Source: Akkermansiaceae bacterium
GTDB taxonomy: Bacteria > Verrucomicrobiota > Verrucomicrobiia > Verrucomicrobiales > Akkermansiaceae
DNA: 64,000 bases
Assembly: GCA_903837825.1 (NCBI GenBank)
Contig: CAILVZ010000042.1
Coordinates: forward strand, 1-64,000
Direction: 5' to 3'
Position 1 is the stretch's first letter. Each line of letters opens with the position of its first letter. Under the pieces are notes generated by a model. That model saw nothing but the letters and a program-made list of their open reading frames with translations, was not told the origin of the DNA and ran no database searches. Position numbers and translations under genes: made by a program. Positions 1 to 64,000 of the stretch are shown here, piece by piece.

Positions 1-200
1 CTCGTATCTTCTCCCATCTTACCAAGTGTAGACTCCTTAACCCTAAATGTTGTTATCTTCGAAATCTCCATCAATTTGATCTCACCACCCGCGCCTGCAT
101 CCTGAATCATTGTCTTATCACCAATATATACGTGAATCCCACGTACTAGGTTTGGATGTGTTACTACGGCACTTGGCGCAACAAATCCGCGTGGAGACAT
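1..200 (-). CDS. Hexapeptide-repeat acyltransferase (WbbJ-like), N-terminal part, truncated by window edge
   Basis: Manual translation of the minus strand from ATG at 198-200 gives MSPRGFVAPSAVVTHPNLVRGIHVYIGDKTMIQDAGAGGEIKLMEISKITTF..., open to the window edge; resembles the 'HPNL.LG.HV.IGD' start of LbH acyltransferases. Confidence 0.55.
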   Translation of the reverse strand, partial: MSPRGFVAPSAVVTHPNLVRGIHVYIGDKTMIQDAGAGGEIKLMEISKITTFRVKESTLGKMGEDT

Positions 201-413
201 CCTCGCAAGGTTACTCCTCTGATGATACGGGGCTATTGAGCGCGACGCAATCCATCCACAGACCCGGCCAAGTCCACTTGGGCCAGCCATGCGTAACCAT
301 CCGCGAATCCATTGTTCATTGGATTGGCGGCGCAGGGTTCTGATTTGATTACACGTCAACATGCGGGGATCGATAAATCGCAGGGTCAAGAAACGTGGGT
401 CTCCATGTTGTGG

Positions 414-2876
414 CTAATACCTGCTCACAGCCAAGCGAACGAAGAGCTTGCCATTCACCTCGAGAGATGCCGGAAAATATACTTTAACTAGCTCTGATCC
501 GCTGATTAGATCGTCTGTGGTCAGCACCGATTTAACCTTGGCATCCGTCCCAGCGTCTAGCCAAGGACCTCGAAGATCTAAGCTATATTCGACTTTTGTA
601 TGGACCTTTGAGTCTGATGCTGATGATAGCGTCCTTCTATATTGGAACAAGAAATACCGTGCGAGGCCGGACTTACCATCTGGATCAGCAATCACACGTG
701 TCCCTACAGGCAAGAGCCATTGATCATTACTCCTCGTAGGGTTGCCCCCAATTACATATTCAACAATATTTGGAATTGCGTCATTATCACTATCCTCTAA
801 ACCATTTGAAGAGATACCATTACGAATGGCCCATTCATTAAACGCCGGGAGATCTGTCTTTACGGAAATCTGGACATTGTCTAGAAGCATGTCACTTAAG
901 CGAGATCCTGGATTAACTAGATCGGCCGATCGATCTGTGAATGATAAATTGGTTGAGCTTCCATCAGCTATAAACTCAAACCTCCTAGAGGACCAAGTGG
1001 CGGATCCTTCTTGCCCGATTAGAGAAACTGGATTTGAAAGTATTAGATTATTTCCTTGCACTTTTACCCATAGTTGTTGCTGGCGCGGCGCCCACGTCTC
1101 ACTCACCACGATTCCAGTATCGAAAGTGAGGACATAAGTCAGACCAGGTACAGTTGCAAAAGACTGTGAGATGCTTCCGCCAAATGCGTCTGATCCAGGA
1201 TTAAAGAAGGCCACCCTTTCCCCAGCCGTAGCTGATAGTCTTGAATTCCATGAAGTGCCAAGCCCAACAGGACTTCCAGTCACTTGCCATCCATCGAGAT
1301 TGCAGCCGGCAGCCGGCCCGCCCACGAGGGCACCATTTTCAAAGCTTCCATTGCTTAGGGTTGCCGAATCAGCCGGTACCACACAGATTGATACAACCGC
1401 AGGGGTCGAACACATGATGCCGTTTCCCACAACAAATGCAAAACTATCGTTTCCCGTATACCCCGGTTCCGGGGTATAGGCAAGATCGTCTCCCGCTGAT
1501 GATAGGGTACCATGGCTTGGCTTCATTGATATCGTGAAGTTTTCTGGTCGGACGGACGAACCTAAATCCCCACCAAGTTTGATACCAAACGCCATCCCGG
1601 TTTTGACAGTAATTGCTTGGGGATATGCCACAAATCTTGGATCATTTGGAGATACGATAAGATGCACATTATCAAGCAGAAGGTCGCAATATTGAGCCGT
1701 AGGGCCGACAAGATTTCGCGATTTGTCAGAAAATTTTAGCGTTGTGCTGTCGGAATCAGCTGTGAAGTAGAATTTCTGGGGGAACCACTGCGCCTTACCT
1801 TCCGCTCCATAGAGGGTCACGTCATTCGTAAATAACTCAGACGAACCTCGAACCAGAACACCCAGCATTTGCTGTCTAGGCGCCCAACTCTCACTAACAA
1901 CAATGCCAGCATCGAATGAAAGTTGGTAGATTGTGCCAGGGACAGTGCGGAAGGACTGAAAGATACTGCCATCGTAAGAATCTCCGCCTCCATTAAAAAA
2001 GAGGATCTTCGACCCCTCGGTCGTGGACAAGACTGGATTCCATGATGTCGTCCATTCTGACGGGGTTCCAGAGGCTAACCAACCATCAACCGCATAGGGA
2101 CCAAAGGAGAGATTGGATGTTGGGTTCGACTGTGCTGACTCAAATCCACCATTGACAAGGATCTCAACGGGCTCAGTTAAAAGGCCTCCTGTAGCCTGCT
2201 TGATCGCCCGATACCACGCGACAGCCATCTTGTTGTATCCATAGATCGTAGGGTGGACGCGGTCTGTTGTTAGGTCACTTCCCAGTAGCGCAGAATGAAG
2301 GTCAGCGATGGCGACATGCCGCCCTAGGGCAATCTCATCGTTTACAAGGGCCTGGAGATCGTCACGACTAAATTCATTTTGCAGATCAGCATGGCAATCA
2401 GTTCTCAAAAGAAGGTTAGAAACAAGGATTACAGAGTTGGGGCTCTGAGTGGAGATTTGTTCGATCAGGGCCTTCAGCTGAATGCTCACAGCGATGGGCT
2501 GATCGCCATTCCAAAAATTGTTCGTGCCGATGTCCAAGAGAATGATGTCTGGCGAAGGAACCTTCGTAAAGACATCGACGATATTACTCCGAAGGATTTC
2601 GATCGTCGCGCCAGGATAGCCTTGGTGGTCTCGATCAGGCAATGTCCCATTGTTTTGCGGATCAGACAAGGTGCCAACAAAGTCTACCGCAACTCCGCCG
2701 AGAGTAAGTAGATCATAGAGCTTTGATCGGTAGCCGCCGAAAACTGGAGACCCACTACAACATCCTTGGGTTATCGAGTCTCCCAATGGCATGATACGTA
2801 ACACAGGCTGCTTGCCATGACATGGACTAGCAATAATGCTAAGGAATGCGAATAAATATGTAAGTTGCTTTTTCAT
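414..2876 (-). CDS. Secreted SGNH/GDSL-family hydrolase with two tandem DUF642-like domains, a cadherin-like segment and a C-terminal D-x-D-x-D-x-(I/L)-PN module
   Basis: Signal peptide MKKQLTYLFAFLSIIASPCHG; GDS motif in LRIMPLGDSITQG; GTNNFW; DRVHPTIYGY; internal duplication of NGxFE...SWAPRQQ...LLDNV. Confidence 0.8.
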   Translation of the reverse strand: MKKQLTYLFAFLSIIASPCHGKQPVLRIMPLGDSITQGCCSGSPVFGGYRSKLYDLLTLGGVAVDFVGTLSDPQNNGTLPDRDHQGYPGATIEILRSNIVDVFTKVPSPDIILLDIGTNNFWNGDQPIAVSIQLKALIEQISTQSPNSVILVSNLLLRTDCHADLQNEFSRDDLQALVNDEIALGRHVAIADLHSALLGSDLTTDRVHPTIYGYNKMAVAWYRAIKQATGGLLTEPVEILVNGGFESAQSNPTSNLSFGPYAVDGWLASGTPSEWTTSWNPVLSTTEGSKILFFNGGGDSYDGSIFQSFRTVPGTIYQLSFDAGIVVSESWAPRQQMLGVLVRGSSELFTNDVTLYGAEGKAQWFPQKFYFTADSDSTTLKFSDKSRNLVGPTAQYCDLLLDNVHLIVSPNDPRFVAYPQAITVKTGMAFGIKLGGDLGSSVRPENFTISMKPSHGTLSSAGDDLAYTPEPGYTGNDSFAFVVGNGIMCSTPAVVSICVVPADSATLSNGSFENGALVGGPAAGCNLDGWQVTGSPVGLGTSWNSRLSATAGERVAFFNPGSDAFGGSISQSFATVPGLTYVLTFDTGIVVSETWAPRQQQLWVKVQGNNLILSNPVSLIGQEGSATWSSRRFEFIADGSSTNLSFTDRSADLVNPGSRLSDMLLDNVQISVKTDLPAFNEWAIRNGISSNGLEDSDNDAIPNIVEYVIGGNPTRSNDQWLLPVGTRVIADPDGKSGLARYFLFQYRRTLSSASDSKVHTKVEYSLDLRGPWLDAGTDAKVKSVLTTDDLISGSELVKVYFPASLEVNGKLFVRLAVSRY

Positions 2877-2908
2877 TTTTACCTAATTACTATATTACTT
2901 TAAATATC

Positions 2909-3889
2909 TTAATACTTTGAGAATAATTTGGATTCCATAATGCCAGCGAATCGCCTTGCAAGTTGAGCGGCCCCACGTCTTCCAACCCGATGGACTTTAC
3001 CAAGAATACCTGGCCGACTGCTGGATCCGATGATCTTTCGTTGCACAATGGTATCCAACCGCGGGTTTGCAATGCGCTGGACCGGATGAATCAACGGAAT
3101 ACTAATGCAACCTGTTGCAAGATTTGCTAATCGACTATTGCTATCAAACGTGTGTGTTGCATCTAGGCCGCATCCGCAATTCGATATCAGGTTCTGACGA
3201 GGGATAAGCGCGTGCCCCCCGCGTGACCAACATGCAAGCGCCCACTGGTAATCCCAATAAGAAACATCACCAGCCCTACGATGCGCATCGGCAAGCATCG
3301 CAGAGAACTCACTTGCCATCCGAGGGTGCGAGATTGCATTTCGCAGGACATTGCTGCCTTCAAGATATGGCCAATCTCGGACTGCCAGGTCATGATATCT
3401 CCACGCTCGGCGCCAGGTCGCCCAACCCCAGCAGGAAACTACTTTAGAGAAACTATAGCTGCTTGTGATTGGCAGGGGTTCGCTTGAGAAGTTTGTGCCG
3501 TTGATATGCATCACGCTAGGATCATCAAAGTACCTCTCCAATGTCTCCTCGCAAAAAGTGAAGAATGATGGGTCTGGAAGGCAGTCATCCTCAAGAATGA
3601 TTGCCCGGTCAACTTGACTAAAAACCCAGTCGATCCCAGAGGCTGGGCGAAAACCACAACCTAGGTTAGAGTCAGAAAAGGAGCGCCGGATGTCACACGG
3701 CCAATCAATTTGGTCTATAAGACTCCTAGTCGCTGCACATGCCGCATCTTCGCCACTAAACCCAGGGCGTGGACCATCGGCCACCACAAATAGATTCCGT
3801 GGTTTTACGACTGACAGGACATCCAATAACCTCCGTGTATGCTCAGGTCTCCGAAAAATGATCAAGCATACAGGTGTATCCATAGGCAT
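2909..3889 (-). CDS. Glycosyltransferase (GT2-like, hemolytic protein HlpA-like)
   Basis: TPVCLIIFRRPEHTRRLLDVL...AIILEDDCLPDPSFF typical of GT-A family. Confidence 0.75.
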   Translation of the reverse strand: MPMDTPVCLIIFRRPEHTRRLLDVLSVVKPRNLFVVADGPRPGFSGEDAACAATRSLIDQIDWPCDIRRSFSDSNLGCGFRPASGIDWVFSQVDRAIILEDDCLPDPSFFTFCEETLERYFDDPSVMHINGTNFSSEPLPITSSYSFSKVVSCWGWATWRRAWRYHDLAVRDWPYLEGSNVLRNAISHPRMASEFSAMLADAHRRAGDVSYWDYQWALACWSRGGHALIPRQNLISNCGCGLDATHTFDSNSRLANLATGCISIPLIHPVQRIANPRLDTIVQRKIIGSSSRPGILGKVHRVGRRGAAQLARRFAGIMESKLFSKY

Positions 3890-3958
3890 CGGTTATCTCG
3901 CTTATGATCGGCCCGCTGAATCGAGGCTATTTATCGAGCGTTAACACCCGCAAAGAGG

Positions 3959-5266
3959 CTAAGAAGCCAACGACCCCCGTCGCATATCCGGCGGACTCAC
4001 GCGCCTCCATGCATGCTCAACTAGGACACACTTCCCCGCCCAACCTTCGTGGTAGCTTTTGCCGCATCCGTAGAAATCACCGTCTAAAACGTGGACTGAT
4101 GCCGCGTCCTCGACCCAGTCCTGTGTGCAAGCACCACCACTCGCAATGTAGCTTGTTAATTGATAGGTACCCATCGTTAGCGGCCATCGATTCACAACAA
4201 ACTCGATCTCGCCATCGCCGCTCAATTTCATCAAACTCTTGTCCACTAGGTCAGTTGACAGCACCAAAACCGGCGCAAGGTCTTTCACGACTGCAATGCT
4301 TATCCTGCAGTCCCTCAATTCTGCCGCTGGGTTGGCGGTGAATGCGACGCGAATCCGAACCGTAGCACCAGAAAAAACCTCAGATACGAGAGCCCCGGAA
4401 CTATCCACAAAATAGACCGAATTCACCCTCGCATCACCGACTCCTTGGCGATCCACCCGATCGACCAATGATGCATGCGACAGCTTTCTAGAACTTGCTG
4501 CATAGAAATCCAACGCATCCGTGGTTTTCCCATCGAAACCAATCTTGCCGCCTTCGAGTAAGATGCATCTTCCGCATAGATTTTGTATAACGCCGGTTTG
4601 GTGGCTAACAAAGAGAACAGTCCTTCCTCCTTTTTTCGACGCCTCTTCCATTTTGCCTAAGCACTTTTTCTGAAAAGCCGCATCGCCAACCGCAAGAATC
4701 TCATCAACAATCAGAACATCTGGGTCTAAATGGGCGGCAACTGAAAATGCAAGCCTAACGTACATTCCGCTACTGTAACGTTTTACGGGGGTATCAATAA
4801 ATTGCTCAATCTCAGAAAATTCAACAATTTCGTCAAATTTCTTTTTTATCTCAGCTCGTCGCATTCCAAGTATCGCTCCATTAAGATAAATATTTTCTCT
4901 GCCACTTAACTCTGGATGGAAGCCAGTTCCGACCTCAAGCAGGCTTGCCACCCGTCCTCGAAGCCGCACCCTGCCTGTTGATGGCTCAGTGATACGACTC
5001 AAAATCTTTAGCAAAGTGGATTTGCCAGCTCCATTCCGTCCGATAACCCCAACAACCTCACCCTCCTCGATCGAAAAGCTGAGGTCGCGCAATGCCCAAA
5101 ATTGCGCGTCCCTTGTTCCCAATTCTATTGTTGAGCCAAGCCTCCTCTTAAATGGTGAACGTAGCATATAATCGAGCTTATGCCTGAGCCCATCACCGTG
5201 GAATCTTCCATCCCCTAATTGATAGCGCTTTGAGACATTCTCAATGCATATGATTTTATTGCTCAT
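3959..5266 (-). CDS. wzt: Polysaccharide ABC transporter ATP-binding protein with Wzt C-terminal-like domain
   Basis: Walker A GRNGAGKSTLLKIL, signature YSSGMYVRLAFSVA, Walker B LIVDEILAVGD; long C-terminal beta-rich extension. Confidence 0.9.
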   Translation of the reverse strand: MSNKIICIENVSKRYQLGDGRFHGDGLRHKLDYMLRSPFKRRLGSTIELGTRDAQFWALRDLSFSIEEGEVVGVIGRNGAGKSTLLKILSRITEPSTGRVRLRGRVASLLEVGTGFHPELSGRENIYLNGAILGMRRAEIKKKFDEIVEFSEIEQFIDTPVKRYSSGMYVRLAFSVAAHLDPDVLIVDEILAVGDAAFQKKCLGKMEEASKKGGRTVLFVSHQTGVIQNLCGRCILLEGGKIGFDGKTTDALDFYAASSRKLSHASLVDRVDRQGVGDARVNSVYFVDSSGALVSEVFSGATVRIRVAFTANPAAELRDCRISIAVVKDLAPVLVLSTDLVDKSLMKLSGDGEIEFVVNRWPLTMGTYQLTSYIASGGACTQDWVEDAASVHVLDGDFYGCGKSYHEGWAGKCVLVEHAWRRVSPPDMRRGSLAS

Positions 5267-5283
5267 AGTAATAAAAAATAAAC

Positions 5284-6096
5284 TTAAATCATATCCGCAA
5301 ACGTCTTCTCAGTAGAGCGGAAGTAACGGATTCCCGAGGCAATAATAATAATAATCATAACTGTAGTGAAAATTAAGCTTGGCATAAATGGCGCCTCTCC
5401 TCCCAAGATTGACCACCTAAATCCATCTATTACGCACACCATCGGGTTCAACGAGTATATTATCCTCCACTTTTCAGGTATAACTTTGCTGGAAAAGCCT
5501 ACTGGTGATACATACAATCCGAATTGAACCACAAATGGAATAATATAACGAAAGTCTCGGTATTTTACCATGAGAGATGAGACCCAAAGTCCGGCACCCA
5601 GCGCGGTCCCAATTGCTAGCATTACAAAGATCGGCAAACATAGAAATGATCGATGAATCGAACATCCATAAAATCCCATAAGACATAGAAGGAGAAAAAA
5701 GGAGATCAAGAAATCTACTAGACTTGTTATTACGCTACTCACTGGGATAATCATGCGCGGAAAATAGATCTTCGAGATCATTCCTGAGTTTGCAATAAGG
5801 CTGCTGCCAGAATCCGAAAAAGCCCCGGCAAAGAACTGCCATGGCAACATCGCGGAGAAGACTAGTACAGGGTAGGGATCCGAGCCAGATGGCATCTTGG
5901 CCACCCAACCAAATACAACCGTCAACACTAGCATCGTCAGCAGAGGCCTAATCACCGCCCAACTAACGCCAATAGCTGTCTGCTTGTATCTAACAAGAAT
6001 GTCTCGCCACGCCAGGAACACAAGTAGCTCGCGATAGCGCCAGAGATCACGCCAGTACTGCCGTTCAATCTTCCCTTTTTCGATGACTATTTCCAT
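5284..6096 (-). CDS. wzm: Polysaccharide ABC transporter permease (ABC-2 / Wzm-like)
   Basis: RDLWRYRELLVFLAWRDILVRYKQTAIGVSWAVIRPLLTMLV...; adjacent to wzt. Confidence 0.9.
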   Translation of the reverse strand: MEIVIEKGKIERQYWRDLWRYRELLVFLAWRDILVRYKQTAIGVSWAVIRPLLTMLVLTVVFGWVAKMPSGSDPYPVLVFSAMLPWQFFAGAFSDSGSSLIANSGMISKIYFPRMIIPVSSVITSLVDFLISFFLLLCLMGFYGCSIHRSFLCLPIFVMLAIGTALGAGLWVSSLMVKYRDFRYIIPFVVQFGLYVSPVGFSSKVIPEKWRIIYSLNPMVCVIDGFRWSILGGEAPFMPSLIFTTVMIIIIIASGIRYFRSTEKTFADMI

Positions 6097-6137
6097 ATTA
6101 TAAGGTATTCTAGCTCCGGAAAATCACCCATTGCCGT

Positions 6138-7088
6138 TCATGCACCTATCCCTGGTAAAAGGGTTGGTGCGCATTTTACCCGCGGCCAACATAGTCGGCG
6201 ACGATTCAATTTCTGATGAAACCGTAGTGCCGCCAGCCTGAGTCTTGCAACCCACCGCTTAACCTGGGTGCAATCACGAATTGAGGTAAGACAGAGAACC
6301 TCGATATTTGCCTCAAGAAGACACCTGCTGATCAGCGACAAAAGCGCCCGTTCGGAATCTGGCACCCACCTCACACAACGGCTGATGACTTGCTGCCAGG
6401 CAATCGCGTGGCACAGTTGATCACGCATCGCCGTCACGCCAATCCCCAATGTCTCGTTATATTTTTTTACTAACTGCCTTTCGTCGAATCCCCATGGCCC
6501 TAGGCAGGCAAGTCTGAACGCAAGGTCATGATCTTCAAGGAGCTTGAGATCTTCGCAGAATCCACCTACCGCCTCAAATGCTGAGCGCCATATGAGGGCA
6601 ACCTGATTGAATAAGACAAATCTCGTCGCAATGACCAGCTCGGGGTTCGTCCAATACCCACGCTCTAAACTGCAGTCGACCCCAGCAACGCTAAACGAGG
6701 TAGTTTGAGAACCATCTGGATCGATGATCAGGGCATCGCAAATACAGCAAGGCACCTGTTCGCCACTGCGCAGCAGAAGATCAACTTGGATCGCAATTTT
6801 GTCTGATTCCCAACAATCATCCGAATCAAGAAACGAGAGGAATTTCCCCGTGGCCAACCTTGCCCCAGTGTTCCTCGCGGCAGACGGTCCCGACTGTTGC
6901 TGAGAGATCCAGCGGATCCTCTCTCCGTAGGATCCGAGGATTGACGCGGTATCGTCCGTCGAGCCATCATCTACGACAATCAATTCTAGATTGGGGTAGG
7001 TTTGATTCAATACGCTACGAATTGCCCGACATAGTGTGCTGGATCTATTGTAGGTTGGAATAATGACTGAGACCAAGGGTTTTTGCAT
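6138..7088 (-). CDS. Glycosyltransferase family 2
   Basis: VSVIIPTYNRSSTLCRAIRSVLNQTYPNLELIVVDDGSTDDT. Confidence 0.9.
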   Translation of the reverse strand: MQKPLVSVIIPTYNRSSTLCRAIRSVLNQTYPNLELIVVDDGSTDDTASILGSYGERIRWISQQQSGPSAARNTGARLATGKFLSFLDSDDCWESDKIAIQVDLLLRSGEQVPCCICDALIIDPDGSQTTSFSVAGVDCSLERGYWTNPELVIATRFVLFNQVALIWRSAFEAVGGFCEDLKLLEDHDLAFRLACLGPWGFDERQLVKKYNETLGIGVTAMRDQLCHAIAWQQVISRCVRWVPDSERALLSLISRCLLEANIEVLCLTSIRDCTQVKRWVARLRLAALRFHQKLNRRRLCWPRVKCAPTLLPGIGA

Positions 7089-7132
7089 TCTAGTTTGTCA
7101 GTTAATCTGGTTCATGAAACGCAGTATACTCT

Positions 7133-8491
7133 TTATATTGCAATCGTGTTTCCATGACGATATCTCGATTCGCTATCCCAATTGGCCTGGGGCGGCGTGT
7201 CACCGGAAGCCATATTCGATGTGGGACCATAATCTGATGAGTAAGTTGAACTTAGGATCGCAATGCACAGCCAAAGGTAAATGATCGATTGATCAAAATA
7301 GGCAACCGATAGTCCTGTGATCGCATGTGCAAACAATGCGCATCCAATACACCAGACAAAGAATGCCACGGTGATATCCTCAGCCTCGAATCGCTTACAT
7401 GCATTTCCAACCCAGCAAAACGATGTCCACATAATCCATATAAACATTGTCATTCCGAGCAAACCCGCCGTTACTCCAAACCCAATGTAAACGTTAGTGA
7501 TATCAGTATGATGTGGATCTAAAGCGAAACCCTGATTCGGCATCCAGTGCCTTGTCTCATCGGTTCCGAATGCCCACCATTCAGAAATGTGCCTGAAGGT
7601 TTGATCAATGAGGTACGACCGGTGCCACCCAGTGCTTCCGCCAGAGATATCGATCTTTGAGATTAAATAATATGGTGGCTTTGACATTGTCAGCATCAGC
7701 ATAAGATACAGAGCGACTGCGATTTTTTGCAGCGCTGGTACGTATCTACGAAACCTAAATAAAGAGGTCGCGCCCAACCCAGCAAGGGCGCTCATCACGG
7801 GTCCGCTTGATGCGCTGGCGAACGTTATTACTAGACAGGCGATGATCCCAAGGACAGCAGCAGTGCTACGGCGTCTTATAATTCCGATGAACAGGGGTAT
7901 GCAGGTTGCGCCTACCGTACCCGCAAGAATCGGATGCCTGAAGGGGCCTTGTGCTCGTAACGAGCCCTCGCGGATCAGAACATGATTAGGCACCCCTCCA
8001 AATGAGGCAAACAGGTTTCGTCCCGTAATTTTTTCAGATAGCATCTCTACGGCGATTGGCACTAGTAACAATGCGACCACGCGAAGCACATCGGTCACTT
8101 CATCCAAGTTTGTACACCATATCCGAATTAGATAATAGAAGAGGAGCTGATTGAATACGATCCCGCAAGCATATACAACTCCAGCACGCGCCTGGTCATG
8201 GAAAAAACTCGACGCGATAACCCACATGCCCCATACGATCATCAAGATATCGAGACGGTTTAACTTGCCCGGTACTCGCTCGTATTTCGTGAGGATCCGA
8301 GCAAAACCGACAAGAAGGAGCATTCGATAAATGGGCAGCGAGACCGGGCCAACCTTGATTCCTTGAGCCATCGTCATGTAGGTGCATCCAACTAAGAGAG
8401 GTACGACTGCCCACCTACGTGGCACGATGAGAAGCGCCCCTGCAACGCCAGCAAAAAATATAATAGCCGCTAGGTTCATCCGTTTCGTCAA
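7133..8491 (-). CDS. O-antigen ligase/polymerase (Wzy)-like polytopic membrane protein
   Basis: Multiple hydrophobic helices; RAQGPFRHPILAGT motif typical of the O-antigen ligase superfamily. Confidence 0.75.
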   Translation of the reverse strand: MTKRMNLAAIIFFAGVAGALLIVPRRWAVVPLLVGCTYMTMAQGIKVGPVSLPIYRMLLLVGFARILTKYERVPGKLNRLDILMIVWGMWVIASSFFHDQARAGVVYACGIVFNQLLFYYLIRIWCTNLDEVTDVLRVVALLLVPIAVEMLSEKITGRNLFASFGGVPNHVLIREGSLRAQGPFRHPILAGTVGATCIPLFIGIIRRRSTAAVLGIIACLVITFASASSGPVMSALAGLGATSLFRFRRYVPALQKIAVALYLMLMLTMSKPPYYLISKIDISGGSTGWHRSYLIDQTFRHISEWWAFGTDETRHWMPNQGFALDPHHTDITNVYIGFGVTAGLLGMTMFIWIMWTSFCWVGNACKRFEAEDITVAFFVWCIGCALFAHAITGLSVAYFDQSIIYLWLCIAILSSTYSSDYGPTSNMASGDTPPQANWDSESRYRHGNTIAI

Positions 8492-8557
8492 AAATTGGAT
8501 ATCGAGACGATTGTAATTACCTACGAACTGTGCTGTTTGTTGTGGTTGCGCCGAGTC

Positions 8558-9721
8558 TCAACCAATTTCAAAGGACATTACACCATCAATTACCCTATTA
8601 ATCTCAGACTTTGTGATGCTGTTATAGAATGGGAGGCGTATGATTCGATCGCTTATCGATTCTGCAACTGGACAGTCTCCAGCCCTTGACCCAAATTTTG
8701 CACCCATACTCGAGAGGTGCAATGGCAGGTAATGAAATGGGCTCGTTATCCTTAAACACTTTAGGTGTTTTATTAGATCCTGCCTCGCATCTAATGATGG
8801 CATTAGCAAATAATACATGTGATATGCCTGCTCGCAATGCATTGGAACATGCGGTTGTTCTACCCCGCATTCGACGGCCCATTCTCTAAGGGAATTATCA
8901 TAAACATTCCACGAGTATTCACGAATCGCCTGAATCTCGTGAAATGTTTCAAACTGCGCATATAGGTATGCCGCAAGCAAGTCTGAAGGAAGGTGGCTTG
9001 ATCCGATATCAACCCAAGTATATTTATCAACCAATCCTCTAAAGAATCGATTTCGATTAGTTCCCTTTTCCCGTATGATCTCTGCCCTCTCGGTGAAATC
9101 TTCGTCGTTAATAAGAAGTGCACCGCCTTCACCACAGTTGAAATTCTTAGTTTCGTGAAAACTTTGTGTCGCCATCGCTCCAATCGCTCCGAGATTTCGG
9201 CCTTTGTATTTACCAAATAGGCCATGCGCGTTGTCTTCCACAACGGGAATTCCATTTCGATTCGCCACACTCATGATGTGGTCCATTTCACACGCAACCC
9301 CAGCATAGTGAACTGGGACAATTGCCTTGGTCTGGCCGCTTATGAGGTCCTCTAGGCATTTTTCATCAAGATTTAACGTATCGGGCTTTACATCGCAGAA
9401 TACAGGCTTTGCGCCACGAAGTACGAATGCGTTTGCAGTCGAGACAAAGGTGAATGATGGAAGGATTACCTCATCGCCTGGCTGGATGTTCAACAGCACC
9501 GCTGCCATCTCCAATGCATCTGTGCACGAGGTCGTTAACAATGCTCTGGCAACCCCGATTTCCTGCTCGAGGAAACCTTGGCATCTTTTGGTAAATGAAC
9601 CATCCCCACAAGTATGCGAATTATCAACCGCTATTTGCATATATGCAAATGAGTTTTTTGCCGCATATGGGCGATTGAATTCTATAAGCTCAGTTGCGCT
9701 AGCATCCTGAATTGTGTCCAT
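8558..9721 (-). CDS. wecE: DegT/DnrJ/EryC1/StrS aminotransferase, WecE/RffA-like (dTDP-4-amino-4,6-dideoxyhexose transaminase)
   Basis: EFNRPYAA...GDEVILPSFTFVSTANAFVLRGAKPVFCDV...SFHETKNFNCGEGGALL...KYTWVDIGSSHLPSDLLAAYL. Confidence 0.85.
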   Translation of the reverse strand: MDTIQDASATELIEFNRPYAAKNSFAYMQIAVDNSHTCGDGSFTKRCQGFLEQEIGVARALLTTSCTDALEMAAVLLNIQPGDEVILPSFTFVSTANAFVLRGAKPVFCDVKPDTLNLDEKCLEDLISGQTKAIVPVHYAGVACEMDHIMSVANRNGIPVVEDNAHGLFGKYKGRNLGAIGAMATQSFHETKNFNCGEGGALLINDEDFTERAEIIREKGTNRNRFFRGLVDKYTWVDIGSSHLPSDLLAAYLYAQFETFHEIQAIREYSWNVYDNSLREWAVECGVEQPHVPMHCEQAYHMYYLLMPSLDARQDLIKHLKCLRITSPFHYLPLHLSSMGAKFGSRAGDCPVAESISDRIIRLPFYNSITKSEINRVIDGVMSFEIG

Positions 9722-9822
9722 AATATTTTAGATGGATAAATTGTGTCAATGTTGATGGTGTATCCTAGGGCATGCGCATGGGCGGACCCTGAGTCATCGA
9801 GGACGTTGAACCTCATCGATCG

Positions 9823-11034
9823 TCAGTTGCGTTGATACGATGCCATCAGCGGTTTGTGTTGGCTGACCATCCGCTCGTACGCCTTTACCATCCTAATTCC
9901 AGCTGCCTCCCAAGTGATTTCATCAATGGATTGAAGCGATCTGCTCGTCAGCCTGTTAAGTAGGGTTCGGTCACCATCCACTCGTGAAATGTGCTTGGCA
10001 AGCGCCGCAGCGTCACCAGCAGGGTGAACAAGTGCATTTTCCTCATGCTCGCAGATTGCACCAGATGCATCAGATACAAGGAGGAGGCAGCCAGCGGCCC
10101 TTGCATCGTAGGTAACAAGCGCGCTGCCTTCCTCAATGCTAGGAAGGATCAGAACGTCACAATTTCGCATGACCTCCGATAAGTCGCTCCGGTATCCGAT
10201 CAATGTTATACTTGGGTGTGATAGTTTGTCGGACAGACGCTCCGCATAACCCGGTATGAACTCACCAGCGATCAGGAGCCTGCCCGACTCGCACGCGCTG
10301 GATGACAACCATGCATCCAATGCATAATGAAGCCCCTTCCTTGGAGTGCAAGCAGCTGCGAAGAGTGCCGTCAGGCCGCCGGACTTGTTATATTCTTCTG
10401 AGGATGTGGAGCTAGAGGATTTAAACCCATATTGGAAACGCTCAATTTTTGATGGGTTAATGCCATAATTTACAAACGTCTGCGCAACAAATTCAGATGG
10501 GCAAAACAGGTAGTCAGCCGCATCATATTCCAATTCCTCCCGTGTTAGCTGCGCTGCATTAAACTCGTGGGAGCTACCATGAGGCATTTTTATATCCAAT
10601 CGCTTACATTCAGCCTGTACCACTTCGTAGGCGTAACGTGTGTGAGCATTGCAACGCTCTAGAACCGTTGGAATGCCTAGCTTGACAGCGGCTCGGATGG
10701 TCTCAAGTGAGCCTAATGCGAATCCATGAACAATATCATACCTGTTGGGGTTCTTGAGCAGCCACCGGGACGTCACCCAATCGTGGATCCTGCAGGAACC
10801 AAGCCTCCCAAATAAACGATAGGGAACTCGGAGCTTCCCACGGCTTAGGGTTGTGTTTACGTGAATGCCTTCCGAGAATTGCTTATGAAGGACACCGGTG
10901 CAGACAGTGACATCGGCTCCTGCTGCGCGTATTGATTCAACATGTTCCCAAGCTGCATAACAAATGCCAGTTGCGCCAATCTTATGCGGGAAACTATAGA
11001 GGACACGTATTTTATCAACCATGTTACGATCCAT
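9823..11034 (-). CDS. Glycosyltransferase family 4 (GT1/GT4 type)
   Basis: C-terminal SDLSEVMRNCDVLILPSIEEGSALVTYDARAAGCLLLVSDASGA. Confidence 0.8.
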   Translation of the reverse strand: MDRNMVDKIRVLYSFPHKIGATGICYAAWEHVESIRAAGADVTVCTGVLHKQFSEGIHVNTTLSRGKLRVPYRLFGRLGSCRIHDWVTSRWLLKNPNRYDIVHGFALGSLETIRAAVKLGIPTVLERCNAHTRYAYEVVQAECKRLDIKMPHGSSHEFNAAQLTREELEYDAADYLFCPSEFVAQTFVNYGINPSKIERFQYGFKSSSSTSSEEYNKSGGLTALFAAACTPRKGLHYALDAWLSSSACESGRLLIAGEFIPGYAERLSDKLSHPSITLIGYRSDLSEVMRNCDVLILPSIEEGSALVTYDARAAGCLLLVSDASGAICEHEENALVHPAGDAAALAKHISRVDGDRTLLNRLTSRSLQSIDEITWEAAGIRMVKAYERMVSQHKPLMASYQRN

Positions 11035-11078
11035 CTTAAGGGCAGTGGCTAAGTGGTCTCATTGGGACCAATTTTTAC

Positions 11079-13379
11079 CTATTGCCCAATTACTCTCAGG
11101 CCCTTTGGTGCAGATGGGCGAACCTCAACGACCCCATGATTTGTCACGGTTTGTGAACCGGCAGTAGCGATGAGGGCCATATTATTGAAGGTGGCAAGGC
11201 CTGCTTGCTCGGTTCTGAATTGAAAATTTTGTGCTAGTACGACTGGTATCGAGCCATTTGCCGATACGGTCACGCCGTAGGTCTTTGCGATCGGATCTAC
11301 CGACAGCCTTAAGCTATAGATTACCCCAGGTGCATAGGGATAGTCGATCGCTGACGTATACGCTCCAGCATTCCGGACATCAATTCTGCCGCTGCTATTG
11401 AATCTCACGATGCATGCAAGATCTGAGTACCCGGCTACAGGTGAAATACCACCGAGTCCAATCACAGCGTCGATGTTGTTTCCTGAGGCAACCATATCAA
11501 AGCCATAGGTGAATGGAATTGACTTCGGTGTGAAATTTACTGAGTTCCATACTGGACTACCAACAACTGCGCCGATAAGGTAGCTACCGCTTGCGACAGC
11601 GCTTGATGCAATACCAGATTTCTGGGCAAATGCTTTGATGGTGGTGTTTATGGGAACTGAGATTGGACCACTATAAATGGAACTGGTTGTGGTTGGATCG
11701 GTTCCGTCCGAGGTGAATCGAATCGTTGAACCCACAGTTGAACTGCTAAGGGCCACCATTTGTGGCGCTCCATATGCACCAGGAACTGGATTGAAACTTG
11801 GCAATTCTGCACCGATTGCAATGTCTGCCTGAGCCACAGCACTCGAGGTTAGGCCTGCCGCAGACGCGATTGCCTTGATCGTTGTCGTTGATGCAATACT
11901 AATTGGGCCGGTATAAGCTATGTCCGACGTTCCGGGAGTATTCCCATTGAGCGTATATCGTATGGTCGCCGAAGGAGTGGATGTCGAGATTGAGATTGCT
12001 TGTGGGGTATCAAAACTGCCGCTTGCGGGGACAATTATCGGGGTAGCCACAGCATTGCTCGTGGGAGGCGGCACTGCATTTTGTTTATAGGCCGCATACA
12101 TCTCAGCGGTAAAGGTCGTCCCATCCCCTGCAATGGAATGGTATCGCGCCATGTAACCAAATGCTGGGGGGTGATTCCATACATTCTGAGCACCCATCAA
12201 GTATGCTGCCAACCATGGCCCCATCATCCCTGGACCCACCACCGATCGGTACCCAGTGCTCCACGTGCGATTGTCCCAGAACGGCTCCCAGCGGTGCCTC
12301 ACACCCCATTCTGCAATTCCCACGTCCTGCTGGACATAGGTCGCTGTCACATATCCAGGGTAGTCCATGTTGACCACACGTCCGACATCCGCCTGAGTCA
12401 CGGTGAACGTCTGGGTGTCTTCCTGAAAGATATCAGGGTTCCCTGCAATGGACTTAAGGGCTGTGTCATTGAGCATCAGTGCGGCCAATACAAGCGGAAG
12501 CTTGCGCCCACACTTATGCCCGCCATCGTGATAGAAGCCGCCGCCATTTTGTACATACGCATAGATGTCTAGTCCATTCTGCACCATCTGAATGGCAATT
12601 GGCTGCTTATCCGCAAGAGGTTGATTTGTGTTTAGCCAAAGGCCGACCTGCCCGAACTTCATTGCAGTTTCACGACCATATTGTTTATCACCATCGGCGG
12701 TATTGTCCACCGGCTGAAGGCTATTGCCTGACCAGATATTTGCCCATTCAAACCAAGGAAGGGGCGGCACTTGGGACTGAATCGTAGATTTCGAGGGCGT
12801 CGATGGGACTGATGGGTAGTTCTGCAGTAATCCCCAATTGAGCTGGCTGATATTCCACCTTACCGTGCGATCCGTACCGAAGATACTTGGTCGGAAGCTA
12901 CCAGCGGGCGGGGCAGAACCCAAGACGGTAAGCGCACATATAGTTTTCAGATAGGTTGGATAGACCCATTGGCTATTCGCCGACACCAAGACGTCATTTA
13001 CCTTAAGAGTGAATGGAAGTGAAAGCGCAACGTTGAGTGATGGCTGGTAGGAGATCGATGGAGTGATTGATGGATGGCTATCGAACCCTTGGGCAGCATT
13101 TGGCGTGGGATTGATCATCGAGCCATGCTGCACCCCATCGACGCTTTGTGTGGGATTCGGGGTGATCCCCGTAATTGTAACAGGACCAATCACCCAAGGT
13201 TCACCATTGGCGAATGTCCCAGTAGTCCGATCTGCTGAAAAATTCCACGTGATCCCCTTGTATGTTACGGAGGTAACTGCCTGCAAACAGGTCACCTGTG
13301 TGACGAATGCACACATAAATAGTAGGGCATATTGATGCCCATATCTGATACCCATGAAAATAGTTAGAAAGTTTTTCAT
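11079..13379 (-). CDS. Large secreted protein: uncharacterised N-terminal domain (possible alpha/alpha-barrel carbohydrate-active enzyme), two chitobiase/beta-hexosaminidase C-terminal-like repeats, and a C-terminal domain
   Basis: N-terminal hydrophobic region; two repeats 'SATIRYTLNGNTPGTSDIAYTGPISIASTTTIKAIA' and 'STIRFTSDGTDPTTTSSIYSGPISVPINTTIKAFA'. Confidence 0.65.
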   Translation of the reverse strand: MKNFLTIFMGIRYGHQYALLFMCAFVTQVTCLQAVTSVTYKGITWNFSADRTTGTFANGEPWVIGPVTITGITPNPTQSVDGVQHGSMINPTPNAAQGFDSHPSITPSISYQPSLNVALSLPFTLKVNDVLVSANSQWVYPTYLKTICALTVLGSAPPAGSFRPSIFGTDRTVRWNISQLNWGLLQNYPSVPSTPSKSTIQSQVPPLPWFEWANIWSGNSLQPVDNTADGDKQYGRETAMKFGQVGLWLNTNQPLADKQPIAIQMVQNGLDIYAYVQNGGGFYHDGGHKCGRKLPLVLAALMLNDTALKSIAGNPDIFQEDTQTFTVTQADVGRVVNMDYPGYVTATYVQQDVGIAEWGVRHRWEPFWDNRTWSTGYRSVVGPGMMGPWLAAYLMGAQNVWNHPPAFGYMARYHSIAGDGTTFTAEMYAAYKQNAVPPPTSNAVATPIIVPASGSFDTPQAISISTSTPSATIRYTLNGNTPGTSDIAYTGPISIASTTTIKAIASAAGLTSSAVAQADIAIGAELPSFNPVPGAYGAPQMVALSSSTVGSTIRFTSDGTDPTTTSSIYSGPISVPINTTIKAFAQKSGIASSAVASGSYLIGAVVGSPVWNSVNFTPKSIPFTYGFDMVASGNNIDAVIGLGGISPVAGYSDLACIVRFNSSGRIDVRNAGAYTSAIDYPYAPGVIYSLRLSVDPIAKTYGVTVSANGSIPVVLAQNFQFRTEQAGLATFNNMALIATAGSQTVTNHGVVEVRPSAPKGLRVIGQ

Positions 13380-13509
13380 TTTTACAATGAGCCATTAAAT
13401 TCGAAAAAATCAAGCACGTCATCCGAAAGACCTAATTTGGCGGATTTAATAAGCAAAAACGTCTTTATATAATGTGCTAAAATAACCATTTTGTTTTGCT
13501 GAAAGTTTA

Positions 13510-14400
13510 TTAAGTTTCAGATCTTCGTAATCTTAGTTTTCTTATTTGTTTAAGCGTTTGAGGTTGCAATGGGCAACGCACTTGAATTTGTGCAGGTAGA
13601 TGGTGTAATGCTGATCGCATTGCTCGAAGAAATTCATTGAGGTGGCCATTACCAGTGGCCTTGCAGAGTTGATATATTGCGCGCGGTAATACGTAACAGA
13701 TCGCGTAGCCTACTGGCAGGCAATTTATCGCAAGCAAGAGCTGATTGCGTGGCTTAAAATACACTTCTACCAAGTTTCGTTTTGATACTGGATTTGCATC
13801 GTGAATCACCAAAAACTCTGGTGAATAGAGGATCTTACACCCCCGGTCGATCAAACGCCATGCGAGCAGCACCTCTTCATAGTGCATGAAGAAATGCTCT
13901 GGATAGAGGCCTGCGTCCAAAGCGGAATCTTTTCTAATTGCATATGCAGTACCGCTGAAGTAGTCGGTGAAAAATTGCCTTTTTGCATAATCGCCCACCG
14001 GCCGTGGATGCCACCATCTTTCGGCATCCTCACTCACCCCATCAGGCTTTAGGATACGGAATGCGACGCAGTCTATCTCATCGCGTCGCTCGAAAAAATC
14101 TTCAATCCGCGCGAGGAGTTGTTTATCAGGAATCGTGGTGTCGCTATCCAACCCAAGAATGATGTTACCAGTAGATGCCACGATTCCACGATTTCGTGAC
14201 ACCGCGGGCCCAGAATTGGCGATGTTTTCAATAACGATGGTCGCTGGGTACTCTCTTCGAATTGCATCTACCGTGGAATCATTGGAACAGTCATCAATCA
14301 CCAAAACCTCGAAGGATGCATCAGTTTGTTGATAGATCGTAGAAAGGAGAGCTAAGATTGCATCACATCGATTATACGTTGGAATGACTACGCTGATCAT
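13510..14400 (-). CDS. Glycosyltransferase family 2
   Basis: MISVVIPTYNRCDAILALLSTIYQQTDASFEVLVIDDCSNDST. Confidence 0.9.
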   Translation of the reverse strand: MISVVIPTYNRCDAILALLSTIYQQTDASFEVLVIDDCSNDSTVDAIRREYPATIVIENIANSGPAVSRNRGIVASTGNIILGLDSDTTIPDKQLLARIEDFFERRDEIDCVAFRILKPDGVSEDAERWWHPRPVGDYAKRQFFTDYFSGTAYAIRKDSALDAGLYPEHFFMHYEEVLLAWRLIDRGCKILYSPEFLVIHDANPVSKRNLVEVYFKPRNQLLLAINCLPVGYAICYVLPRAIYQLCKATGNGHLNEFLRAMRSALHHLPAQIQVRCPLQPQTLKQIRKLRLRRSET

Positions 14401-14428
14401 GATGGAGTATTCACAAGTGTTAACTTAA

Positions 14429-15406
14429 TCAGCATATTTCAACCTCATTGGCGTCTGCGCGTGCACCATGATCAGGACTAGGGTAGCCATCGATCCATTG
14501 CTTTCGGGTGCGCCAGAGCATCTCCCAGTGAGTTCGTGGACTGATCAGGTTCAAACGGGATCCAATGGATGACGATGCCGCGCGCAGGCAGGTGCCTAGC
14601 CACAGTAACGACAAGCCAGACCATCTGGCCATCCCATGCCAATGAGTCCTGACAAGGCATGCTTTCCCCCTATAAAGCAGCAGCATCTTCTTGCCCAAGG
14701 TAGCTGATGACTTACCAACCTCATGAATGATCACTGCATCAGGACAAATCACTGGGCGATATCCTGCCGCTCTCGCCTTGATCGCGAAGTCAACATCCTC
14801 CCCATACATAAAATAGCGCTCATCTAAACCACCCAATTCATCAAAGACACTCCGAGGAACCAGCAGGAAGCATCCGGTCACCACACCCACCTCCTTAAGG
14901 GTGTCACGCAACCAACCCCCGATTGACTCAGGATCCAGCCAACGATTTCCTGGTGCAAGCGTCGTGATTCCAAACGCAAAGAGGAACATGCTCCATAACG
15001 AGGGCAAGCCCCAACATGATGACGGTTCCAATGTGCCGTCTGGCTTCAGCGTTCGGCCTCCATAGATGCCATATTGTGGCTCTTTTTGAGCAAACTCGGT
15101 GATGGTCCTAATGGCATCCTCCTCCACAACCGTATCTGGGTTCAAAAGCAGGACAAAATCGGAATTGGAGTGTCTGACGCCGATATTTACTGCGGCTGCA
15201 AATCCTCGATTCGCACCTGAACGAATGAGTTTGACTGATGGGAATAGTCGTTCAACGAGCTCAACAGTGTGATCGCTTGAATCATTATCGACCACGATAA
15301 TTTGTGATAAGTTCTCAGAGTCTGACGCATGGACGCTGTTTAAGCAAGAGACGATGTTATCTGCCGAGTTGTACGACACAATAACAATGCAAACCGTGAA
15401 CCTCAT
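14429..15406 (-). CDS. Glycosyltransferase family 2 (rhamnosyltransferase WbbL-like)
   Basis: CIVIVSYNSADNIVSCLNSV...LLLNPDTVVEEDAI...FMYGEDVDFAIKARAAGY. Confidence 0.9.
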   Translation of the reverse strand: MRFTVCIVIVSYNSADNIVSCLNSVHASDSENLSQIIVVDNDSSDHTVELVERLFPSVKLIRSGANRGFAAAVNIGVRHSNSDFVLLLNPDTVVEEDAIRTITEFAQKEPQYGIYGGRTLKPDGTLEPSSCWGLPSLWSMFLFAFGITTLAPGNRWLDPESIGGWLRDTLKEVGVVTGCFLLVPRSVFDELGGLDERYFMYGEDVDFAIKARAAGYRPVICPDAVIIHEVGKSSATLGKKMLLLYRGKACLVRTHWHGMARWSGLSLLWLGTCLRAASSSIGSRLNLISPRTHWEMLWRTRKQWIDGYPSPDHGARADANEVEIC

Positions 15407-15990
15407 AAATTCTTTTTTGTTGTTTTCTTGTCCCGGTAGCCGATCACTCGAGCCGGAACTCCTGCCGCAACCGAGCCGGCCTCAATGTCTTTGGTAACAA
15501 CTGCCCCCGCGCCTACAATGCAACCATTGCCGATCGTAACACCTGCGGTAATAATTGCTCGCGCGCCAAGCCAGACATCATTCCCAATGGTTATATTTCT
15601 CTCAATTCGGGGCTGATCCCTAAATTTCCCATTACCAGTGTACTGATAATTTGATGCGGTCACGAAGACCCCAGGACCTAGCGACACAAAATCGCCGACG
15701 GTTATGGTCCCAGATGAGTCGCCTGCCCATAGATAGCAGTGATCCCCTACGTGGCAGTCGTGGCCGATTTGGATTCGGGAGGCATTGCGTAAAGAGACAT
15801 TTGGAGCCAACCTTGATCTGGCTCCGATCTGTAGATCTCTCCTTTCGCGAACATGGCTATATGCATAGTAATGAAGCAGCCGTGCCACATGCAGGTAGGT
15901 CCGAGGATCCACTAGCGACCCAAGAAGACCGCATAACCTGCCAGTTCGGCCAACACACCTAGTTGCATTCCGCATCATCATTAATGCCAA
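15403..15990 (-). CDS. Hexapeptide-repeat acyltransferase (WcaF/Maa-like)
   Basis: ITIGNDVWLGARAIITAGVTIGNGCIVGAGAVVTKDIEAGSVAAGVPARVIG; overlaps the next gene by 4 nt. Confidence 0.9.
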   Translation of the reverse strand: MALMMMRNATRCVGRTGRLCGLLGSLVDPRTYLHVARLLHYYAYSHVRERRDLQIGARSRLAPNVSLRNASRIQIGHDCHVGDHCYLWAGDSSGTITVGDFVSLGPGVFVTASNYQYTGNGKFRDQPRIERNITIGNDVWLGARAIITAGVTIGNGCIVGAGAVVTKDIEAGSVAAGVPARVIGYRDKKTTKKNL

Positions 15991-16006
15991 TCTTTGCTTG
16001 CCGGAC

Positions 16007-16483
16007 TTAGTGAAATATAAATTCTCTCACTCCACGCAGTAATGAATCGCTGGCGGATTGGCCAATTCTTCTCGGCGGCTCCAACTCGGAGATGCGATCA
16101 AGTTGGTTCTCGAGTTCCACTTCATTGAACGCAACGGCCACACCGTGGATTGCCACCATCTTACGCGCAGTCGCCGTCTGATGTTCATTTCGATGCTCTC
16201 CCAAACTCGCCAATTTGGGCATCACGATGAGGGGCTTTCCGTGGTGGAGTGCTGAGAGAATGGTGCCCATTCCAGCATGGGAAATCACAACATCCGCCTG
16301 TTGGAAATATCGCGCAAATTCGGGTGGCTCAATAAACTCCACTGCCCGCATTGACTGAGGGCGCCATCCGCCCCTACCAATTTGGGCAACCACGTCATTC
16401 CTAGCGGTTCGTTGCACCCAATTGTCCACCACTTTGACTAGGCGGTCAAAGGGCCGATCGGTTCCTACTGTGATGAAGATCAT
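16007..16483 (-). CDS. Glycosyltransferase, Alg13/PssE-like catalytic half (GT28 C-terminal domain)
   Basis: MIFITVGTDRPFDRLVKVVDNW...ADVVISHAGMGTILSALHHGKPLIVMPKLASLGEHRNEHQTATA. Confidence 0.85.
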   Translation of the reverse strand: MIFITVGTDRPFDRLVKVVDNWVQRTARNDVVAQIGRGGWRPQSMRAVEFIEPPEFARYFQQADVVISHAGMGTILSALHHGKPLIVMPKLASLGEHRNEHQTATARKMVAIHGVAVAFNEVELENQLDRISELEPPRRIGQSASDSLLRGVREFIFH

Positions 16484-16938
16484 ATGACACTTCCGATGTA
16501 TCGGGGGCCAGAATCAGACTCCAGATGCGGCCACTGCGTTAGCCAGAGGTGGGCAAATGGCCTAGCATTCAACCCAGACGCTGAGAGCCTTTCTGCATTT
16601 GCAATGCTGTCAATCCATACAACACGCGCTCCAAAACACCAACCAAAGACGCATCCAAAGTATCCAGGTGCGGCTCCAGTCGTTACAACCACATCAGGCC
16701 TGATGCGAAGCACGAGCCAAAAGACCGCCGCTGCCGAACGCAACAAGTTGATCTTGCTCCAGCGGTTCCCGTCATGGATGAGTGCGAATTTTGCACCATC
16801 GAGATCATTCTCATAGCCTTTTCTAACAGTTGCGTAGGTAACTCTGCATCCGGCGAAGGCTGGCTTCAGTCGGAGCAATTGAATCCAATGACCACCACCA
16901 GATGAAATTGCCAATACCTTAGGCATTTTTTTCGACAT
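16480..16938 (-). CDS. Alg14/PssD-like polysaccharide biosynthesis protein (glycosyltransferase partner)
   Basis: KVLAISSGGGHWIQLLRLKPAF...DVVVTTGAAPGYFGC...; adjacent to the Alg13-like half with 4-nt overlap. Confidence 0.85.
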   Translation of the reverse strand: MSKKMPKVLAISSGGGHWIQLLRLKPAFAGCRVTYATVRKGYENDLDGAKFALIHDGNRWSKINLLRSAAAVFWLVLRIRPDVVVTTGAAPGYFGCVFGWCFGARVVWIDSIANAERLSASGLNARPFAHLWLTQWPHLESDSGPRYIGSVI

Positions 16939-16950
16939 ATCAGAATGATT

Positions 16951-18393
16951 TCATGATGCGCCACGGCCAAATAATACCGCGGGGATTGTGGCAAAAAGGA
17001 TCTTCAAATCTAGCCATAGTGACCATTTCTCGATGTATTCGTGATCCATCTCCATCCAACGTTCAAATGACACCTGATTGCGGCCGCTTACCTGCCAAAT
17101 GCAGGTCAACCCAGGCATCACTGACAACCGCTTGCGGTAAAGCCATTCGTATTTTTTTACTTCCTCAAGTAAAGGCGGGCGTGGACCGACGAGGCTCATC
17201 TCCCCCCGAAGCACATTGAAAAGTTGCGGCAGCTCGTCGATGCTTGTCTTCCTCAGAAGCTTCCCGAACGTGGTGACTCGTGGATCGTCTCTGATTTTGA
17301 ATACGGGGCCGGTCTGTTCGTTTAGATGTTCAATTCGCTTTTTTTGCCACTCAGCATCGGCAACCATCGACCTAAACTTGAAGAGCCTGAATGGGCGTTG
17401 GTTGATCCCAACTCGTTCTTGTACAAATAAAATGGGGCCGCTACTGGTTACCTTGATTAAGACCGCAGTTACGACCATTAATGGAGACAGGATAGCCAGC
17501 AATAAGATCGATCCAACAATATCAACTGCTCGTTTGAGCATATGTTGAACTAGAAGTTTTTCCCTAAAAAATGTTAGAATATGATGTTTTCCTAGCCTCT
17601 CGAGCTGCAGCTGACCAAACCACTCGTTTGTTTTTTGATCTGGCACAACCCTTGCGACAATTCCGATATCTCGCGCGCACTGGACGATCTTCCCGACATC
17701 GCTCAGTTTTGCGTTTGAACTGAGGCAGATCATGATTTCGTCAACCCGTCGATCTGCCATGATTGATTTGAGTTGCGAAACCGATCCGAGAGTTGGGTGC
17801 TCATGTTGCGAACTCTGATTTATTGGAGAGGCTGGTGTTGGCTCTTCAGCGACAAAACCAACCGTCTTGAAGCCAAGAGTGGCGTTCTGATTAATTGTTT
17901 TTGCGATGTCGATCGCTTGATCGTTCGTACCAACAATGAGGATATGGCGCTGATGATCGCCAGAATGCCGGTAGTTTCTCAATAGGACATCAAGCGAACA
18001 TCTGGTTCCAACTCCGACAAGGGAGACAATTGCAAAGAAGCCTACGATACTCCTGCCGTCATAGCAGCCCTGAAAGACTATACCCGAACCAGCCGCGAGC
18101 CACAATGCAGAGAGGCCGCTAGCGAGAACAATGCCGCGAACCTGGCTAATCAATGGAGACAGGCGGCTCACCTTATAGCCCATGGACTGATGGAAGATTG
18201 CCACCCAACCTACTGCGATGGCAAAAATCGCGATGGCATAGGTTACGATCTGCGCCTCATCCAGCGGATCTGCGCCCATGAAAGAATGCCTCACTTGCTG
18301 AATGTTCGCAGTGACCGCAGCAGTGGCCCACAAGATTCCTTGGTCGAGTAACCGGTAGCCCTTACTCAGCAACTTGTAACGGAGGCGGATCAA
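16951..18393 (-). CDS. Exopolysaccharide biosynthesis polyprenyl glycosylphosphotransferase (WcaJ-like)
   Basis: KRAVDIVGSILLLAILSPLMVVTAVLIKVTSSGPILFVQERVGINQRPFRLFKFRSM...TSIDELPQLFNVLRGEMSLVGPRPP. Confidence 0.95.
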   Translation of the reverse strand: MIRLRYKLLSKGYRLLDQGILWATAAVTANIQQVRHSFMGADPLDEAQIVTYAIAIFAIAVGWVAIFHQSMGYKVSRLSPLISQVRGIVLASGLSALWLAAGSGIVFQGCYDGRSIVGFFAIVSLVGVGTRCSLDVLLRNYRHSGDHQRHILIVGTNDQAIDIAKTINQNATLGFKTVGFVAEEPTPASPINQSSQHEHPTLGSVSQLKSIMADRRVDEIMICLSSNAKLSDVGKIVQCARDIGIVARVVPDQKTNEWFGQLQLERLGKHHILTFFREKLLVQHMLKRAVDIVGSILLLAILSPLMVVTAVLIKVTSSGPILFVQERVGINQRPFRLFKFRSMVADAEWQKKRIEHLNEQTGPVFKIRDDPRVTTFGKLLRKTSIDELPQLFNVLRGEMSLVGPRPPLLEEVKKYEWLYRKRLSVMPGLTCIWQVSGRNQVSFERWMEMDHEYIEKWSLWLDLKILFATIPAVLFGRGAS

Positions 18394-18467
18394 AATTGAA
18401 TGTTCGCTCTAGTGGTTGCAACATTGGGGCTTCGAATGAATGCCTCATCTGCCCGTTCAGTACTCTC

Positions 18468-20681
18468 TCATGACAGACTGCTTGAATGGCTTAGGACGGA
18501 AGCCTGATTCTTATTGAAAATGCAAGATACCTCCGCGCCGCATTTACGAAGTTCAGCATATCCCCATGCCAACCTGTCCTTTTTGGTTTTTTCTGCATCA
18601 AGAACCAGTAGGACCATGTCCATCATCCCGGCCATTGCAAGCGTCTTGCTTGTTGGGTCGACCACTGGCATATCAAACACAACGTAGTCGAACTTGCTCT
18701 CTTTGATGGCGGGTAACATCTTATTAAGCTGCACTGAGGTAATGCTCATCTGTGCGCAATCAGCGGAATCACCAGACAACGGCTGATAAACCCCAGGCGC
18801 CACCTGCCGTATATCCTGACTGTCACTCATCAAAAGTGCGCTTCTTAATGTTGCATCTTGGATTCCCTCGCGTGCTGATTGAGTTTCGATCATTGGGCTG
18901 ATTGAGATAATCAGCACCTTGGTTCCACCGGCGTTCGCAAGGGATTTTGCAAGGCCACTTGCAATCGTCGTTACCCCTGCGCCTTTTGACAATCCAGTCA
19001 CCCCGATGATCTTTGGGTGGTGCGTGACATGGTTTGCCGCAAAGCTAAAGAGAATTCGATCCCTGATTGCTTCAACGTAGTGAAAAATTCCTTTGGATCG
19101 TTGATCACCTTCCATGTTGGAGGCCCCCTTGCCTAATATGGTAGGTGGTTGATTTCGCGAAGTCGCGTTGCCAAGAATTCGATTCAAGGCACCTTCCATT
19201 TTTAGCTTCGGAATTGCAATCAAGAGCGGCAATTGCATCCGATTCTCAATCTCCATGGGCCTCTGGATCCTCCGATCGATCAACAGTTCGATCATAAACG
19301 CGAGGCCCAATCCAAGAGCAAGCCCACCACCAGCGAAGCCCATCATGATTTTTTCCGACTTTTTGTCATAGTAGCGGAATGGCCGTGACGGCTGCTGAAC
19401 CATGGTGATATTCGGCATCCGTGATGGATCGAGTGCCTGGTCGACACGCGCATTTTTTAGGTTGGTTTCGAGAAGGCGATATTCTGCTTCTTCCATTTCC
19501 TTCCGGCGGCTTAGTTCCTCAATTTCCGCACCAACCGTGTATTGCTTTTGGAACAACTCACTGATTTCATTCAAGTGTGATTGGTAGACGCTGATTTTAG
19601 CATCGATTGAAGCAAGCTTTGCTCGGGAGGTGATGAGGCTCATCTTTACGCCGAGTGGCTCCGGGTCTTTGCCTATCTGCGCTGTAGCAAGGGATGGGTA
19701 GTTTTGAACCATTTCCCGGATCTTCTTCTCATAGGCAGCGACTCGACTGCGATTGAGGAGGAGAAGTTGGTTGCCATTGGTGAATTTCATTCCAAGTTCG
19801 ATTTCTCGCTTATGGAGAAACTCGAGCATCTCTGATGCTGTCTTGTATTCGGCCACAACATCCGGTGGCGCTTCAGGCAGGAGACCTCCTGCGTGTGGGA
19901 CCAGTTCGGAATGTGGTTCATCGCCTACCTGTCTACTCAGTTCGTCGAAATTTGCTTGTTGCTCAGCAAGTTCAGCCTTCGCATTCATGAGCTCTTCAAT
20001 GGTGCGTGCTCGCTGAGAAGAAAGGGCACTTGTTGCATCCGCGAGCGATACAAACCCAGACTCCGTTCTGAGTTTGTCTAATGCCCGCTCCGTGTTTTGG
20101 AGTTTGTCATGAACCTCTTTGTTTTGTTTCGCGACCATATCGAATGCCGCTGCGGAGCGATGGATCTCGAGATGCTTCTCAAAATAGCGATCGATCAGTG
20201 CTTGGAGCACCCTTTTTGCAATTTCTGGGCTATGGTTATTGTATGTTACCACCAACACGTTCGCGCTTTGCCCGACCGTAACCCCGAGGCCGCCTGCGAT
20301 CGCGTCCGCTGCATCATCGGGTGAGCCCTTACCGTTGATCGCAGGGATGAGGTTTTTGGCACCTAGGCGTTCCGCGACATCGCTGGCAAGGTCAGCACTT
20401 CGAATGATTTCAATTTCCGTGTTGATGACGCCTCCTCCAGGGTTGGCATCTGGATCGCTTTGGGACTGGTATGGATCGATCGTCCCGCGCTCAAGGACAT
20501 AACGAATTAGGAGTTTTGCTTCTGACTGATAGAATGCTTCGCGTCTGAGATAGGTCGTTACTGCGGCGGCGAGGCCAATCGCTGTGACGCCGACGATGAG
20601 CCACCTGCGCTTTGTCACGACAAAGCACGCGTCATCGAGAGTAAATGCAGACTGCACTGGCACATGATTCGGTTTTTGCAT
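18468..20681 (-). CDS. Wzc/GumC-like polysaccharide co-polymerase with degenerate BY-kinase domain
   Basis: N-terminal Wzz region, coiled coil, second TM, C-terminal GVTGLSKGAGVTTIASGLAKSLA...KVLIISISP...FDYVVFDMPVVDPTS. Confidence 0.85.
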   Translation of the reverse strand: MQKPNHVPVQSAFTLDDACFVVTKRRWLIVGVTAIGLAAAVTTYLRREAFYQSEAKLLIRYVLERGTIDPYQSQSDPDANPGGGVINTEIEIIRSADLASDVAERLGAKNLIPAINGKGSPDDAADAIAGGLGVTVGQSANVLVVTYNNHSPEIAKRVLQALIDRYFEKHLEIHRSAAAFDMVAKQNKEVHDKLQNTERALDKLRTESGFVSLADATSALSSQRARTIEELMNAKAELAEQQANFDELSRQVGDEPHSELVPHAGGLLPEAPPDVVAEYKTASEMLEFLHKREIELGMKFTNGNQLLLLNRSRVAAYEKKIREMVQNYPSLATAQIGKDPEPLGVKMSLITSRAKLASIDAKISVYQSHLNEISELFQKQYTVGAEIEELSRRKEMEEAEYRLLETNLKNARVDQALDPSRMPNITMVQQPSRPFRYYDKKSEKIMMGFAGGGLALGLGLAFMIELLIDRRIQRPMEIENRMQLPLLIAIPKLKMEGALNRILGNATSRNQPPTILGKGASNMEGDQRSKGIFHYVEAIRDRILFSFAANHVTHHPKIIGVTGLSKGAGVTTIASGLAKSLANAGGTKVLIISISPMIETQSAREGIQDATLRSALLMSDSQDIRQVAPGVYQPLSGDSADCAQMSITSVQLNKMLPAIKESKFDYVVFDMPVVDPTSKTLAMAGMMDMVLLVLDAEKTKKDRLAWGYAELRKCGAEVSCIFNKNQASVLSHSSSLS

Positions 20682-21081
20682 CTGTTGCTAATCAAATATG
20701 CCTCATCAGGTTTGGGCCACTAGGCATGGCACGCTGCCGCCCTTGGTCGCATAGAGTGTGGTGACTCTAAAACCTGAGGTCTATTGGGGTTCTGGGCATG
20801 TACGATCCAATGATGCGACTGCGCAGAATCATCTGTGCGTCGGACCTGCCAGTGGCGCGTGGGTTGCGTCTGGGGGATCGAGGGGAATTGAGGGGAGCTG
20901 CCGGCTTTAGGCAGGATGAGGTTGGGGGGAATGCTTTAGGTCAATGAAAGTAGTTGACGAGAATTTAGCCGATTTGATTGGTCGTAGTGAAGTCTCTTTG
21001 TATCGGACTAACTTGTGTTTATATACTGCTACTATTATTTTGTTAGATCAATCGTAATTATCTAACTTTTCAACGCGTTTA

Positions 21082-22320
21082 TTAAAAATTTACTGATATT
21101 TCAGCTGTGAGCTGGAACTGCTCCCATTCTGTATTGCCATGATTCAGACCATATCGGGCATTTGATTTGATTTCGGCTCGGCCGTTGAAAATCGGTTTTT
21201 GGTAGCCAATAAAAATTTCTGAGCGGCTATCATCTACAAGCGCGGTCGGAACATCCATAAGCGCCTCGTAGGATTGCATCTCAAAGAGCACACCTAGGCT
21301 TGCGGTTGATGCGGTGAAATTTCTCATGATTCTAGTGGAGACGGAAAGATCATTGACTAGGTAGTCTGATTGTGTGGCGGATGGCGTGGTGACATGCTGT
21401 AATGAGCTTTCCCATGTCCACAATGGATTGATTTCGCAATATGCGGCGAGGTACCCTGTCAGGCCAGCATGGCGATTGCTGAATTCGGCCTCATTGATAG
21501 CTTGATTCATGCCGATGGAGGCAAGGATTTGTACGCTTTCGGCAAGCTTGTAGCGGGTTTGGATTGATACGGTGCCCGTTTCATCGTTGCCAGTATTGTC
21601 GGACTGCATGGAGGAATAGCTGAGGGATGGCCCCATGCTAAATCGCTCGTCTGCCGACCAGAAAAAGCCCGTCTGGCCACTCATCGTTTGATACGAAACA
21701 AATCCAGCGGAGTCATAAGTCGAGGAGTCGTTGGACAGCCCAAGGTAGAACGATGTTTTGGGTGCAACTTGGTAAGTTCCTAACAATCTTACGCTGGTCA
21801 GACCAGTGGTTACAAACGTGCCTGTTAGGCTGTCGGTTGCGGCGGTTGAGCGGTATTGGGCTTCTGCCGTGATTGCTGATCTCGTGCCTTCGATTTTCGC
21901 CATGAGCCCACCTCGGTGGTTGACGCCATCGAGATCGGAATTTTCTGCGTAAAAACGAGCATTCGCCTCGTAGTCTGCATTGATCGTGATTGGCGCACCC
22001 CCCTCGGGGTCAGAGCTGTAGTGGATCTTCGGTGAAAGCATCATCGTGAATTCGTCACGTGGGTGGTGTTCATCGAGGAAAAAGTTTGAGTCGTATTGAG
22101 ATGCTAGGCCGATGGCGGTGCTGATAACGCCCTTGGTTGGCGACATTGTGGATAGTCCGTTGCCCCAAGGCTCGGTCGACATCCCGCTGAGGCCCAAGTT
22201 GGTTGAGGTTGCCAGTTGGGTGATCAGGCTTGCTGCACCTGCCAGAGGAAACGTCGCAATACTAAGGCTGATGACTGCGATTGCAGTGGTTAGGACATGG
22301 TGCTGGGGCTGGTTTCGCAT
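21082..22320 (-). CDS. Outer-membrane beta-barrel protein, probably linked to polysaccharide export
   Basis: ORF is open to 22701, but a signal-like sequence starts at Met 22320 (MRNQPQHHVLTTAIAVISLSIATFPLAGA); repeated amphipathic strands and C-terminal ...LTAEISVNF. Confidence 0.65.
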   Translation of the reverse strand: MRNQPQHHVLTTAIAVISLSIATFPLAGAASLITQLATSTNLGLSGMSTEPWGNGLSTMSPTKGVISTAIGLASQYDSNFFLDEHHPRDEFTMMLSPKIHYSSDPEGGAPITINADYEANARFYAENSDLDGVNHRGGLMAKIEGTRSAITAEAQYRSTAATDSLTGTFVTTGLTSVRLLGTYQVAPKTSFYLGLSNDSSTYDSAGFVSYQTMSGQTGFFWSADERFSMGPSLSYSSMQSDNTGNDETGTVSIQTRYKLAESVQILASIGMNQAINEAEFSNRHAGLTGYLAAYCEINPLWTWESSLQHVTTPSATQSDYLVNDLSVSTRIMRNFTASTASLGVLFEMQSYEALMDVPTALVDDSRSEIFIGYQKPIFNGRAEIKSNARYGLNHGNTEWEQFQLTAEISVNF

Positions 22321-22578
22321 TGAGGGGGATTGAACCGGTCGATTCGTTCGATCATTAAGGGATTGGGCGTTCCATGTCAATCTCATTGGGAAACATGACG
22401 CGTGTTTCCAGAGGATCATCGGGGTTTCTTGAGGTGTTGGGTTAAGCCGCTGATCTAATGAGATTTCATTGGGTTTCATTTGGTTTCCGCAGGCCGCTGG
22501 TTTTTTGGGCTGCTGAGAAGACGCGGGGTTCGATGATTGATGGCTTGCGCGGGTGTTTTCCCGTTCTAGATTGCACCT

Positions 22579-23238
22579 ATGAAAGTTCGGCAGCGCATTC
22601 TTCTGAGGGCGGCATCGGTTTTGGCCGTCGTCTGGGCGTGCGTGTGGGGTATCCAGAGTTTGGCCGGATCGAGAAAAATCACTGCCGACCGGATAAGCCA
22701 TGAGATCGCCACGATGAACTTCGAGGATTGGTCTTCAGGCTCCACGGCGATGAATTCTGATGAAGTCAGGCGGCGTGAAGCAGAGATTCGTAGGCTGGCG
22801 GGTTTATTCAATCGTCTTGATTTCCAAGAGCGCGAAAGGAACCGTGAGAGTCGAGCGGGCGAGAGTTTCTTCCGCCGGCTTGCAGCTGGCGAGAAGTCAC
22901 TTTTCATTCAACTCACCGTGGTTGAGTCGATGAGCCGGTTCATGGAGTCACTTGATGGCATGAAGCCTCAGCAGCGGCGGCAGTTCGTCGAGCAGGGACT
23001 TAAGGAGATCCAGCAAGGGCGAACAGGTCAAGAAATGGCACGGGCCGATGAGCTCGGCGCGGATCTGCTTGATAAGATCAGCCAAGAAGGGATGCGCGCC
23101 TATTTTGAGAAAGCGAGTGCCGACACGAAGCTTGATTTGGCGCCGTTAATGGAAGCGATGAACGAGACGATGCAGGGGCTTCGGGGCAACGAGTTTCGTC
23201 CCCTTCTTCACAACAACGAGTCCCCTCCCCGCCCATGA
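22579..23238 (+). CDS. Hypothetical protein with N-terminal signal/TM segment
   Basis: ORF with hydrophobic N-terminus MKVRQRILLRAASVLAVVWACVWGIQSLAG; overlaps the downstream pseudopilin start by 4 nt. Confidence 0.7.
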   Translation: MKVRQRILLRAASVLAVVWACVWGIQSLAGSRKITADRISHEIATMNFEDWSSGSTAMNSDEVRRREAEIRRLAGLFNRLDFQERERNRESRAGESFFRRLAAGEKSLFIQLTVVESMSRFMESLDGMKPQQRRQFVEQGLKEIQQGRTGQEMARADELGADLLDKISQEGMRAYFEKASADTKLDLAPLMEAMNETMQGLRGNEFRPLLHNNESPPRP

Positions 23239-23747
23239 TGAGGAGCTCAGGCTTTACGCTGGTTGAATTGCTTGTGGTCCTTGGTTTGATTGCAGCGCTT
23301 TGCGGGATTGGATATCCATTAACTCTTTCTGTTGTGGGTAGATCTCACGAGGCTTCATGCGTGAATCATCTCCGGTCGCTTGGAGTGAGCCTGCAAAGCT
23401 ATCTCCAAGAGCATGGCGATACGATGCCCACGCTCGCCGCGGGCCGATCCTCGAAGAGCGAGGAGGTTGATGTGTTAGACTCTGTTCTCGCGCCTTACTC
23501 GGGTGGGTCCGATGCGTTCAGGTGTCCTGCCGACAGGAACCAATTCGATTTGACTGGATCGAGTTATTTCTGGAACTCGACGCAGAATGGGTTGCGCGTT
23601 TCTGAACTTGCGTTTTTTGGGATAAAGGATCGCCCCGACAAGATCCCGTTAATCACCGACATGGAGGCATGGCATCCCGGTGGTGTTAACCTTCTTTATG
23701 CGGATTTAAGCAGCTCTAACCAAACTCGGTTCGGCATTAGCCAATGA
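23235..23747 (+). CDS. Type II secretion/type IV pilin-like pseudopilin
   Basis: Prepilin cleavage motif SSGFTLVELLVVLGLIAAL; C-terminal HPGGVNLLYADLSS. Confidence 0.85.
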   Translation: MMRSSGFTLVELLVVLGLIAALCGIGYPLTLSVVGRSHEASCVNHLRSLGVSLQSYLQEHGDTMPTLAAGRSSKSEEVDVLDSVLAPYSGGSDAFRCPADRNQFDLTGSSYFWNSTQNGLRVSELAFFGIKDRPDKIPLITDMEAWHPGGVNLLYADLSSSNQTRFGISQ

Positions 23748-23757
23748 AATAATCGCC

Positions 23758-24654
23758 ATGCTTGTCGCTAGTGGACTCTCAAAAAAATTTGGTGGAAAGC
23801 CAGCGCTTTCCGACGTCTCGTTCCATGTGAAACGTGGAGAGATCTATGGCTTGCTGGGTCATAATGGCGCGGGCAAGAGCACCTCACTCGGGGTGGTTCT
23901 TGGCATGGTCATGCCCGATTCGGGCGACGTGACGATCGATGGAATTTCGGTTCTCCGAAATCGTTCGCGGGCATTGCGCAAGGTGGGTGCGATTTTCGAA
24001 TCGCCTGCGTTTTACGACTACTTGAGTGGATGGGACAATTTGAAGATTTTGATGGGCTACTCGGGCGGGTTCGATTCCACTGCGGCGCGAGCGGTGGTTG
24101 AGCGTGTTGGCCTTTCTCGGCGGATCCATTCCAAAGTCAGGACATATAGCCACGGCATGCGTCAGCGGCTTGCACTCGCGCAAGCCCTACTGCCGGAGCC
24201 TGAAGTTTTGCTTTTGGACGAGCCGACGGATGGACTCGATCCGGAAGGCATCAAGTGGTTTCGCGAGTTCATTCTGAAGCTTCGGGATGAGCGAGGCATG
24301 ACGGTTTTGTTTAACTCCCACCTGCTTGCCGAGGTCGAGTTGATGTGCGACCGGGTGGCGATCCTTCGTGAAGGAAAGCGGGTTTTTGAAGGAAGCATCG
24401 GCAGCATCCAAGATGATACGCGATTTTTTGAGGTCGACTTCGAGCCATGGGGGATTGCCTGTGGATTGGTGCACAGCGCCGGCGGTGAGGTTCGCGCGGT
24501 GGGGCGCATCAGTCTTCCTGCCACCGTGGATCCTGCGGCATTGGTCGAGACCTTGGTCCGTGCCGGTGTTGGAATCCGCAGCTTCTCGCCGATGCGGCGC
24601 TCATTAGAAGATCTTTACATGGAAATCCTTAACAGCGCTGGCAGTCCTAACTGA
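23758..24654 (+). CDS. ABC transporter ATP-binding protein
   Basis: GHNGAGKSTSLG, YSHGMRQRLALAQALL, VLLLDEPTDGLDP. Confidence 0.95.
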   Translation: MLVASGLSKKFGGKPALSDVSFHVKRGEIYGLLGHNGAGKSTSLGVVLGMVMPDSGDVTIDGISVLRNRSRALRKVGAIFESPAFYDYLSGWDNLKILMGYSGGFDSTAARAVVERVGLSRRIHSKVRTYSHGMRQRLALAQALLPEPEVLLLDEPTDGLDPEGIKWFREFILKLRDERGMTVLFNSHLLAEVELMCDRVAILREGKRVFEGSIGSIQDDTRFFEVDFEPWGIACGLVHSAGGEVRAVGRISLPATVDPAALVETLVRAGVGIRSFSPMRRSLEDLYMEILNSAGSPN

Positions 24655-24657
24655 AAT

Positions 24658-25515
24658 TTGATTCACATGCTCTTTTTCCAACAACTTCGAGGCGAGCTAC
24701 GCAAGCTGTTTGCCAGGCCCAGAACCTGGATGGGGTATGGAGCCTTCATCCTCATGGAGGCGGTCATCTTGTTTGTCTATAAATTGGACCGCAGCCAGAA
24801 ATACATGCACGCCATGCTTGAGCGAAATGGGTTAGATTTCAGCACCTACTATAGCTCACTGAGCATTACGTTTACGATTATGCTTCTTAGCATGTTCCTG
24901 TTAGGCTCGATTTATTTTGCCTTGGTCGCGGGTGATATCGTCGCCAAGGAAAACGAAGATGGAAATCTCCGCTTGGTCTTCGCCCGACCCATCAGCCGGC
25001 TACGACTTCTACTGGTGAAGTATACTGCGGTATCGCTCTACACTTTCACCTTTGTATTCTTTGTTGGAATCACCGGTTACGCCATGGCCGTTGCCGCCGT
25101 TGGCTGGAAAGGCGGCTTGTTTGTCATGGAGCCAAAGATGAAAGTCTTTGCCGCTTACTCGGATTGGTGGGAGGGAGCGGGTCGCTTAGCGATGTCCGCT
25201 GGGGGTATCGGCGTAAGCATGATCACCCTTTCGTCCATCGCTTTCATGTTTTCCTGTTTTAAGATCAAACCCGCCGCCGCAACGATCATCACGCTCACCA
25301 TTCTTTTTGTGGACATGATCTTGCAAGGGTTTCCATTCTTTAAGCCTTACGAGAGTTGGTTCATTACTTGGCGCATGAGCGCGTGGGTCTTCATCATGGA
25401 GCAACAAATCTCATGGCCCAAAATCGTTGAGTCTTATGCGTTCCTCTTTGGGCTCAATGTCACCTTGTTCACGCTAGGCTGGATCTCATTCCAGAGCCGA
25501 GATTTCAAAACGTGA
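24658..25515 (+). CDS. ABC-2 type transporter permease
   Basis: Polytopic membrane protein immediately downstream of an ABC ATPase; GDIVAKENEDGNLRLVFARPISRLRLLLVKY. Confidence 0.85.
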   Translation: MIHMLFFQQLRGELRKLFARPRTWMGYGAFILMEAVILFVYKLDRSQKYMHAMLERNGLDFSTYYSSLSITFTIMLLSMFLLGSIYFALVAGDIVAKENEDGNLRLVFARPISRLRLLLVKYTAVSLYTFTFVFFVGITGYAMAVAAVGWKGGLFVMEPKMKVFAAYSDWWEGAGRLAMSAGGIGVSMITLSSIAFMFSCFKIKPAAATIITLTILFVDMILQGFPFFKPYESWFITWRMSAWVFIMEQQISWPKIVESYAFLFGLNVTLFTLGWISFQSRDFKT

Positions 25516-25521
25516 AACCGT

Positions 25522-26220
25522 TCACCAGTCGGTGTTGAAGCCGCGGGAGTCGATGTGGGTGAAATTCCAGTAACCACCGACACCTCCCTTGAAAAGCCCA
25601 CGCTCGCGGAGGTTCCGTGCGACTGCGGCCACCTTGGACGGGCGCGTAGGAAATTGCACATCGACCGCCACATTGGCCTGGTGCCATGAGCCGACCTTGG
25701 CGCCTTCGCAGTGCGCGTTGTAGGCAGGACAGCGGTAGGCAGAAACGACTTCCACCTCTTTCACATTCATTTCCAATGCGATGCGGTCTGCGACTCGGAG
25801 GGTATAGCCCATCCGCTTCCACCATTTTTTGGGCGGCAGCGTGTTCCAAATGGAGCCTTTGTTCTTGGCGTGTGCCTCGATCACCTGTTGGGCCGAGATG
25901 CTCTTCAGATTGAGGCTGGCGAGGTATCGGGCATACTCTTGCAAGCCGACCCCTTGCGTCCGAGCCCAGTCGGATGGCAGGTCAGGTAAAATGATCGACG
26001 GCGCGGGCGCTTGCACTTGCGAGAGCTCAGGTCTGCGCGGCTGGGTCTGGATGATCACCCGTGGGCCAGCGTCCACGGGTGCTTGAGCCGCGAAGGCCTC
26101 TGCCGAATTCGATGAAGCCAACCACCCAAGGCCCATCAGGCCAAGACCGCCGATGACGCTCCGACGGTCGATCGCGGCGGCTTGATGGGGCTGTCCTGTG
26201 GGCGGTTCTTGAGAAATCAT
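25522..26220 (-). CDS. Tat-exported DUF882/peptidase M15-like (YcbK-type) protein
   Basis: Tat-like DRRSVIGGLGLMGLG; VSAYRCPAYNAHCEGAKVGSWHQANVAVDVQFP; start assigned to ATG at 26220. Confidence 0.75.
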   Translation of the reverse strand: MISQEPPTGQPHQAAAIDRRSVIGGLGLMGLGWLASSNSAEAFAAQAPVDAGPRVIIQTQPRRPELSQVQAPAPSIILPDLPSDWARTQGVGLQEYARYLASLNLKSISAQQVIEAHAKNKGSIWNTLPPKKWWKRMGYTLRVADRIALEMNVKEVEVVSAYRCPAYNAHCEGAKVGSWHQANVAVDVQFPTRPSKVAAVARNLRERGLFKGGVGGYWNFTHIDSRGFNTDW

Positions 26221-26538
26221 GAAACTGAAAGAGGCATCGACTGCCAACCGCAGCGAAATTCATGCCGAAACATGGAATGGGCGCTCGAAAGTTGGCGAAG
26301 TCGTGTGAAACCAAGCAGGCATGCCCGATGCGGCAAGTAAAAAAACCCCGACAGAGTCTAATTTGGTGCGAAAATCCTTACATTTTTCCCATTTTCGCAG
26401 GGAAGGCGCTTAAGTTTATTAAAATATCAAGGTTTCCAGATGGCCAGTCCTCATTGTGGCCCCCTCCGCACTTCCACAATCTGCCATTGCGGAAAATCCC
26501 GCCTGTTTTTCGGGCGCGTCCCATGCTTCAGTCCCCTC

Positions 26539-29007
26539 ATGCAAGCATGTGATCGTGACCTGACTCCCGAACTTTTGGCCCCAGCGGGCAACTGGGATTG
26601 TGCCCGGGCAGCGGTCGCGGCAGGAGCAGACGCGATTTACTTTGGATTGCCGAAGTTCAATGCACGATTGCGGGCGGACAATTTCATCGAGGCCGATCTC
26701 GAGGAGCTCATGGAATTCCTCCATCGGCACGGCGTCAAGGGGTTCATCGCCATGAACACGCTGATCTTCACTCAGGAGATGAAGGCCGCGGAAGATCAGC
26801 TTCGACGAATCGCAGCGGCCGGGGTGGACGCCTTGATTATCCAAGACCTGGGCCTCGCGAAGCTTGCCCGCGAAGTGGCGCCCAACGTCGAGCTTCACGC
26901 ATCGACCCAGATGACCATCACCTCCCCCGATGGCCTCGCCTTCGTTGAGTCGCTCTTTCCATTAGAGCGCGCAGTGCTTGCCCGCGAACTTTCCGTCCGG
27001 GAAATTGAAAAATTTCAATCTTCCTCGGTCGGCACCCGCGCGCCGCTTGAGGTGTTCGTCCATGGTGCGCTCTGCGTCGCCTATTCGGGCCAATGCCTTA
27101 CCAGTGAATCCCTTGGCCAGCGCAGTGCCAACCGTGGCGAATGCGCCCAAGCCTGCCGCATGCCTTACGAAATTGTCGTCGATGGAGAAACCCGCGACCT
27201 CGGGCCCGTGCGCTACTTGCTCAGCCCGCAAGATCTTGCCGCCGTCGATCTCATCCCCGACTTGGTCCGCGCCGGAGTGAAATCGTTCAAAATCGAAGGC
27301 CGCCTAAAATCCCCCGAGTACGTCTCCGCCGTCACCCGCGTCTATCGCAAGGCACTCGATGCCGCCATGGCAGAAAAGGAGTCCACCATCACCGCCGCCG
27401 ACCGCTACGCACTGGAAATGACATTCTCCCGCGGGCTCAGCACCGGATGGTTTGCCGGGACGAATCACCCCTACCTCACTCATGGGAAATTCGGCAAAAA
27501 ACGCGGCCCGCTGTTAGGTGAAATCATCGACTGTGGTCCCGGCTGGATTCGGCTAGGCAATCTGACAGGTGTGCCATTCACCGCTGGAGACGGCGTCGTG
27601 TTCGATGCGGGTGAAAACCGCGACCTTGAGCAAGGCGCACGGATTTGGGTGATCGAGGGCGATCGCCTCATTTTCCACCTCACCTACAGCGGCATCAACT
27701 TTGACCGCATCAAGCCCGGCCACACGCTTTACAAGACATCCGACCCCAAGCTCGACTCGGAACTCCGCCGGTTTTGGCAAAACACCCGACCACCCGAAAA
27801 AAAATCGGCGCTCCACCTGATCGTCTGCGGCAAGCCCGGCGAACCGATCGAAATCCAGAGCGGCGACTGCAAGGTACGCAGTGAGATCCCCCTGCAAGAG
27901 GCGGCCAAGCACCCGCTAAACACCGAGACTCTCGTCGCTCAACTCGGACGACTGGGTGATTCGTCCTTTGAACTCGGCTCGTTGGATAACCAACTTGAAG
28001 GCGATTGCCACATCGCCGTCTCCGCGCTGAATCAACTCCGCCGCGCCCTCGTCAAGCAGCTGGAAACCGCCGCCGCGATTCGAACGCCACTGCCAACGAT
28101 CAGCACCACCTACCGCGACTTGCTTCCGGCAGTTCCAAGCACCCAGCCCCAAGCGCCCCAGCTCTCCGTCCTCTGTCGCACGCTCGAACAAGTTCGCGCG
28201 GCCATCGAGTGCGGGGTGGATTCGATCTACTGCGACTTCGAAGACCCGCGCCGCTACAAAGAGGCCGTGGCATGTTTCCGATCGGAAAATGCAGCTACTG
28301 GATCTCAAATCCACCTCGCGACTCCACGAATCCTCAAGCCCGGCGAGACAGGATACCTAAAGCTCATCGAAAAGGCCGATCCCGACGGCCTACTCCTCCG
28401 CAACCTCGGCGCACTCCACTACTACAAGCATCGTAGCGACTTGAAAAAAATCGGCGATTTCTCTCTCAACATCGCCAATCCCATCACGGCAAAACTCTTG
28501 ATGGAAAACGCTGGGCTCGACCATCTAACGGTTTCCTACGATCTCAACATCGGCCAAGTGCTCGAGCTTCTGAACAGCGCGCCGGTCGACTGGTTTGAGC
28601 TCACGCTGCACCAGCACATGCCGATGTTTCACATGGAGCACTGCGTTTTCTGCACTTTCCTTAGCAAAGGCACCACCTACAAAGACTGCGGCCGCCCTTG
28701 TGAAAGCCACGTGGTCCACCTCCGCGACCGGGTCGGCCAACTCCACCGCCTGCAAGCCGATGTCGGCTGCCGCAACACCCTCTTCAATGGCAAAGCTCAA
28801 ACCGGCGCTCGCTACTTCCAGCACCTGCGCAACGCCGGATTGTCGCGGTTTCGCGTCGAGCTGTTAGACGAATCCGCCGACGCCACCAAAACCATCACCG
28901 CCTACCAAGACCTGCTCAGCGGCAAGTCGGACGCCTTCGACCTCCTCAACGAAGTTCAGGCACTTGAAAAACTCGGCGTCACCGAAGGCACACTCGCTGA
29001 GTTCTAG
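26539..29007 (+). CDS. U32 family peptidase-like protein, RlhA (YdcP)-type
   Basis: PELLAPAGNWDCARAAVAAGADAIYFGLPKFNARLRADNF...VHGALCVAYSGQCLTSESLGQRSANRGECAQACRMPYE; ORF extends upstream to 26440. Confidence 0.9.
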   Translation: MQACDRDLTPELLAPAGNWDCARAAVAAGADAIYFGLPKFNARLRADNFIEADLEELMEFLHRHGVKGFIAMNTLIFTQEMKAAEDQLRRIAAAGVDALIIQDLGLAKLAREVAPNVELHASTQMTITSPDGLAFVESLFPLERAVLARELSVREIEKFQSSSVGTRAPLEVFVHGALCVAYSGQCLTSESLGQRSANRGECAQACRMPYEIVVDGETRDLGPVRYLLSPQDLAAVDLIPDLVRAGVKSFKIEGRLKSPEYVSAVTRVYRKALDAAMAEKESTITAADRYALEMTFSRGLSTGWFAGTNHPYLTHGKFGKKRGPLLGEIIDCGPGWIRLGNLTGVPFTAGDGVVFDAGENRDLEQGARIWVIEGDRLIFHLTYSGINFDRIKPGHTLYKTSDPKLDSELRRFWQNTRPPEKKSALHLIVCGKPGEPIEIQSGDCKVRSEIPLQEAAKHPLNTETLVAQLGRLGDSSFELGSLDNQLEGDCHIAVSALNQLRRALVKQLETAAAIRTPLPTISTTYRDLLPAVPSTQPQAPQLSVLCRTLEQVRAAIECGVDSIYCDFEDPRRYKEAVACFRSENAATGSQIHLATPRILKPGETGYLKLIEKADPDGLLLRNLGALHYYKHRSDLKKIGDFSLNIANPITAKLLMENAGLDHLTVSYDLNIGQVLELLNSAPVDWFELTLHQHMPMFHMEHCVFCTFLSKGTTYKDCGRPCESHVVHLRDRVGQLHRLQADVGCRNTLFNGKAQTGARYFQHLRNAGLSRFRVELLDESADATKTITAYQDLLSGKSDAFDLLNEVQALEKLGVTEGTLAEF

Positions 29008-29197
29008 TTCTGAACATGCGGCGCATGGGAGCTTCGGCATCCGTCACGGATTCTCATCTTTTGATCATGGTTCGCCAAGAGAAACCAGATTCTAGGCTTG
29101 CCCCAGTGTGTACCGTGTGTGTTTTAAATGCGACGCTCAGTCGCCACATTATATCCAGACTCAAAGCTGAAGGCTGAGAGATTGTGAATGTTCGGGG

Positions 29198-29217
29198 AAC
29201 ACGCGCCCTCGCGTGTT
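29198..29217. other. Perfect 7-bp stem hairpin AACACGC-GCCCTC-GCGTGTT
   Basis: Inverted repeat read directly; no U-tract follows. Confidence 0.6.
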
Positions 29218-29530
29218 GACTTCGGGACCCTCGCCGGAGCTATCTCTTGATAACCTTCTTCGTCCTCCTCTTCTCCCCACTCGCCGCTGACCAACCTTGA
29301 TGAATACAAATAGGCTTACATCTTGTCTGGGATTTAGAAATGCAAATTGCCCTTGGCGCATCTTTCGTGGCCCCATATGCTTCGTCCGTGACTGGAATTC
29401 CCAGAATCTTGCCTTTTTGGGCTGCCTTTGTCCTGAAACAACCGCGCGCGACTGTTCCAGGTAAAATGCCGCGCGTGACTCAATAAAACTGTTCGAAAAA
29501 AGAAACACTAGAACCAAAAGTAAACTTCCT

Positions 29531-29980
29531 ATGATTATTGAAATTGCATTAGGTATCGTGCTCGCAGCGCTAATACTGGCAGCGTTACCTTACATTCTTC
29601 AGCTTATTGCCGGAGCTGGCGCAATAGCTGCTATTGTTGTTGTTTTTATTCTCGTTGTTACTTTTGTCATCAAAGAACCAGCAGTCCTCTTTGCCATACC
29701 ATTCGCCGCCGCAGTATTCGCACTACAAAAATACTACAACAAAAGCTCAAATGTTAGAATATTTTCATGGGGAGTATTTACGCTCTTTTGGCTACTATAT
29801 ACGACGGTGGTGTTATACGCGCTCCACGACGCACCGAATTTTGGCCTAACAAAAGCACCACTAGTAACGCTCTTTGGCATACTATTCTTCTCCACGCCAA
29901 CGATTCTCTCATTACTGAAGTTTAGAAAAGTGCTAAAGAAAGAAAGGGAAGGCGCTTCCACTAGCTCATCATTCGAATGA
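29531..29980 (+). CDS. Small polytopic membrane protein, unknown
   Basis: Several hydrophobic helices; low-GC ORF; ATGA overlap with the next ORF. Confidence 0.6.
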   Translation: MIIEIALGIVLAALILAALPYILQLIAGAGAIAAIVVVFILVVTFVIKEPAVLFAIPFAAAVFALQKYYNKSSNVRIFSWGVFTLFWLLYTTVVLYALHDAPNFGLTKAPLVTLFGILFFSTPTILSLLKFRKVLKKEREGASTSSSFE

Positions 29981-30441
29981 CGGAATATAGAAATAATCCC
30001 AAAATATGGGAGGCGACCTGTTATCAACTCCTCGATACACTCTTAGTCATGGAGAAGGGCATTCTATCCTCAAGCGATAGGGAAATTCACAGCGCACGCT
30101 TATCGGCAATGATGATTGCAGGCTTCGCATTCGAGAACGCTTTCAAGTCTTGGTATCTAAAAGAACAAAAAGGAATCCTATACGACGAAGAAGGAAAGCA
30201 AAAAGGTTTTAGCTCACATGCCTTCACCACTTGGGTTGCACAACACCGAATAGAACTCCTAGGTTGGGAGTCTGAAGCCCTCGACAAATCCGAGTTCATC
30301 TGTGTCGCTTGGGGCAGATATCCAGCACACAATAGAAACGAAAAAGAAAGAAAACATGAAACTTGGGGGATGGGTGATGTCGACCAGTTAAGAAATCTAA
30401 TTGGTCGCCTTCTTGATAGAACCGTAACCTATAAAAAATGA
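29977..30441 (+). CDS. Putative HEPN-like domain protein
   Basis: MMIAGFAFENAFKSWYLKEQ... helix, then SSHAFTTWV and RYPAHNRNEKERKH (an R-x6-H arrangement) reminiscent of HEPN proteins. Confidence 0.45.
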   Translation: MTEYRNNPKIWEATCYQLLDTLLVMEKGILSSSDREIHSARLSAMMIAGFAFENAFKSWYLKEQKGILYDEEGKQKGFSSHAFTTWVAQHRIELLGWESEALDKSEFICVAWGRYPAHNRNEKERKHETWGMGDVDQLRNLIGRLLDRTVTYKK

Positions 30442-30458
30442 TTCGAACCAGTCGTGAT

Positions 30459-30508
30459 AGCCAACGCCCAGGCTCCGCCTAGCCGTCGGCTACACTCTAC
30501 GTTCGCCA
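30459..30508 (+). repeat. attC-like imperfect palindrome 1
   Basis: GCCAACG...TAGCC-GTC-GGCTA...CGTTCGC: outer AACG/CGTT arms plus inner hairpin, 18 nt after the preceding ORF stop. Confidence 0.3.
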
Positions 30509-30545
30509 GAAAATATCTCAAACCATCTAAACCAACTCACATCCT

Positions 30546-30989
30546 ATGCTAATTTGGAGCGGTTACGGAATACTAGTAGCACCAATCGTTTTCATAACGG
30601 TGGTAGCGTCGATCATTACTACCGGAATGTTCACTGATGACGAGTATCTCACCAATAATCCGTGGCCCGGAGGTGTTGCACTGCTGTTTTCTGGCGTTGC
30701 TTGTTGGCATCTTGGTGGTTGGTTGCGCAACCGCCACAATCGAGTCCTTTTTGATCGCTCAACAGGTGAAGACGTGGTCCTGCGACCCGGAACATCATTT
30801 TTCTTTATTCCCATGCGTGCATGGGGTCCGATACTCGGACTCGTGGGAGTCTTTCTGATCTGCGGCAACGTCATCGAACGCATGTCCTCCCCTACAGCGC
30901 CCCCACAACAGAAGACTGAATCTACCGAGCCTAGCCCACGTGACATCAAGAAGACAGCCGGACGAGACGCTCCATCCAACGGCGGATAA
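30546..30989 (+). CDS. Small membrane protein, unknown
   Basis: 147-aa ORF with hydrophobic segments; its TAA stop lies inside the following attC-like palindrome. Confidence 0.55.
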   Translation: MLIWSGYGILVAPIVFITVVASIITTGMFTDDEYLTNNPWPGGVALLFSGVACWHLGGWLRNRHNRVLFDRSTGEDVVLRPGTSFFFIPMRAWGPILGLVGVFLICGNVIERMSSPTAPPQQKTESTEPSPRDIKKTAGRDAPSNGG

Positions 30990-31043
30990 CGTCCTTCTTT
31001 GAACTGGCTTTCATCCCCGCCGTGGATGAGCTAGGCGTTGGGC
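30984..31043 (+). repeat. attC-like imperfect palindrome 2
   Basis: GGATAACG...CTGGCTTTCATCC-CCGCCGT-GGATGAGCTAG-GCGTTGGGC: outer ATAACG/GCGTTGGGC boxes (GTTRRRY match) and inner stem with extra unpaired bases. Confidence 0.4.
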
Positions 31044-31055
31044 AAGAAAATTCAA

Positions 31056-31427
31056 ATGAAACCTCATCGCCGACAAGTCCCCGTCCTCCTGGGTGTGGCG
31101 GCTATCTCTGCATCACTATTCTTCGGGATCGTTCATGTTTACAGAACCAAGATCGTGACAATCGAGCTCGATGCTAGAATCGATATCGACGAGATCTTGC
31201 GGTAGATCGAATCACTTTCCAACGCGAAGGTCGTATCAGCATTTCGGAACATATCCTCCGTCTTCAGTTCGGACAAGATCGACCAGATCAATCAATTTCC
31301 CGGACAACAAGCAGACATCCTCGCAGTGATCAGGTTTAGCGAGTTGGAACAGGGGGCGATGAAGAAGCCCATCGCAGCACATTCGCTACCCCGCGAAACT
31401 CCTTGCGTAGGCCATTGGGAAAACTAG
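31056..31427 (+). pseudogene. Membrane-anchored ORF interrupted by in-frame TAG at 31203-31205
   Basis: MKPHRRQVPVLLGVAAISASLFFGIVHVYRTKIVTIELDARIDIDEILR*IESLSNAKVVSAFRNISSVFSSDKIDQINQFPGQQADILAVIRF...; same frame on both sides of the stop. Confidence 0.4.
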
Positions 31428-31453
31428 GGTTATTGAAAATCATCTGATCCTTC

Positions 31454-32755
31454 ATGCCGATGCCACCACTCAACAGCGTTATCCACCGGGCATTTGAGAA
31501 CCAGGCGCCAAAAGCATGCACCGATCCCCTCATGGGAGGACTCGGGAAATCACGGCTTGGCATCATGCTCCTCGTTTTCGCCTGCTGGAGTGGCAGGGCT
31601 CATGGCTTGGATGTCCGGGTGTGGAATGATTCCCAAGGCCGCGCCATCCATGCCACGATGATCCGTGCGGACACCGGAAATGTCACACTCAAGCTCAACG
31701 ACGGTCGTGAGGTACCCTACCCACTGGCCAAGTTGTCGGAGGCGGACAGGAGCTACGTCGAGACCGCTCGTGGGCAGTCGACCGATCGTGCCAGTTCCAC
31801 CCAAGCAAAATCCGACGATCCATCCGGCGTGGCGACTTTTGAATCCGAGTGGCCGGGGTTGGTTCGATTCGCTGAAGATCCTGAAATTGCGACCCTCGAG
31901 GAGGATGCGGGCAAAAAACGTTTCGTGTATGAAAGCGCGAACTATCGGTATCTCTGCGATGTGAGGCTTTCTCAGTCGGTGGTCAAAGGCTTTGCCGTGA
32001 TGTTTGAGGCCACGCGTCTTTATTGTCGTAGCCTGCCGCTCTGCTTGAATGGTGGGGACAAAACGGATGGCAAGCTGCAGATCTTGCTCTTCGAAAAACA
32101 AGAAGACTACGCAAGTGCGGGCGGCCCTGACGGAACTGCTGGCGTTTTCATCTCGCAGAAGCATGCCGTGCTGGTTCCTCTCACGAGTCTTGGCGTCCGC
32201 CCCGTTGGCAATGGCTACATGCTTGATCGCGACAAGAGCAGTAAGACCCTCCCCCACGAACTCGCCCACCAACTCACTCCCATTCCCTATTTCAAATCTG
32301 GCGGCTGGTTCACCGAGGGTCTAGCAGAATACATCGGCAACACCCCGTATCGCGCTGGAACCTATACCGTGCGCAATAACCAACGCGCCCTCGTCGAGTA
32401 CGTCACCGGATACGGCTCAAAGCAAATGGGTGGCAGAGCGCTGGGCAAAAAGATTTCGTTGATGGATCTCAAGTCGTTTATGTTGCAGGAATACTCGAGC
32501 TTCACCTCAGATCCTCAACGCAGCTATGGATGTGGCTTGTTGCTCACCATCTACTTCTTGCACATGGATGGCGAGGGTGATGGGGCAAGGATCAAGAAGT
32601 TCCTCAAATCTCTAGCAGCCGGCAAGCCCACGGAAGAATCGTTTGCCCTTCTCTTAGACGGGCGGACTTATGAGCAACTGGAAAAAGAAATCACCAAGGC
32701 CTGGAGCAAAAATGGAGTGGATCTGAGCTTCGGCAAAGCCCCCAGCAAGTCATAA
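31454..32755 (+). CDS. Secreted protein with SHD1-like domain and HExxH zinc-peptidase-like domain (DUF1570-type)
   Basis: DVRVWNDSQGRAIHATMIRADTGNVTLKLNDGREVPYPLAKLSEADRSYV; HELAHQLTPIPYFKSGGWFTEGLAEYI. Confidence 0.8.
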   Translation: MPMPPLNSVIHRAFENQAPKACTDPLMGGLGKSRLGIMLLVFACWSGRAHGLDVRVWNDSQGRAIHATMIRADTGNVTLKLNDGREVPYPLAKLSEADRSYVETARGQSTDRASSTQAKSDDPSGVATFESEWPGLVRFAEDPEIATLEEDAGKKRFVYESANYRYLCDVRLSQSVVKGFAVMFEATRLYCRSLPLCLNGGDKTDGKLQILLFEKQEDYASAGGPDGTAGVFISQKHAVLVPLTSLGVRPVGNGYMLDRDKSSKTLPHELAHQLTPIPYFKSGGWFTEGLAEYIGNTPYRAGTYTVRNNQRALVEYVTGYGSKQMGGRALGKKISLMDLKSFMLQEYSSFTSDPQRSYGCGLLLTIYFLHMDGEGDGARIKKFLKSLAAGKPTEESFALLLDGRTYEQLEKEITKAWSKNGVDLSFGKAPSKS

Positions 32756-32766
32756 GTTCTCCACCT

Positions 32767-33528
32767 TCACCACTGAAAGATCAGTGGTGGAATGATGATT
32801 CTTGATTTCGCTGCTTGATGGTCCTCGCTTTCTTCAACCGCAGTGACCACATCGTTCTCAAACTCAACAAACGATTTGCTTTTCTCCACTCGCGTGACGC
32901 TTACCAAGCGGCGGTAGGTATTGCCCGTCGCGCGATCGACCTCAGTGACGTAGTTTTTGACATCTTCGTATTCGATGAAGTCCCAGCGCCCCGACTCACC
33001 CGTGGCGGTTTTCCGCGTGGTCGTTTTGGTCGGCTTGCCTTTTGATAACGTGACCTCATCGAGTGTCATCCCGATGGCGACCTGATTTCTCGCGATGAGG
33101 TTTTGAATTTGGATTTGGCGATCGTAGAGCGATTTTAAATGCGAGACGAATTCGGGATCGGTGGAGGAAAACGCCCAAGGAGCCGCCCAACCCGCAATCC
33201 CGTCGCGAGTTCCTTGGCCACGGACGCGGTAAATTTTATCAGTGATGGCTTCCAAGCGGACTGTTTGATTTCCTTTCAGAGTCCCGAGGCGTTGCTTGCC
33301 TTCTTTATCAGAAAAAACCGGAGCATCTTTTGCCACTTGGAGGTCGATGGGTTTTTTCAAGGTTTGGTCGAGATAGACCACCGTCGGATCCGAGTCTAAC
33401 AACGACTTGCGCTCGACGCGTTTGATTTCACCCTGCAGCGGAACCACAAGCACGGCGGCAATCATGGTGAGGCGTCCTAGCTGCATGAGCACCAACGTAG
33501 CGTGTTTTTTCAAAAGTGAAATCCTCAT
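32767..33528 (-). CDS. Hypothetical exported protein with SH3-like segment
   Basis: N-terminal hydrophobic segment; DLQVAKDAPVFSDKEGKQRLGTLKGNQTVRLEAITDKIYRVRGQG. Confidence 0.6.
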   Translation of the reverse strand: MRISLLKKHATLVLMQLGRLTMIAAVLVVPLQGEIKRVERKSLLDSDPTVVYLDQTLKKPIDLQVAKDAPVFSDKEGKQRLGTLKGNQTVRLEAITDKIYRVRGQGTRDGIAGWAAPWAFSSTDPEFVSHLKSLYDRQIQIQNLIARNQVAIGMTLDEVTLSKGKPTKTTTRKTATGESGRWDFIEYEDVKNYVTEVDRATGNTYRRLVSVTRVEKSKSFVEFENDVVTAVEESEDHQAAKSRIIIPPLIFQW

Positions 33529-33579
33529 TTTTGGACGTTGGCGTCCCGGATTTCAGCGTGCCGATCTCATGACTGGATT

Positions 33580-34425
33580 TTATCCCTCGTGAGGCGCGGG
33601 TGCTTCACCCTTTGGCTTCCGATTCGATTTCGCATGGGGGCTTGCGAGCGCTTCGAGATGCTTTTTCGCCGATTCCCTTGCCTTGGCGATCTCCTCCGGC
33701 GTCAATAGATAACCTTGCTTGGCTCCGCCCATCAGGCGCCCTTTCGGCAGGTCGGTTTTGGCCGGATGAGTCAGCGTAAGGCTATGGCCAAGTTCGTGAG
33801 ATAACGTGCGACTAAGGGATCCGATATTCATCGGCTCTGGTTCGGTGAGGAGCGTTTTCTTGGGCGGCTCTTGCCCATGGCTGAACTTGTTCGTCCAAAC
33901 TCCTAGCAGAACGCGATTTCCTCCTAGGGCCGCCACCCCTTGCAACGTCTCACCAACATAGGGGAAGAAATAAACATTGATCGCCGCAGGATGCACTTCT
34001 AACGGATTGAAAAGGCTTCGGGTGAGTTCAAACGGTGAGCCATGAGCTTGATCCGCATCGGCGCGCTTGAAGTCTGCAATTTGCTGGAGGAGGCGTGCGC
34101 GGTTCGGCGATTCGGGGATCGGTTCTTCGGCGATCCTCTCGATTTCAAAGCGAATGTCTGCCTGTTTCCAGATCCGATTGACCTCGGGCAGTACGATGGT
34201 TTTCACCTCATCGGGTGTGACCCAAACTTCGAGGTTGAGCCCACGGACCGCGAGCGTCGCGCCTTGGGTGAGATGAAGGCGCAATGGCAAGACCAGTTCC
34301 TCATCGGCACGGACATGGCCAAACAGACCCACGAGCGCAATGAAAACGAGATGCCAGCGCGTGCTGCCGTGACGGGTGTTGCGGATCGGATTGGGGGAAA
34401 CGGGCGGTTGGTTCGATAGATTCAT
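33580..34425 (-). CDS. Metzincin-like secreted metalloprotease
   Basis: LSHELGHSLTLTHP matches HExxHxxxxxH. Confidence 0.7.
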   Translation of the reverse strand: MNLSNQPPVSPNPIRNTRHGSTRWHLVFIALVGLFGHVRADEELVLPLRLHLTQGATLAVRGLNLEVWVTPDEVKTIVLPEVNRIWKQADIRFEIERIAEEPIPESPNRARLLQQIADFKRADADQAHGSPFELTRSLFNPLEVHPAAINVYFFPYVGETLQGVAALGGNRVLLGVWTNKFSHGQEPPKKTLLTEPEPMNIGSLSRTLSHELGHSLTLTHPAKTDLPKGRLMGGAKQGYLLTPEEIAKARESAKKHLEALASPHAKSNRKPKGEAPAPHEG

Positions 34426-34515
34426 GGCTCAAGTTGAACGAGGGTTCATCATTACCCAACGCTTCATTTTGTAAAGCCGCCAGGTAGGGTTCCTCGGTTA
34501 GACAGGCCGATCGTC

Positions 34516-35217
34516 ATGGCTGAGGCATGCGACATCAACCCTTGCGCCAAACGTCAGAAACCTCTAAAACCAAGTGACGTGTCCAACGATCATTCCAATC
34601 TCCAGCGCAACCCATCAGGCCTGCGTACCCTCGTGCGTGCGGCACTCATTTGCGCAGGCGCAGTGGCCATTCTATTGCCTGCATGGCTTCCAGAGCGTCC
34701 TTCGGTGCCGATCAAGACGGGAGCCGTCGAGCTACTGCAGGCAATCCTCCTCGCGGCTGCGGCCGCAGTGATGCTCGGAGCCGCACCTCATGCGGGGGTC
34801 AATCGGCCCGTATGCCGAGTGATCGCTCTCACATTGATCGCTGCCTTTGTGGGCGAGATGGAAGATTTCATCTCCGGCATCCTTGGCATCAAATTTCCTG
34901 AGGCGATTGCGTTAGGGCTCATTTTGCTGATGGCGCTGGTGATCGCACTGCGGAATCGGCGCGTGATGCTCAGCTTCATCTCGGCCATGGGAAATCATGC
35001 TGGATCGGGGCTCATTGGGGCGGCGCTGTTGATCAACTATGTGTTTAACCGAGTGATTGGCAGCCCGAAGTTTTGGAAGGCCACACTCGGATCCGCATTT
35101 GCCCCAGAGATTCCTAAAACCTGCAAGGGCTACTTGGAGCTGCTGGCATGCTACTTGATTTTCATCGGCGTGCTTGGGATCTCCATGACGCTCGCAAGAC
35201 GCAAGGAGCCCTTCTAA
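34516..35217 (+). CDS. Polytopic membrane protein, unknown
   Basis: Five or more hydrophobic stretches. Confidence 0.6.
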   Translation: MAEACDINPCAKRQKPLKPSDVSNDHSNLQRNPSGLRTLVRAALICAGAVAILLPAWLPERPSVPIKTGAVELLQAILLAAAAAVMLGAAPHAGVNRPVCRVIALTLIAAFVGEMEDFISGILGIKFPEAIALGLILLMALVIALRNRRVMLSFISAMGNHAGSGLIGAALLINYVFNRVIGSPKFWKATLGSAFAPEIPKTCKGYLELLACYLIFIGVLGISMTLARRKEPF

Positions 35218-35225
35218 CTGATTTC

Positions 35226-35687
35226 ATGTTTCACATCGTTCTCATCGAGCCGGAGATCCCTCACAATGCGGGGGCTGCGGGTCGGCTTGCCTTGGCAACA
35301 GGCTCGACCTTGCATCTTGTGGAGCCGCTCGGGTTTTCGCTAGAAGACAAATACGTCCGGCGGACAGGTCTGGATTATTGGCAAGACGTGAAGTTGTGTG
35401 TTTGGAAATCCTTCGATGAACTGCGTGCGAGCGCGGCGGAGGGTGCAAGCTTTTGGTTTCTAAGTACCAAAGCGAGTTGCTCGCCATGGCAGGCGGATTT
35501 CACGGCTGGGGATTATTTGGTCTTCGGCCGCGAGACCAAGGGCCTTCCCGAGGAATTGATCGACGCGGCGGGCGAGCAGGCACTCCGCATCCCGATGGCG
35601 CCCGGCGGCACCCGCAGCCTGAATCTTTCGACCGCAGTGGCCATCGTGCTCTATGAAGCGGTGCGCCAACAAGATCCGCCGTGGTGA
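35226..35687 (+). CDS. trmL: tRNA (cytidine(34)-2'-O)-methyltransferase
   Basis: MFHIVLIEPEIPHNAGAAGRLALATGSTLHLVEPLGF...LDYW; VFGRETKGLPEELI; LNLSTAVAIVLYEA (SPOUT fold). Confidence 0.95.
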   Translation: MFHIVLIEPEIPHNAGAAGRLALATGSTLHLVEPLGFSLEDKYVRRTGLDYWQDVKLCVWKSFDELRASAAEGASFWFLSTKASCSPWQADFTAGDYLVFGRETKGLPEELIDAAGEQALRIPMAPGGTRSLNLSTAVAIVLYEAVRQQDPPW

Positions 35688-35753
35688 GGTCCAACACGCG
35701 CACCGCTCGAATTGGCGCTTGTCGGATCGCTCCAGACAAGGCATCCGGTGTGC

Positions 35754-36395
35754 ATGGGATTTGCTGCAGTGTTGTTTGATTTTGACGGGGTGCTGGTCGA
35801 CACCGAGTGGGCGATCTATCAGGCGTGGCGAAATACCTTTGTCGACCATGGTCACGATCTGCCCTTGGAAGTTTATACGCGGTGCATCGGATCCGACTTC
35901 GCCACGTGGTCGCCGAAGACCCACCTTGAGGAACTCTCAGGCCTGAACTTCGATTGGCACGATTTGGACGCACGCCGACAAGAAATCATCATGAGGGATT
36001 TGACTCATGAGAGAACCATGCCAGGAGCGATCGATCTGTTAGACCGCCTCGCGCATGCTGGACGACGCCGAGCGGTGGTCTCGAGTTCGTCTCATCAGTG
36101 GGTGGACGGTTGGTTAGAAAAATTGGAATTTGCTGGGCATTTCGAGACGGTGGTTTGTCGGGGTGATGCACCGCAAATCAAACCAGCCCCGGATTTATAC
36201 ATCGAGGCCGCAAAGCGCTTGGCACTCGAGCCGGCCGAGTGTTTAGTCATCGAGGACTCACTGAACGGCGTCAAGGCCGCGAAAGCTGCAGGAATGAGCG
36301 TGTGGGCGGTGCCGAACCGGGTCACCAGCGGGTTAGACTTTTCCGCTGCTGACCGGATTTTTTCATCGCTGATGGAATGCCTCGCGGAATTCTAA
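35754..36395 (+). CDS. HAD-IA family phosphatase (beta-phosphoglucomutase-like)
   Basis: AVLFDFDGVLVDTEWA...VVSSSSHQWV...CLVIEDSLNGVKAAKAAGM. Confidence 0.9.
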   Translation: MGFAAVLFDFDGVLVDTEWAIYQAWRNTFVDHGHDLPLEVYTRCIGSDFATWSPKTHLEELSGLNFDWHDLDARRQEIIMRDLTHERTMPGAIDLLDRLAHAGRRRAVVSSSSHQWVDGWLEKLEFAGHFETVVCRGDAPQIKPAPDLYIEAAKRLALEPAECLVIEDSLNGVKAAKAAGMSVWAVPNRVTSGLDFSAADRIFSSLMECLAEF

Positions 36396-36421
36396 CAGAC
36401 TAATTTATCTCGCACATCGAT

Positions 36422-36955
36422 TCAATAGCCGACGGGATGGCGCATAAAATGTCCGATGCTTTGGCGGGTTTCGGGTTTCCATCGTGGTCCGGATTCGCCA
36501 CCTGGCCCGCCGGTGTCGAGGCGCAATCCAGCAATGGTCATGAAGACGTGACCATCTCGCATGTAGAGCGTGATCCAATTTCCCTCACCCTTTTTGCCGT
36601 AGCCTAGGTATTGTTTAGACGTGATGCTGCCACGGAGCAGCCCCGCCTCGCGCAAGACGTAGGAAACCGTGCCCGAGCAGTCGTAGCCGCTGTCGGATTT
36701 CTTCGAGTGGCCGCCGCCCCACTTGTAGGGCTTGCCTTGCAAGCGATTGGCCGCACCGATGGCGCGCTTGACGGCTGCGGGCGCTTGTTTGGGCGCATAC
36801 GCGAGACCATTCTTCAACAAGGCCGTGCGGCCGCTTTTGAAGTGATATGAAACTGGTTGCCTCGCCTTGACCTGACTCGAGCAGGACATCATCCCACCCG
36901 AAATCGGCAACAAAACGACCAGCAGCAGGAACCACCTTTTCACGGCATCCAGCAT
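36422..36955 (-). CDS. NlpC/P60-family-like lipoprotein/endopeptidase
   Basis: LQGKPYKWGGGHSKKSDSGYDCSGTVSYVLREAGLL; GHVFMTIAGLRLDTGG. Confidence 0.8.
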   Translation of the reverse strand: MLDAVKRWFLLLVVLLPISGGMMSCSSQVKARQPVSYHFKSGRTALLKNGLAYAPKQAPAAVKRAIGAANRLQGKPYKWGGGHSKKSDSGYDCSGTVSYVLREAGLLRGSITSKQYLGYGKKGEGNWITLYMRDGHVFMTIAGLRLDTGGPGGESGPRWKPETRQSIGHFMRHPVGY

Positions 36956-36979
36956 TCCGAAGCATCCATCGGATGTAAA

Positions 36980-37579
36980 TCAGCGATTTCCGTCTTCCGA
37001 GAGGAATGCGACCACTTGGGCCAATGCACGCGCACGGTGGCTCAATGTGTTTTTGATGGAGTCTCCGAGTTCCGCGAACGTTTGTTCATGACCTAAAGGA
37101 ACGAACAACGGATCGTAACCAAACCCACCATTGCCATTCAGTGAATCCACAATCCGGCCATCGACCGTACCTGAAAAATGCGCCACCTCACTTCCGCCTC
37201 GTGCGAGGACCATCGTGCAACGAAACCGGGCACCGCGCTCGGATCGCCCCGCCATCTCGACGAGTAGCCTGGCGTTGTTTTTTGCATGATTTCCTTCCTC
37301 GCCACCAAAGCTCGACGACCAAACCCCCGGCGCTCCCTCCAACGCATCCACCTCAAGGCCCGAATCGTCGGACAGCACCCAACCATCGATCAAGCGGCTG
37401 ATCCCTTCCGCCTTGAGGCGCGCATTTTCCAAAAACGTCGTGCCGGTCTCCTCGATCTGTGGGAAGGCAGGAAATGCAGACGCATCAACCACCTCGAAGC
37501 GCTTACCGATCATCGCCCGAATCTCGGCGGTTTTGTGGGCGTTGCGGGTGGCGACGATCAGACGTGGCAGTGCTTGCAT
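36980..37579 (-). CDS. rdgB: XTP/dITP diphosphatase (RdgB/HAM1)
   Basis: LIVATRNAHKTAEIRAMIG...VLSDDSGLEVDALEGAPGVWSSSFGGEEG...GFGYDPLFVPLGHEQTFAELG. Confidence 0.97.
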   Translation of the reverse strand: MQALPRLIVATRNAHKTAEIRAMIGKRFEVVDASAFPAFPQIEETGTTFLENARLKAEGISRLIDGWVLSDDSGLEVDALEGAPGVWSSSFGGEEGNHAKNNARLLVEMAGRSERGARFRCTMVLARGGSEVAHFSGTVDGRIVDSLNGNGGFGYDPLFVPLGHEQTFAELGDSIKNTLSHRARALAQVVAFLSEDGNR

Positions 37580-37651
37580 GCGCCCTCGCTAAAGATAATT
37601 TGGTGCCATGGCGATTTTTTTTGAATAATCCGGCGCTTGGCGGCACTATAA

Positions 37652-38116
37652 GTGTGTATGAAAGCAATTACATGGCTCGCTTCCGTGACCGTTAGTGTCG
37701 CGGCCCTCACCGCAACCGCCTTCGCCACCACGCCGGAAGGCTGGACGACCGATCTCGATAAGGCCCTTGAAAAGGCCAAAGCCGAAAAGAAGTCCGTACT
37801 CGTCGAGTTCACCGGATCCGACTGGTGCCCGCCATGCATTGCCATGCGGAAAAATGTATTTTCCAAAAAGGAATTCGTCGATGCGGCCGCGAAAAAATAC
37901 ATCTTGGTCGAACTCGACTTCCCAAAGGGCGATCAAGCCGTGGCCGATAAAAACGAGCCGATGGCGAAGAAATACAACATCGAGGGGTTTCCTACGGTGA
38001 TTTTGATGACCTCTGAAGGCAAGGAGTTCAATCGCTTCTACGCCTCTGAATTCCCGCAGATCGATACGTTCCTTGAACACATCAACAAGGCACTCGAGAA
38101 AAAAGGCCTCGATTGA
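37652..38116 (+). CDS. Thioredoxin-family protein, exported
   Basis: Signal-like N-terminus; VLVEFTGSDWCPPCIAMRKNVFSKKEF; VELDFPKGD. Confidence 0.9.
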   Translation: MCMKAITWLASVTVSVAALTATAFATTPEGWTTDLDKALEKAKAEKKSVLVEFTGSDWCPPCIAMRKNVFSKKEFVDAAAKKYILVELDFPKGDQAVADKNEPMAKKYNIEGFPTVILMTSEGKEFNRFYASEFPQIDTFLEHINKALEKKGLD

Positions 38117-38139
38117 CACCGACTGCATCCACTTCAACA

Positions 38140-38172
38140 CCCCGCCCGGCGCAACGTCGAGGCGGGGTTTTT
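38140..38172 (+). terminator. Intrinsic terminator
   Basis: CCCCGCC...GGCGGGG hairpin followed by TTTTT, just after the thioredoxin stop codon. Confidence 0.8.
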
Positions 38173-40130
38173 CATGCCTCGGGCTCCCAGTAGGCAAGAA
38201 ACGTCGTGGCCGTTATGGGATCGTTGAGGAAAATCCCTGGGCCAGCGCCTAGGTCGGCGATGGCCGCATCGGACATCGCCTGGCGCCGGAGCAATCTCAG
38301 GTAACCCCCACGGCTTCCCGGCACACGCTTCATCCACTCCCATGCGATGCGACCCATCGTGAGACGCACGTTCAACTCCACCACCGGTTTGAGTGCGAGC
38401 GAACCATCGAGCCGCCGATGCACCATCGCATCGACACCCAGTGGACCCACGTAACCGGCAAGCAAGGTCCTGAGCTTAGCAGGAATTTTTTTCTGATAGA
38501 TTTCCATCGCCCGTGCCTCCCGGAAAAGGAAGACGGCCAGATCCGGATCTAACATGGCACCCCACTTGGGGCTCACGCGGATGCCGAGAAATCGGCCGGC
38601 CGCATCATTTTCCATCCGAGTAAGTCCAACGAGTGAAACCTCGCCACTAGGCTTCATTTCGTAGAGTGCTGAGAAATCAAGCACGCGATCTAACCACGGC
38701 TCGACCACGACCGAACCGTGGCTTGTCAGAGTGTTCGCAACCCAGCCGCGGGTTTTCAGCGGGACACTTTCGGCGTTGATTCGCAGATGACCCCGACCCG
38801 CGTATGACATCGGCGCCTTGAGTAGCGCCTGGCTGGTGACCAGACACGCGTCGATCGCTGCGAGCGTGGCTTCGGCGTCGTGAGCAAGGATGCCCGTTTC
38901 TGGCACGGGCCCCAAGGCGTGTTCGAGGCGCAGACCGATTTCCTTGGAAAACCAAGTCGCTGGCAGTGCCTCGCGCCAGGGCTGGTCGATCTGAGGCGAA
39001 ATGTCGTTTGCATAGGGCCGGAGTTGCTCGACGGCATCGGGCGACCAAGCCCACGGCCGGAGCCCACCCAGCTTGCGGCCTGCCGGACTGCCAACGGTTA
39101 GAATTTCAGGCAGCTCGTAGCCTGCACTTTTTAGGCGCGTGAGATGATCGAGCGTGGGCGCTCGCCGCATGAGCACGGCATCGTCACGATGGCAACAACC
39201 TAACAGAAGTGACTCGAGATCGAATTCCAACGCGAGTGCGGTCTTGTCGGGTTGCCATGGTTTGCCGACCATCGCCGCGCGTGCGTGCGACTCCGCATTT
39301 GGGTTGAACCAATGCACCACCGGTGTGCGACCGCGCGAGTGCTGGCAAACTTCGAGGTGGCGGATGAAATCATCGTCCAGTCCTGCGAGTCGGCGGCTGT
39401 CGGCATTGAATGGCGCAAGCCCCTTCGCCCGTGCAGGCGTGAGCGGGAAATGCAGACAACGTCGGTAGCCATCCCAGTCGCTTTCACCACGTTCTTTCCA
39501 ACGGCGAAACCATTTGAGGCCGTGGCCGACATGGCCGATTTCATCAAGATGGATTTTTTCTAACACCGCTGCCGTAGCAGTGTCTCCCACCTGCCGGAAC
39601 AACCCGGCGTAGTGTTTTGAGAAATCCAGATTCGCTTGCTCGAACGTTAGATTGAGACGAGTGACAAAATCCAATGGGGTCTCCATCGGTGCGATGAGCC
39701 GCCAGAAGTGATCGTTTACCGGCAGATCACCAAATGCGATGCCGCACTCACGCATCCGGCGGACATACATCAACGCGTGTGCCTGCTCCTCACGCATCGC
39801 CTCATACACCCCCGCCCGATATTCCTTCGGTGCATCCGGAAATCTCAACAACACCAGCGCCATCAACTCCGCCGCTAACAACTCGTGATTCGCGAGGAAA
39901 TGCAGCATCACCCCGCGCTCCCGATCATCGTCCAGCCGGTGGATCCCAGGGAAATCCACCCGCACTCCATCGCCCCGCACCCGCAACTCTCGCGGCCGCC
40001 CCGGTGCATCCGGCAATGCGATCGCCCGTCCACGCGCCATGTCAGCCGCCTGAAGGGGTCCAAGCCGGAGCTTTTCCTCAAGAATGTCCGCAAACAACAC
40101 CCGCTCCGCGATCTCACGCATCTCCGTCAC
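38172..40130 (-). CDS. DUF455 ferritin-like (di-iron type) domain fused to an ATP-grasp-like ligase domain
   Basis: N-terminal NHELLAAELMAL, REEQAH, FEQANLDF, HLDEIGH four-helix ligand pattern; C-terminal SYAGRGHLRIN..., VVEPWLDRVLDFSALYEM, GPLGVDAMVHR...KPVVELNVRLTMG typical of ATP-grasp. Confidence 0.75.
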   Translation of the reverse strand: MTEMREIAERVLFADILEEKLRLGPLQAADMARGRAIALPDAPGRPRELRVRGDGVRVDFPGIHRLDDDRERGVMLHFLANHELLAAELMALVLLRFPDAPKEYRAGVYEAMREEQAHALMYVRRMRECGIAFGDLPVNDHFWRLIAPMETPLDFVTRLNLTFEQANLDFSKHYAGLFRQVGDTATAAVLEKIHLDEIGHVGHGLKWFRRWKERGESDWDGYRRCLHFPLTPARAKGLAPFNADSRRLAGLDDDFIRHLEVCQHSRGRTPVVHWFNPNAESHARAAMVGKPWQPDKTALALEFDLESLLLGCCHRDDAVLMRRAPTLDHLTRLKSAGYELPEILTVGSPAGRKLGGLRPWAWSPDAVEQLRPYANDISPQIDQPWREALPATWFSKEIGLRLEHALGPVPETGILAHDAEATLAAIDACLVTSQALLKAPMSYAGRGHLRINAESVPLKTRGWVANTLTSHGSVVVEPWLDRVLDFSALYEMKPSGEVSLVGLTRMENDAAGRFLGIRVSPKWGAMLDPDLAVFLFREARAMEIYQKKIPAKLRTLLAGYVGPLGVDAMVHRRLDGSLALKPVVELNVRLTMGRIAWEWMKRVPGSRGGYLRLLRRQAMSDAAIADLGAGPGIFLNDPITATTFLAYWEPEA

Positions 40131-40337
40131 GCCGACAGCATGGCGCGATTCATGGGTTTCGCACGCCCCGATTTTTCAGGAATTCCAACCGCGTGGCCCA
40201 CTCGGTTGGCGACTTCGGACGCGGGGGACACGAAGTCGTCGGAAAATAACGTGATTCACCCGCCCCGCTCGTGGAGCGCTTGAGTTTTGCTTTTCAATCC
40301 GCCCGTTGGGTTGCAGAGTCCGTGGCCCTACACGATC

Positions 40338-42887
40338 ATGTCTGAAGCCCGCAAGCCATTCCCTTTCCACGAATTTGAACCCAAATGGCAAGCCCGTTGG
40401 GACGCTGAAAAAACCTTCCGCACCCCGGGTCCTGGCGATGCTGGGTTCGATGGGACCAAGCCGAAATACTACGTGTTGGACATGTTTCCCTATCCCAGCG
40501 GCGCTGGACTGCATGTCGGACATCCCGAGGGATACACCGCCACCGACATCATTGGGCGCTTCAAGCGGATGACAGGCCACAATGTCTTGCACCCGATGGG
40601 CTATGATTCGTTCGGCCTTCCCGCCGAGCAATACGCGATCAAGACCGGCCAGCACCCGGCGATCACCACCGCTGCCAACATCGAGAACTTTCGCCGTCAG
40701 CTGAAATCGCTCGGTTTTGCTTACGATTGGGATCGTGAGATCGCCACCACCGACCCCGAATACGTGCGTTGGACGCAGTGGATTTTTCTCCAACTCTATG
40801 GATCGTATTTCTGCGAGGAAACGAACCAGGCCAAACCGGTCGCCGAACTCGAAGCCAAAGGCTGGACCCGCGATCAGATCGACGAGGTCCGCCTCGCCTT
40901 CGTGGCAAACACGCCCGTCTGGTGGTCGCCCGATCTCGGAACAGTTCTTGCGAACGAGGAAGTCGAAGAGTGGAAATCCAAAGGCCACACGGTCGAGCGC
41001 CGCCCACTGCGCCAATGGATGCTCCGGATCACCAAGTATTCTCAACGCCTCATCGAGGAGCTCGACACCCTCGACTGGCCAGATGGCATCAAGATGCTGC
41101 AAAAAAATTGGATCGGCCGCAGCGAGGGCGCTGAGGTCGATTTCACGATCGGTGGAAAATCCGTCACGGTCTTCACGACCCGCCCCGACACGCTTTTTGG
41201 TGCCACCTACATGGTCCTCGCGCCGGAACATCCGTTTGTTCCCGAAATCACTACCGATGATTTCAAGCCAAGCGTCGAGGCCTATCAGAAAGCCTGTGCC
41301 TCCAAATCCGACATGGATCGCGGCGATCTCAACAAAGACAAATCCGGCGTCTTCACTGGGGCGTTTGCGACGAATCCAGTGAGCGGCGAGCAGATCCCCG
41401 TGTGGATCGCAGACTACGTGATGATGGGCTACGGAACCGGCGCGATCATGGCCGTCCCAGCCCATGACGAACGGGACCATGAGTTCGCCCAGCGGTTTAA
41501 CTTGCCGATTCGGCAGGTCGTCCAACCGTCCGACGACTCGGACTGGCAAGGCTACACCGCCTACGGCACCGCCATTCACTCGGGATTTCTCGATGGCCTT
41601 CCAACCGCCGATGCGAAGGCGAAGATGATCGAGTGGTTAGAATCTAATGGAAAAGGCAAACGTCGCATTCAGTTCAAGCTCCGCGACTGGTTGTTTTCCC
41701 GTCAACGGTATTGGGGTGAGCCATTCCCGATCATCTGGAAGGACGGGCGCCACTACGCGATTTCGGAGAGCGAGCTTCCGCTCCTAGCGCCACCGCTGGA
41801 AGACTACAAACCCAGTGGTTCGCCCGAACCGATTCTCACCAAAGCCACCGCATGGGTCGAGTTGCCCGACGGCAGCATCCGCGAAACCAACACGATGCCG
41901 CAATGGGCGGGTTCTTGCTGGTACTACCTCCGCTACTGCGATCCTCGTAACAACAACCGCTTCATCTCGCACGAGGCAGAAGCCTATTGGTCAGATGAGA
42001 AACCCGGAATGGTCGACCTCTATGTCGGCGGCACGGAGCATGCCGTGCTCCACCTCCTATACGCCCGCTTCTGGCACAAGGTCTTGTTTGACCTCGGCCA
42101 TGTCCGCACGCCCGAGCCATTTCAAAAACTCGTCAATCAAGGCCTGATCCTCGGCGAAGATGGACAGAAAATGTCGAAATCGCGCGGTAACGTGGTGAAC
42201 CCAGACGATGTCGTCCAAGAATACGGCGCGGATGCCTTGCGACTCTACGAAATGTTCATGGGGCCACTCGAACAAGTGAAACCATGGCAAATGAAGGGCG
42301 TCGAGGGCGTTTCACGATTCCTAGCCCGTGTTTGGCGCGTCGCCTTCGAAGAACAGGACGGCGAATTCAAGGTTTCCCCGAAAATCCAAGATGTCCCGTG
42401 CACCGACAAGGAATTGCTTCGCGTGGTCCACGAGACCATCAAGAAGGTGGGCGAGGACATCGAGAAACTCAGCTTCAACACCGCCATCTCGCAGATGATG
42501 ATCTGCACCAATGCCTTCACCCAAGCCGAGGTGGTCCCGCTGCAAGAGTTCATCACCCTCCTCACCGTTCTCAATCCGTTCGCGCCGCATCTCTCGGAGG
42601 AAATCAACGCGCGGATCTCAGCGGTGTTCGGAAGCGCTCAGTCCCTTCTATCAGAAATGAAGTGGCCAGCTTATGATCCTGAGGCACTCGTCCGCAATGA
42701 GGTGGAACTCGTCATTCAGGTGAATGGCAAGCTCCGCGACCGCTTGATGATCTCAAAGGACGCCGACGAAGAAGCAGCCAAAGCCATGGCCTTTGGCAGT
42801 GCCAAGGTGAACGAACACCTCGAAGGCAAGACGATCCGCAAGATCATCTTCATTCCGGGCAAGATCTTCAACATCGTCGCGAATTGA
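40338..42887 (+). CDS. leuS: Leucyl-tRNA synthetase
   Basis: [55 protein letters not shown]. Confidence 0.98.
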
Positions 42888-42915
42888 TGAGCGCTCGGAC
42901 GGACTTCGGAATAAA

Positions 42916-42947
42916 TTCGTTAGATTCTATTAGACTTCGTTAGATTT
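42916..42947. repeat. Direct repeat TTCGTTAGATT x2 (20-bp period)
   Basis: ttcgttagattctattagacttcgttagattttt. Confidence 0.6.
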
Positions 42948-43359
42948 TTCGACCTTCGTCATACTCGAAGTATTCGAGCATCGTCTGGATTTCATCACGC
43001 CCATCGAGGCCGCTTTCTTTTTTGCGGCGGGCGAGGATCTCGCTGACTCCGTCGTTCCAACCGACCTTTTTGAGGTAGAGGTTCCAGATGAAAATGTCGC
43101 CCTCATCGAGCGCACGGCCAGCTTGGAAGCACCATTGCAAGATTTCCTCATCGCTGCCGCCCTCAAGGACCTTGGCCACGAGTTCATCGTATTTCACCCG
43201 GAGGAATCCAGTGCAGCGGCTATCGAATCCAGAGCCAAGGTTATCGCAGAAGTCCTCGCGCAGCGATCCAGCAGCATGGCGGCGGATCTTGTCGAGCATG
43301 CGTGCGAAGTAGATCATGCCAAGGGTTTCCTGATAGGCAGAGATAGGTGGTGTTTTCAT
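42940..43359 (-). CDS. DUF5069 domain protein
   Basis: MKTPPISAYQETLGMIYFARMLDKIRRHAAGSLREDFCDNLGSGFDSRCTGFLRVKYDEL. Confidence 0.8.
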   Translation of the reverse strand: MKTPPISAYQETLGMIYFARMLDKIRRHAAGSLREDFCDNLGSGFDSRCTGFLRVKYDELVAKVLEGGSDEEILQWCFQAGRALDEGDIFIWNLYLKKVGWNDGVSEILARRKKESGLDGRDEIQTMLEYFEYDEGRKI

Positions 43360-44222
43360 GGGTGGTTTGCAGCGTTGGGAAAGTAAATCGCACGGAGGCG
43401 GCGCAGGGTCAAATCCAACTCGGCATCGGTCAGCGGCCGATCCCAAATCAGCAGCCGGGCGATTTCGCCATCGAATGATTCCACCCCAGGGTGCTGGATG
43501 GCATCCCGCTCTTGGCCTACCGCCAGGCGCGATGGATTGGCGGCGGGGTTCACCTTGATTTCCGTGCGGACAAATGGACTCGCAGCGTCAACAAAGAGCT
43601 CTAGCGCCACCGTGCCAGCTCCCGCAGCCATCCGTCCCGCAACCAACCGGAAAACTCCCGCCACAAACACGGGCCCACCCAGCTTCGGATTGTTCTCATC
43701 AAAGCGCCCGAAGGTGACCCCATTGCGAGCACCCCACCAAACGGAGTTGTCGTCATCGAAGCAGGCCCAAAGCCCTTCATAATTTTCGCCGTTCCGGAGA
43801 TTGCCGAAAAACGAATTCACATCCTTCAGGCCGACGCTTTGGGGGTGAGGCGCGACGATGGCGACCCACGTGTTGCCGCTGCCGGTGGTGAGACGATCGA
43901 ACCGATCTCCATCAAGGCAGACCAATTCCTGCTGGCAGAAGACCAATGCGGGCTGGCCGTTGAGCGCGCCGATGTCCTTGCGCAAGGTCGGCCGCCCCGA
44001 ACCCGCTTGATCACGGCCTTGGTCTCGTTTGATGAAATCCGCAGGGTCCTCCGTGGGTGCCTGACTCCGCCACCTCGCGACTCGGTCGCCATCTTCCAAT
44101 GTCAAACCGCTCTTGGCATCCAAGTCCACGACCAAGCCGGAAACCGGAATGTCGATGCCACCCCCACGACCGATTCCGGCTAGCAGGCCGAAAAGTGCTA
44201 GGTGAAAAATCGAAAATTTCAT
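43356..44222 (-). CDS. Secreted LamG/concanavalin-like protein
   Basis: Signal peptide; GLVVDLDAKSGLTLEDGDRVARWRSQ; GEIARLLIWDRPLTDAELD; 4-nt overlap with DUF5069 start. Confidence 0.7.
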   Translation of the reverse strand: MKFSIFHLALFGLLAGIGRGGGIDIPVSGLVVDLDAKSGLTLEDGDRVARWRSQAPTEDPADFIKRDQGRDQAGSGRPTLRKDIGALNGQPALVFCQQELVCLDGDRFDRLTTGSGNTWVAIVAPHPQSVGLKDVNSFFGNLRNGENYEGLWACFDDDNSVWWGARNGVTFGRFDENNPKLGGPVFVAGVFRLVAGRMAAGAGTVALELFVDAASPFVRTEIKVNPAANPSRLAVGQERDAIQHPGVESFDGEIARLLIWDRPLTDAELDLTLRRLRAIYFPNAANHP

Positions 44223-44300
44223 TCGACCGATGAGTATTCAGAAAACACACAGGAACCGATCGGCCCGGAAATCAAGGCGGCTGCCCGTGGGCAGGGTTCA

Positions 44301-44672
44301 TCACGATTTCCAATTCAACGCGCCTTTCTTAAGGGCGTAAATGTAGGCGAAAACCAAGATCCCCGCAAACCCGGCCATGCTGGTGAGGGCGGTCGCCCCT
44401 TCGGTGGCCAAGTCACGGAATTGAACGGCCCATGGATACATGAAAACGACCTCGATGTCGAAAATCACAAACAACATCGCGACCAAATAAAACTTCACCG
44501 AGAACCGAGGGGCGCCCTCACCGATCGGCAACATGCCGCACTCGTAGGCGGTGTCTTTCATCGCAGTCCGCTTCGCCGAACGCCCAAAGACGATGCTCAA
44601 CGAGAGCGTCGAAACAGCAAAACCAAGAGCGATTAAGACTTGGAACAGGACGGGAAGGAAATCTTCTGGCAT
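44301..44672 (-). CDS. nuoA: NADH-quinone oxidoreductase subunit A
   Basis: DTAYECGMLPIGEGAPRFSVKFYLVAMLFVIFDIEVVFMYPWAV. Confidence 0.95.
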   Translation of the reverse strand: MPEDFLPVLFQVLIALGFAVSTLSLSIVFGRSAKRTAMKDTAYECGMLPIGEGAPRFSVKFYLVAMLFVIFDIEVVFMYPWAVQFRDLATEGATALTSMAGFAGILVFAYIYALKKGALNWKS

Positions 44673-44730
44673 AAAATCAGCGTGCTTACGCAGGGGTTGT
44701 AAGGGCGGAGCTGGAAAATGGGTAGAAAAA

Positions 44731-44759
44731 AATCCGCACCATTGCGGGTGCGGATTTTC
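44731..44759. terminator. Hairpin terminator (probably bidirectional)
   Basis: AAATCCGCACC-ATTGC-GGGTGCGGATTTT. Confidence 0.75.
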
Positions 44760-44792
44760 AGAAATGCGACAGGTTGTCAGTCGCGGGGAGCC

Positions 44793-45116
44793 TCAAGCGT
44801 CGTCTTGAGCCGCTGCGTCTTGAGCGGCAGCAAATGCGCTGGATGCTTCATGAACGCGGGAAGTTCCCTTGTATTCCTTGCCGATCTTCTCCACGAGGCC
44901 GCGGGTCACGAGGTTTTGCAGCTTTTCATAGGCACGGAGGCGGAGCATCTCTTCGCCACCACTCACCGCATTGCGAACCTTCAAATTCGCGAAAACTCGC
45001 TCAAATAAGTCATTGAAACCAAAAACCTTCTTCTCGGAAAGGACGGTGCAAAGCTCGTCGGTCACATGATCTGGAAGGCGGCGGGAGAATCGGGTGCGTT
45101 TCGTGGAAATTGCCAT
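44793..45116 (-). CDS. Hypothetical small protein (possible winged-helix-like)
   Basis: MAISTKRTRFSRRLPDHVTDELCTVLSEKKVFGFNDLFERVF...LRAYEKLQNLVTRGLVEKIGKEYKG. Confidence 0.6.
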   Translation of the reverse strand: MAISTKRTRFSRRLPDHVTDELCTVLSEKKVFGFNDLFERVFANLKVRNAVSGGEEMLRLRAYEKLQNLVTRGLVEKIGKEYKGTSRVHEASSAFAAAQDAAAQDDA

Positions 45117-45324
45117 AACGAGATGACTATACACAGCCCCAAGATAAAAGCGAACTAAAAAAATCATCACTGATACCCCAATTTCACCTACGCATCAACA
45201 AATTATTGGCAGATTTTTTAAAAAATTTCCGCAAAATCCCTATCGATGACAGCTTGACAGACTGAAAATTTCGTCCAATCTCACCCCCCCGTCGCGTCGG
45301 TAACGTGGCTGGAACTTGATTCTC

Positions 45325-45594
45325 ATGAAAAAGGACCTTCATCCCAACTACAATCCGGTCGTCTTCGTTGACATGACCACCGGGAAGCGCTTCATCAGCC
45401 GCTCGACCAAGAGCTCCGAAAAAAAGGAAATGATCGATGGCGTTGAGCACAGCTTGATCTCGATCGGTATCACCTCAGACTCGCATCCGTTCTTCACTGG
45501 ACTTGCTCAGTTTGTGGACACCGAAGGCCGGATCGACAAATTCCAAAAGCGTTTCGGTGCCGTGCGCCGCGTGGGCAAGCCAAAGCTCGACTGA
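45325..45594 (+). CDS. rpmE2: 50S ribosomal protein L31 type B
   Basis: MKKDLHPNYNPVVFVDMTTGKRFISRSTKSS...; no zinc-binding cysteines. Confidence 0.95.
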   Translation: MKKDLHPNYNPVVFVDMTTGKRFISRSTKSSEKKEMIDGVEHSLISIGITSDSHPFFTGLAQFVDTEGRIDKFQKRFGAVRRVGKPKLD

Positions 45595-45614
45595 GCCGGC
45601 CAGCCCGTTGGGAA

Positions 45615-47516
45615 TCACGCCGCTTCGGCAATCGCAAGGACCTCCGCAAACGGGAGGTCTGCGAGCATGCCGAACGCGGAGTTTCTTGTCAGCCTCGCAC
45701 GAGTCGCTGCGGGGCTCGCCATGCCACAAAGAAAACGGGCCAGTTGACGCGGTGTCGCTAAGGCGGCGTGTCGCTCGTCGGTTAGAACCCGGACCAAGGC
45801 GATTTCTTCGTCCGAGACCCGGCGGACTTTGGGACGTTTGATCGATTTGGCGGGAACACCCCGGCAACGGTCACAGTGTCCGCATGGGGCATCGAGCGTC
45901 TCGCCAAAGTGCTTGGTGAGATAGCCCGTCAGGCAACCACGGTGCGCCGAAAGCCCGACGACCTGACTGAGACGCGCGAGGTCAGCGTGCTCACGGGCCT
46001 GGAATTTCTCCACGAGTTGCGCAACGAGTAGGTTAAGGTCGCCTGGGTCTTTTTTCTGCCGGTAGCATTGCCGAACCCCTGAAACACTCAGAATCGCGTC
46101 GCCTGCGGCTTGCAGGTGGTTGATGGCCGCAACGATTTTTTCCCTCGGCTGCTTGAGATCGGCCGCAAGCGAGGATGGGTCGAGATGGAGCCACCAGCGC
46201 TTGAGCTCGCCCGACTCGAGGATTTTACGAACCAACTTTTGTTCGGCGGGCAGGCGACCTGCTAGAATTTTTTCCTGAGGCTGGAGGAGTTTCACGCGAT
46301 ACGTCGCGTAGAAGGACCCGGTGGCTTCGATGATGCCCTCGATCTCCAAATAGGTGATGATCGTGGAGATCACGTTGCTGCGGATGTCACAGACAGTGGA
46401 AAGCTCGTAAGGAGAAACGTCAAACACAGGCCCGAGGCGGAGCAGGCGCTGGATAAGATTTCCGAGGGCCTGGGTCGATGGGGCGTCGGCATGGATGAAA
46501 TTTTCGAGCACGTTGAGGTCGTCGCCGCAGGCAAGCATCTCGCAAAGTGCCGGTTGATCATCGCGGCCCGCCCGGCCAATTTCTTGGGTGTGGTTTTCGA
46601 GACTCTTCGGCAAGTTGTAGTGGAAGACCGCACGGATGTTGGATTTGTCGATCCCCATGCCGAAGGCGATCGTTGCTACGATGATGCGAGCCTCACCTGT
46701 CATGAAGGCATTCTGGGCATCGGCCCGGAAATCCGCTGGCAGGCCGGCGTGATAAGCCCGCGCGGGCAGCCCGCTGCGAGCCAGAAAAGTCGCAACCTCC
46801 TCGGCGGTTTCCTGCCGAGTCACGTAAACCACCACCGAACCATCCACGGCATTGATCTTGTCGAGGAGAAGGCCCTTCCGCTCGACCGCTGTGCAGGGTG
46901 TCACGCGGAGGTCCAGATTCGGCCGATGAAAACTCAGCTGCACGTGGTCATCCGCAGCAATACGAAACGACTTGCGGATTTCGCGCGCGACCTTGGGCGT
47001 GGCGGTCGCGGTGAGCGCGAGCACACGCGGAACCTTCAATCGCCGGCAAATCTTTGCCAGCATCAGGTAGTCGGGCCGGAAATTGTGTCCCCATTCCGAG
47101 ATACAATGCGCCTCATCGATCGCGACGAGTTGGATCGGCAGTTTTTTCAGCCGCTGGCGAAACACCTCGTTCGCAAATCGCTCCGGGGCGACATAAAGCA
47201 GCTTGAGCGTGCCCGCCTCAAGCCGCTCATAAACCTCTCGGAGCGCATCCGCATCAAGCGTCGAATCCAGCCGCGCTGCGGGAATGCCCTTGGCATTCAG
47301 AGCGTCGACTTGGTCACGCATCAATGCGATGAGCGGAGATACCACCAAGGTCAGGCCATCTAACAGAATTGCTGGAAGTTGGTAGCAAAGCGATTTCCCT
47401 CCGCCGGTAGGAAAAATCGCCAACGCCGAGCGGCCATCTAACAGCGCGGTGATGACCGCTTCTTGGCCACCGCGAAACGCATCGAAGCCGAAATGAGTGC
47501 GGAGAGTGGCAAGCAC
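45615..47516 (-). CDS. recQ: ATP-dependent DNA helicase RecQ
   Basis: FPTGGGKSLCYQLPAI, DEAHCISEWGHNFRPDY, IAFGMGIDKSNIRAVFHYNLPKSLENHTQEIGRAGRD; C-terminal HRDC-like region. Confidence 0.96.
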   Translation of the reverse strand: MLATLRTHFGFDAFRGGQEAVITALLDGRSALAIFPTGGGKSLCYQLPAILLDGLTLVVSPLIALMRDQVDALNAKGIPAARLDSTLDADALREVYERLEAGTLKLLYVAPERFANEVFRQRLKKLPIQLVAIDEAHCISEWGHNFRPDYLMLAKICRRLKVPRVLALTATATPKVAREIRKSFRIAADDHVQLSFHRPNLDLRVTPCTAVERKGLLLDKINAVDGSVVVYVTRQETAEEVATFLARSGLPARAYHAGLPADFRADAQNAFMTGEARIIVATIAFGMGIDKSNIRAVFHYNLPKSLENHTQEIGRAGRDDQPALCEMLACGDDLNVLENFIHADAPSTQALGNLIQRLLRLGPVFDVSPYELSTVCDIRSNVISTIITYLEIEGIIEATGSFYATYRVKLLQPQEKILAGRLPAEQKLVRKILESGELKRWWLHLDPSSLAADLKQPREKIVAAINHLQAAGDAILSVSGVRQCYRQKKDPGDLNLLVAQLVEKFQAREHADLARLSQVVGLSAHRGCLTGYLTKHFGETLDAPCGHCDRCRGVPAKSIKRPKVRRVSDEEIALVRVLTDERHAALATPRQLARFLCGMASPAATRARLTRNSAFGMLADLPFAEVLAIAEAA

Positions 47517-47635
47517 GGGTGAAGCTTGTCATCCACCACGCCCGAGGCAAGGGCGAAGCAACCGCATCGTGCCGTCAACCAATTGAGCGACGATTGGATT
47601 GGATCAATGCCCAACGAACGGCTATGATGATACCC

Positions 47636-48646
47636 ATGACAGACATTTTCCACGGATGGGCCGCCACGGGTGCCGGACAAGCGCTCAAAGCGATCGAGTT
47701 CAACCCAGGCGAAATGCTCGCCGATCAAGTCCAACTGAAGGTCGAATCCTGCGGGATTTGTCACTCGGATCTTTCGATGCTCGACAACGATTGGGGGCAA
47801 TCGACGTTCCCTCTGGTGCCTGGCCATGAGGTGATTGGCACGATCGAGAAAATCGGCACTCACACGAAAGGGCTCGTCGTGGGCGACCGCGTCGGGCTGG
47901 GTTGGTTTGCGGGGAGCTGTCTCTCATGCCAACCATGCCTCTCGGGCAAGCACCAACTTTGCTCCAGCGCCGAGCAGACGATCGTCGGCCGTCACGGTGG
48001 CTTTGCCGACCGCGTTCGCGCGAATTGGGAATGGGCGATCAAGCTCCCCCAGGCGCTCGATCCCGCCAGCGCAGGCCCGCTGTTTTGTGGCGGCATCACG
48101 GTTTTCGCGCCGATCATCGACTGCGGCGTGAAACCGACCCACCGCGTGGGCGTCATCGGGATCGGCGGACTGGGGCATCTTGCGCTCCAATTTTTGAACA
48201 AATGGGGCTGCGAAGTCACGGCCTTCACCTCGAGTGAATCGAAGGCCGAAGACGCACGCATGCTGGGTGCCCATCACGTGGTCGGGACTCGCGACAAGGC
48301 TGCGCTCGCAAAACTCGCAGGAAGCTTCGACTTTATCCTGGTCACCGCCAACGTCGCGCTCGACTGGGACGCTTACCTCGCGGCGCTCGCACCGGATGGC
48401 CGACTCCATTTTGTCGGCGCGGTGTTAGAACCCGTGCCCGTCGCGGCATTCTCACTGATCGGTGGACGAAAATCGATCTCGGGCTCGCCCCTCGGTTCGC
48501 CCGCGACGATCGCGACGATGCTCGAATTCTGCGCACGCCACCAGATCGCGCCAGTCACCGAATCCTTCGCCATGCACGATGTGAATGCCGCACTCGACCA
48601 CTTGCGCGCAGGCAAGGCACGCCACCGGATTGTCCTAAAAAACTAG
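47636..48646 (+). CDS. Zinc-type NAD(P)-dependent alcohol dehydrogenase (CAD/YahK-like)
   Basis: CGICHSDLSMLDNDWG, PGHEVIGTIEKIG, GIGGLGHLALQFL. Confidence 0.93.
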   Translation: MTDIFHGWAATGAGQALKAIEFNPGEMLADQVQLKVESCGICHSDLSMLDNDWGQSTFPLVPGHEVIGTIEKIGTHTKGLVVGDRVGLGWFAGSCLSCQPCLSGKHQLCSSAEQTIVGRHGGFADRVRANWEWAIKLPQALDPASAGPLFCGGITVFAPIIDCGVKPTHRVGVIGIGGLGHLALQFLNKWGCEVTAFTSSESKAEDARMLGAHHVVGTRDKAALAKLAGSFDFILVTANVALDWDAYLAALAPDGRLHFVGAVLEPVPVAAFSLIGGRKSISGSPLGSPATIATMLEFCARHQIAPVTESFAMHDVNAALDHLRAGKARHRIVLKN

Positions 48647-48671
48647 GAAATTCAGAGGCGGCGCGTACATT

Positions 48672-49025
48672 CTAACCGATCGCTTTTTTCCAGACGTCGG
48701 GTTTGAAACCATTGAGGGTGACCCCATCGCCCATGAGAAACGGACGCTTCACCAAGTTGCCGTTTTGGGAGAGTAGCACCAAAACTTCGGCTTCTGACAT
48801 ACTGGGCAACTTGTCCTTCAAGCCCAGTGCGCGGTAGTCATTGCCAGAAGTGTTGATGAGCCGCTTCAACTCGCCGCCAGAAGCGTCCAAGGCAACTCGA
48901 AGCTCGTCTACCGTGGGCGGCGTCTCGCGAATCGCACGAATCTCGTGCTTGATGCCCTGTGCATCCAACCACTTGAGCGCGTCACGGCAGGTGCTGCATT
49001 TTTGATAAACGTAAACGATCTTCAT
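48672..49025 (-). CDS. ArsC/Spx/MgsR-family protein
   Basis: MKIVYVYQKCSTCRDALKWLDAQGIKHEIRAIRETPPTVDEL...VKRPFLMGDG. Confidence 0.88.
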   Translation of the reverse strand: MKIVYVYQKCSTCRDALKWLDAQGIKHEIRAIRETPPTVDELRVALDASGGELKRLINTSGNDYRALGLKDKLPSMSEAEVLVLLSQNGNLVKRPFLMGDGVTLNGFKPDVWKKAIG

Positions 49026-49128
49026 GGGCACCAGCATGCTTGATCGCCGACGACGCGCAAGGCTGCGATTTCTCGCTGATTCCGCCTCCTTGCGGCGGGA
49101 CACTCCTTCGCGCTCGACTCCATGGCCG

Positions 49129-49752
49129 ATGTTGCCTCACATTTCGTGCATGAAACCTCGTTTTTCGCCACCGCATGGCGCGCAGAACAAGCAAGCACGC
49201 GAGAACCGTCACGTCCAAGCCGTGGAGACGATCACCCCAGCGCTGGATGAAGACGACCTCATGGCGATTGTTGCGCAGCAAGCGGTGCCCTTCGTGCTGA
49301 TCTTGGACTGCGTGCAAGATCCGCACAACCTCGGCGCCATTTTACGCTCGGCAGATGCTGCTGGAGTTCACGCCGTGGTCGCTCCCAAGGACAAAGCGGT
49401 GGGCATCACCGAAACCGTGCGCCGAATCTCGGTGGGCGCTGCCGACTACGTTCCATTCGCCCAAGTGACGAATCTCGCTCGAACCATGGAGAAGCTCAAG
49501 GCCGCTGGATTGTGGATTGTCGGCACCTCAGATCACGCGACGTCGAAGTCGATTTACGATCTCGATCTCCGAGGCCCACTTGCCTTGGTCTTGGGTGCCG
49601 AGGAAAAAGGCATGCGCCGCCTAACGGAAGAAAATTGTGACTTTCTCGCCGCCATTCCGATGGCCGGTAAAGTTGAGTGCCTAAACGTCTCAGTCGCCAC
49701 CGGTGTCTGTTTATTTGAGGCGGTGCGTCAACGCCGAATCCCCAGTGAATGA
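49129..49752 (+). CDS. rlmB: TrmH-family 23S rRNA (guanosine-2'-O)-methyltransferase (RlmB-like)
   Basis: LDCVQDPHNLGAILRSADAAGVHAVV; LVLGAEEKGMRRLTEENCD; VECLNVSVATGVCLFEAVRQR; start is approximate. Confidence 0.9.
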   Translation: MLPHISCMKPRFSPPHGAQNKQARENRHVQAVETITPALDEDDLMAIVAQQAVPFVLILDCVQDPHNLGAILRSADAAGVHAVVAPKDKAVGITETVRRISVGAADYVPFAQVTNLARTMEKLKAAGLWIVGTSDHATSKSIYDLDLRGPLALVLGAEEKGMRRLTEENCDFLAAIPMAGKVECLNVSVATGVCLFEAVRQRRIPSE

Positions 49753-50545
49753 ACCCGTTCGAGTCTTGTCCGACCTGCATCTCGGACACAAGGTCTCGCG
49801 GATCGGAAACGTTTCCGCACTGCGCCCGCTGATCGCGGGAGCTAGGACGATCATCTTCAATGGCGACGTCTGGCAGGAACTCGCACTTCCATTTTTCGAA
49901 CGCTCGTCCGAGATGCTCGCGGATCTGAAGGCGCTTTGTCACGACGAGGGCGCAGAAGCGGTTTTTCTGGCAGGAAATCATGACCCTGGCTGGCCAGGCC
50001 TTGGCTGGGTCGAGCTGGCCGAGGGCCGCATCGTCATCACCCACGGCGACGCTTTGTTTTTTGATGGCTCTCCTTGGAAACGTGAAGTCCTGATCCGGAG
50101 TGGCCATGTCATGGATCTCTGGAAACAACACCCGCGCGCGCACCACGATGTCGAAGAGCGGCTACGCCTCGCCCGCACGATCGCCCGCGAGCTTTGTTCG
50201 GTCGAGCACCCGACGGGCCGAAGACTGGTCGAACGAGCATGGGATGCCATCATGCCGCCGCAGCGAGCTTTTAAGATGTTAGAAAGCTGGTTGACCCAAG
50301 GCTCCAAGGGCGCGGAATTTTGCGAACGTTATTTTCCAACGGCGGAAGTGCTCATCGTCGGCCACTTCCACCATGCCGGAACTTGGCTCCGCAAGGGCCG
50401 CCGCATCATCAACACCGGTTCCTTTGTCACTCCAGGGCGCGCCCACTGGATCGAATGGAACAACGGATGGCTGCATCGCGGCCTCATCGATGAGTCGTCA
50501 AACGTCTATCGCAAGGGCACCACCCTCGATGTCTGGCGGTTTTGA
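49745..50545 (+). CDS. Metallophosphoesterase (UDP-2,3-diacylglucosamine hydrolase-like)
   Basis: VLSDLHLGHKVSR, FNGDVWQ, LAGNHDPGW, ITHGDALF, VGHFHHAG; probable GTG start overlapping the rlmB stop. Confidence 0.88.
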   Translation: MNEPVRVLSDLHLGHKVSRIGNVSALRPLIAGARTIIFNGDVWQELALPFFERSSEMLADLKALCHDEGAEAVFLAGNHDPGWPGLGWVELAEGRIVITHGDALFFDGSPWKREVLIRSGHVMDLWKQHPRAHHDVEERLRLARTIARELCSVEHPTGRRLVERAWDAIMPPQRAFKMLESWLTQGSKGAEFCERYFPTAEVLIVGHFHHAGTWLRKGRRIINTGSFVTPGRAHWIEWNNGWLHRGLIDESSNVYRKGTTLDVWRF

Positions 50546-50649
50546 CGGATGATGGGTGGGATCGCCTCTTCCCAAGGTGAGTTCGGGGATGGTTAGGATC
50601 AGAGATCCGTTCAGACTTCCAAACAGGACGGTCACCTGCGGAAAAAAGG

Positions 50650-50724
50650 TGGTACACGAGGACGGGATCGAACCGCCGACCAATCCGGTGTAAGCGGACC
50701 GCTCTACCGCTGAGCTACTCGTGC
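50650..50724 (-). tRNA. tRNA-Val (anticodon TAC), CCA encoded
   Basis: Minus strand GCACGAGTAGCTCAGCGGTAGAGCGGTCCGCTTACACCGGATTGGTCGGCGGTTCGATCCCGTCCTCGTGTACCA folds as a cloverleaf; acceptor GCACGAG/CTCGTGT, anticodon loop CTTACAC. Confidence 0.95.
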
Positions 50725-50875
50725 TGGTGCGGGGACGGAAACCTGCAGGAAGAATTCGAGAAGATCAAGCCCTGAGTGTTGGATGCTAGCGCATCATCAC
50801 ATTTTGCCTGGGATTTTGGATAGCTGTGATCCGCTCGGGCCCGGGATGAATGCGACTCAAAAAACGGGATACACT

Positions 50876-51613
50876 TTACGCGGACTTCCTTCTCCACATC
50901 GTCAGCATCCCGATGGCTCCCATCCCGAAGAGAGCGTAGGTGGAGGGTTCAGGGATTGCGTTGCTGAATGTAGCCGACATGATGTTGTAACTGCCGATGT
51001 TTCTACCCCCGTAATTCCCAGCTTGAGTGAACCAAGACGAGCCGAATGTACTTGAGTAGGAGGGAGTCCAACTCCAGATCGCCTGACCGCTACCGTTAGA
51101 AAGCGAAGTATTTGTCCACTGAAGGCGTAAGTCAAAATTCCCACTCGTGTTGTTGTATGCCACACTCGTCGGATCCGTAGTCGTATAAATGACAGCGTAC
51201 GTCGTTCCAGAATTCAGGCTCACGGCACCCGCATTGATCTCCAATAAGGTGGGGGTGTTTGGCTGAATGGTTTCAACGTAGTTCTGCGAAAACAGCGGCG
51301 AACCGATGGTTTTTCCATTCGTGTCGTCCCACTGATAGATCGATCCCTGGTAAGCAAATGTTTGAGATCCCCAGTTGTATTTGAAATAGAGACCAATGGA
51401 ATTTAGAACATTATCCCCGTTAGATGGTGCTTGAAACACAGATCCTATCGTAAGGGTACTGCCTCTACCCCATCCGTCTTGCTACCAACTGCTTGCGCCG
51501 GTATTCGTCAGCACGGTAGAAGCATTCGCGGATCCTGCCAAGAAGGTGAGCCCTGTAGCGACGCCAAGAGCGAGAATGGTTTTTTGAAAAATCGGGCGAT
51601 GACTCGTGATCAT
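50876..51613 (-). pseudogene. PEP-CTERM sorting-domain protein interrupted by one in-frame TAG (51482-51484)
   Basis: Signal MITSHRPIFQKTILALGVATGLTFLAGSANASTVLTNTGASSW*QDGWGRGSTLTIGSVFQAPSNGDN...IPEPSTYALFGMGAIGMLTMWRRKSA, same frame on both sides. Confidence 0.8.
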
Positions 51614-51936
51614 AGGGAGTGCTCTTTCCATGACTGGCTTACAGAAATTCCTAATGGGTACAGAAACTTTTTTGAATCGGAGAAGGCTGACGACAAGAAA
51701 AATGTGACGCATCGGACAAATTTGGGAGCTAAAAGCTTATTTGGAGGGCTTTGAAACGCATCGGCTCGCATGCCTTCGTCCCGCTCGGCTCCCCCTCGTA
51801 AAGGCGCGATCGACGGACAACCCGAAATTCTCAACCTAGACCCCCTCGGTCCCGTTCAATTTTGAACCCTCTCGTGAAAGCCCGTGGTGTTGCAGGCTTG
51901 CGGAGGGGGCGGGGTGATGGTTGAATTCGAAGACGA

Positions 51937-52401
51937 ATGCATCTGCGCTTCACCGAACAGGAACTCGCCACGTTGGTGGAAATGGTTAGCCTCGCCGCCA
52001 ATGTTGCGTCGTGGAACCAGAAGGAGTCTGCGAACGAGCAGGTTGCGGCATTTGAGAACTTGGAGAGCAAGATTTTAGAAAAAGCTGGGCACTCGGGGAT
52101 GGCGGATTGGATCGAGTTCGACGAGGAGACCCAGCGGTTCCGGGTGAGGGCGGAGAAGGAAGAACGTCTGTTCTATCACGAGTGCTACGAGGAATTTCGC
52201 AACGAGAGTTTCTGGGATGAATTGGCAGTTCGCTTAGCCGACCGTGACCTCGCGCGGGCGATCGGCTTCAAAGAGTGGGAAAAACTCAGCGAGGAGGACC
52301 GCCGAGCCCGCACGGTGGCTTGGGAAAAACGCTACTGGGAGGAATTCACCAAGCGCGGGATTGAACGCGTGGTCGTCATGACCCCGCCGCAGGAAGGTTG
52401 A
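51937..52401 (+). CDS. Hypothetical protein
   Basis: 154-aa charged ORF in the gap between PEP-CTERM gene and accD. Confidence 0.65.
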   Translation: MHLRFTEQELATLVEMVSLAANVASWNQKESANEQVAAFENLESKILEKAGHSGMADWIEFDEETQRFRVRAEKEERLFYHECYEEFRNESFWDELAVRLADRDLARAIGFKEWEKLSEEDRRARTVAWEKRYWEEFTKRGIERVVVMTPPQEG

Positions 52402-52429
52402 GCGGAATCGTGCAGCGCACGGTGCCAAG

Positions 52430-53260
52430 TCACTTCGGCATCATGAACCCGAGAAGCGTGCCCAGCTGCTCACGCATTTTTGCACGCGGGACGATCGCAT
52501 CGACCAATCCGTGGGCGAGCATGAACTCAGCGGTTTGAAATCCGGGCGGCAGGTTCTGGTGAGTGGTTTCCTTGACCACACGAGGTCCAGCGAAGCCGAT
52601 CATGCACTTGGGCTCGGCCAGGTTGATGTCGCCGATGGTGGCAAACGACGCAGTGACACCGCCGGTGGTGGGGTGGGTCATCAGCGAAATGTATGGCAGC
52701 TTGGCCTCTGAGAGTCGAGCGAGAGCGCCGCAGGTTTTGGCCATTTGCATGAGCGAAAGCATGCCCTCCTGCATCCGTGCACCCGATGAGGCGGAAACGA
52801 TGATGACCCCACGCTTTTCAGCGATCGCGGTCTCGATGGCGCGCGTGATTTTTTCACCCACCACCGAGCCCATGGAGCCGGCAAAGAACTTGAAATCCAT
52901 CACCGCGATCATCGCGCGATGGCCATGGATCGAGAGGCGACCAGAGACCACTGCGTCGTTCAACCCAGTTTTTTCGCGGAGCGCTGCGGCTTTCTCGACA
53001 TAACCGGAGAAACCAAGCGGATTGGCGGAAATGAGATCCGCGTTGGTTTCCTCAAACGAATCGGGGTCGGCCAACATTTCAATGCGCTCGCGGGAATCGA
53101 TCAGGAAATGATGCCCGCACTGTTGGCAGACGTGGAGGTTTTGCTTGAGCTCAAAGACGTGGACCAGCGCGTCGCAATCCGTGCATTTGACCCACAAGCC
53201 TTCTGGCATGTCGTCACGGCGATCATGGCTGCGCAGCCGAGGTTTGTTGAAGATGCCCAT
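52430..53260 (-). CDS. accD: Acetyl-CoA carboxylase carboxyltransferase subunit beta
   Basis: MGIFNKPRL...GLWVKCTDCDALVHVFELKQNLHVCQQCGHHF zinc ribbon; SASSGARMQEGMLSLMQMAKT; FAGPRVVKETTHQNLPPGFQTAEF. Confidence 0.97.
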   Translation of the reverse strand: MGIFNKPRLRSHDRRDDMPEGLWVKCTDCDALVHVFELKQNLHVCQQCGHHFLIDSRERIEMLADPDSFEETNADLISANPLGFSGYVEKAAALREKTGLNDAVVSGRLSIHGHRAMIAVMDFKFFAGSMGSVVGEKITRAIETAIAEKRGVIIVSASSGARMQEGMLSLMQMAKTCGALARLSEAKLPYISLMTHPTTGGVTASFATIGDINLAEPKCMIGFAGPRVVKETTHQNLPPGFQTAEFMLAHGLVDAIVPRAKMREQLGTLLGFMMPK

Positions 53261-53403
53261 GGAATAGGAAAGTTTCGGTGTTGGATGCGTCTGCTGGAGC
53301 AGGCCTTGCTTGGGGCGAAGGCTAGCGGCCAGATTGGATCCCGACAACCCCCTTTTGACGAGATCGGTGGGCAATCTGCAAGTGGCCCCGCGAGAGGCTG
53401 ATT

Positions 53404-54552
53404 TCAGCTTTCCGCACGCATTCGCAACTCTTGGATACAGTCGGCCAGCAAATTTTCGTCCAGCTCGTGAACATCGATCCCTTGCCCGAGGTCTTTGAGA
53501 AGTAGAATTGTCAACTCACCACCGAGGTGTTCGCGGAATTCATCCAAGCCGCCAAGCACCTGCCTCCGCGAGGTTTCATCGGCCCAATCGAGTGCCGGAT
53601 GGTAGATCCCGAGCCCCAATCCGCGAATCACCCGTAAGACTTGCTCCGCGACCGAGAGGTCCAAGAGCCCGATGCGGGCGGAATAGAGCGTGTCGAGCGC
53701 CAGACCGACGCTGACCGCTGGGGCGTGGGAAAGTTGGTAGGACGTCATGGCCTCCAGCTTGTGAGCGGCCCAATGGCCGAAATCCAGCGGACGGCTGGAT
53801 CCGGTTTCGAATGGATCTCCACCAGTGGCGATGTGTTGGGCGTGGAGTAATGCGGATCGCTCGACGCAGGTCTCCAGCGTGGTGGGATCCAGCACCGCGA
53901 GCTTTTCGAGGTTTTCCTCGATCCATTCAAAAAAACCACGATCCCTCACCAGGGCCACCTTGACCGCTTCGATGAGGCCGCCTCGCCGAGTTTCCTCATC
54001 TTGGCTGTGGAGAAAATCAAAGTCATTGACCACCGCATAGGGCACCGCGAACGAGCCCAACCAATTTTTTTTGCCGAAGGCATTGATCGCGCACTTCACC
54101 CCCACCCCGCTGTCATCTTGAGAGAGCGTGGTGGTCGGAAATCGGATCAAGCGAATCCCGCGATGGGCCGTGGCAGCAGCGTAGCCGACCGCATCGAGGA
54201 ATGCCCCACCCCCAATCGCAAGCACATAGGAATGGCGGTCGATGTGACGCTCATCGATGGCCTCCCAAACCTTGCGGACCAGGTGGTCGTCTGCCTTTGC
54301 CGCCTCACCGCCCTCAAAAACCATAACCCCGCAGAACTCGAAATCTAACCCCGCAAAGTAGGTACCTACCTCGTCGAGCAACTTCGGCCATGCGTTCATC
54401 ACCGCGTGTTCAAGGAACACTAGGACCTTACGGCCACCACGTTCTTCTTCCAAGACTGCAGCCAGCGCTAGGTTCTCACCCGAAAACGCATTCCGCGTGA
54501 AAATCACACGGTGCTTGAATGTGAGGGGAATCTGGAAATCGTAGCGTGACAT
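53404..54552 (-). CDS. 3-dehydroquinate synthase-like sugar phosphate cyclase (EboD-like)
   Basis: LAIGGGAFLDAVGYAAATAHRGIRLIRFPTTTLSQDDSGVGVKCAINAFGKKNWLGSFAVPYAVVNDFDFL...GGLIEAVKVALVRD; FGHWAAHKLE. Confidence 0.8.
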   Translation of the reverse strand: MSRYDFQIPLTFKHRVIFTRNAFSGENLALAAVLEEERGGRKVLVFLEHAVMNAWPKLLDEVGTYFAGLDFEFCGVMVFEGGEAAKADDHLVRKVWEAIDERHIDRHSYVLAIGGGAFLDAVGYAAATAHRGIRLIRFPTTTLSQDDSGVGVKCAINAFGKKNWLGSFAVPYAVVNDFDFLHSQDEETRRGGLIEAVKVALVRDRGFFEWIEENLEKLAVLDPTTLETCVERSALLHAQHIATGGDPFETGSSRPLDFGHWAAHKLEAMTSYQLSHAPAVSVGLALDTLYSARIGLLDLSVAEQVLRVIRGLGLGIYHPALDWADETSRRQVLGGLDEFREHLGGELTILLLKDLGQGIDVHELDENLLADCIQELRMRAES

Positions 54553-54616
54553 CAGCGCAGGTTGCGTATGCTAGTTTACGCCGACGCACCAATGTTTCTT
54601 AACCAAATTTTACCTC

Positions 54617-55141
54617 ATGCCCACCACGGAGACCCTTTTTGAAACTCGCTGGCTCGGACTTTACCGGATTGGTCACTGGGACTTTGTCCGGCGTCCCCAC
54701 GCAGATGCATGCGTCGGGATTCTGGCGATCACCCCAGACGACGAGATCATCCTCGTGGAGCAATTTCGCGTGCCGGTGCAGCAACACGTTATCGAAATCC
54801 CAGCCGGACTGGTGGGCGACGAGCCGGAATTCATCGGTGAGGCACTCGCGGACACCGCACGCCGAGAGTTGTTAGAAGAAACCGGCTACCGCGCAGGGAC
54901 CATCATCCCGCTGATTTCCAGTCCGACCTCTGCTGGCATGAGCTCGGAGTTTAGCCACCTTTTTCATGCCACCGATCTCGTCCGCGAGACGGCGGGTGGA
55001 GGCGTGGCGGGCGAGGAGATCGTCGTCCACCATGTGCCACTTGCGGGGCTGCGGCCATGGCTTGCCGCGCAGGAGGCCGCTGGAAAAGTGATCGATTTTA
55101 AGATCCACTCGGCGCTCTGGCTGGCTGGGATCCGTGGCTGA
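54617..55141 (+). CDS. NUDIX hydrolase (ADP-ribose pyrophosphatase-like)
   Basis: IPAGLVGDEPEFIGEALADTARRELLEETGYRAG Nudix box. Confidence 0.93.
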   Translation: MPTTETLFETRWLGLYRIGHWDFVRRPHADACVGILAITPDDEIILVEQFRVPVQQHVIEIPAGLVGDEPEFIGEALADTARRELLEETGYRAGTIIPLISSPTSAGMSSEFSHLFHATDLVRETAGGGVAGEEIVVHHVPLAGLRPWLAAQEAAGKVIDFKIHSALWLAGIRG

Positions 55142-55221
55142 GCCCGCCGCCGTTGGGATTTACTCAGAGATGCCCTCAATCAAGTCGTGACTCGGAGCGG
55201 CGCAGTTTGCATCTTCCGCGC

Positions 55222-56013
55222 GTGAGCGACTCAACCCACCATCGATTCGGCGGCATCGCGCGACTCTACGGCCAAGCGGCATTGGATCGCTTTCTCACTT
55301 CGCGTGTCGCGGTCATCGGCATCGGCGGCGTTGGCTCGTGGGCGGTCGAATCGCTCGCGCGCTCGGGCATCGGCCACCTCACCTTGGTCGACCTCGATGA
55401 AATCTGCGTCACCAACGTCAACCGCCAGCTTCATGCAATGGATGGTCAGATCGGCCGCCAAAAAACCGAGGCCATGGCCGACCGCGCTCGTGCGATCCAC
55501 CCGGACGGCGACGTGCAAATCGTCCCCAAATTTTTCAATGAAAAGTCCGCAGCGGAAATCCTCGACGCTGGGTTCGACGCGGTCATCGATGCGATTGACT
55601 ACGCGCGGCACAAGTCGTTGCTCGTCGCAGAGTGTCACCGGCGGAAAATCTATGCGGTCACCTGTGGAGGCGCGGGTGGGCGGCGGGATCCGACGCGGAT
55701 TCGGGTAACCGATCTTGCTTACAGCGGGATGGACCCCTTGTTGTTGCAGTTGCGTCGTGGGCTTCGCAACGATTTTGGTTTCCCCAAAAACACCCGTGGG
55801 CAGGAGCCGATTCTCTTTGGGATCGATGCCGTTTATTCCGACGAGCCGCCGTATTATTCCAACTGCGACGGCACGGTTTCAAAAGACAAGCCAGAGGAAA
55901 TCTCGCTCCGGCTCAATTGCGCGTCTGGCTTTGGATCCGCCACCCACCTGATCGCCAGTTTCGGCCTGATCGCAGCCGGCAAGGTCCTCGATCGGCTTGC
56001 CTCGCGGGCATGA
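55222..56013 (+). CDS. tcdA: tRNA threonylcarbamoyladenosine dehydratase
   Basis: RFGGIARLYGQAALDRFLTSRVAVIGIGGVGSWAVESLARSGIGHLTLVDLDEICVTNVNRQLHA; probable GTG start. Confidence 0.94.
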   Translation: MSDSTHHRFGGIARLYGQAALDRFLTSRVAVIGIGGVGSWAVESLARSGIGHLTLVDLDEICVTNVNRQLHAMDGQIGRQKTEAMADRARAIHPDGDVQIVPKFFNEKSAAEILDAGFDAVIDAIDYARHKSLLVAECHRRKIYAVTCGGAGGRRDPTRIRVTDLAYSGMDPLLLQLRRGLRNDFGFPKNTRGQEPILFGIDAVYSDEPPYYSNCDGTVSKDKPEEISLRLNCASGFGSATHLIASFGLIAAGKVLDRLASRA

Positions 56014-56039
56014 AAAAAGCGACTCACTGGTCGCTTTTT
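56013..56039. terminator. Bidirectional hairpin terminator
   Basis: AAAAAAGCGAC-TCACTG-GTCGCTTTTT between convergent tcdA and rpmJ. Confidence 0.85.
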
Positions 56040-56086
56040 CCAAAACTTGATCGTCCGACTGATGCCGGACTCCATCCACGAAACGC

Positions 56087-56248
56087 TTACAGGCCCTTCT
56101 TTGAGAGTCGGGTTCCGACGGTTGCGCCTTGGCGAGCCTTGAACTTCGGGTTCGACTTGCAGATCACATACAAGGTTCCTTTGCGTTTCACGACTTGGCA
56201 ATCTGCGTGACGGCGCTTGGCGGATGCGAGAGATGAGAGAACTTTCAT
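56087..56248 (-). CDS. rpmJ: 50S ribosomal protein L36 type B (not in the supplied ORF track)
   Basis: Manual translation: [53 protein letters not shown]. Confidence 0.93.
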
Positions 56249-56464
56249 GACTTGAAATTGGTTAAAAACGGTGACCCACGGGAAACGTCGGGGGGCGAAA
56301 CCTACTCGGTGAGCCTGCCTTGTAAAGCCATTTTTTGACTAAATCTTCAATTTTGCGGTCATTGACTGCTGCGAATCCGGTGGCAGCTCGATCCAGATCT
56401 TCAGAAATCATGAGCTAGAAGTCCAAACCGGCACCCTCCCAAGGATTGCTGCAGAGAGCTAGGA

Positions 56465-59400
56465 TCAAGGCTGGCTCACCTTGAGATGCATGAACTTCCG
56501 AGTCTCGCCGAAGGCCTTGCTGACGGTCGCGGTTTTTTCCTCATCGCTACCGAAGTCCACCGAGCTCTCGGTGATGCCAGTGCTGCTCCAAGTCGATAGA
56601 TCCGTGCTCCACTCGACCGTCCCAATGACGCCCGAGGTGCCCTTGGCCTTGCGATAGGTCAAGGAGCAAGAACCGTCGCTGGAGCTGTAGGTCGCTTGCG
56701 GTACGGCATTGGCCACCGCTGGACTCAGACCCATGAAATACTCGACGAGATTCGGGAGTCCATCTCCATCAGGGTCTCCGGATGGTGTCGAATTTGACAA
56801 TCCAGCGTAGCTCGAAATCCACGTGGCAAACGTTGCGTCTGCAACCGTCAGCGTTCCATCGACATAATTGAGATCATAGTTGCTCGCGTTGAACGTTCCT
56901 CCCGTCGCAGCGCTTGGAGTGATCGAATAAATCCCCGCGGGCGCATCGGCTGCGGTGCCTCCACTAGCCGTGAGCGTCACGCTGCCAATGGTCTCACTGC
57001 CCACGAGCCCGCTCGAGGTGAAGGCCAAACTGCCCGCGCCGAGTGACAGCACGCTGCCAAGCGACTTGATCTGATTGTTAGCCGTTATGGTCAGAAGCTT
57101 GAGGCGCACCTCGCTGATGGCTGTGGGAACGCCGACCGAAGCCGCACCGGAGCTGGAGCAAATGACATTGCCGGAATACGAGCCTGCCGTGGTTCCCGCA
57201 GCGAGCCGGAGATAGACCGGCGTGGCCGCGATTGTCCCAGTGCCAGCGATCGTTTGAGTCGCAGCGTAATTGGTGGTGGCTGAGGTTTGCGATACTTCAA
57301 AGCCCGGCGGCGGCGTCACAAGGATGCCTGCAGTGAGATTTCCACCCGAGACCGAAAAACTTGTGGCGGTCGGTGATGCGGTGCCGTAGGTCGTACTGAC
57401 CGCGCCGAGTGTGCCCAATGTGGCGATGAGAGGGCTGCCAGAGGATGTGGTGGAGGTGACAACGACATCGTCCAAGAACGCGCGCTTTGCCGTGGTCGCG
57501 AACGTGATGGTTGAGTTTGCGGTGCCACCGCTGAAGTTGAGGGTCTTGGCTTCAAAGTTACCTGACATGTTGCTGGTGTAAGCGACCGACTGAGGAGCCA
57601 ATCCCGTCGCGGTGATGGTGAGGTTGCCCTCCACCGTCGTCCAACCCTTGACTTTGAAGTTTACCGTGAATTTGCCGCCGTTGCCGCTGAGATCCAGAGT
57701 CTTGCTGGTGATGGAGCCTCTTGCGCTGTCAGTACCGAGTTTCACTGCACCCCCCGCTGAGTAGGCTTTTGCAGAGGCCGTGAAATTGCCATTTGCACTC
57801 CATTCGGTCGAAGAAGGGCCGGTTTGTGAGATGCTATTACCGGCAGTCAGGGAGGAGAAATTCTCGTTCAAGAGGGTGGTCACGCCGCCACCTGAGGGGC
57901 TGATGGTAATCGACAGGGCTGCGGTGCCAGTGCCCGCCGAATTGGTTGCAGAAATCGTAACGCTGCTGGACCCGGCCGCAGTGGGTGTTCCAGAGATCAC
58001 CCCGTTGGTCGTATTCACGGCCAATCCGCTCGGCAAGCCAGTGGCTGCGTAGGAGGTTGGCGTGTTGCTCGCGACGATCTGATAGCTGAATGCGGAGCCG
58101 GCTATTCCAGTGGCGCTGGTGGCACTGGTGATGGCTGGAGCCTGAGGGGGACCCGAGAGCGAGTTGCGCGGGTTCGGAGTGGCTGTAGCAAAATCAGCAG
58201 CGTTGTTTGCCGTATCGGTCGCACCGCCTCCTAGCCGGAAGATCGCGGTGGAAGTGGATGGCGCAGGGGCTGGCGCTCCCTCGTATGCATTTGCGGATCC
58301 ATAGCCGACAAAATCTTGCATCCCCGCAGTGGCGATCGGCGAAGAACCCGTAAGCGCTGTGCTCGAGTTTACCAGCGCGACTTTTCCCGTCGTCGCGCTG
58401 ATCTTGATCGTCCCGCTCACATCAACAGTCGGCAAGGCGATCCCAGAAGTGCCTGTCGCTAAGCCAACCAAGCAATACTTGCCCGGTGCAATCGATCCGG
58501 AAAGTGCGCAAACCGCCCATGTGCTGCCGGCATAGGACGCATACTGAACCGACCATCCCGTTAGACTCACGGACGATCCGCTCCGATTGTAGAGTTCGAC
58601 ATAATCACGATTGTAGAGTGCGCCCGTGTTCTCGCCGCCTCCGAAGATTTGACTGATCAACACTGGGGATTGCAGCACGGTGAAGGGGCTGGTGCTGGTT
58701 CCCGTGCCATAGGAGGTAACGACCGAGATCGCACCCGACGTCGCGGATGCAGGGACCGTTGCGGTGATTTGACCTGCGGAATCCACGAGGAAAGTCGCAT
58801 CGACCCCATTGAAGCGAACGGACGAGACCTTGACAAAATTGGATCCTGTTAGAATCACGAGGGAACCAGTTGCGCCACTCGTCGGGGTGAATGATGAAAT
58901 CACGGGATCTCCATTTCCCGTGAGAACCGTGATCGTCGCCGAGCTTGAGGTGGCCGTGGCCGATTCAGTGTCGGTTGCTTGAGCGGTGATGGTGTAAGTG
59001 CCGCTGGAGGATGGCGTCCAACTCAGCGAATAAGGCGCAGTGGTGGCTACTCCGAGCGAAGTGGATCCATTGAAAAACTCGACCTTGCTGATGGTGCCCG
59101 GTCCGCCGCCGAGTGCGAGATCGGTTGCCGTTGCAGTTAGGGTTACTGGATCATTTGGCTTGAAGACATCCCCAGCACTTGGCGATGTCAAAGCGATGGT
59201 GGGGGGTGGGTTGCTCTCGACCGAAGTGCCGCCGGTGAGGATCAACGAATACGTTTGGTTGGCGGTGGTCAAAGTTCCGTCGAGCGAGACCGTGACCGTG
59301 TAGGTTCCCGCTTGAGATGGAGCCGCGACATAGACCTGCTCCACATTGTCGACGTTGTTTTTTCCCGTGGTCGCTGGGGATGCCATGGCTGCGGTCGTCC

Positions 59401-61162
59401 AGCTACCCACGAACGGCATGACGTAGGGCTGGTAGAGGGTCGAATTGTTAGGCGCGGTGATTTTTGCGTCGAGATTGTGCTTGAGGTTGGCGGTCCGGCT
59501 GTCGGCGGCTGTTTGGGCGGTGCCCGCAGGATCGGTCCAGCAGACGGTGGCACGGATCGGGCTGACACCATCCCACGTGAAGGTGTGGGTGTTGGTTTTA
59601 CTCGCATTGGTGATGGTGCCTTCAATCATTTTAGGCGCAGTCAAACTGGCCTTGTGCGCGAGGATGAGGTCGCTTGCGGCCTTCACGTTGATGAGGCCCC
59701 ACCCGTATTTGTAATCTGGGCCAGTCGTGCCGATGTCATCCGCGGTGTGGATGAGTAGCGCTTTCAAGGTGCTGGCTCGCATCCGCTGTCCCGAAAACTC
59801 ACGCGCGTAGAGCTGAACCAGAAGGGCGGATGAGCCGAGGGCGTTCGGCGTGGCCATGCTGGTGCCACTGTAGGTATCATACGTCGTGTTGCTGGTCGCA
59901 ATGGAAGAGTAGAGGTTGACGCCATTTGCCACGAGATCCGGCTTGATTCTGCCGTCATCGCACGGTCCGAGACTTGAAAAATTAGCGATCAAGCCGACGG
60001 CTGGAGATCGCACTCCACTGGCCACGGCATCATCCACAGCGCCGATGGTCATGATGTTTTTTGCGAGGCCATCGAACGTGATCGACTGGTAGCCACCTTT
60101 CGCGGTGAGCGTGTCCTGTTCATTTCCGGCTGCCCAAAAGGGCAAATAATAAGGCAAGCTCACCGCTACGGCATCAAGACTGCTCGCCTCCGTCTCATAG
60201 CGGCCCATGTCAGTAGTGACGGCGCCCAACCCATAGGAATGATTCGAAAGTGGGAGACGCGTGGTGTCGCCTGCGCTGACCGTCCCAGCTGCGGTCATCT
60301 CAGCGTAGTCGTTGGTCCACTCGTAGGAGTCGATCGAAATCTTAGGAGACATGCCCTTGGCAGCCGCCTGAACCCCAGACGCGCCGATCGTCCCAGCCAC
60401 GTGCGTCGCATGGTCATCGCCGGTCGCGGTGCTGTCCTTCTTGGTGACGCGGCCCGTAAGCTCTTGGTGGGTACTACGAACCGGCCCGCCATCCCAGATG
60501 CCGATTCTCACCCCAGTTCCATTCAAAGTGTAGGGCGCCACGGCAACGAGATTGGCCCCAGTGGAAATCGCGGCATTCGCATTCAGCGTCGAGCGGTAGA
60601 GAGGCTCATCGCCACGGAAATCATAGAGGGTCGAAACCGTGTGCCCAGGACCATCCTTGCGTAACGGAACACCCAGTTGCCGGGCTTTTTCCATCACCGC
60701 ATTTTCCTGACGCTCCCCCAACAGACGCATCTCCGCGACCGCTCTTGCTCGTGCCTCGGGATCAGTCATGTCGACATCCTTGAGGATATTTGGAATAGTT
60801 TCACCATTCGCGGCTTGGGCTCGTGTCGACGGCTCGAGCGCAGGATCACGATCGGTGAGGGTCGCGGACGCGGGTGTCAGCGGGAGAACGGGCCCTGTGG
60901 AATTGGCAACTGGTGAATTCGGGTCTGACGCTGAAGCCGTTGGCGAGCCAGCGGAATCTCCTGGGGTCTTGCCTTTCTCAGACTCCTCCTGCTCCGAGAT
61001 TTTTGGCGACGAATCAGATGGTGACGCTACCGATTCCGTCTGCTTGGCCGATGCCGATGCATCCTTTTCACGCACTCCGAGCCAACCAAGCCCCACGATC
61101 AGCATGATAAAAAGCAACGCGGCCACGCCACGACGGGCGCGTAGAGAAAATAAGTGAGCCAT
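56465..61162 (-). CDS. Giant secreted subtilisin-like (S8) serine protease with Ig-like, IPT/TIG, lamin-tail, MBG-like and C-terminal D-x-D-x-D-G-LPN module
   Basis: GIWDGGPVRSTHQEL, DDHATHVAGTIGASG, GTSMATPNALGSS catalytic triad motifs; ISQIFGGGENTGALYNRDYVELYNRSG; GDPDGDGLPNLVEYFMGLSP. Confidence 0.9.
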   Translation of the reverse strand: MAHLFSLRARRGVAALLFIMLIVGLGWLGVREKDASASAKQTESVASPSDSSPKISEQEESEKGKTPGDSAGSPTASASDPNSPVANSTGPVLPLTPASATLTDRDPALEPSTRAQAANGETIPNILKDVDMTDPEARARAVAEMRLLGERQENAVMEKARQLGVPLRKDGPGHTVSTLYDFRGDEPLYRSTLNANAAISTGANLVAVAPYTLNGTGVRIGIWDGGPVRSTHQELTGRVTKKDSTATGDDHATHVAGTIGASGVQAAAKGMSPKISIDSYEWTNDYAEMTAAGTVSAGDTTRLPLSNHSYGLGAVTTDMGRYETEASSLDAVAVSLPYYLPFWAAGNEQDTLTAKGGYQSITFDGLAKNIMTIGAVDDAVASGVRSPAVGLIANFSSLGPCDDGRIKPDLVANGVNLYSSIATSNTTYDTYSGTSMATPNALGSSALLVQLYAREFSGQRMRASTLKALLIHTADDIGTTGPDYKYGWGLINVKAASDLILAHKASLTAPKMIEGTITNASKTNTHTFTWDGVSPIRATVCWTDPAGTAQTAADSRTANLKHNLDAKITAPNNSTLYQPYVMPFVGSWTTAAMASPATTGKNNVDNVEQVYVAAPSQAGTYTVTVSLDGTLTTANQTYSLILTGGTSVESNPPPTIALTSPSAGDVFKPNDPVTLTATATDLALGGGPGTISKVEFFNGSTSLGVATTAPYSLSWTPSSSGTYTITAQATDTESATATSSSATITVLTGNGDPVISSFTPTSGATGSLVILTGSNFVKVSSVRFNGVDATFLVDSAGQITATVPASATSGAISVVTSYGTGTSTSPFTVLQSPVLISQIFGGGENTGALYNRDYVELYNRSGSSVSLTGWSVQYASYAGSTWAVCALSGSIAPGKYCLVGLATGTSGIALPTVDVSGTIKISATTGKVALVNSSTALTGSSPIATAGMQDFVGYGSANAYEGAPAPAPSTSTAIFRLGGGATDTANNAADFATATPNPRNSLSGPPQAPAITSATSATGIAGSAFSYQIVASNTPTSYAATGLPSGLAVNTTNGVISGTPTAAGSSSVTISATNSAGTGTAALSITISPSGGGVTTLLNENFSSLTAGNSISQTGPSSTEWSANGNFTASAKAYSAGGAVKLGTDSARGSITSKTLDLSGNGGKFTVNFKVKGWTTVEGNLTITATGLAPQSVAYTSNMSGNFEAKTLNFSGGTANSTITFATTAKRAFLDDVVVTSTTSSGSPLIATLGTLGAVSTTYGTASPTATSFSVSGGNLTAGILVTPPPGFEVSQTSATTNYAATQTIAGTGTIAATPVYLRLAAGTTAGSYSGNVICSSSGAASVGVPTAISEVRLKLLTITANNQIKSLGSVLSLGAGSLAFTSSGLVGSETIGSVTLTASGGTAADAPAGIYSITPSAATGGTFNASNYDLNYVDGTLTVADATFATWISSYAGLSNSTPSGDPDGDGLPNLVEYFMGLSPAVANAVPQATYSSSDGSCSLTYRKAKGTSGVIGTVEWSTDLSTWSSTGITESSVDFGSDEEKTATVSKAFGETRKFMHLKVSQP

Positions 61163-61341
61163 AGTGTTGGTAAGTCAGAAAAGAGGCTGGTTACTGACCC
61201 ACTCATTGCAAGGAACAAATGGTGCCAATTCGGTGACGGAAGGGGATTCAAAGCGGATTTCATGCCGAAATTTCAAAGATGTACCTTTTTGGACACTGGC
61301 ATCGGTTGACAGGAGCGGGCGCGCAACGTTTGCTTCAAGTG

Positions 61342-62337
61342 ATGTCACCCGATTCCAAGCAGGACTTTGCCCTCGCATTCCTGAGTATCCTATTTGAAGG
61401 GGCGCCATTCATCGTGCTGGGAACGTTGATTAGCGGGTTCATCGACGCCTACTTGCCCGCAGGGATGATGGATCGATTCCTGCCAAAAAACAAGTTTCTG
61501 GCAGTGCTAACGGCTGGACTGCTTGGCGCGATATTTCCGGTCTGTGAATGCGCGGTGGTCCCGGTAATCCGCCGCTTGGTCAAAAAAGGACTGCCAATGT
61601 CCTGTGCGCTCACCTACATGCTGGCCGCCCCAATCGTCAATCCAATCACGGCGCTCAGCACGTGGAAGGCGTTTCAAGGCCAAGGCGCGGCCACCATGAC
61701 CTGCTCACGACTTCTGTTAGGATTTCTGATGGCGACGGTGGTTGGTCTGATCGTTTCAAAACTTCCTCTCCATACCGTGCTGAAGGCAAACCTCGTTGCC
61801 AGCCTCGAACATGATGAAAAGCCAACCACGGAGCCCAGTTGCTGCGATTCTGCCGGACCATCATGCTGCGGTCACCACCATCATGATCCGATCCACCCGA
61901 CTCCTAAACCCCAACAGGTTAGCCGACTCGTCATTGCATTTCGTGCAGCCCTCAAGGATTTCACCGACGTCGCCGTTTATTTTGTCATCGGCGTGTCGAT
62001 CACCGCGCTGTTCAACACGGGCATCGCACCCGGTGCCCAATGGCTTGACCACCTCGCTTCCAACCCTGCCGGCGCACCCGCGGCATTGATGGGACTCGCC
62101 TTCATTCTCAGCCTGTGTAGCACATCAGACGCATTCATCGCAGCCACCTTGGATAAGTTTTCCTGGGGCGCGAAACTCACGTTCCTGACCTTCGGACCCA
62201 TGGTAGATCTGAAACTGATTTTCCTCTATCAAACGGTGATGCGTAAAAAATTCATCGCCGCATTGTGTATCGGGCTGTTTCTCGCAATCGGTGGGATTTC
62301 AATTTTCTGGCAACATCTCATCTTCGAGGCAAAATGA
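61342..62337 (+). CDS. UPF0718/SO_0444-type permease, putative heavy-metal exporter
   Basis: FEGAPFIVLGTLISGFIDAYLP...GAIFPVCECAVVPVIRRLVKKGLPMSCALTYMLAAPIVNPI; Cys/His-rich linker CCDSAGPSCCGHHHH. Confidence 0.88.
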   Translation: MSPDSKQDFALAFLSILFEGAPFIVLGTLISGFIDAYLPAGMMDRFLPKNKFLAVLTAGLLGAIFPVCECAVVPVIRRLVKKGLPMSCALTYMLAAPIVNPITALSTWKAFQGQGAATMTCSRLLLGFLMATVVGLIVSKLPLHTVLKANLVASLEHDEKPTTEPSCCDSAGPSCCGHHHHDPIHPTPKPQQVSRLVIAFRAALKDFTDVAVYFVIGVSITALFNTGIAPGAQWLDHLASNPAGAPAALMGLAFILSLCSTSDAFIAATLDKFSWGAKLTFLTFGPMVDLKLIFLYQTVMRKKFIAALCIGLFLAIGGISIFWQHLIFEAK

Positions 62338-63155
62338 ACCCACGGATTTCACGTCTCCTGTTTTCCTGCGCCGTCCTCGGTTGGAGCGGAGTTTTGCTTT
62401 ATTTCTACGGCAGCGGCCGGATCGAACACTATCTTGCCCCAGACTTCCGCATCTTCACCTTGGCGGGTGGTCTTGGACTCGCGGTGCTGGGAGGGTTCAA
62501 TCTCCTCACGGCGGGTCAAGCATCCGCTTGCTGCCACTCGCATGAGGGAGATGGACATTCACCTCATGAACCGACCGACGACATGCATCCGATCACGATG
62601 GTGTTGATGATGCTCATCCCAGTCGCATTCGCGGTTTCGTGGACGAAGGATGAATACTCGAGCGCAGCCCTCGCACGCAAAGGACTCTACGACGCGCCAT
62701 CCGGCTTGAACGCGTCTTTCCTTGGCGCAAACCTACCCGCATTGACTCTCAACGAGATCGAAACCACTCATCAAAAGACCCAAGATGGATTCTTGGAATT
62801 TAGTCTGATGGAATTATTTTTCGCCAGCAGAGATCCCGAGATGAAAAATCTGCTAGATGGTCTCAAGGTCGAAACTTCGGGCCGCTGGGCCGAAGAAAAA
62901 GTTTACAATTCCAAGGGCACCCGCAAGCGGCTCTACCGGATGTTCATCAATTGCTGTGCGGCCGACAGCAAAGCGATCCCGATCATCGTGGAATTCGGCA
63001 AGGCTCCTCCTGAATTGTCCGAAAACTGCTGGGTGAAGGTTGCAGGAACCATCCGATTTTTGTTAGAAGATGGCGCGATCCAACCGGTCCTCGTCGCCGA
63101 ACGCGCAGCCGCCACCGAATCACCCGATGAAGAAAATCTAATGAGAAACCCATGA
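62334..63155 (+). CDS. TIGR03943/YcgQ-like putative permease partner
   Basis: MNPRISRLLFSCAVLGWSGVLLYFYGSGRIEHYLAPDFRIFTLAGGLGLAVLGG...; 4-nt overlap with the upstream permease. Confidence 0.8.
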   Translation: MNPRISRLLFSCAVLGWSGVLLYFYGSGRIEHYLAPDFRIFTLAGGLGLAVLGGFNLLTAGQASACCHSHEGDGHSPHEPTDDMHPITMVLMMLIPVAFAVSWTKDEYSSAALARKGLYDAPSGLNASFLGANLPALTLNEIETTHQKTQDGFLEFSLMELFFASRDPEMKNLLDGLKVETSGRWAEEKVYNSKGTRKRLYRMFINCCAADSKAIPIIVEFGKAPPELSENCWVKVAGTIRFLLEDGAIQPVLVAERAAATESPDEENLMRNP

Positions 63156-63158
63156 ACC

Positions 63159-63608
63159 ATGGATAGTCCAACCCGCACCATGCCACCTGGCCATGTCATC
63201 GCTCCCGCGATCACGATTTCCGCACTGTCGATCCTCCTCGCGGCCGGCCTCCATTTCCTTGGCTTGTTAGAGAAAGCAAACACAGCACTGGCCGATGCTT
63301 TGTCGAAGCAACTTCATGCTGGGTTCCCGAAAGCACTGCCACCGCTTGGGATCTGGCTGGCAACGCTCGCCCTCGCGTTTGGACTCACATCTGCTCTGCT
63401 CCGCGTGCCTCGAGCCTGGCAGCGCACGATCCTTTGGATCACCTCGCTGGTCATCATCGCTGGATGGGCACCCGTGCTTGGGCTCGCCGCACACAAACCG
63501 GATATCGCTGCACCATGGATCACTGCCCTTTGGTCTGGCATATGCGCCATGACCTACGCAGGAAATCACCGGATGCCATGCGAAGATTCACCGCAATCCG
63601 CAGCCTAA
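63159..63608 (+). CDS. Hypothetical membrane protein
   Basis: Four hydrophobic stretches; same operon direction and 3-nt spacing. Confidence 0.6.
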   Translation: MDSPTRTMPPGHVIAPAITISALSILLAAGLHFLGLLEKANTALADALSKQLHAGFPKALPPLGIWLATLALAFGLTSALLRVPRAWQRTILWITSLVIIAGWAPVLGLAAHKPDIAAPWITALWSGICAMTYAGNHRMPCEDSPQSAA

Positions 63609-63627
63609 GCCTCTCGCGCCTCACCTC

Positions 63628-64000
63628 ATGAAACGCATCGACTTCCCAGAACCCGTCAAGGCTCTTGTCGCCCAACTCAAGCGCTTGCCAGGCGTTGGCC
63701 CACGCAGCGCGGAGCGCATCGCCGTTTGGCTATTGCAGGCACCCCATGCGGATCCTGCGTCATTGGCAGGATCTTTGTTAGAGGCCAAAGAAATGGTGCA
63801 TCCCTGCCCGACCTGCGGATTCTTTGCCACAGCCGAGAGTTGTGGCGTTTGCAACGATCCAACCCGTGACGACCACGCGCTCTGCGTGGTGGAACAAGCG
63901 ACCGACGTCCTCCCGCTTGAGCGGTCGGGTGCCTTCCGCGGACGCTACCACTGCCTCGGGGGCAAGCTGTCGCCACTCGATCGCGTCTCGCCGGATGATT
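63628..64000 (+). CDS. recR: Recombination protein RecR, N-terminal part (truncated by window end)
   Basis: Manual translation MKRIDFPEPVKALVAQLKRLPGVGPRSAERIAVWLL...CPTCGFFATAESCGVCNDPTRD...CVVEQATDV. Confidence 0.95.
   Translation, partial: MKRIDFPEPVKALVAQLKRLPGVGPRSAERIAVWLLQAPHADPASLAGSLLEAKEMVHPCPTCGFFATAESCGVCNDPTRDDHALCVVEQATDVLPLERSGAFRGRYHCLGGKLSPLDRVSPDD

Follow-up and report, generated by a model that had tools for sequence, protein, structure and literature searches.

A single gene of an Akkermansiaceae bacterium joins a ferritin-like domain of the DUF455 family, carrying a full set of predicted di-iron ligands, to an ATP-grasp ligase; the architecture is new, and both of its parts are of known kinds. 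The product is probably a bifunctional small-molecule enzyme, with an ATP-grasp amino-acid or peptide ligase and an O2-activating di-iron oxidase in one chain. In the literature searched, we found no paper on the combination of DUF455 with ATP-grasp and no function for DUF455, the mentions of which appear incidental by title and abstract.

Gene and domain architecture

The window is the whole 64,000-nucleotide stretch of DNA that was analysed. The initial annotation had placed a 652-aa ORF at 38172-40130 near a thioredoxin-like gene, leuS and rdgB; the ORF and all three neighbours are present, and the ORF can now be assigned to the minus strand, which had not been given. It starts with GTG at 40130, with an alternative ATG at codon 4, and leaves 55 nt of free space on its 3' side and about 160-210 nt on its 5' side. 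The features of the gene and its flanks, with residue numbers of the fusion protein, are as follows.

36980-37579, minus strand: rdgB, beyond the thioredoxin-like gene, named from its translation
37652-38116, plus strand: thioredoxin-like gene, the neighbour on the 3' side of the fusion gene
38172-40130, minus strand: DUF455 and ATP-grasp fusion gene, 652 aa, GTG start at 40130 and TGA stop at 38172
39363-40040, minus strand: DUF455 / ferritin-like di-iron domain, residues 31-256 (Pfam PF04305, AF2 model, Foldseek)
39867-39902, minus strand: helix-1 stretch HFLANHELLAAE (77-88), with invariant H77, H82, E83 and E88 (alignment of 43 sequences)
39777-39788, minus strand: helix-2 ExxH, predicted ligands E115 and H118 (invariance in 43 sequences, RNR R2 alignment)
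39639-39641, minus strand: helix-3 predicted ligand E164 (invariance in 43 sequences)
39531-39542, minus strand: helix-4 ExxH, predicted ligands E197 and H200 (invariance in 43 sequences, RNR R2 alignment)
38946-39335, minus strand: pre-ATP-grasp-like alpha/beta region, residues about 266-395, borders approximate (AF2 secondary structure)
38247-38945, minus strand: ATP-grasp fold, residues about 396-628, from invariant K396 (AF2, Foldseek, profile)
38790-38819, minus strand: predicted ATP-binding loop KAPMSYAGRG (438-447) with invariant K438 (aligned to PurK/biotin-carboxylase Lys/Gly loops)
38670-38702, minus strand: EPWLDRVLDFS (477-487), with predicted adenine-side Glu E477 and D485 (aligned to PurK VVVEKWI..EFS)
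38430-38432, minus strand: D567, predicted Mg/ATP residue (invariant in fusions and stand-alone relatives)
38349-38378, minus strand: predicted metal-binding motif ELNVRLTMGR (585-594), with E585, N587 (Mg2+) and R589 (alignments)
Upstream of the fusion gene, divergent: leuS, named from its translation

Homologues of the fusion at 37-84% identity keep the reading frame open from end to end. Among close relatives of the window, pN is far below pS in both halves, with dS near saturation and the N half evolving more slowly, a comparison that points to purifying selection on both halves. A chance ORF or artefact was ruled out by the full-length open homologues, the mostly synonymous substitutions and the invariance of the ligands in 43 sequences. 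Elsewhere in the neighbourhood, an inverted repeat rich in G+C (CCCCGCC...GGCGGGG), with T5 after it, was noticed by eye at 38140-38173, between the thioredoxin-like gene and the stop codon of the fusion, and looks like the terminator of the thioredoxin-like gene. Another uncharacterised family is represented nearby by a 168-aa ORF at 42940-43446 on the minus strand, a DUF5069 protein (E 7.6e-32).

The N half matches PF04305 over residues 31-256 (E 3.4e-46, 158.3 bits versus a cut-off of 34.3, positions 19-246 of the 247 in the model) and, when modelled alone with AF2, forms a four-helix bundle (pLDDT 93.3) with helices at 69-96, 102-128, 152-180 and 184-211, which bears out its original description as a DUF455-type four-helix domain. 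The ligand stretches quoted in that description, HELLAAE (82-88), EEQAH (114-118), FEQAN (163-167) and DEIGH (196-200), are all found and are invariant in 43 diverse sequences; residue by residue, the alignment of 43 diverse fusions gives H77, H82, E83, E88, E115, H118, E164, E197 and H200 as invariant. Among these, E83 is an expected metal ligand and aligns with the corresponding Glu of the chlamydial RNR R2, against whose chains the N-half profile has a weak E-value and an exact ligand register. The ligand pattern, E / ExxH / E / ExxH with one set per bundle, shares its order with DUF455 proteins, and its spacings of 32/3/46/33/3 are close to those of E. coli bacterioferritin (33/3/40/33/3). 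Foldseek returned bacterioferritin (1nf6, probability 1.00), Dps, aldehyde deformylating oxygenase, CmlI and toluene/xylene monooxygenase, with E-values that are not significant (best 0.03) despite probabilities of up to 1.00. Searched up to E 1, the MiaE family profiles in Pfam (MiaE / MiaE_2) did not match the window protein. Judged from alignments and models, the N half is a predicted ferritin-like domain with ligands ordered and spaced as in a di-iron carboxylate site.

No Pfam or NCBIfam model was assigned to the remaining 395 residues, the C half, and a search of the PDB with the single protein sequence found no match, so that family profiles and a structural model were required. The AlphaFold2 model of the full chain, built from the 43-sequence alignment, has a mean pLDDT of 93.0 and a pTM of 0.87, and the top 50 Foldseek matches of the whole protein in the PDB are ATP-grasp enzymes, the best being 8YND, a Streptomyces peptide ligase (E 1e-11), with PGM1 (3wvq/3wvr), LdmS (7r8q), BesA and PurK among the others. 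The profile of the C half matched nine PDB chains, the majority of them ATP-grasp enzymes by name (LdmS at E 0.0026, DcsG at 0.009 and 8YND at 0.028, then carboxylases, PGM1 and PurD), and the Lys/Gly loop, the Glu and the Mg motif are in register across these matches. In a profile-profile comparison with a PurK (E 2e-7), K438 and E477 fall on the Lys/Gly loop and the Glu of that enzyme. The assignment of the pre-ATP-grasp region also draws on a weak PF18604 match in the distant Streptomyces relative described below. Invariant in 43 diverse fusions are K396, K438, E477, D485, D567, E585, N587, R589, T591, G593 and R594. The C half had been called an ATP-grasp domain from the motif GVDAMV...KPVVELNVRLTMGR, which is found in the ORF, and structure prediction and searches alike give it as a complete ATP-grasp ligase whose predicted ATP and Mg ligands are intact.

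No characterised ligase taken singly matches more than weakly in sequence, so the predicted ligase chemistry is assigned by superfamily. LdmS, the L-aspartate-L-methionine ligase (SAOUHSC_02373, 7R8P/7R8Q, NF047900), is the best sequence-profile match of the C half in the PDB and shares its pre-ATP-grasp and ATP-grasp fold; unlike the fusion, it has no di-iron domain, and the LdmS model NF047900 does not match the window protein at E 1. The best fold matches, 8YND and the pheganomycin ligase PGM1 (3WVQ), share 14-16% identity with the fusion protein and are stand-alone proteins. PGM1 acts on a ribosomal precursor peptide (PMC8939145), whereas no precursor peptide was found beside the fusion gene. 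In enzymes of the PurK/biotin-carboxylase type, the Lys/Gly loop and the VVVE...FS region line up with those of the C half, but the context and the C-terminal motif ELN.R.TMGR differ, and identity in fold alignments is 9-16%. A further fold match is BesA, the gamma-glutamyl ligase of the beta-ethynylserine pathway (8YI6, E 4e-9). This pathway also uses the di-iron enzyme BesC, so that ligation and di-iron oxidation are paired there as in the fusion, but in separate proteins, and BesC has a haem-oxygenase-like di-iron fold rather than the ferritin-like one of DUF455.

Distribution and genomic context

Of 39 genomes from relatives of the window's bacterium, 17 have a match: in 15 it takes in the DUF455 part together with all or the greater part of the ligase (in G036 it ends near residue 539), and in two it is partial because the contig ends. 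Within genus g1 the gene occurs in seven of 25 genomes, including the window's own, two of them with just a stretch of the C half matched, cut short by the contig end. Run against one genome per GTDB species, the C-half profile picked out 458 encoding contigs, 80 of which were retained as loci; their hosts are Verrucomicrobiota, Latescibacteria MAGs and one MAG labelled Gemmatimonadota. Whether the fusion is conserved among collected homologues had been raised with the initial annotation, and it is: both halves lie in one ORF at 76 of the 80 loci, and three others are cut by a contig end. In the phylum of the genome carrying L093, the C half occurs in 24 of 64 genomes, mostly in frames of 700-780 codons. 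Phages gave no match to the fusion. By these sequence comparisons the fusion is old and stable, yet patchy, a distribution more in keeping with an accessory than with a housekeeping pathway.

A genuine ligase half without DUF455, 394 aa long, was found at one of the 80 loci, L065. It branches inside the fusions on a long branch as the sister of L032 (100/100), and therefore DUF455 was lost secondarily; no DUF455 was found elsewhere in the available L065 genome sequence. Since the ligase was kept after this loss, the two activities are not obligatorily coupled. In Latescibacterota, two ligase halves without DUF455 (L122:2573-4045 and L123:2745-4289) are placed in the tree next to the fused version. 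Stand-alone relatives of about 370-420 aa, hypothetical or unannotated, occur in Bacteroidales (Parabacteroides, Bacteroides, Phocaeicola, Prevotella), and one of them matches the LdmS model NF047900 at E 8e-8, with 31 bits against a cut-off of 475. In gut and oral Bacteroidales (L106, L107, L108, L109 and L110), the lone ligase half usually lies beside a gene for an AAA-family ATPase and nifJ. A very distant relative, with 25% identity and a branch of 4.29, is encoded on a plasmid of Streptomyces sp. BB1-1-1 (L121:7440-14620), where the natural-product cluster around it also encodes an acyl carrier protein, a radical SAM/SPASM enzyme and a condensation domain. Common to the fusions and nine stand-alone relatives are K438, D485, D567, E585, N587, R589 and G593. 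The C half thus belongs to an unnamed ATP-grasp family that has no curated model and includes conserved hypothetical proteins of gut Bacteroidales, and its occurrence alone in Bacteroidales and some Latescibacterota makes it an autonomous module.

DUF455 was likewise followed on its own. Of 289 genomes sampled across the phylum, 14 match DUF455 strongly, and strong matches to the C half occur in exactly these genomes, in the frame that holds DUF455; strong DUF455 matches in this sample are thus always fused to the ligase, whereas in the alphaproteobacteria examined DUF455 is a lone gene of about 275-285 aa. No ligase lies beside it in any of four alphaproteobacterial loci (a Rosetta-stone test), and in two alphaproteobacteria it adjoins a peroxiredoxin. 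Weak DUF455 matches elsewhere in the phylum (50 bits) proved to be different proteins, one of them 438 aa long, with DUF455 and a second weak ferritin match (L101:2911-4227). Verrucomicrobiota also carry a distinct DUF455-like single-domain protein of 215 aa (L100:2922-3569), and neither of these two has a fused ligase.

The neighbours in the window had been described as uninformative about the substrate, and wider comparison agrees: the gene is solitary, and clustering of neighbouring ORFs of 80 aa or more at the 80 loci revealed no conserved partner gene beyond close kin and no adjacent conserved precursor peptide. The sole operon-like partner is a class I SAM methyltransferase gene of about 260 aa, which lies 2-49 nt before the fusion or overlaps it and is confined to 11 related loci of marine Verrucomicrobiales (L033, L036, L042, L044, L045, L046, L048, L050, L058, L060 and L066), so that the product may be methylated in these bacteria. 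The remaining tightly spaced neighbours are seemingly unrelated.

Candidate reaction and alternatives

It is reasonable to infer a tailoring and ligating bifunctional enzyme, as initially proposed for a peptide, lipid or RNA-linked metabolite; its family resemblance is to amino-acid and peptide ligases. In the C half, read as a catalytically competent ligase, ATP would phosphorylate the carboxylate of a substrate, and the resulting acyl phosphate would react with an amine, giving an amide or peptide bond by the route known from L-amino-acid and peptide ligases. The predicted di-iron carboxylate site of the N half would activate O2 (or peroxide) and, either ahead of the ligation or after it, oxidise that molecule, whether by hydroxylation, desaturation or cleavage, and the fusion would hold the intermediate on one protein. 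Both sites would turn over within one common pathway and yield an amide- or peptide-like product.

Four other readings were weighed against this scheme. The ATP-grasp half might load an acyl carrier protein with an amino acid or other carboxylate, much as butirosin-type pathways do, and the di-iron half might oxidise the carrier-bound substrate; di-iron oxygenases on carrier-bound amino acids exist (CmlI/CmlA systems), CmlI turned up as a fold match of the N half, and the Streptomyces stand-alone relative adjoins the acyl carrier protein, radical SAM enzyme and condensation domain. That relative is, however, very divergent, and no carrier-protein gene is a conserved neighbour at the fusion loci, so that we regard carrier loading as unlikely. 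Modification of RNA or protein, with a MiaE-like di-iron half acting on a tRNA-linked group together with amino-acid conjugation, or with the ligase acting on a protein terminus, has precedents in MiaE, a ferritin-like tRNA hydroxylase, and in RimK-type ATP-grasp enzymes, which modify proteins. But the window protein matches DUF455 rather than any MiaE model (up to E 1) and has no recognisable RNA-binding domain, and occurrence in seven of 25 genus g1 genomes is unlike that of core RNA modification; this role is quite improbable.

The presence of PGM1 and the peptide ligase 8YND among the closest folds would suit the tailoring of a ribosomally synthesised peptide, in which a graspetide-like or PGM1-like ligase acts on the precursor and di-iron oxidation follows as a second step. 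Against this, the 80 loci have no conserved short neighbour among the clustered ORFs of 80 aa or more, and the window gene is flanked by intervals of just 55 nt (3') and about 160-210 nt (5'); we regard such a pathway as very unlikely. Lastly, the N half could be merely structural, or a remnant of iron storage or peroxide scavenging, with the ligase alone active, or the reverse. The ligase does persist without DUF455 in L065, the Latescibacterota paralogues and Bacteroidales, and stand-alone DUF455 genes do lie beside peroxiredoxin in the two alphaproteobacteria; yet none of the di-iron ligands varies among 43 sequences, and of the two halves it is the N half that evolves more slowly, and we give this possibility little credence.

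Meaning for the DUF455 family

We suggest, tentatively, that the bifunctional enzyme represents an unrecognised family in Verrucomicrobiota and Latescibacterota, which would couple di-iron O2 chemistry to ATP-dependent amide ligation and might make an undescribed oxidised dipeptide-like metabolite. Its single gene offers two active sites that can be inactivated separately. DUF455 is a widespread ferritin-like family, and the retention of a ligand-complete di-iron half with an intact ligase across phyla is a first strong hint of an enzymatic DUF455 branch, in which the role, at least for the fused members, may be to catalyse a step of biosynthesis and not to store iron.
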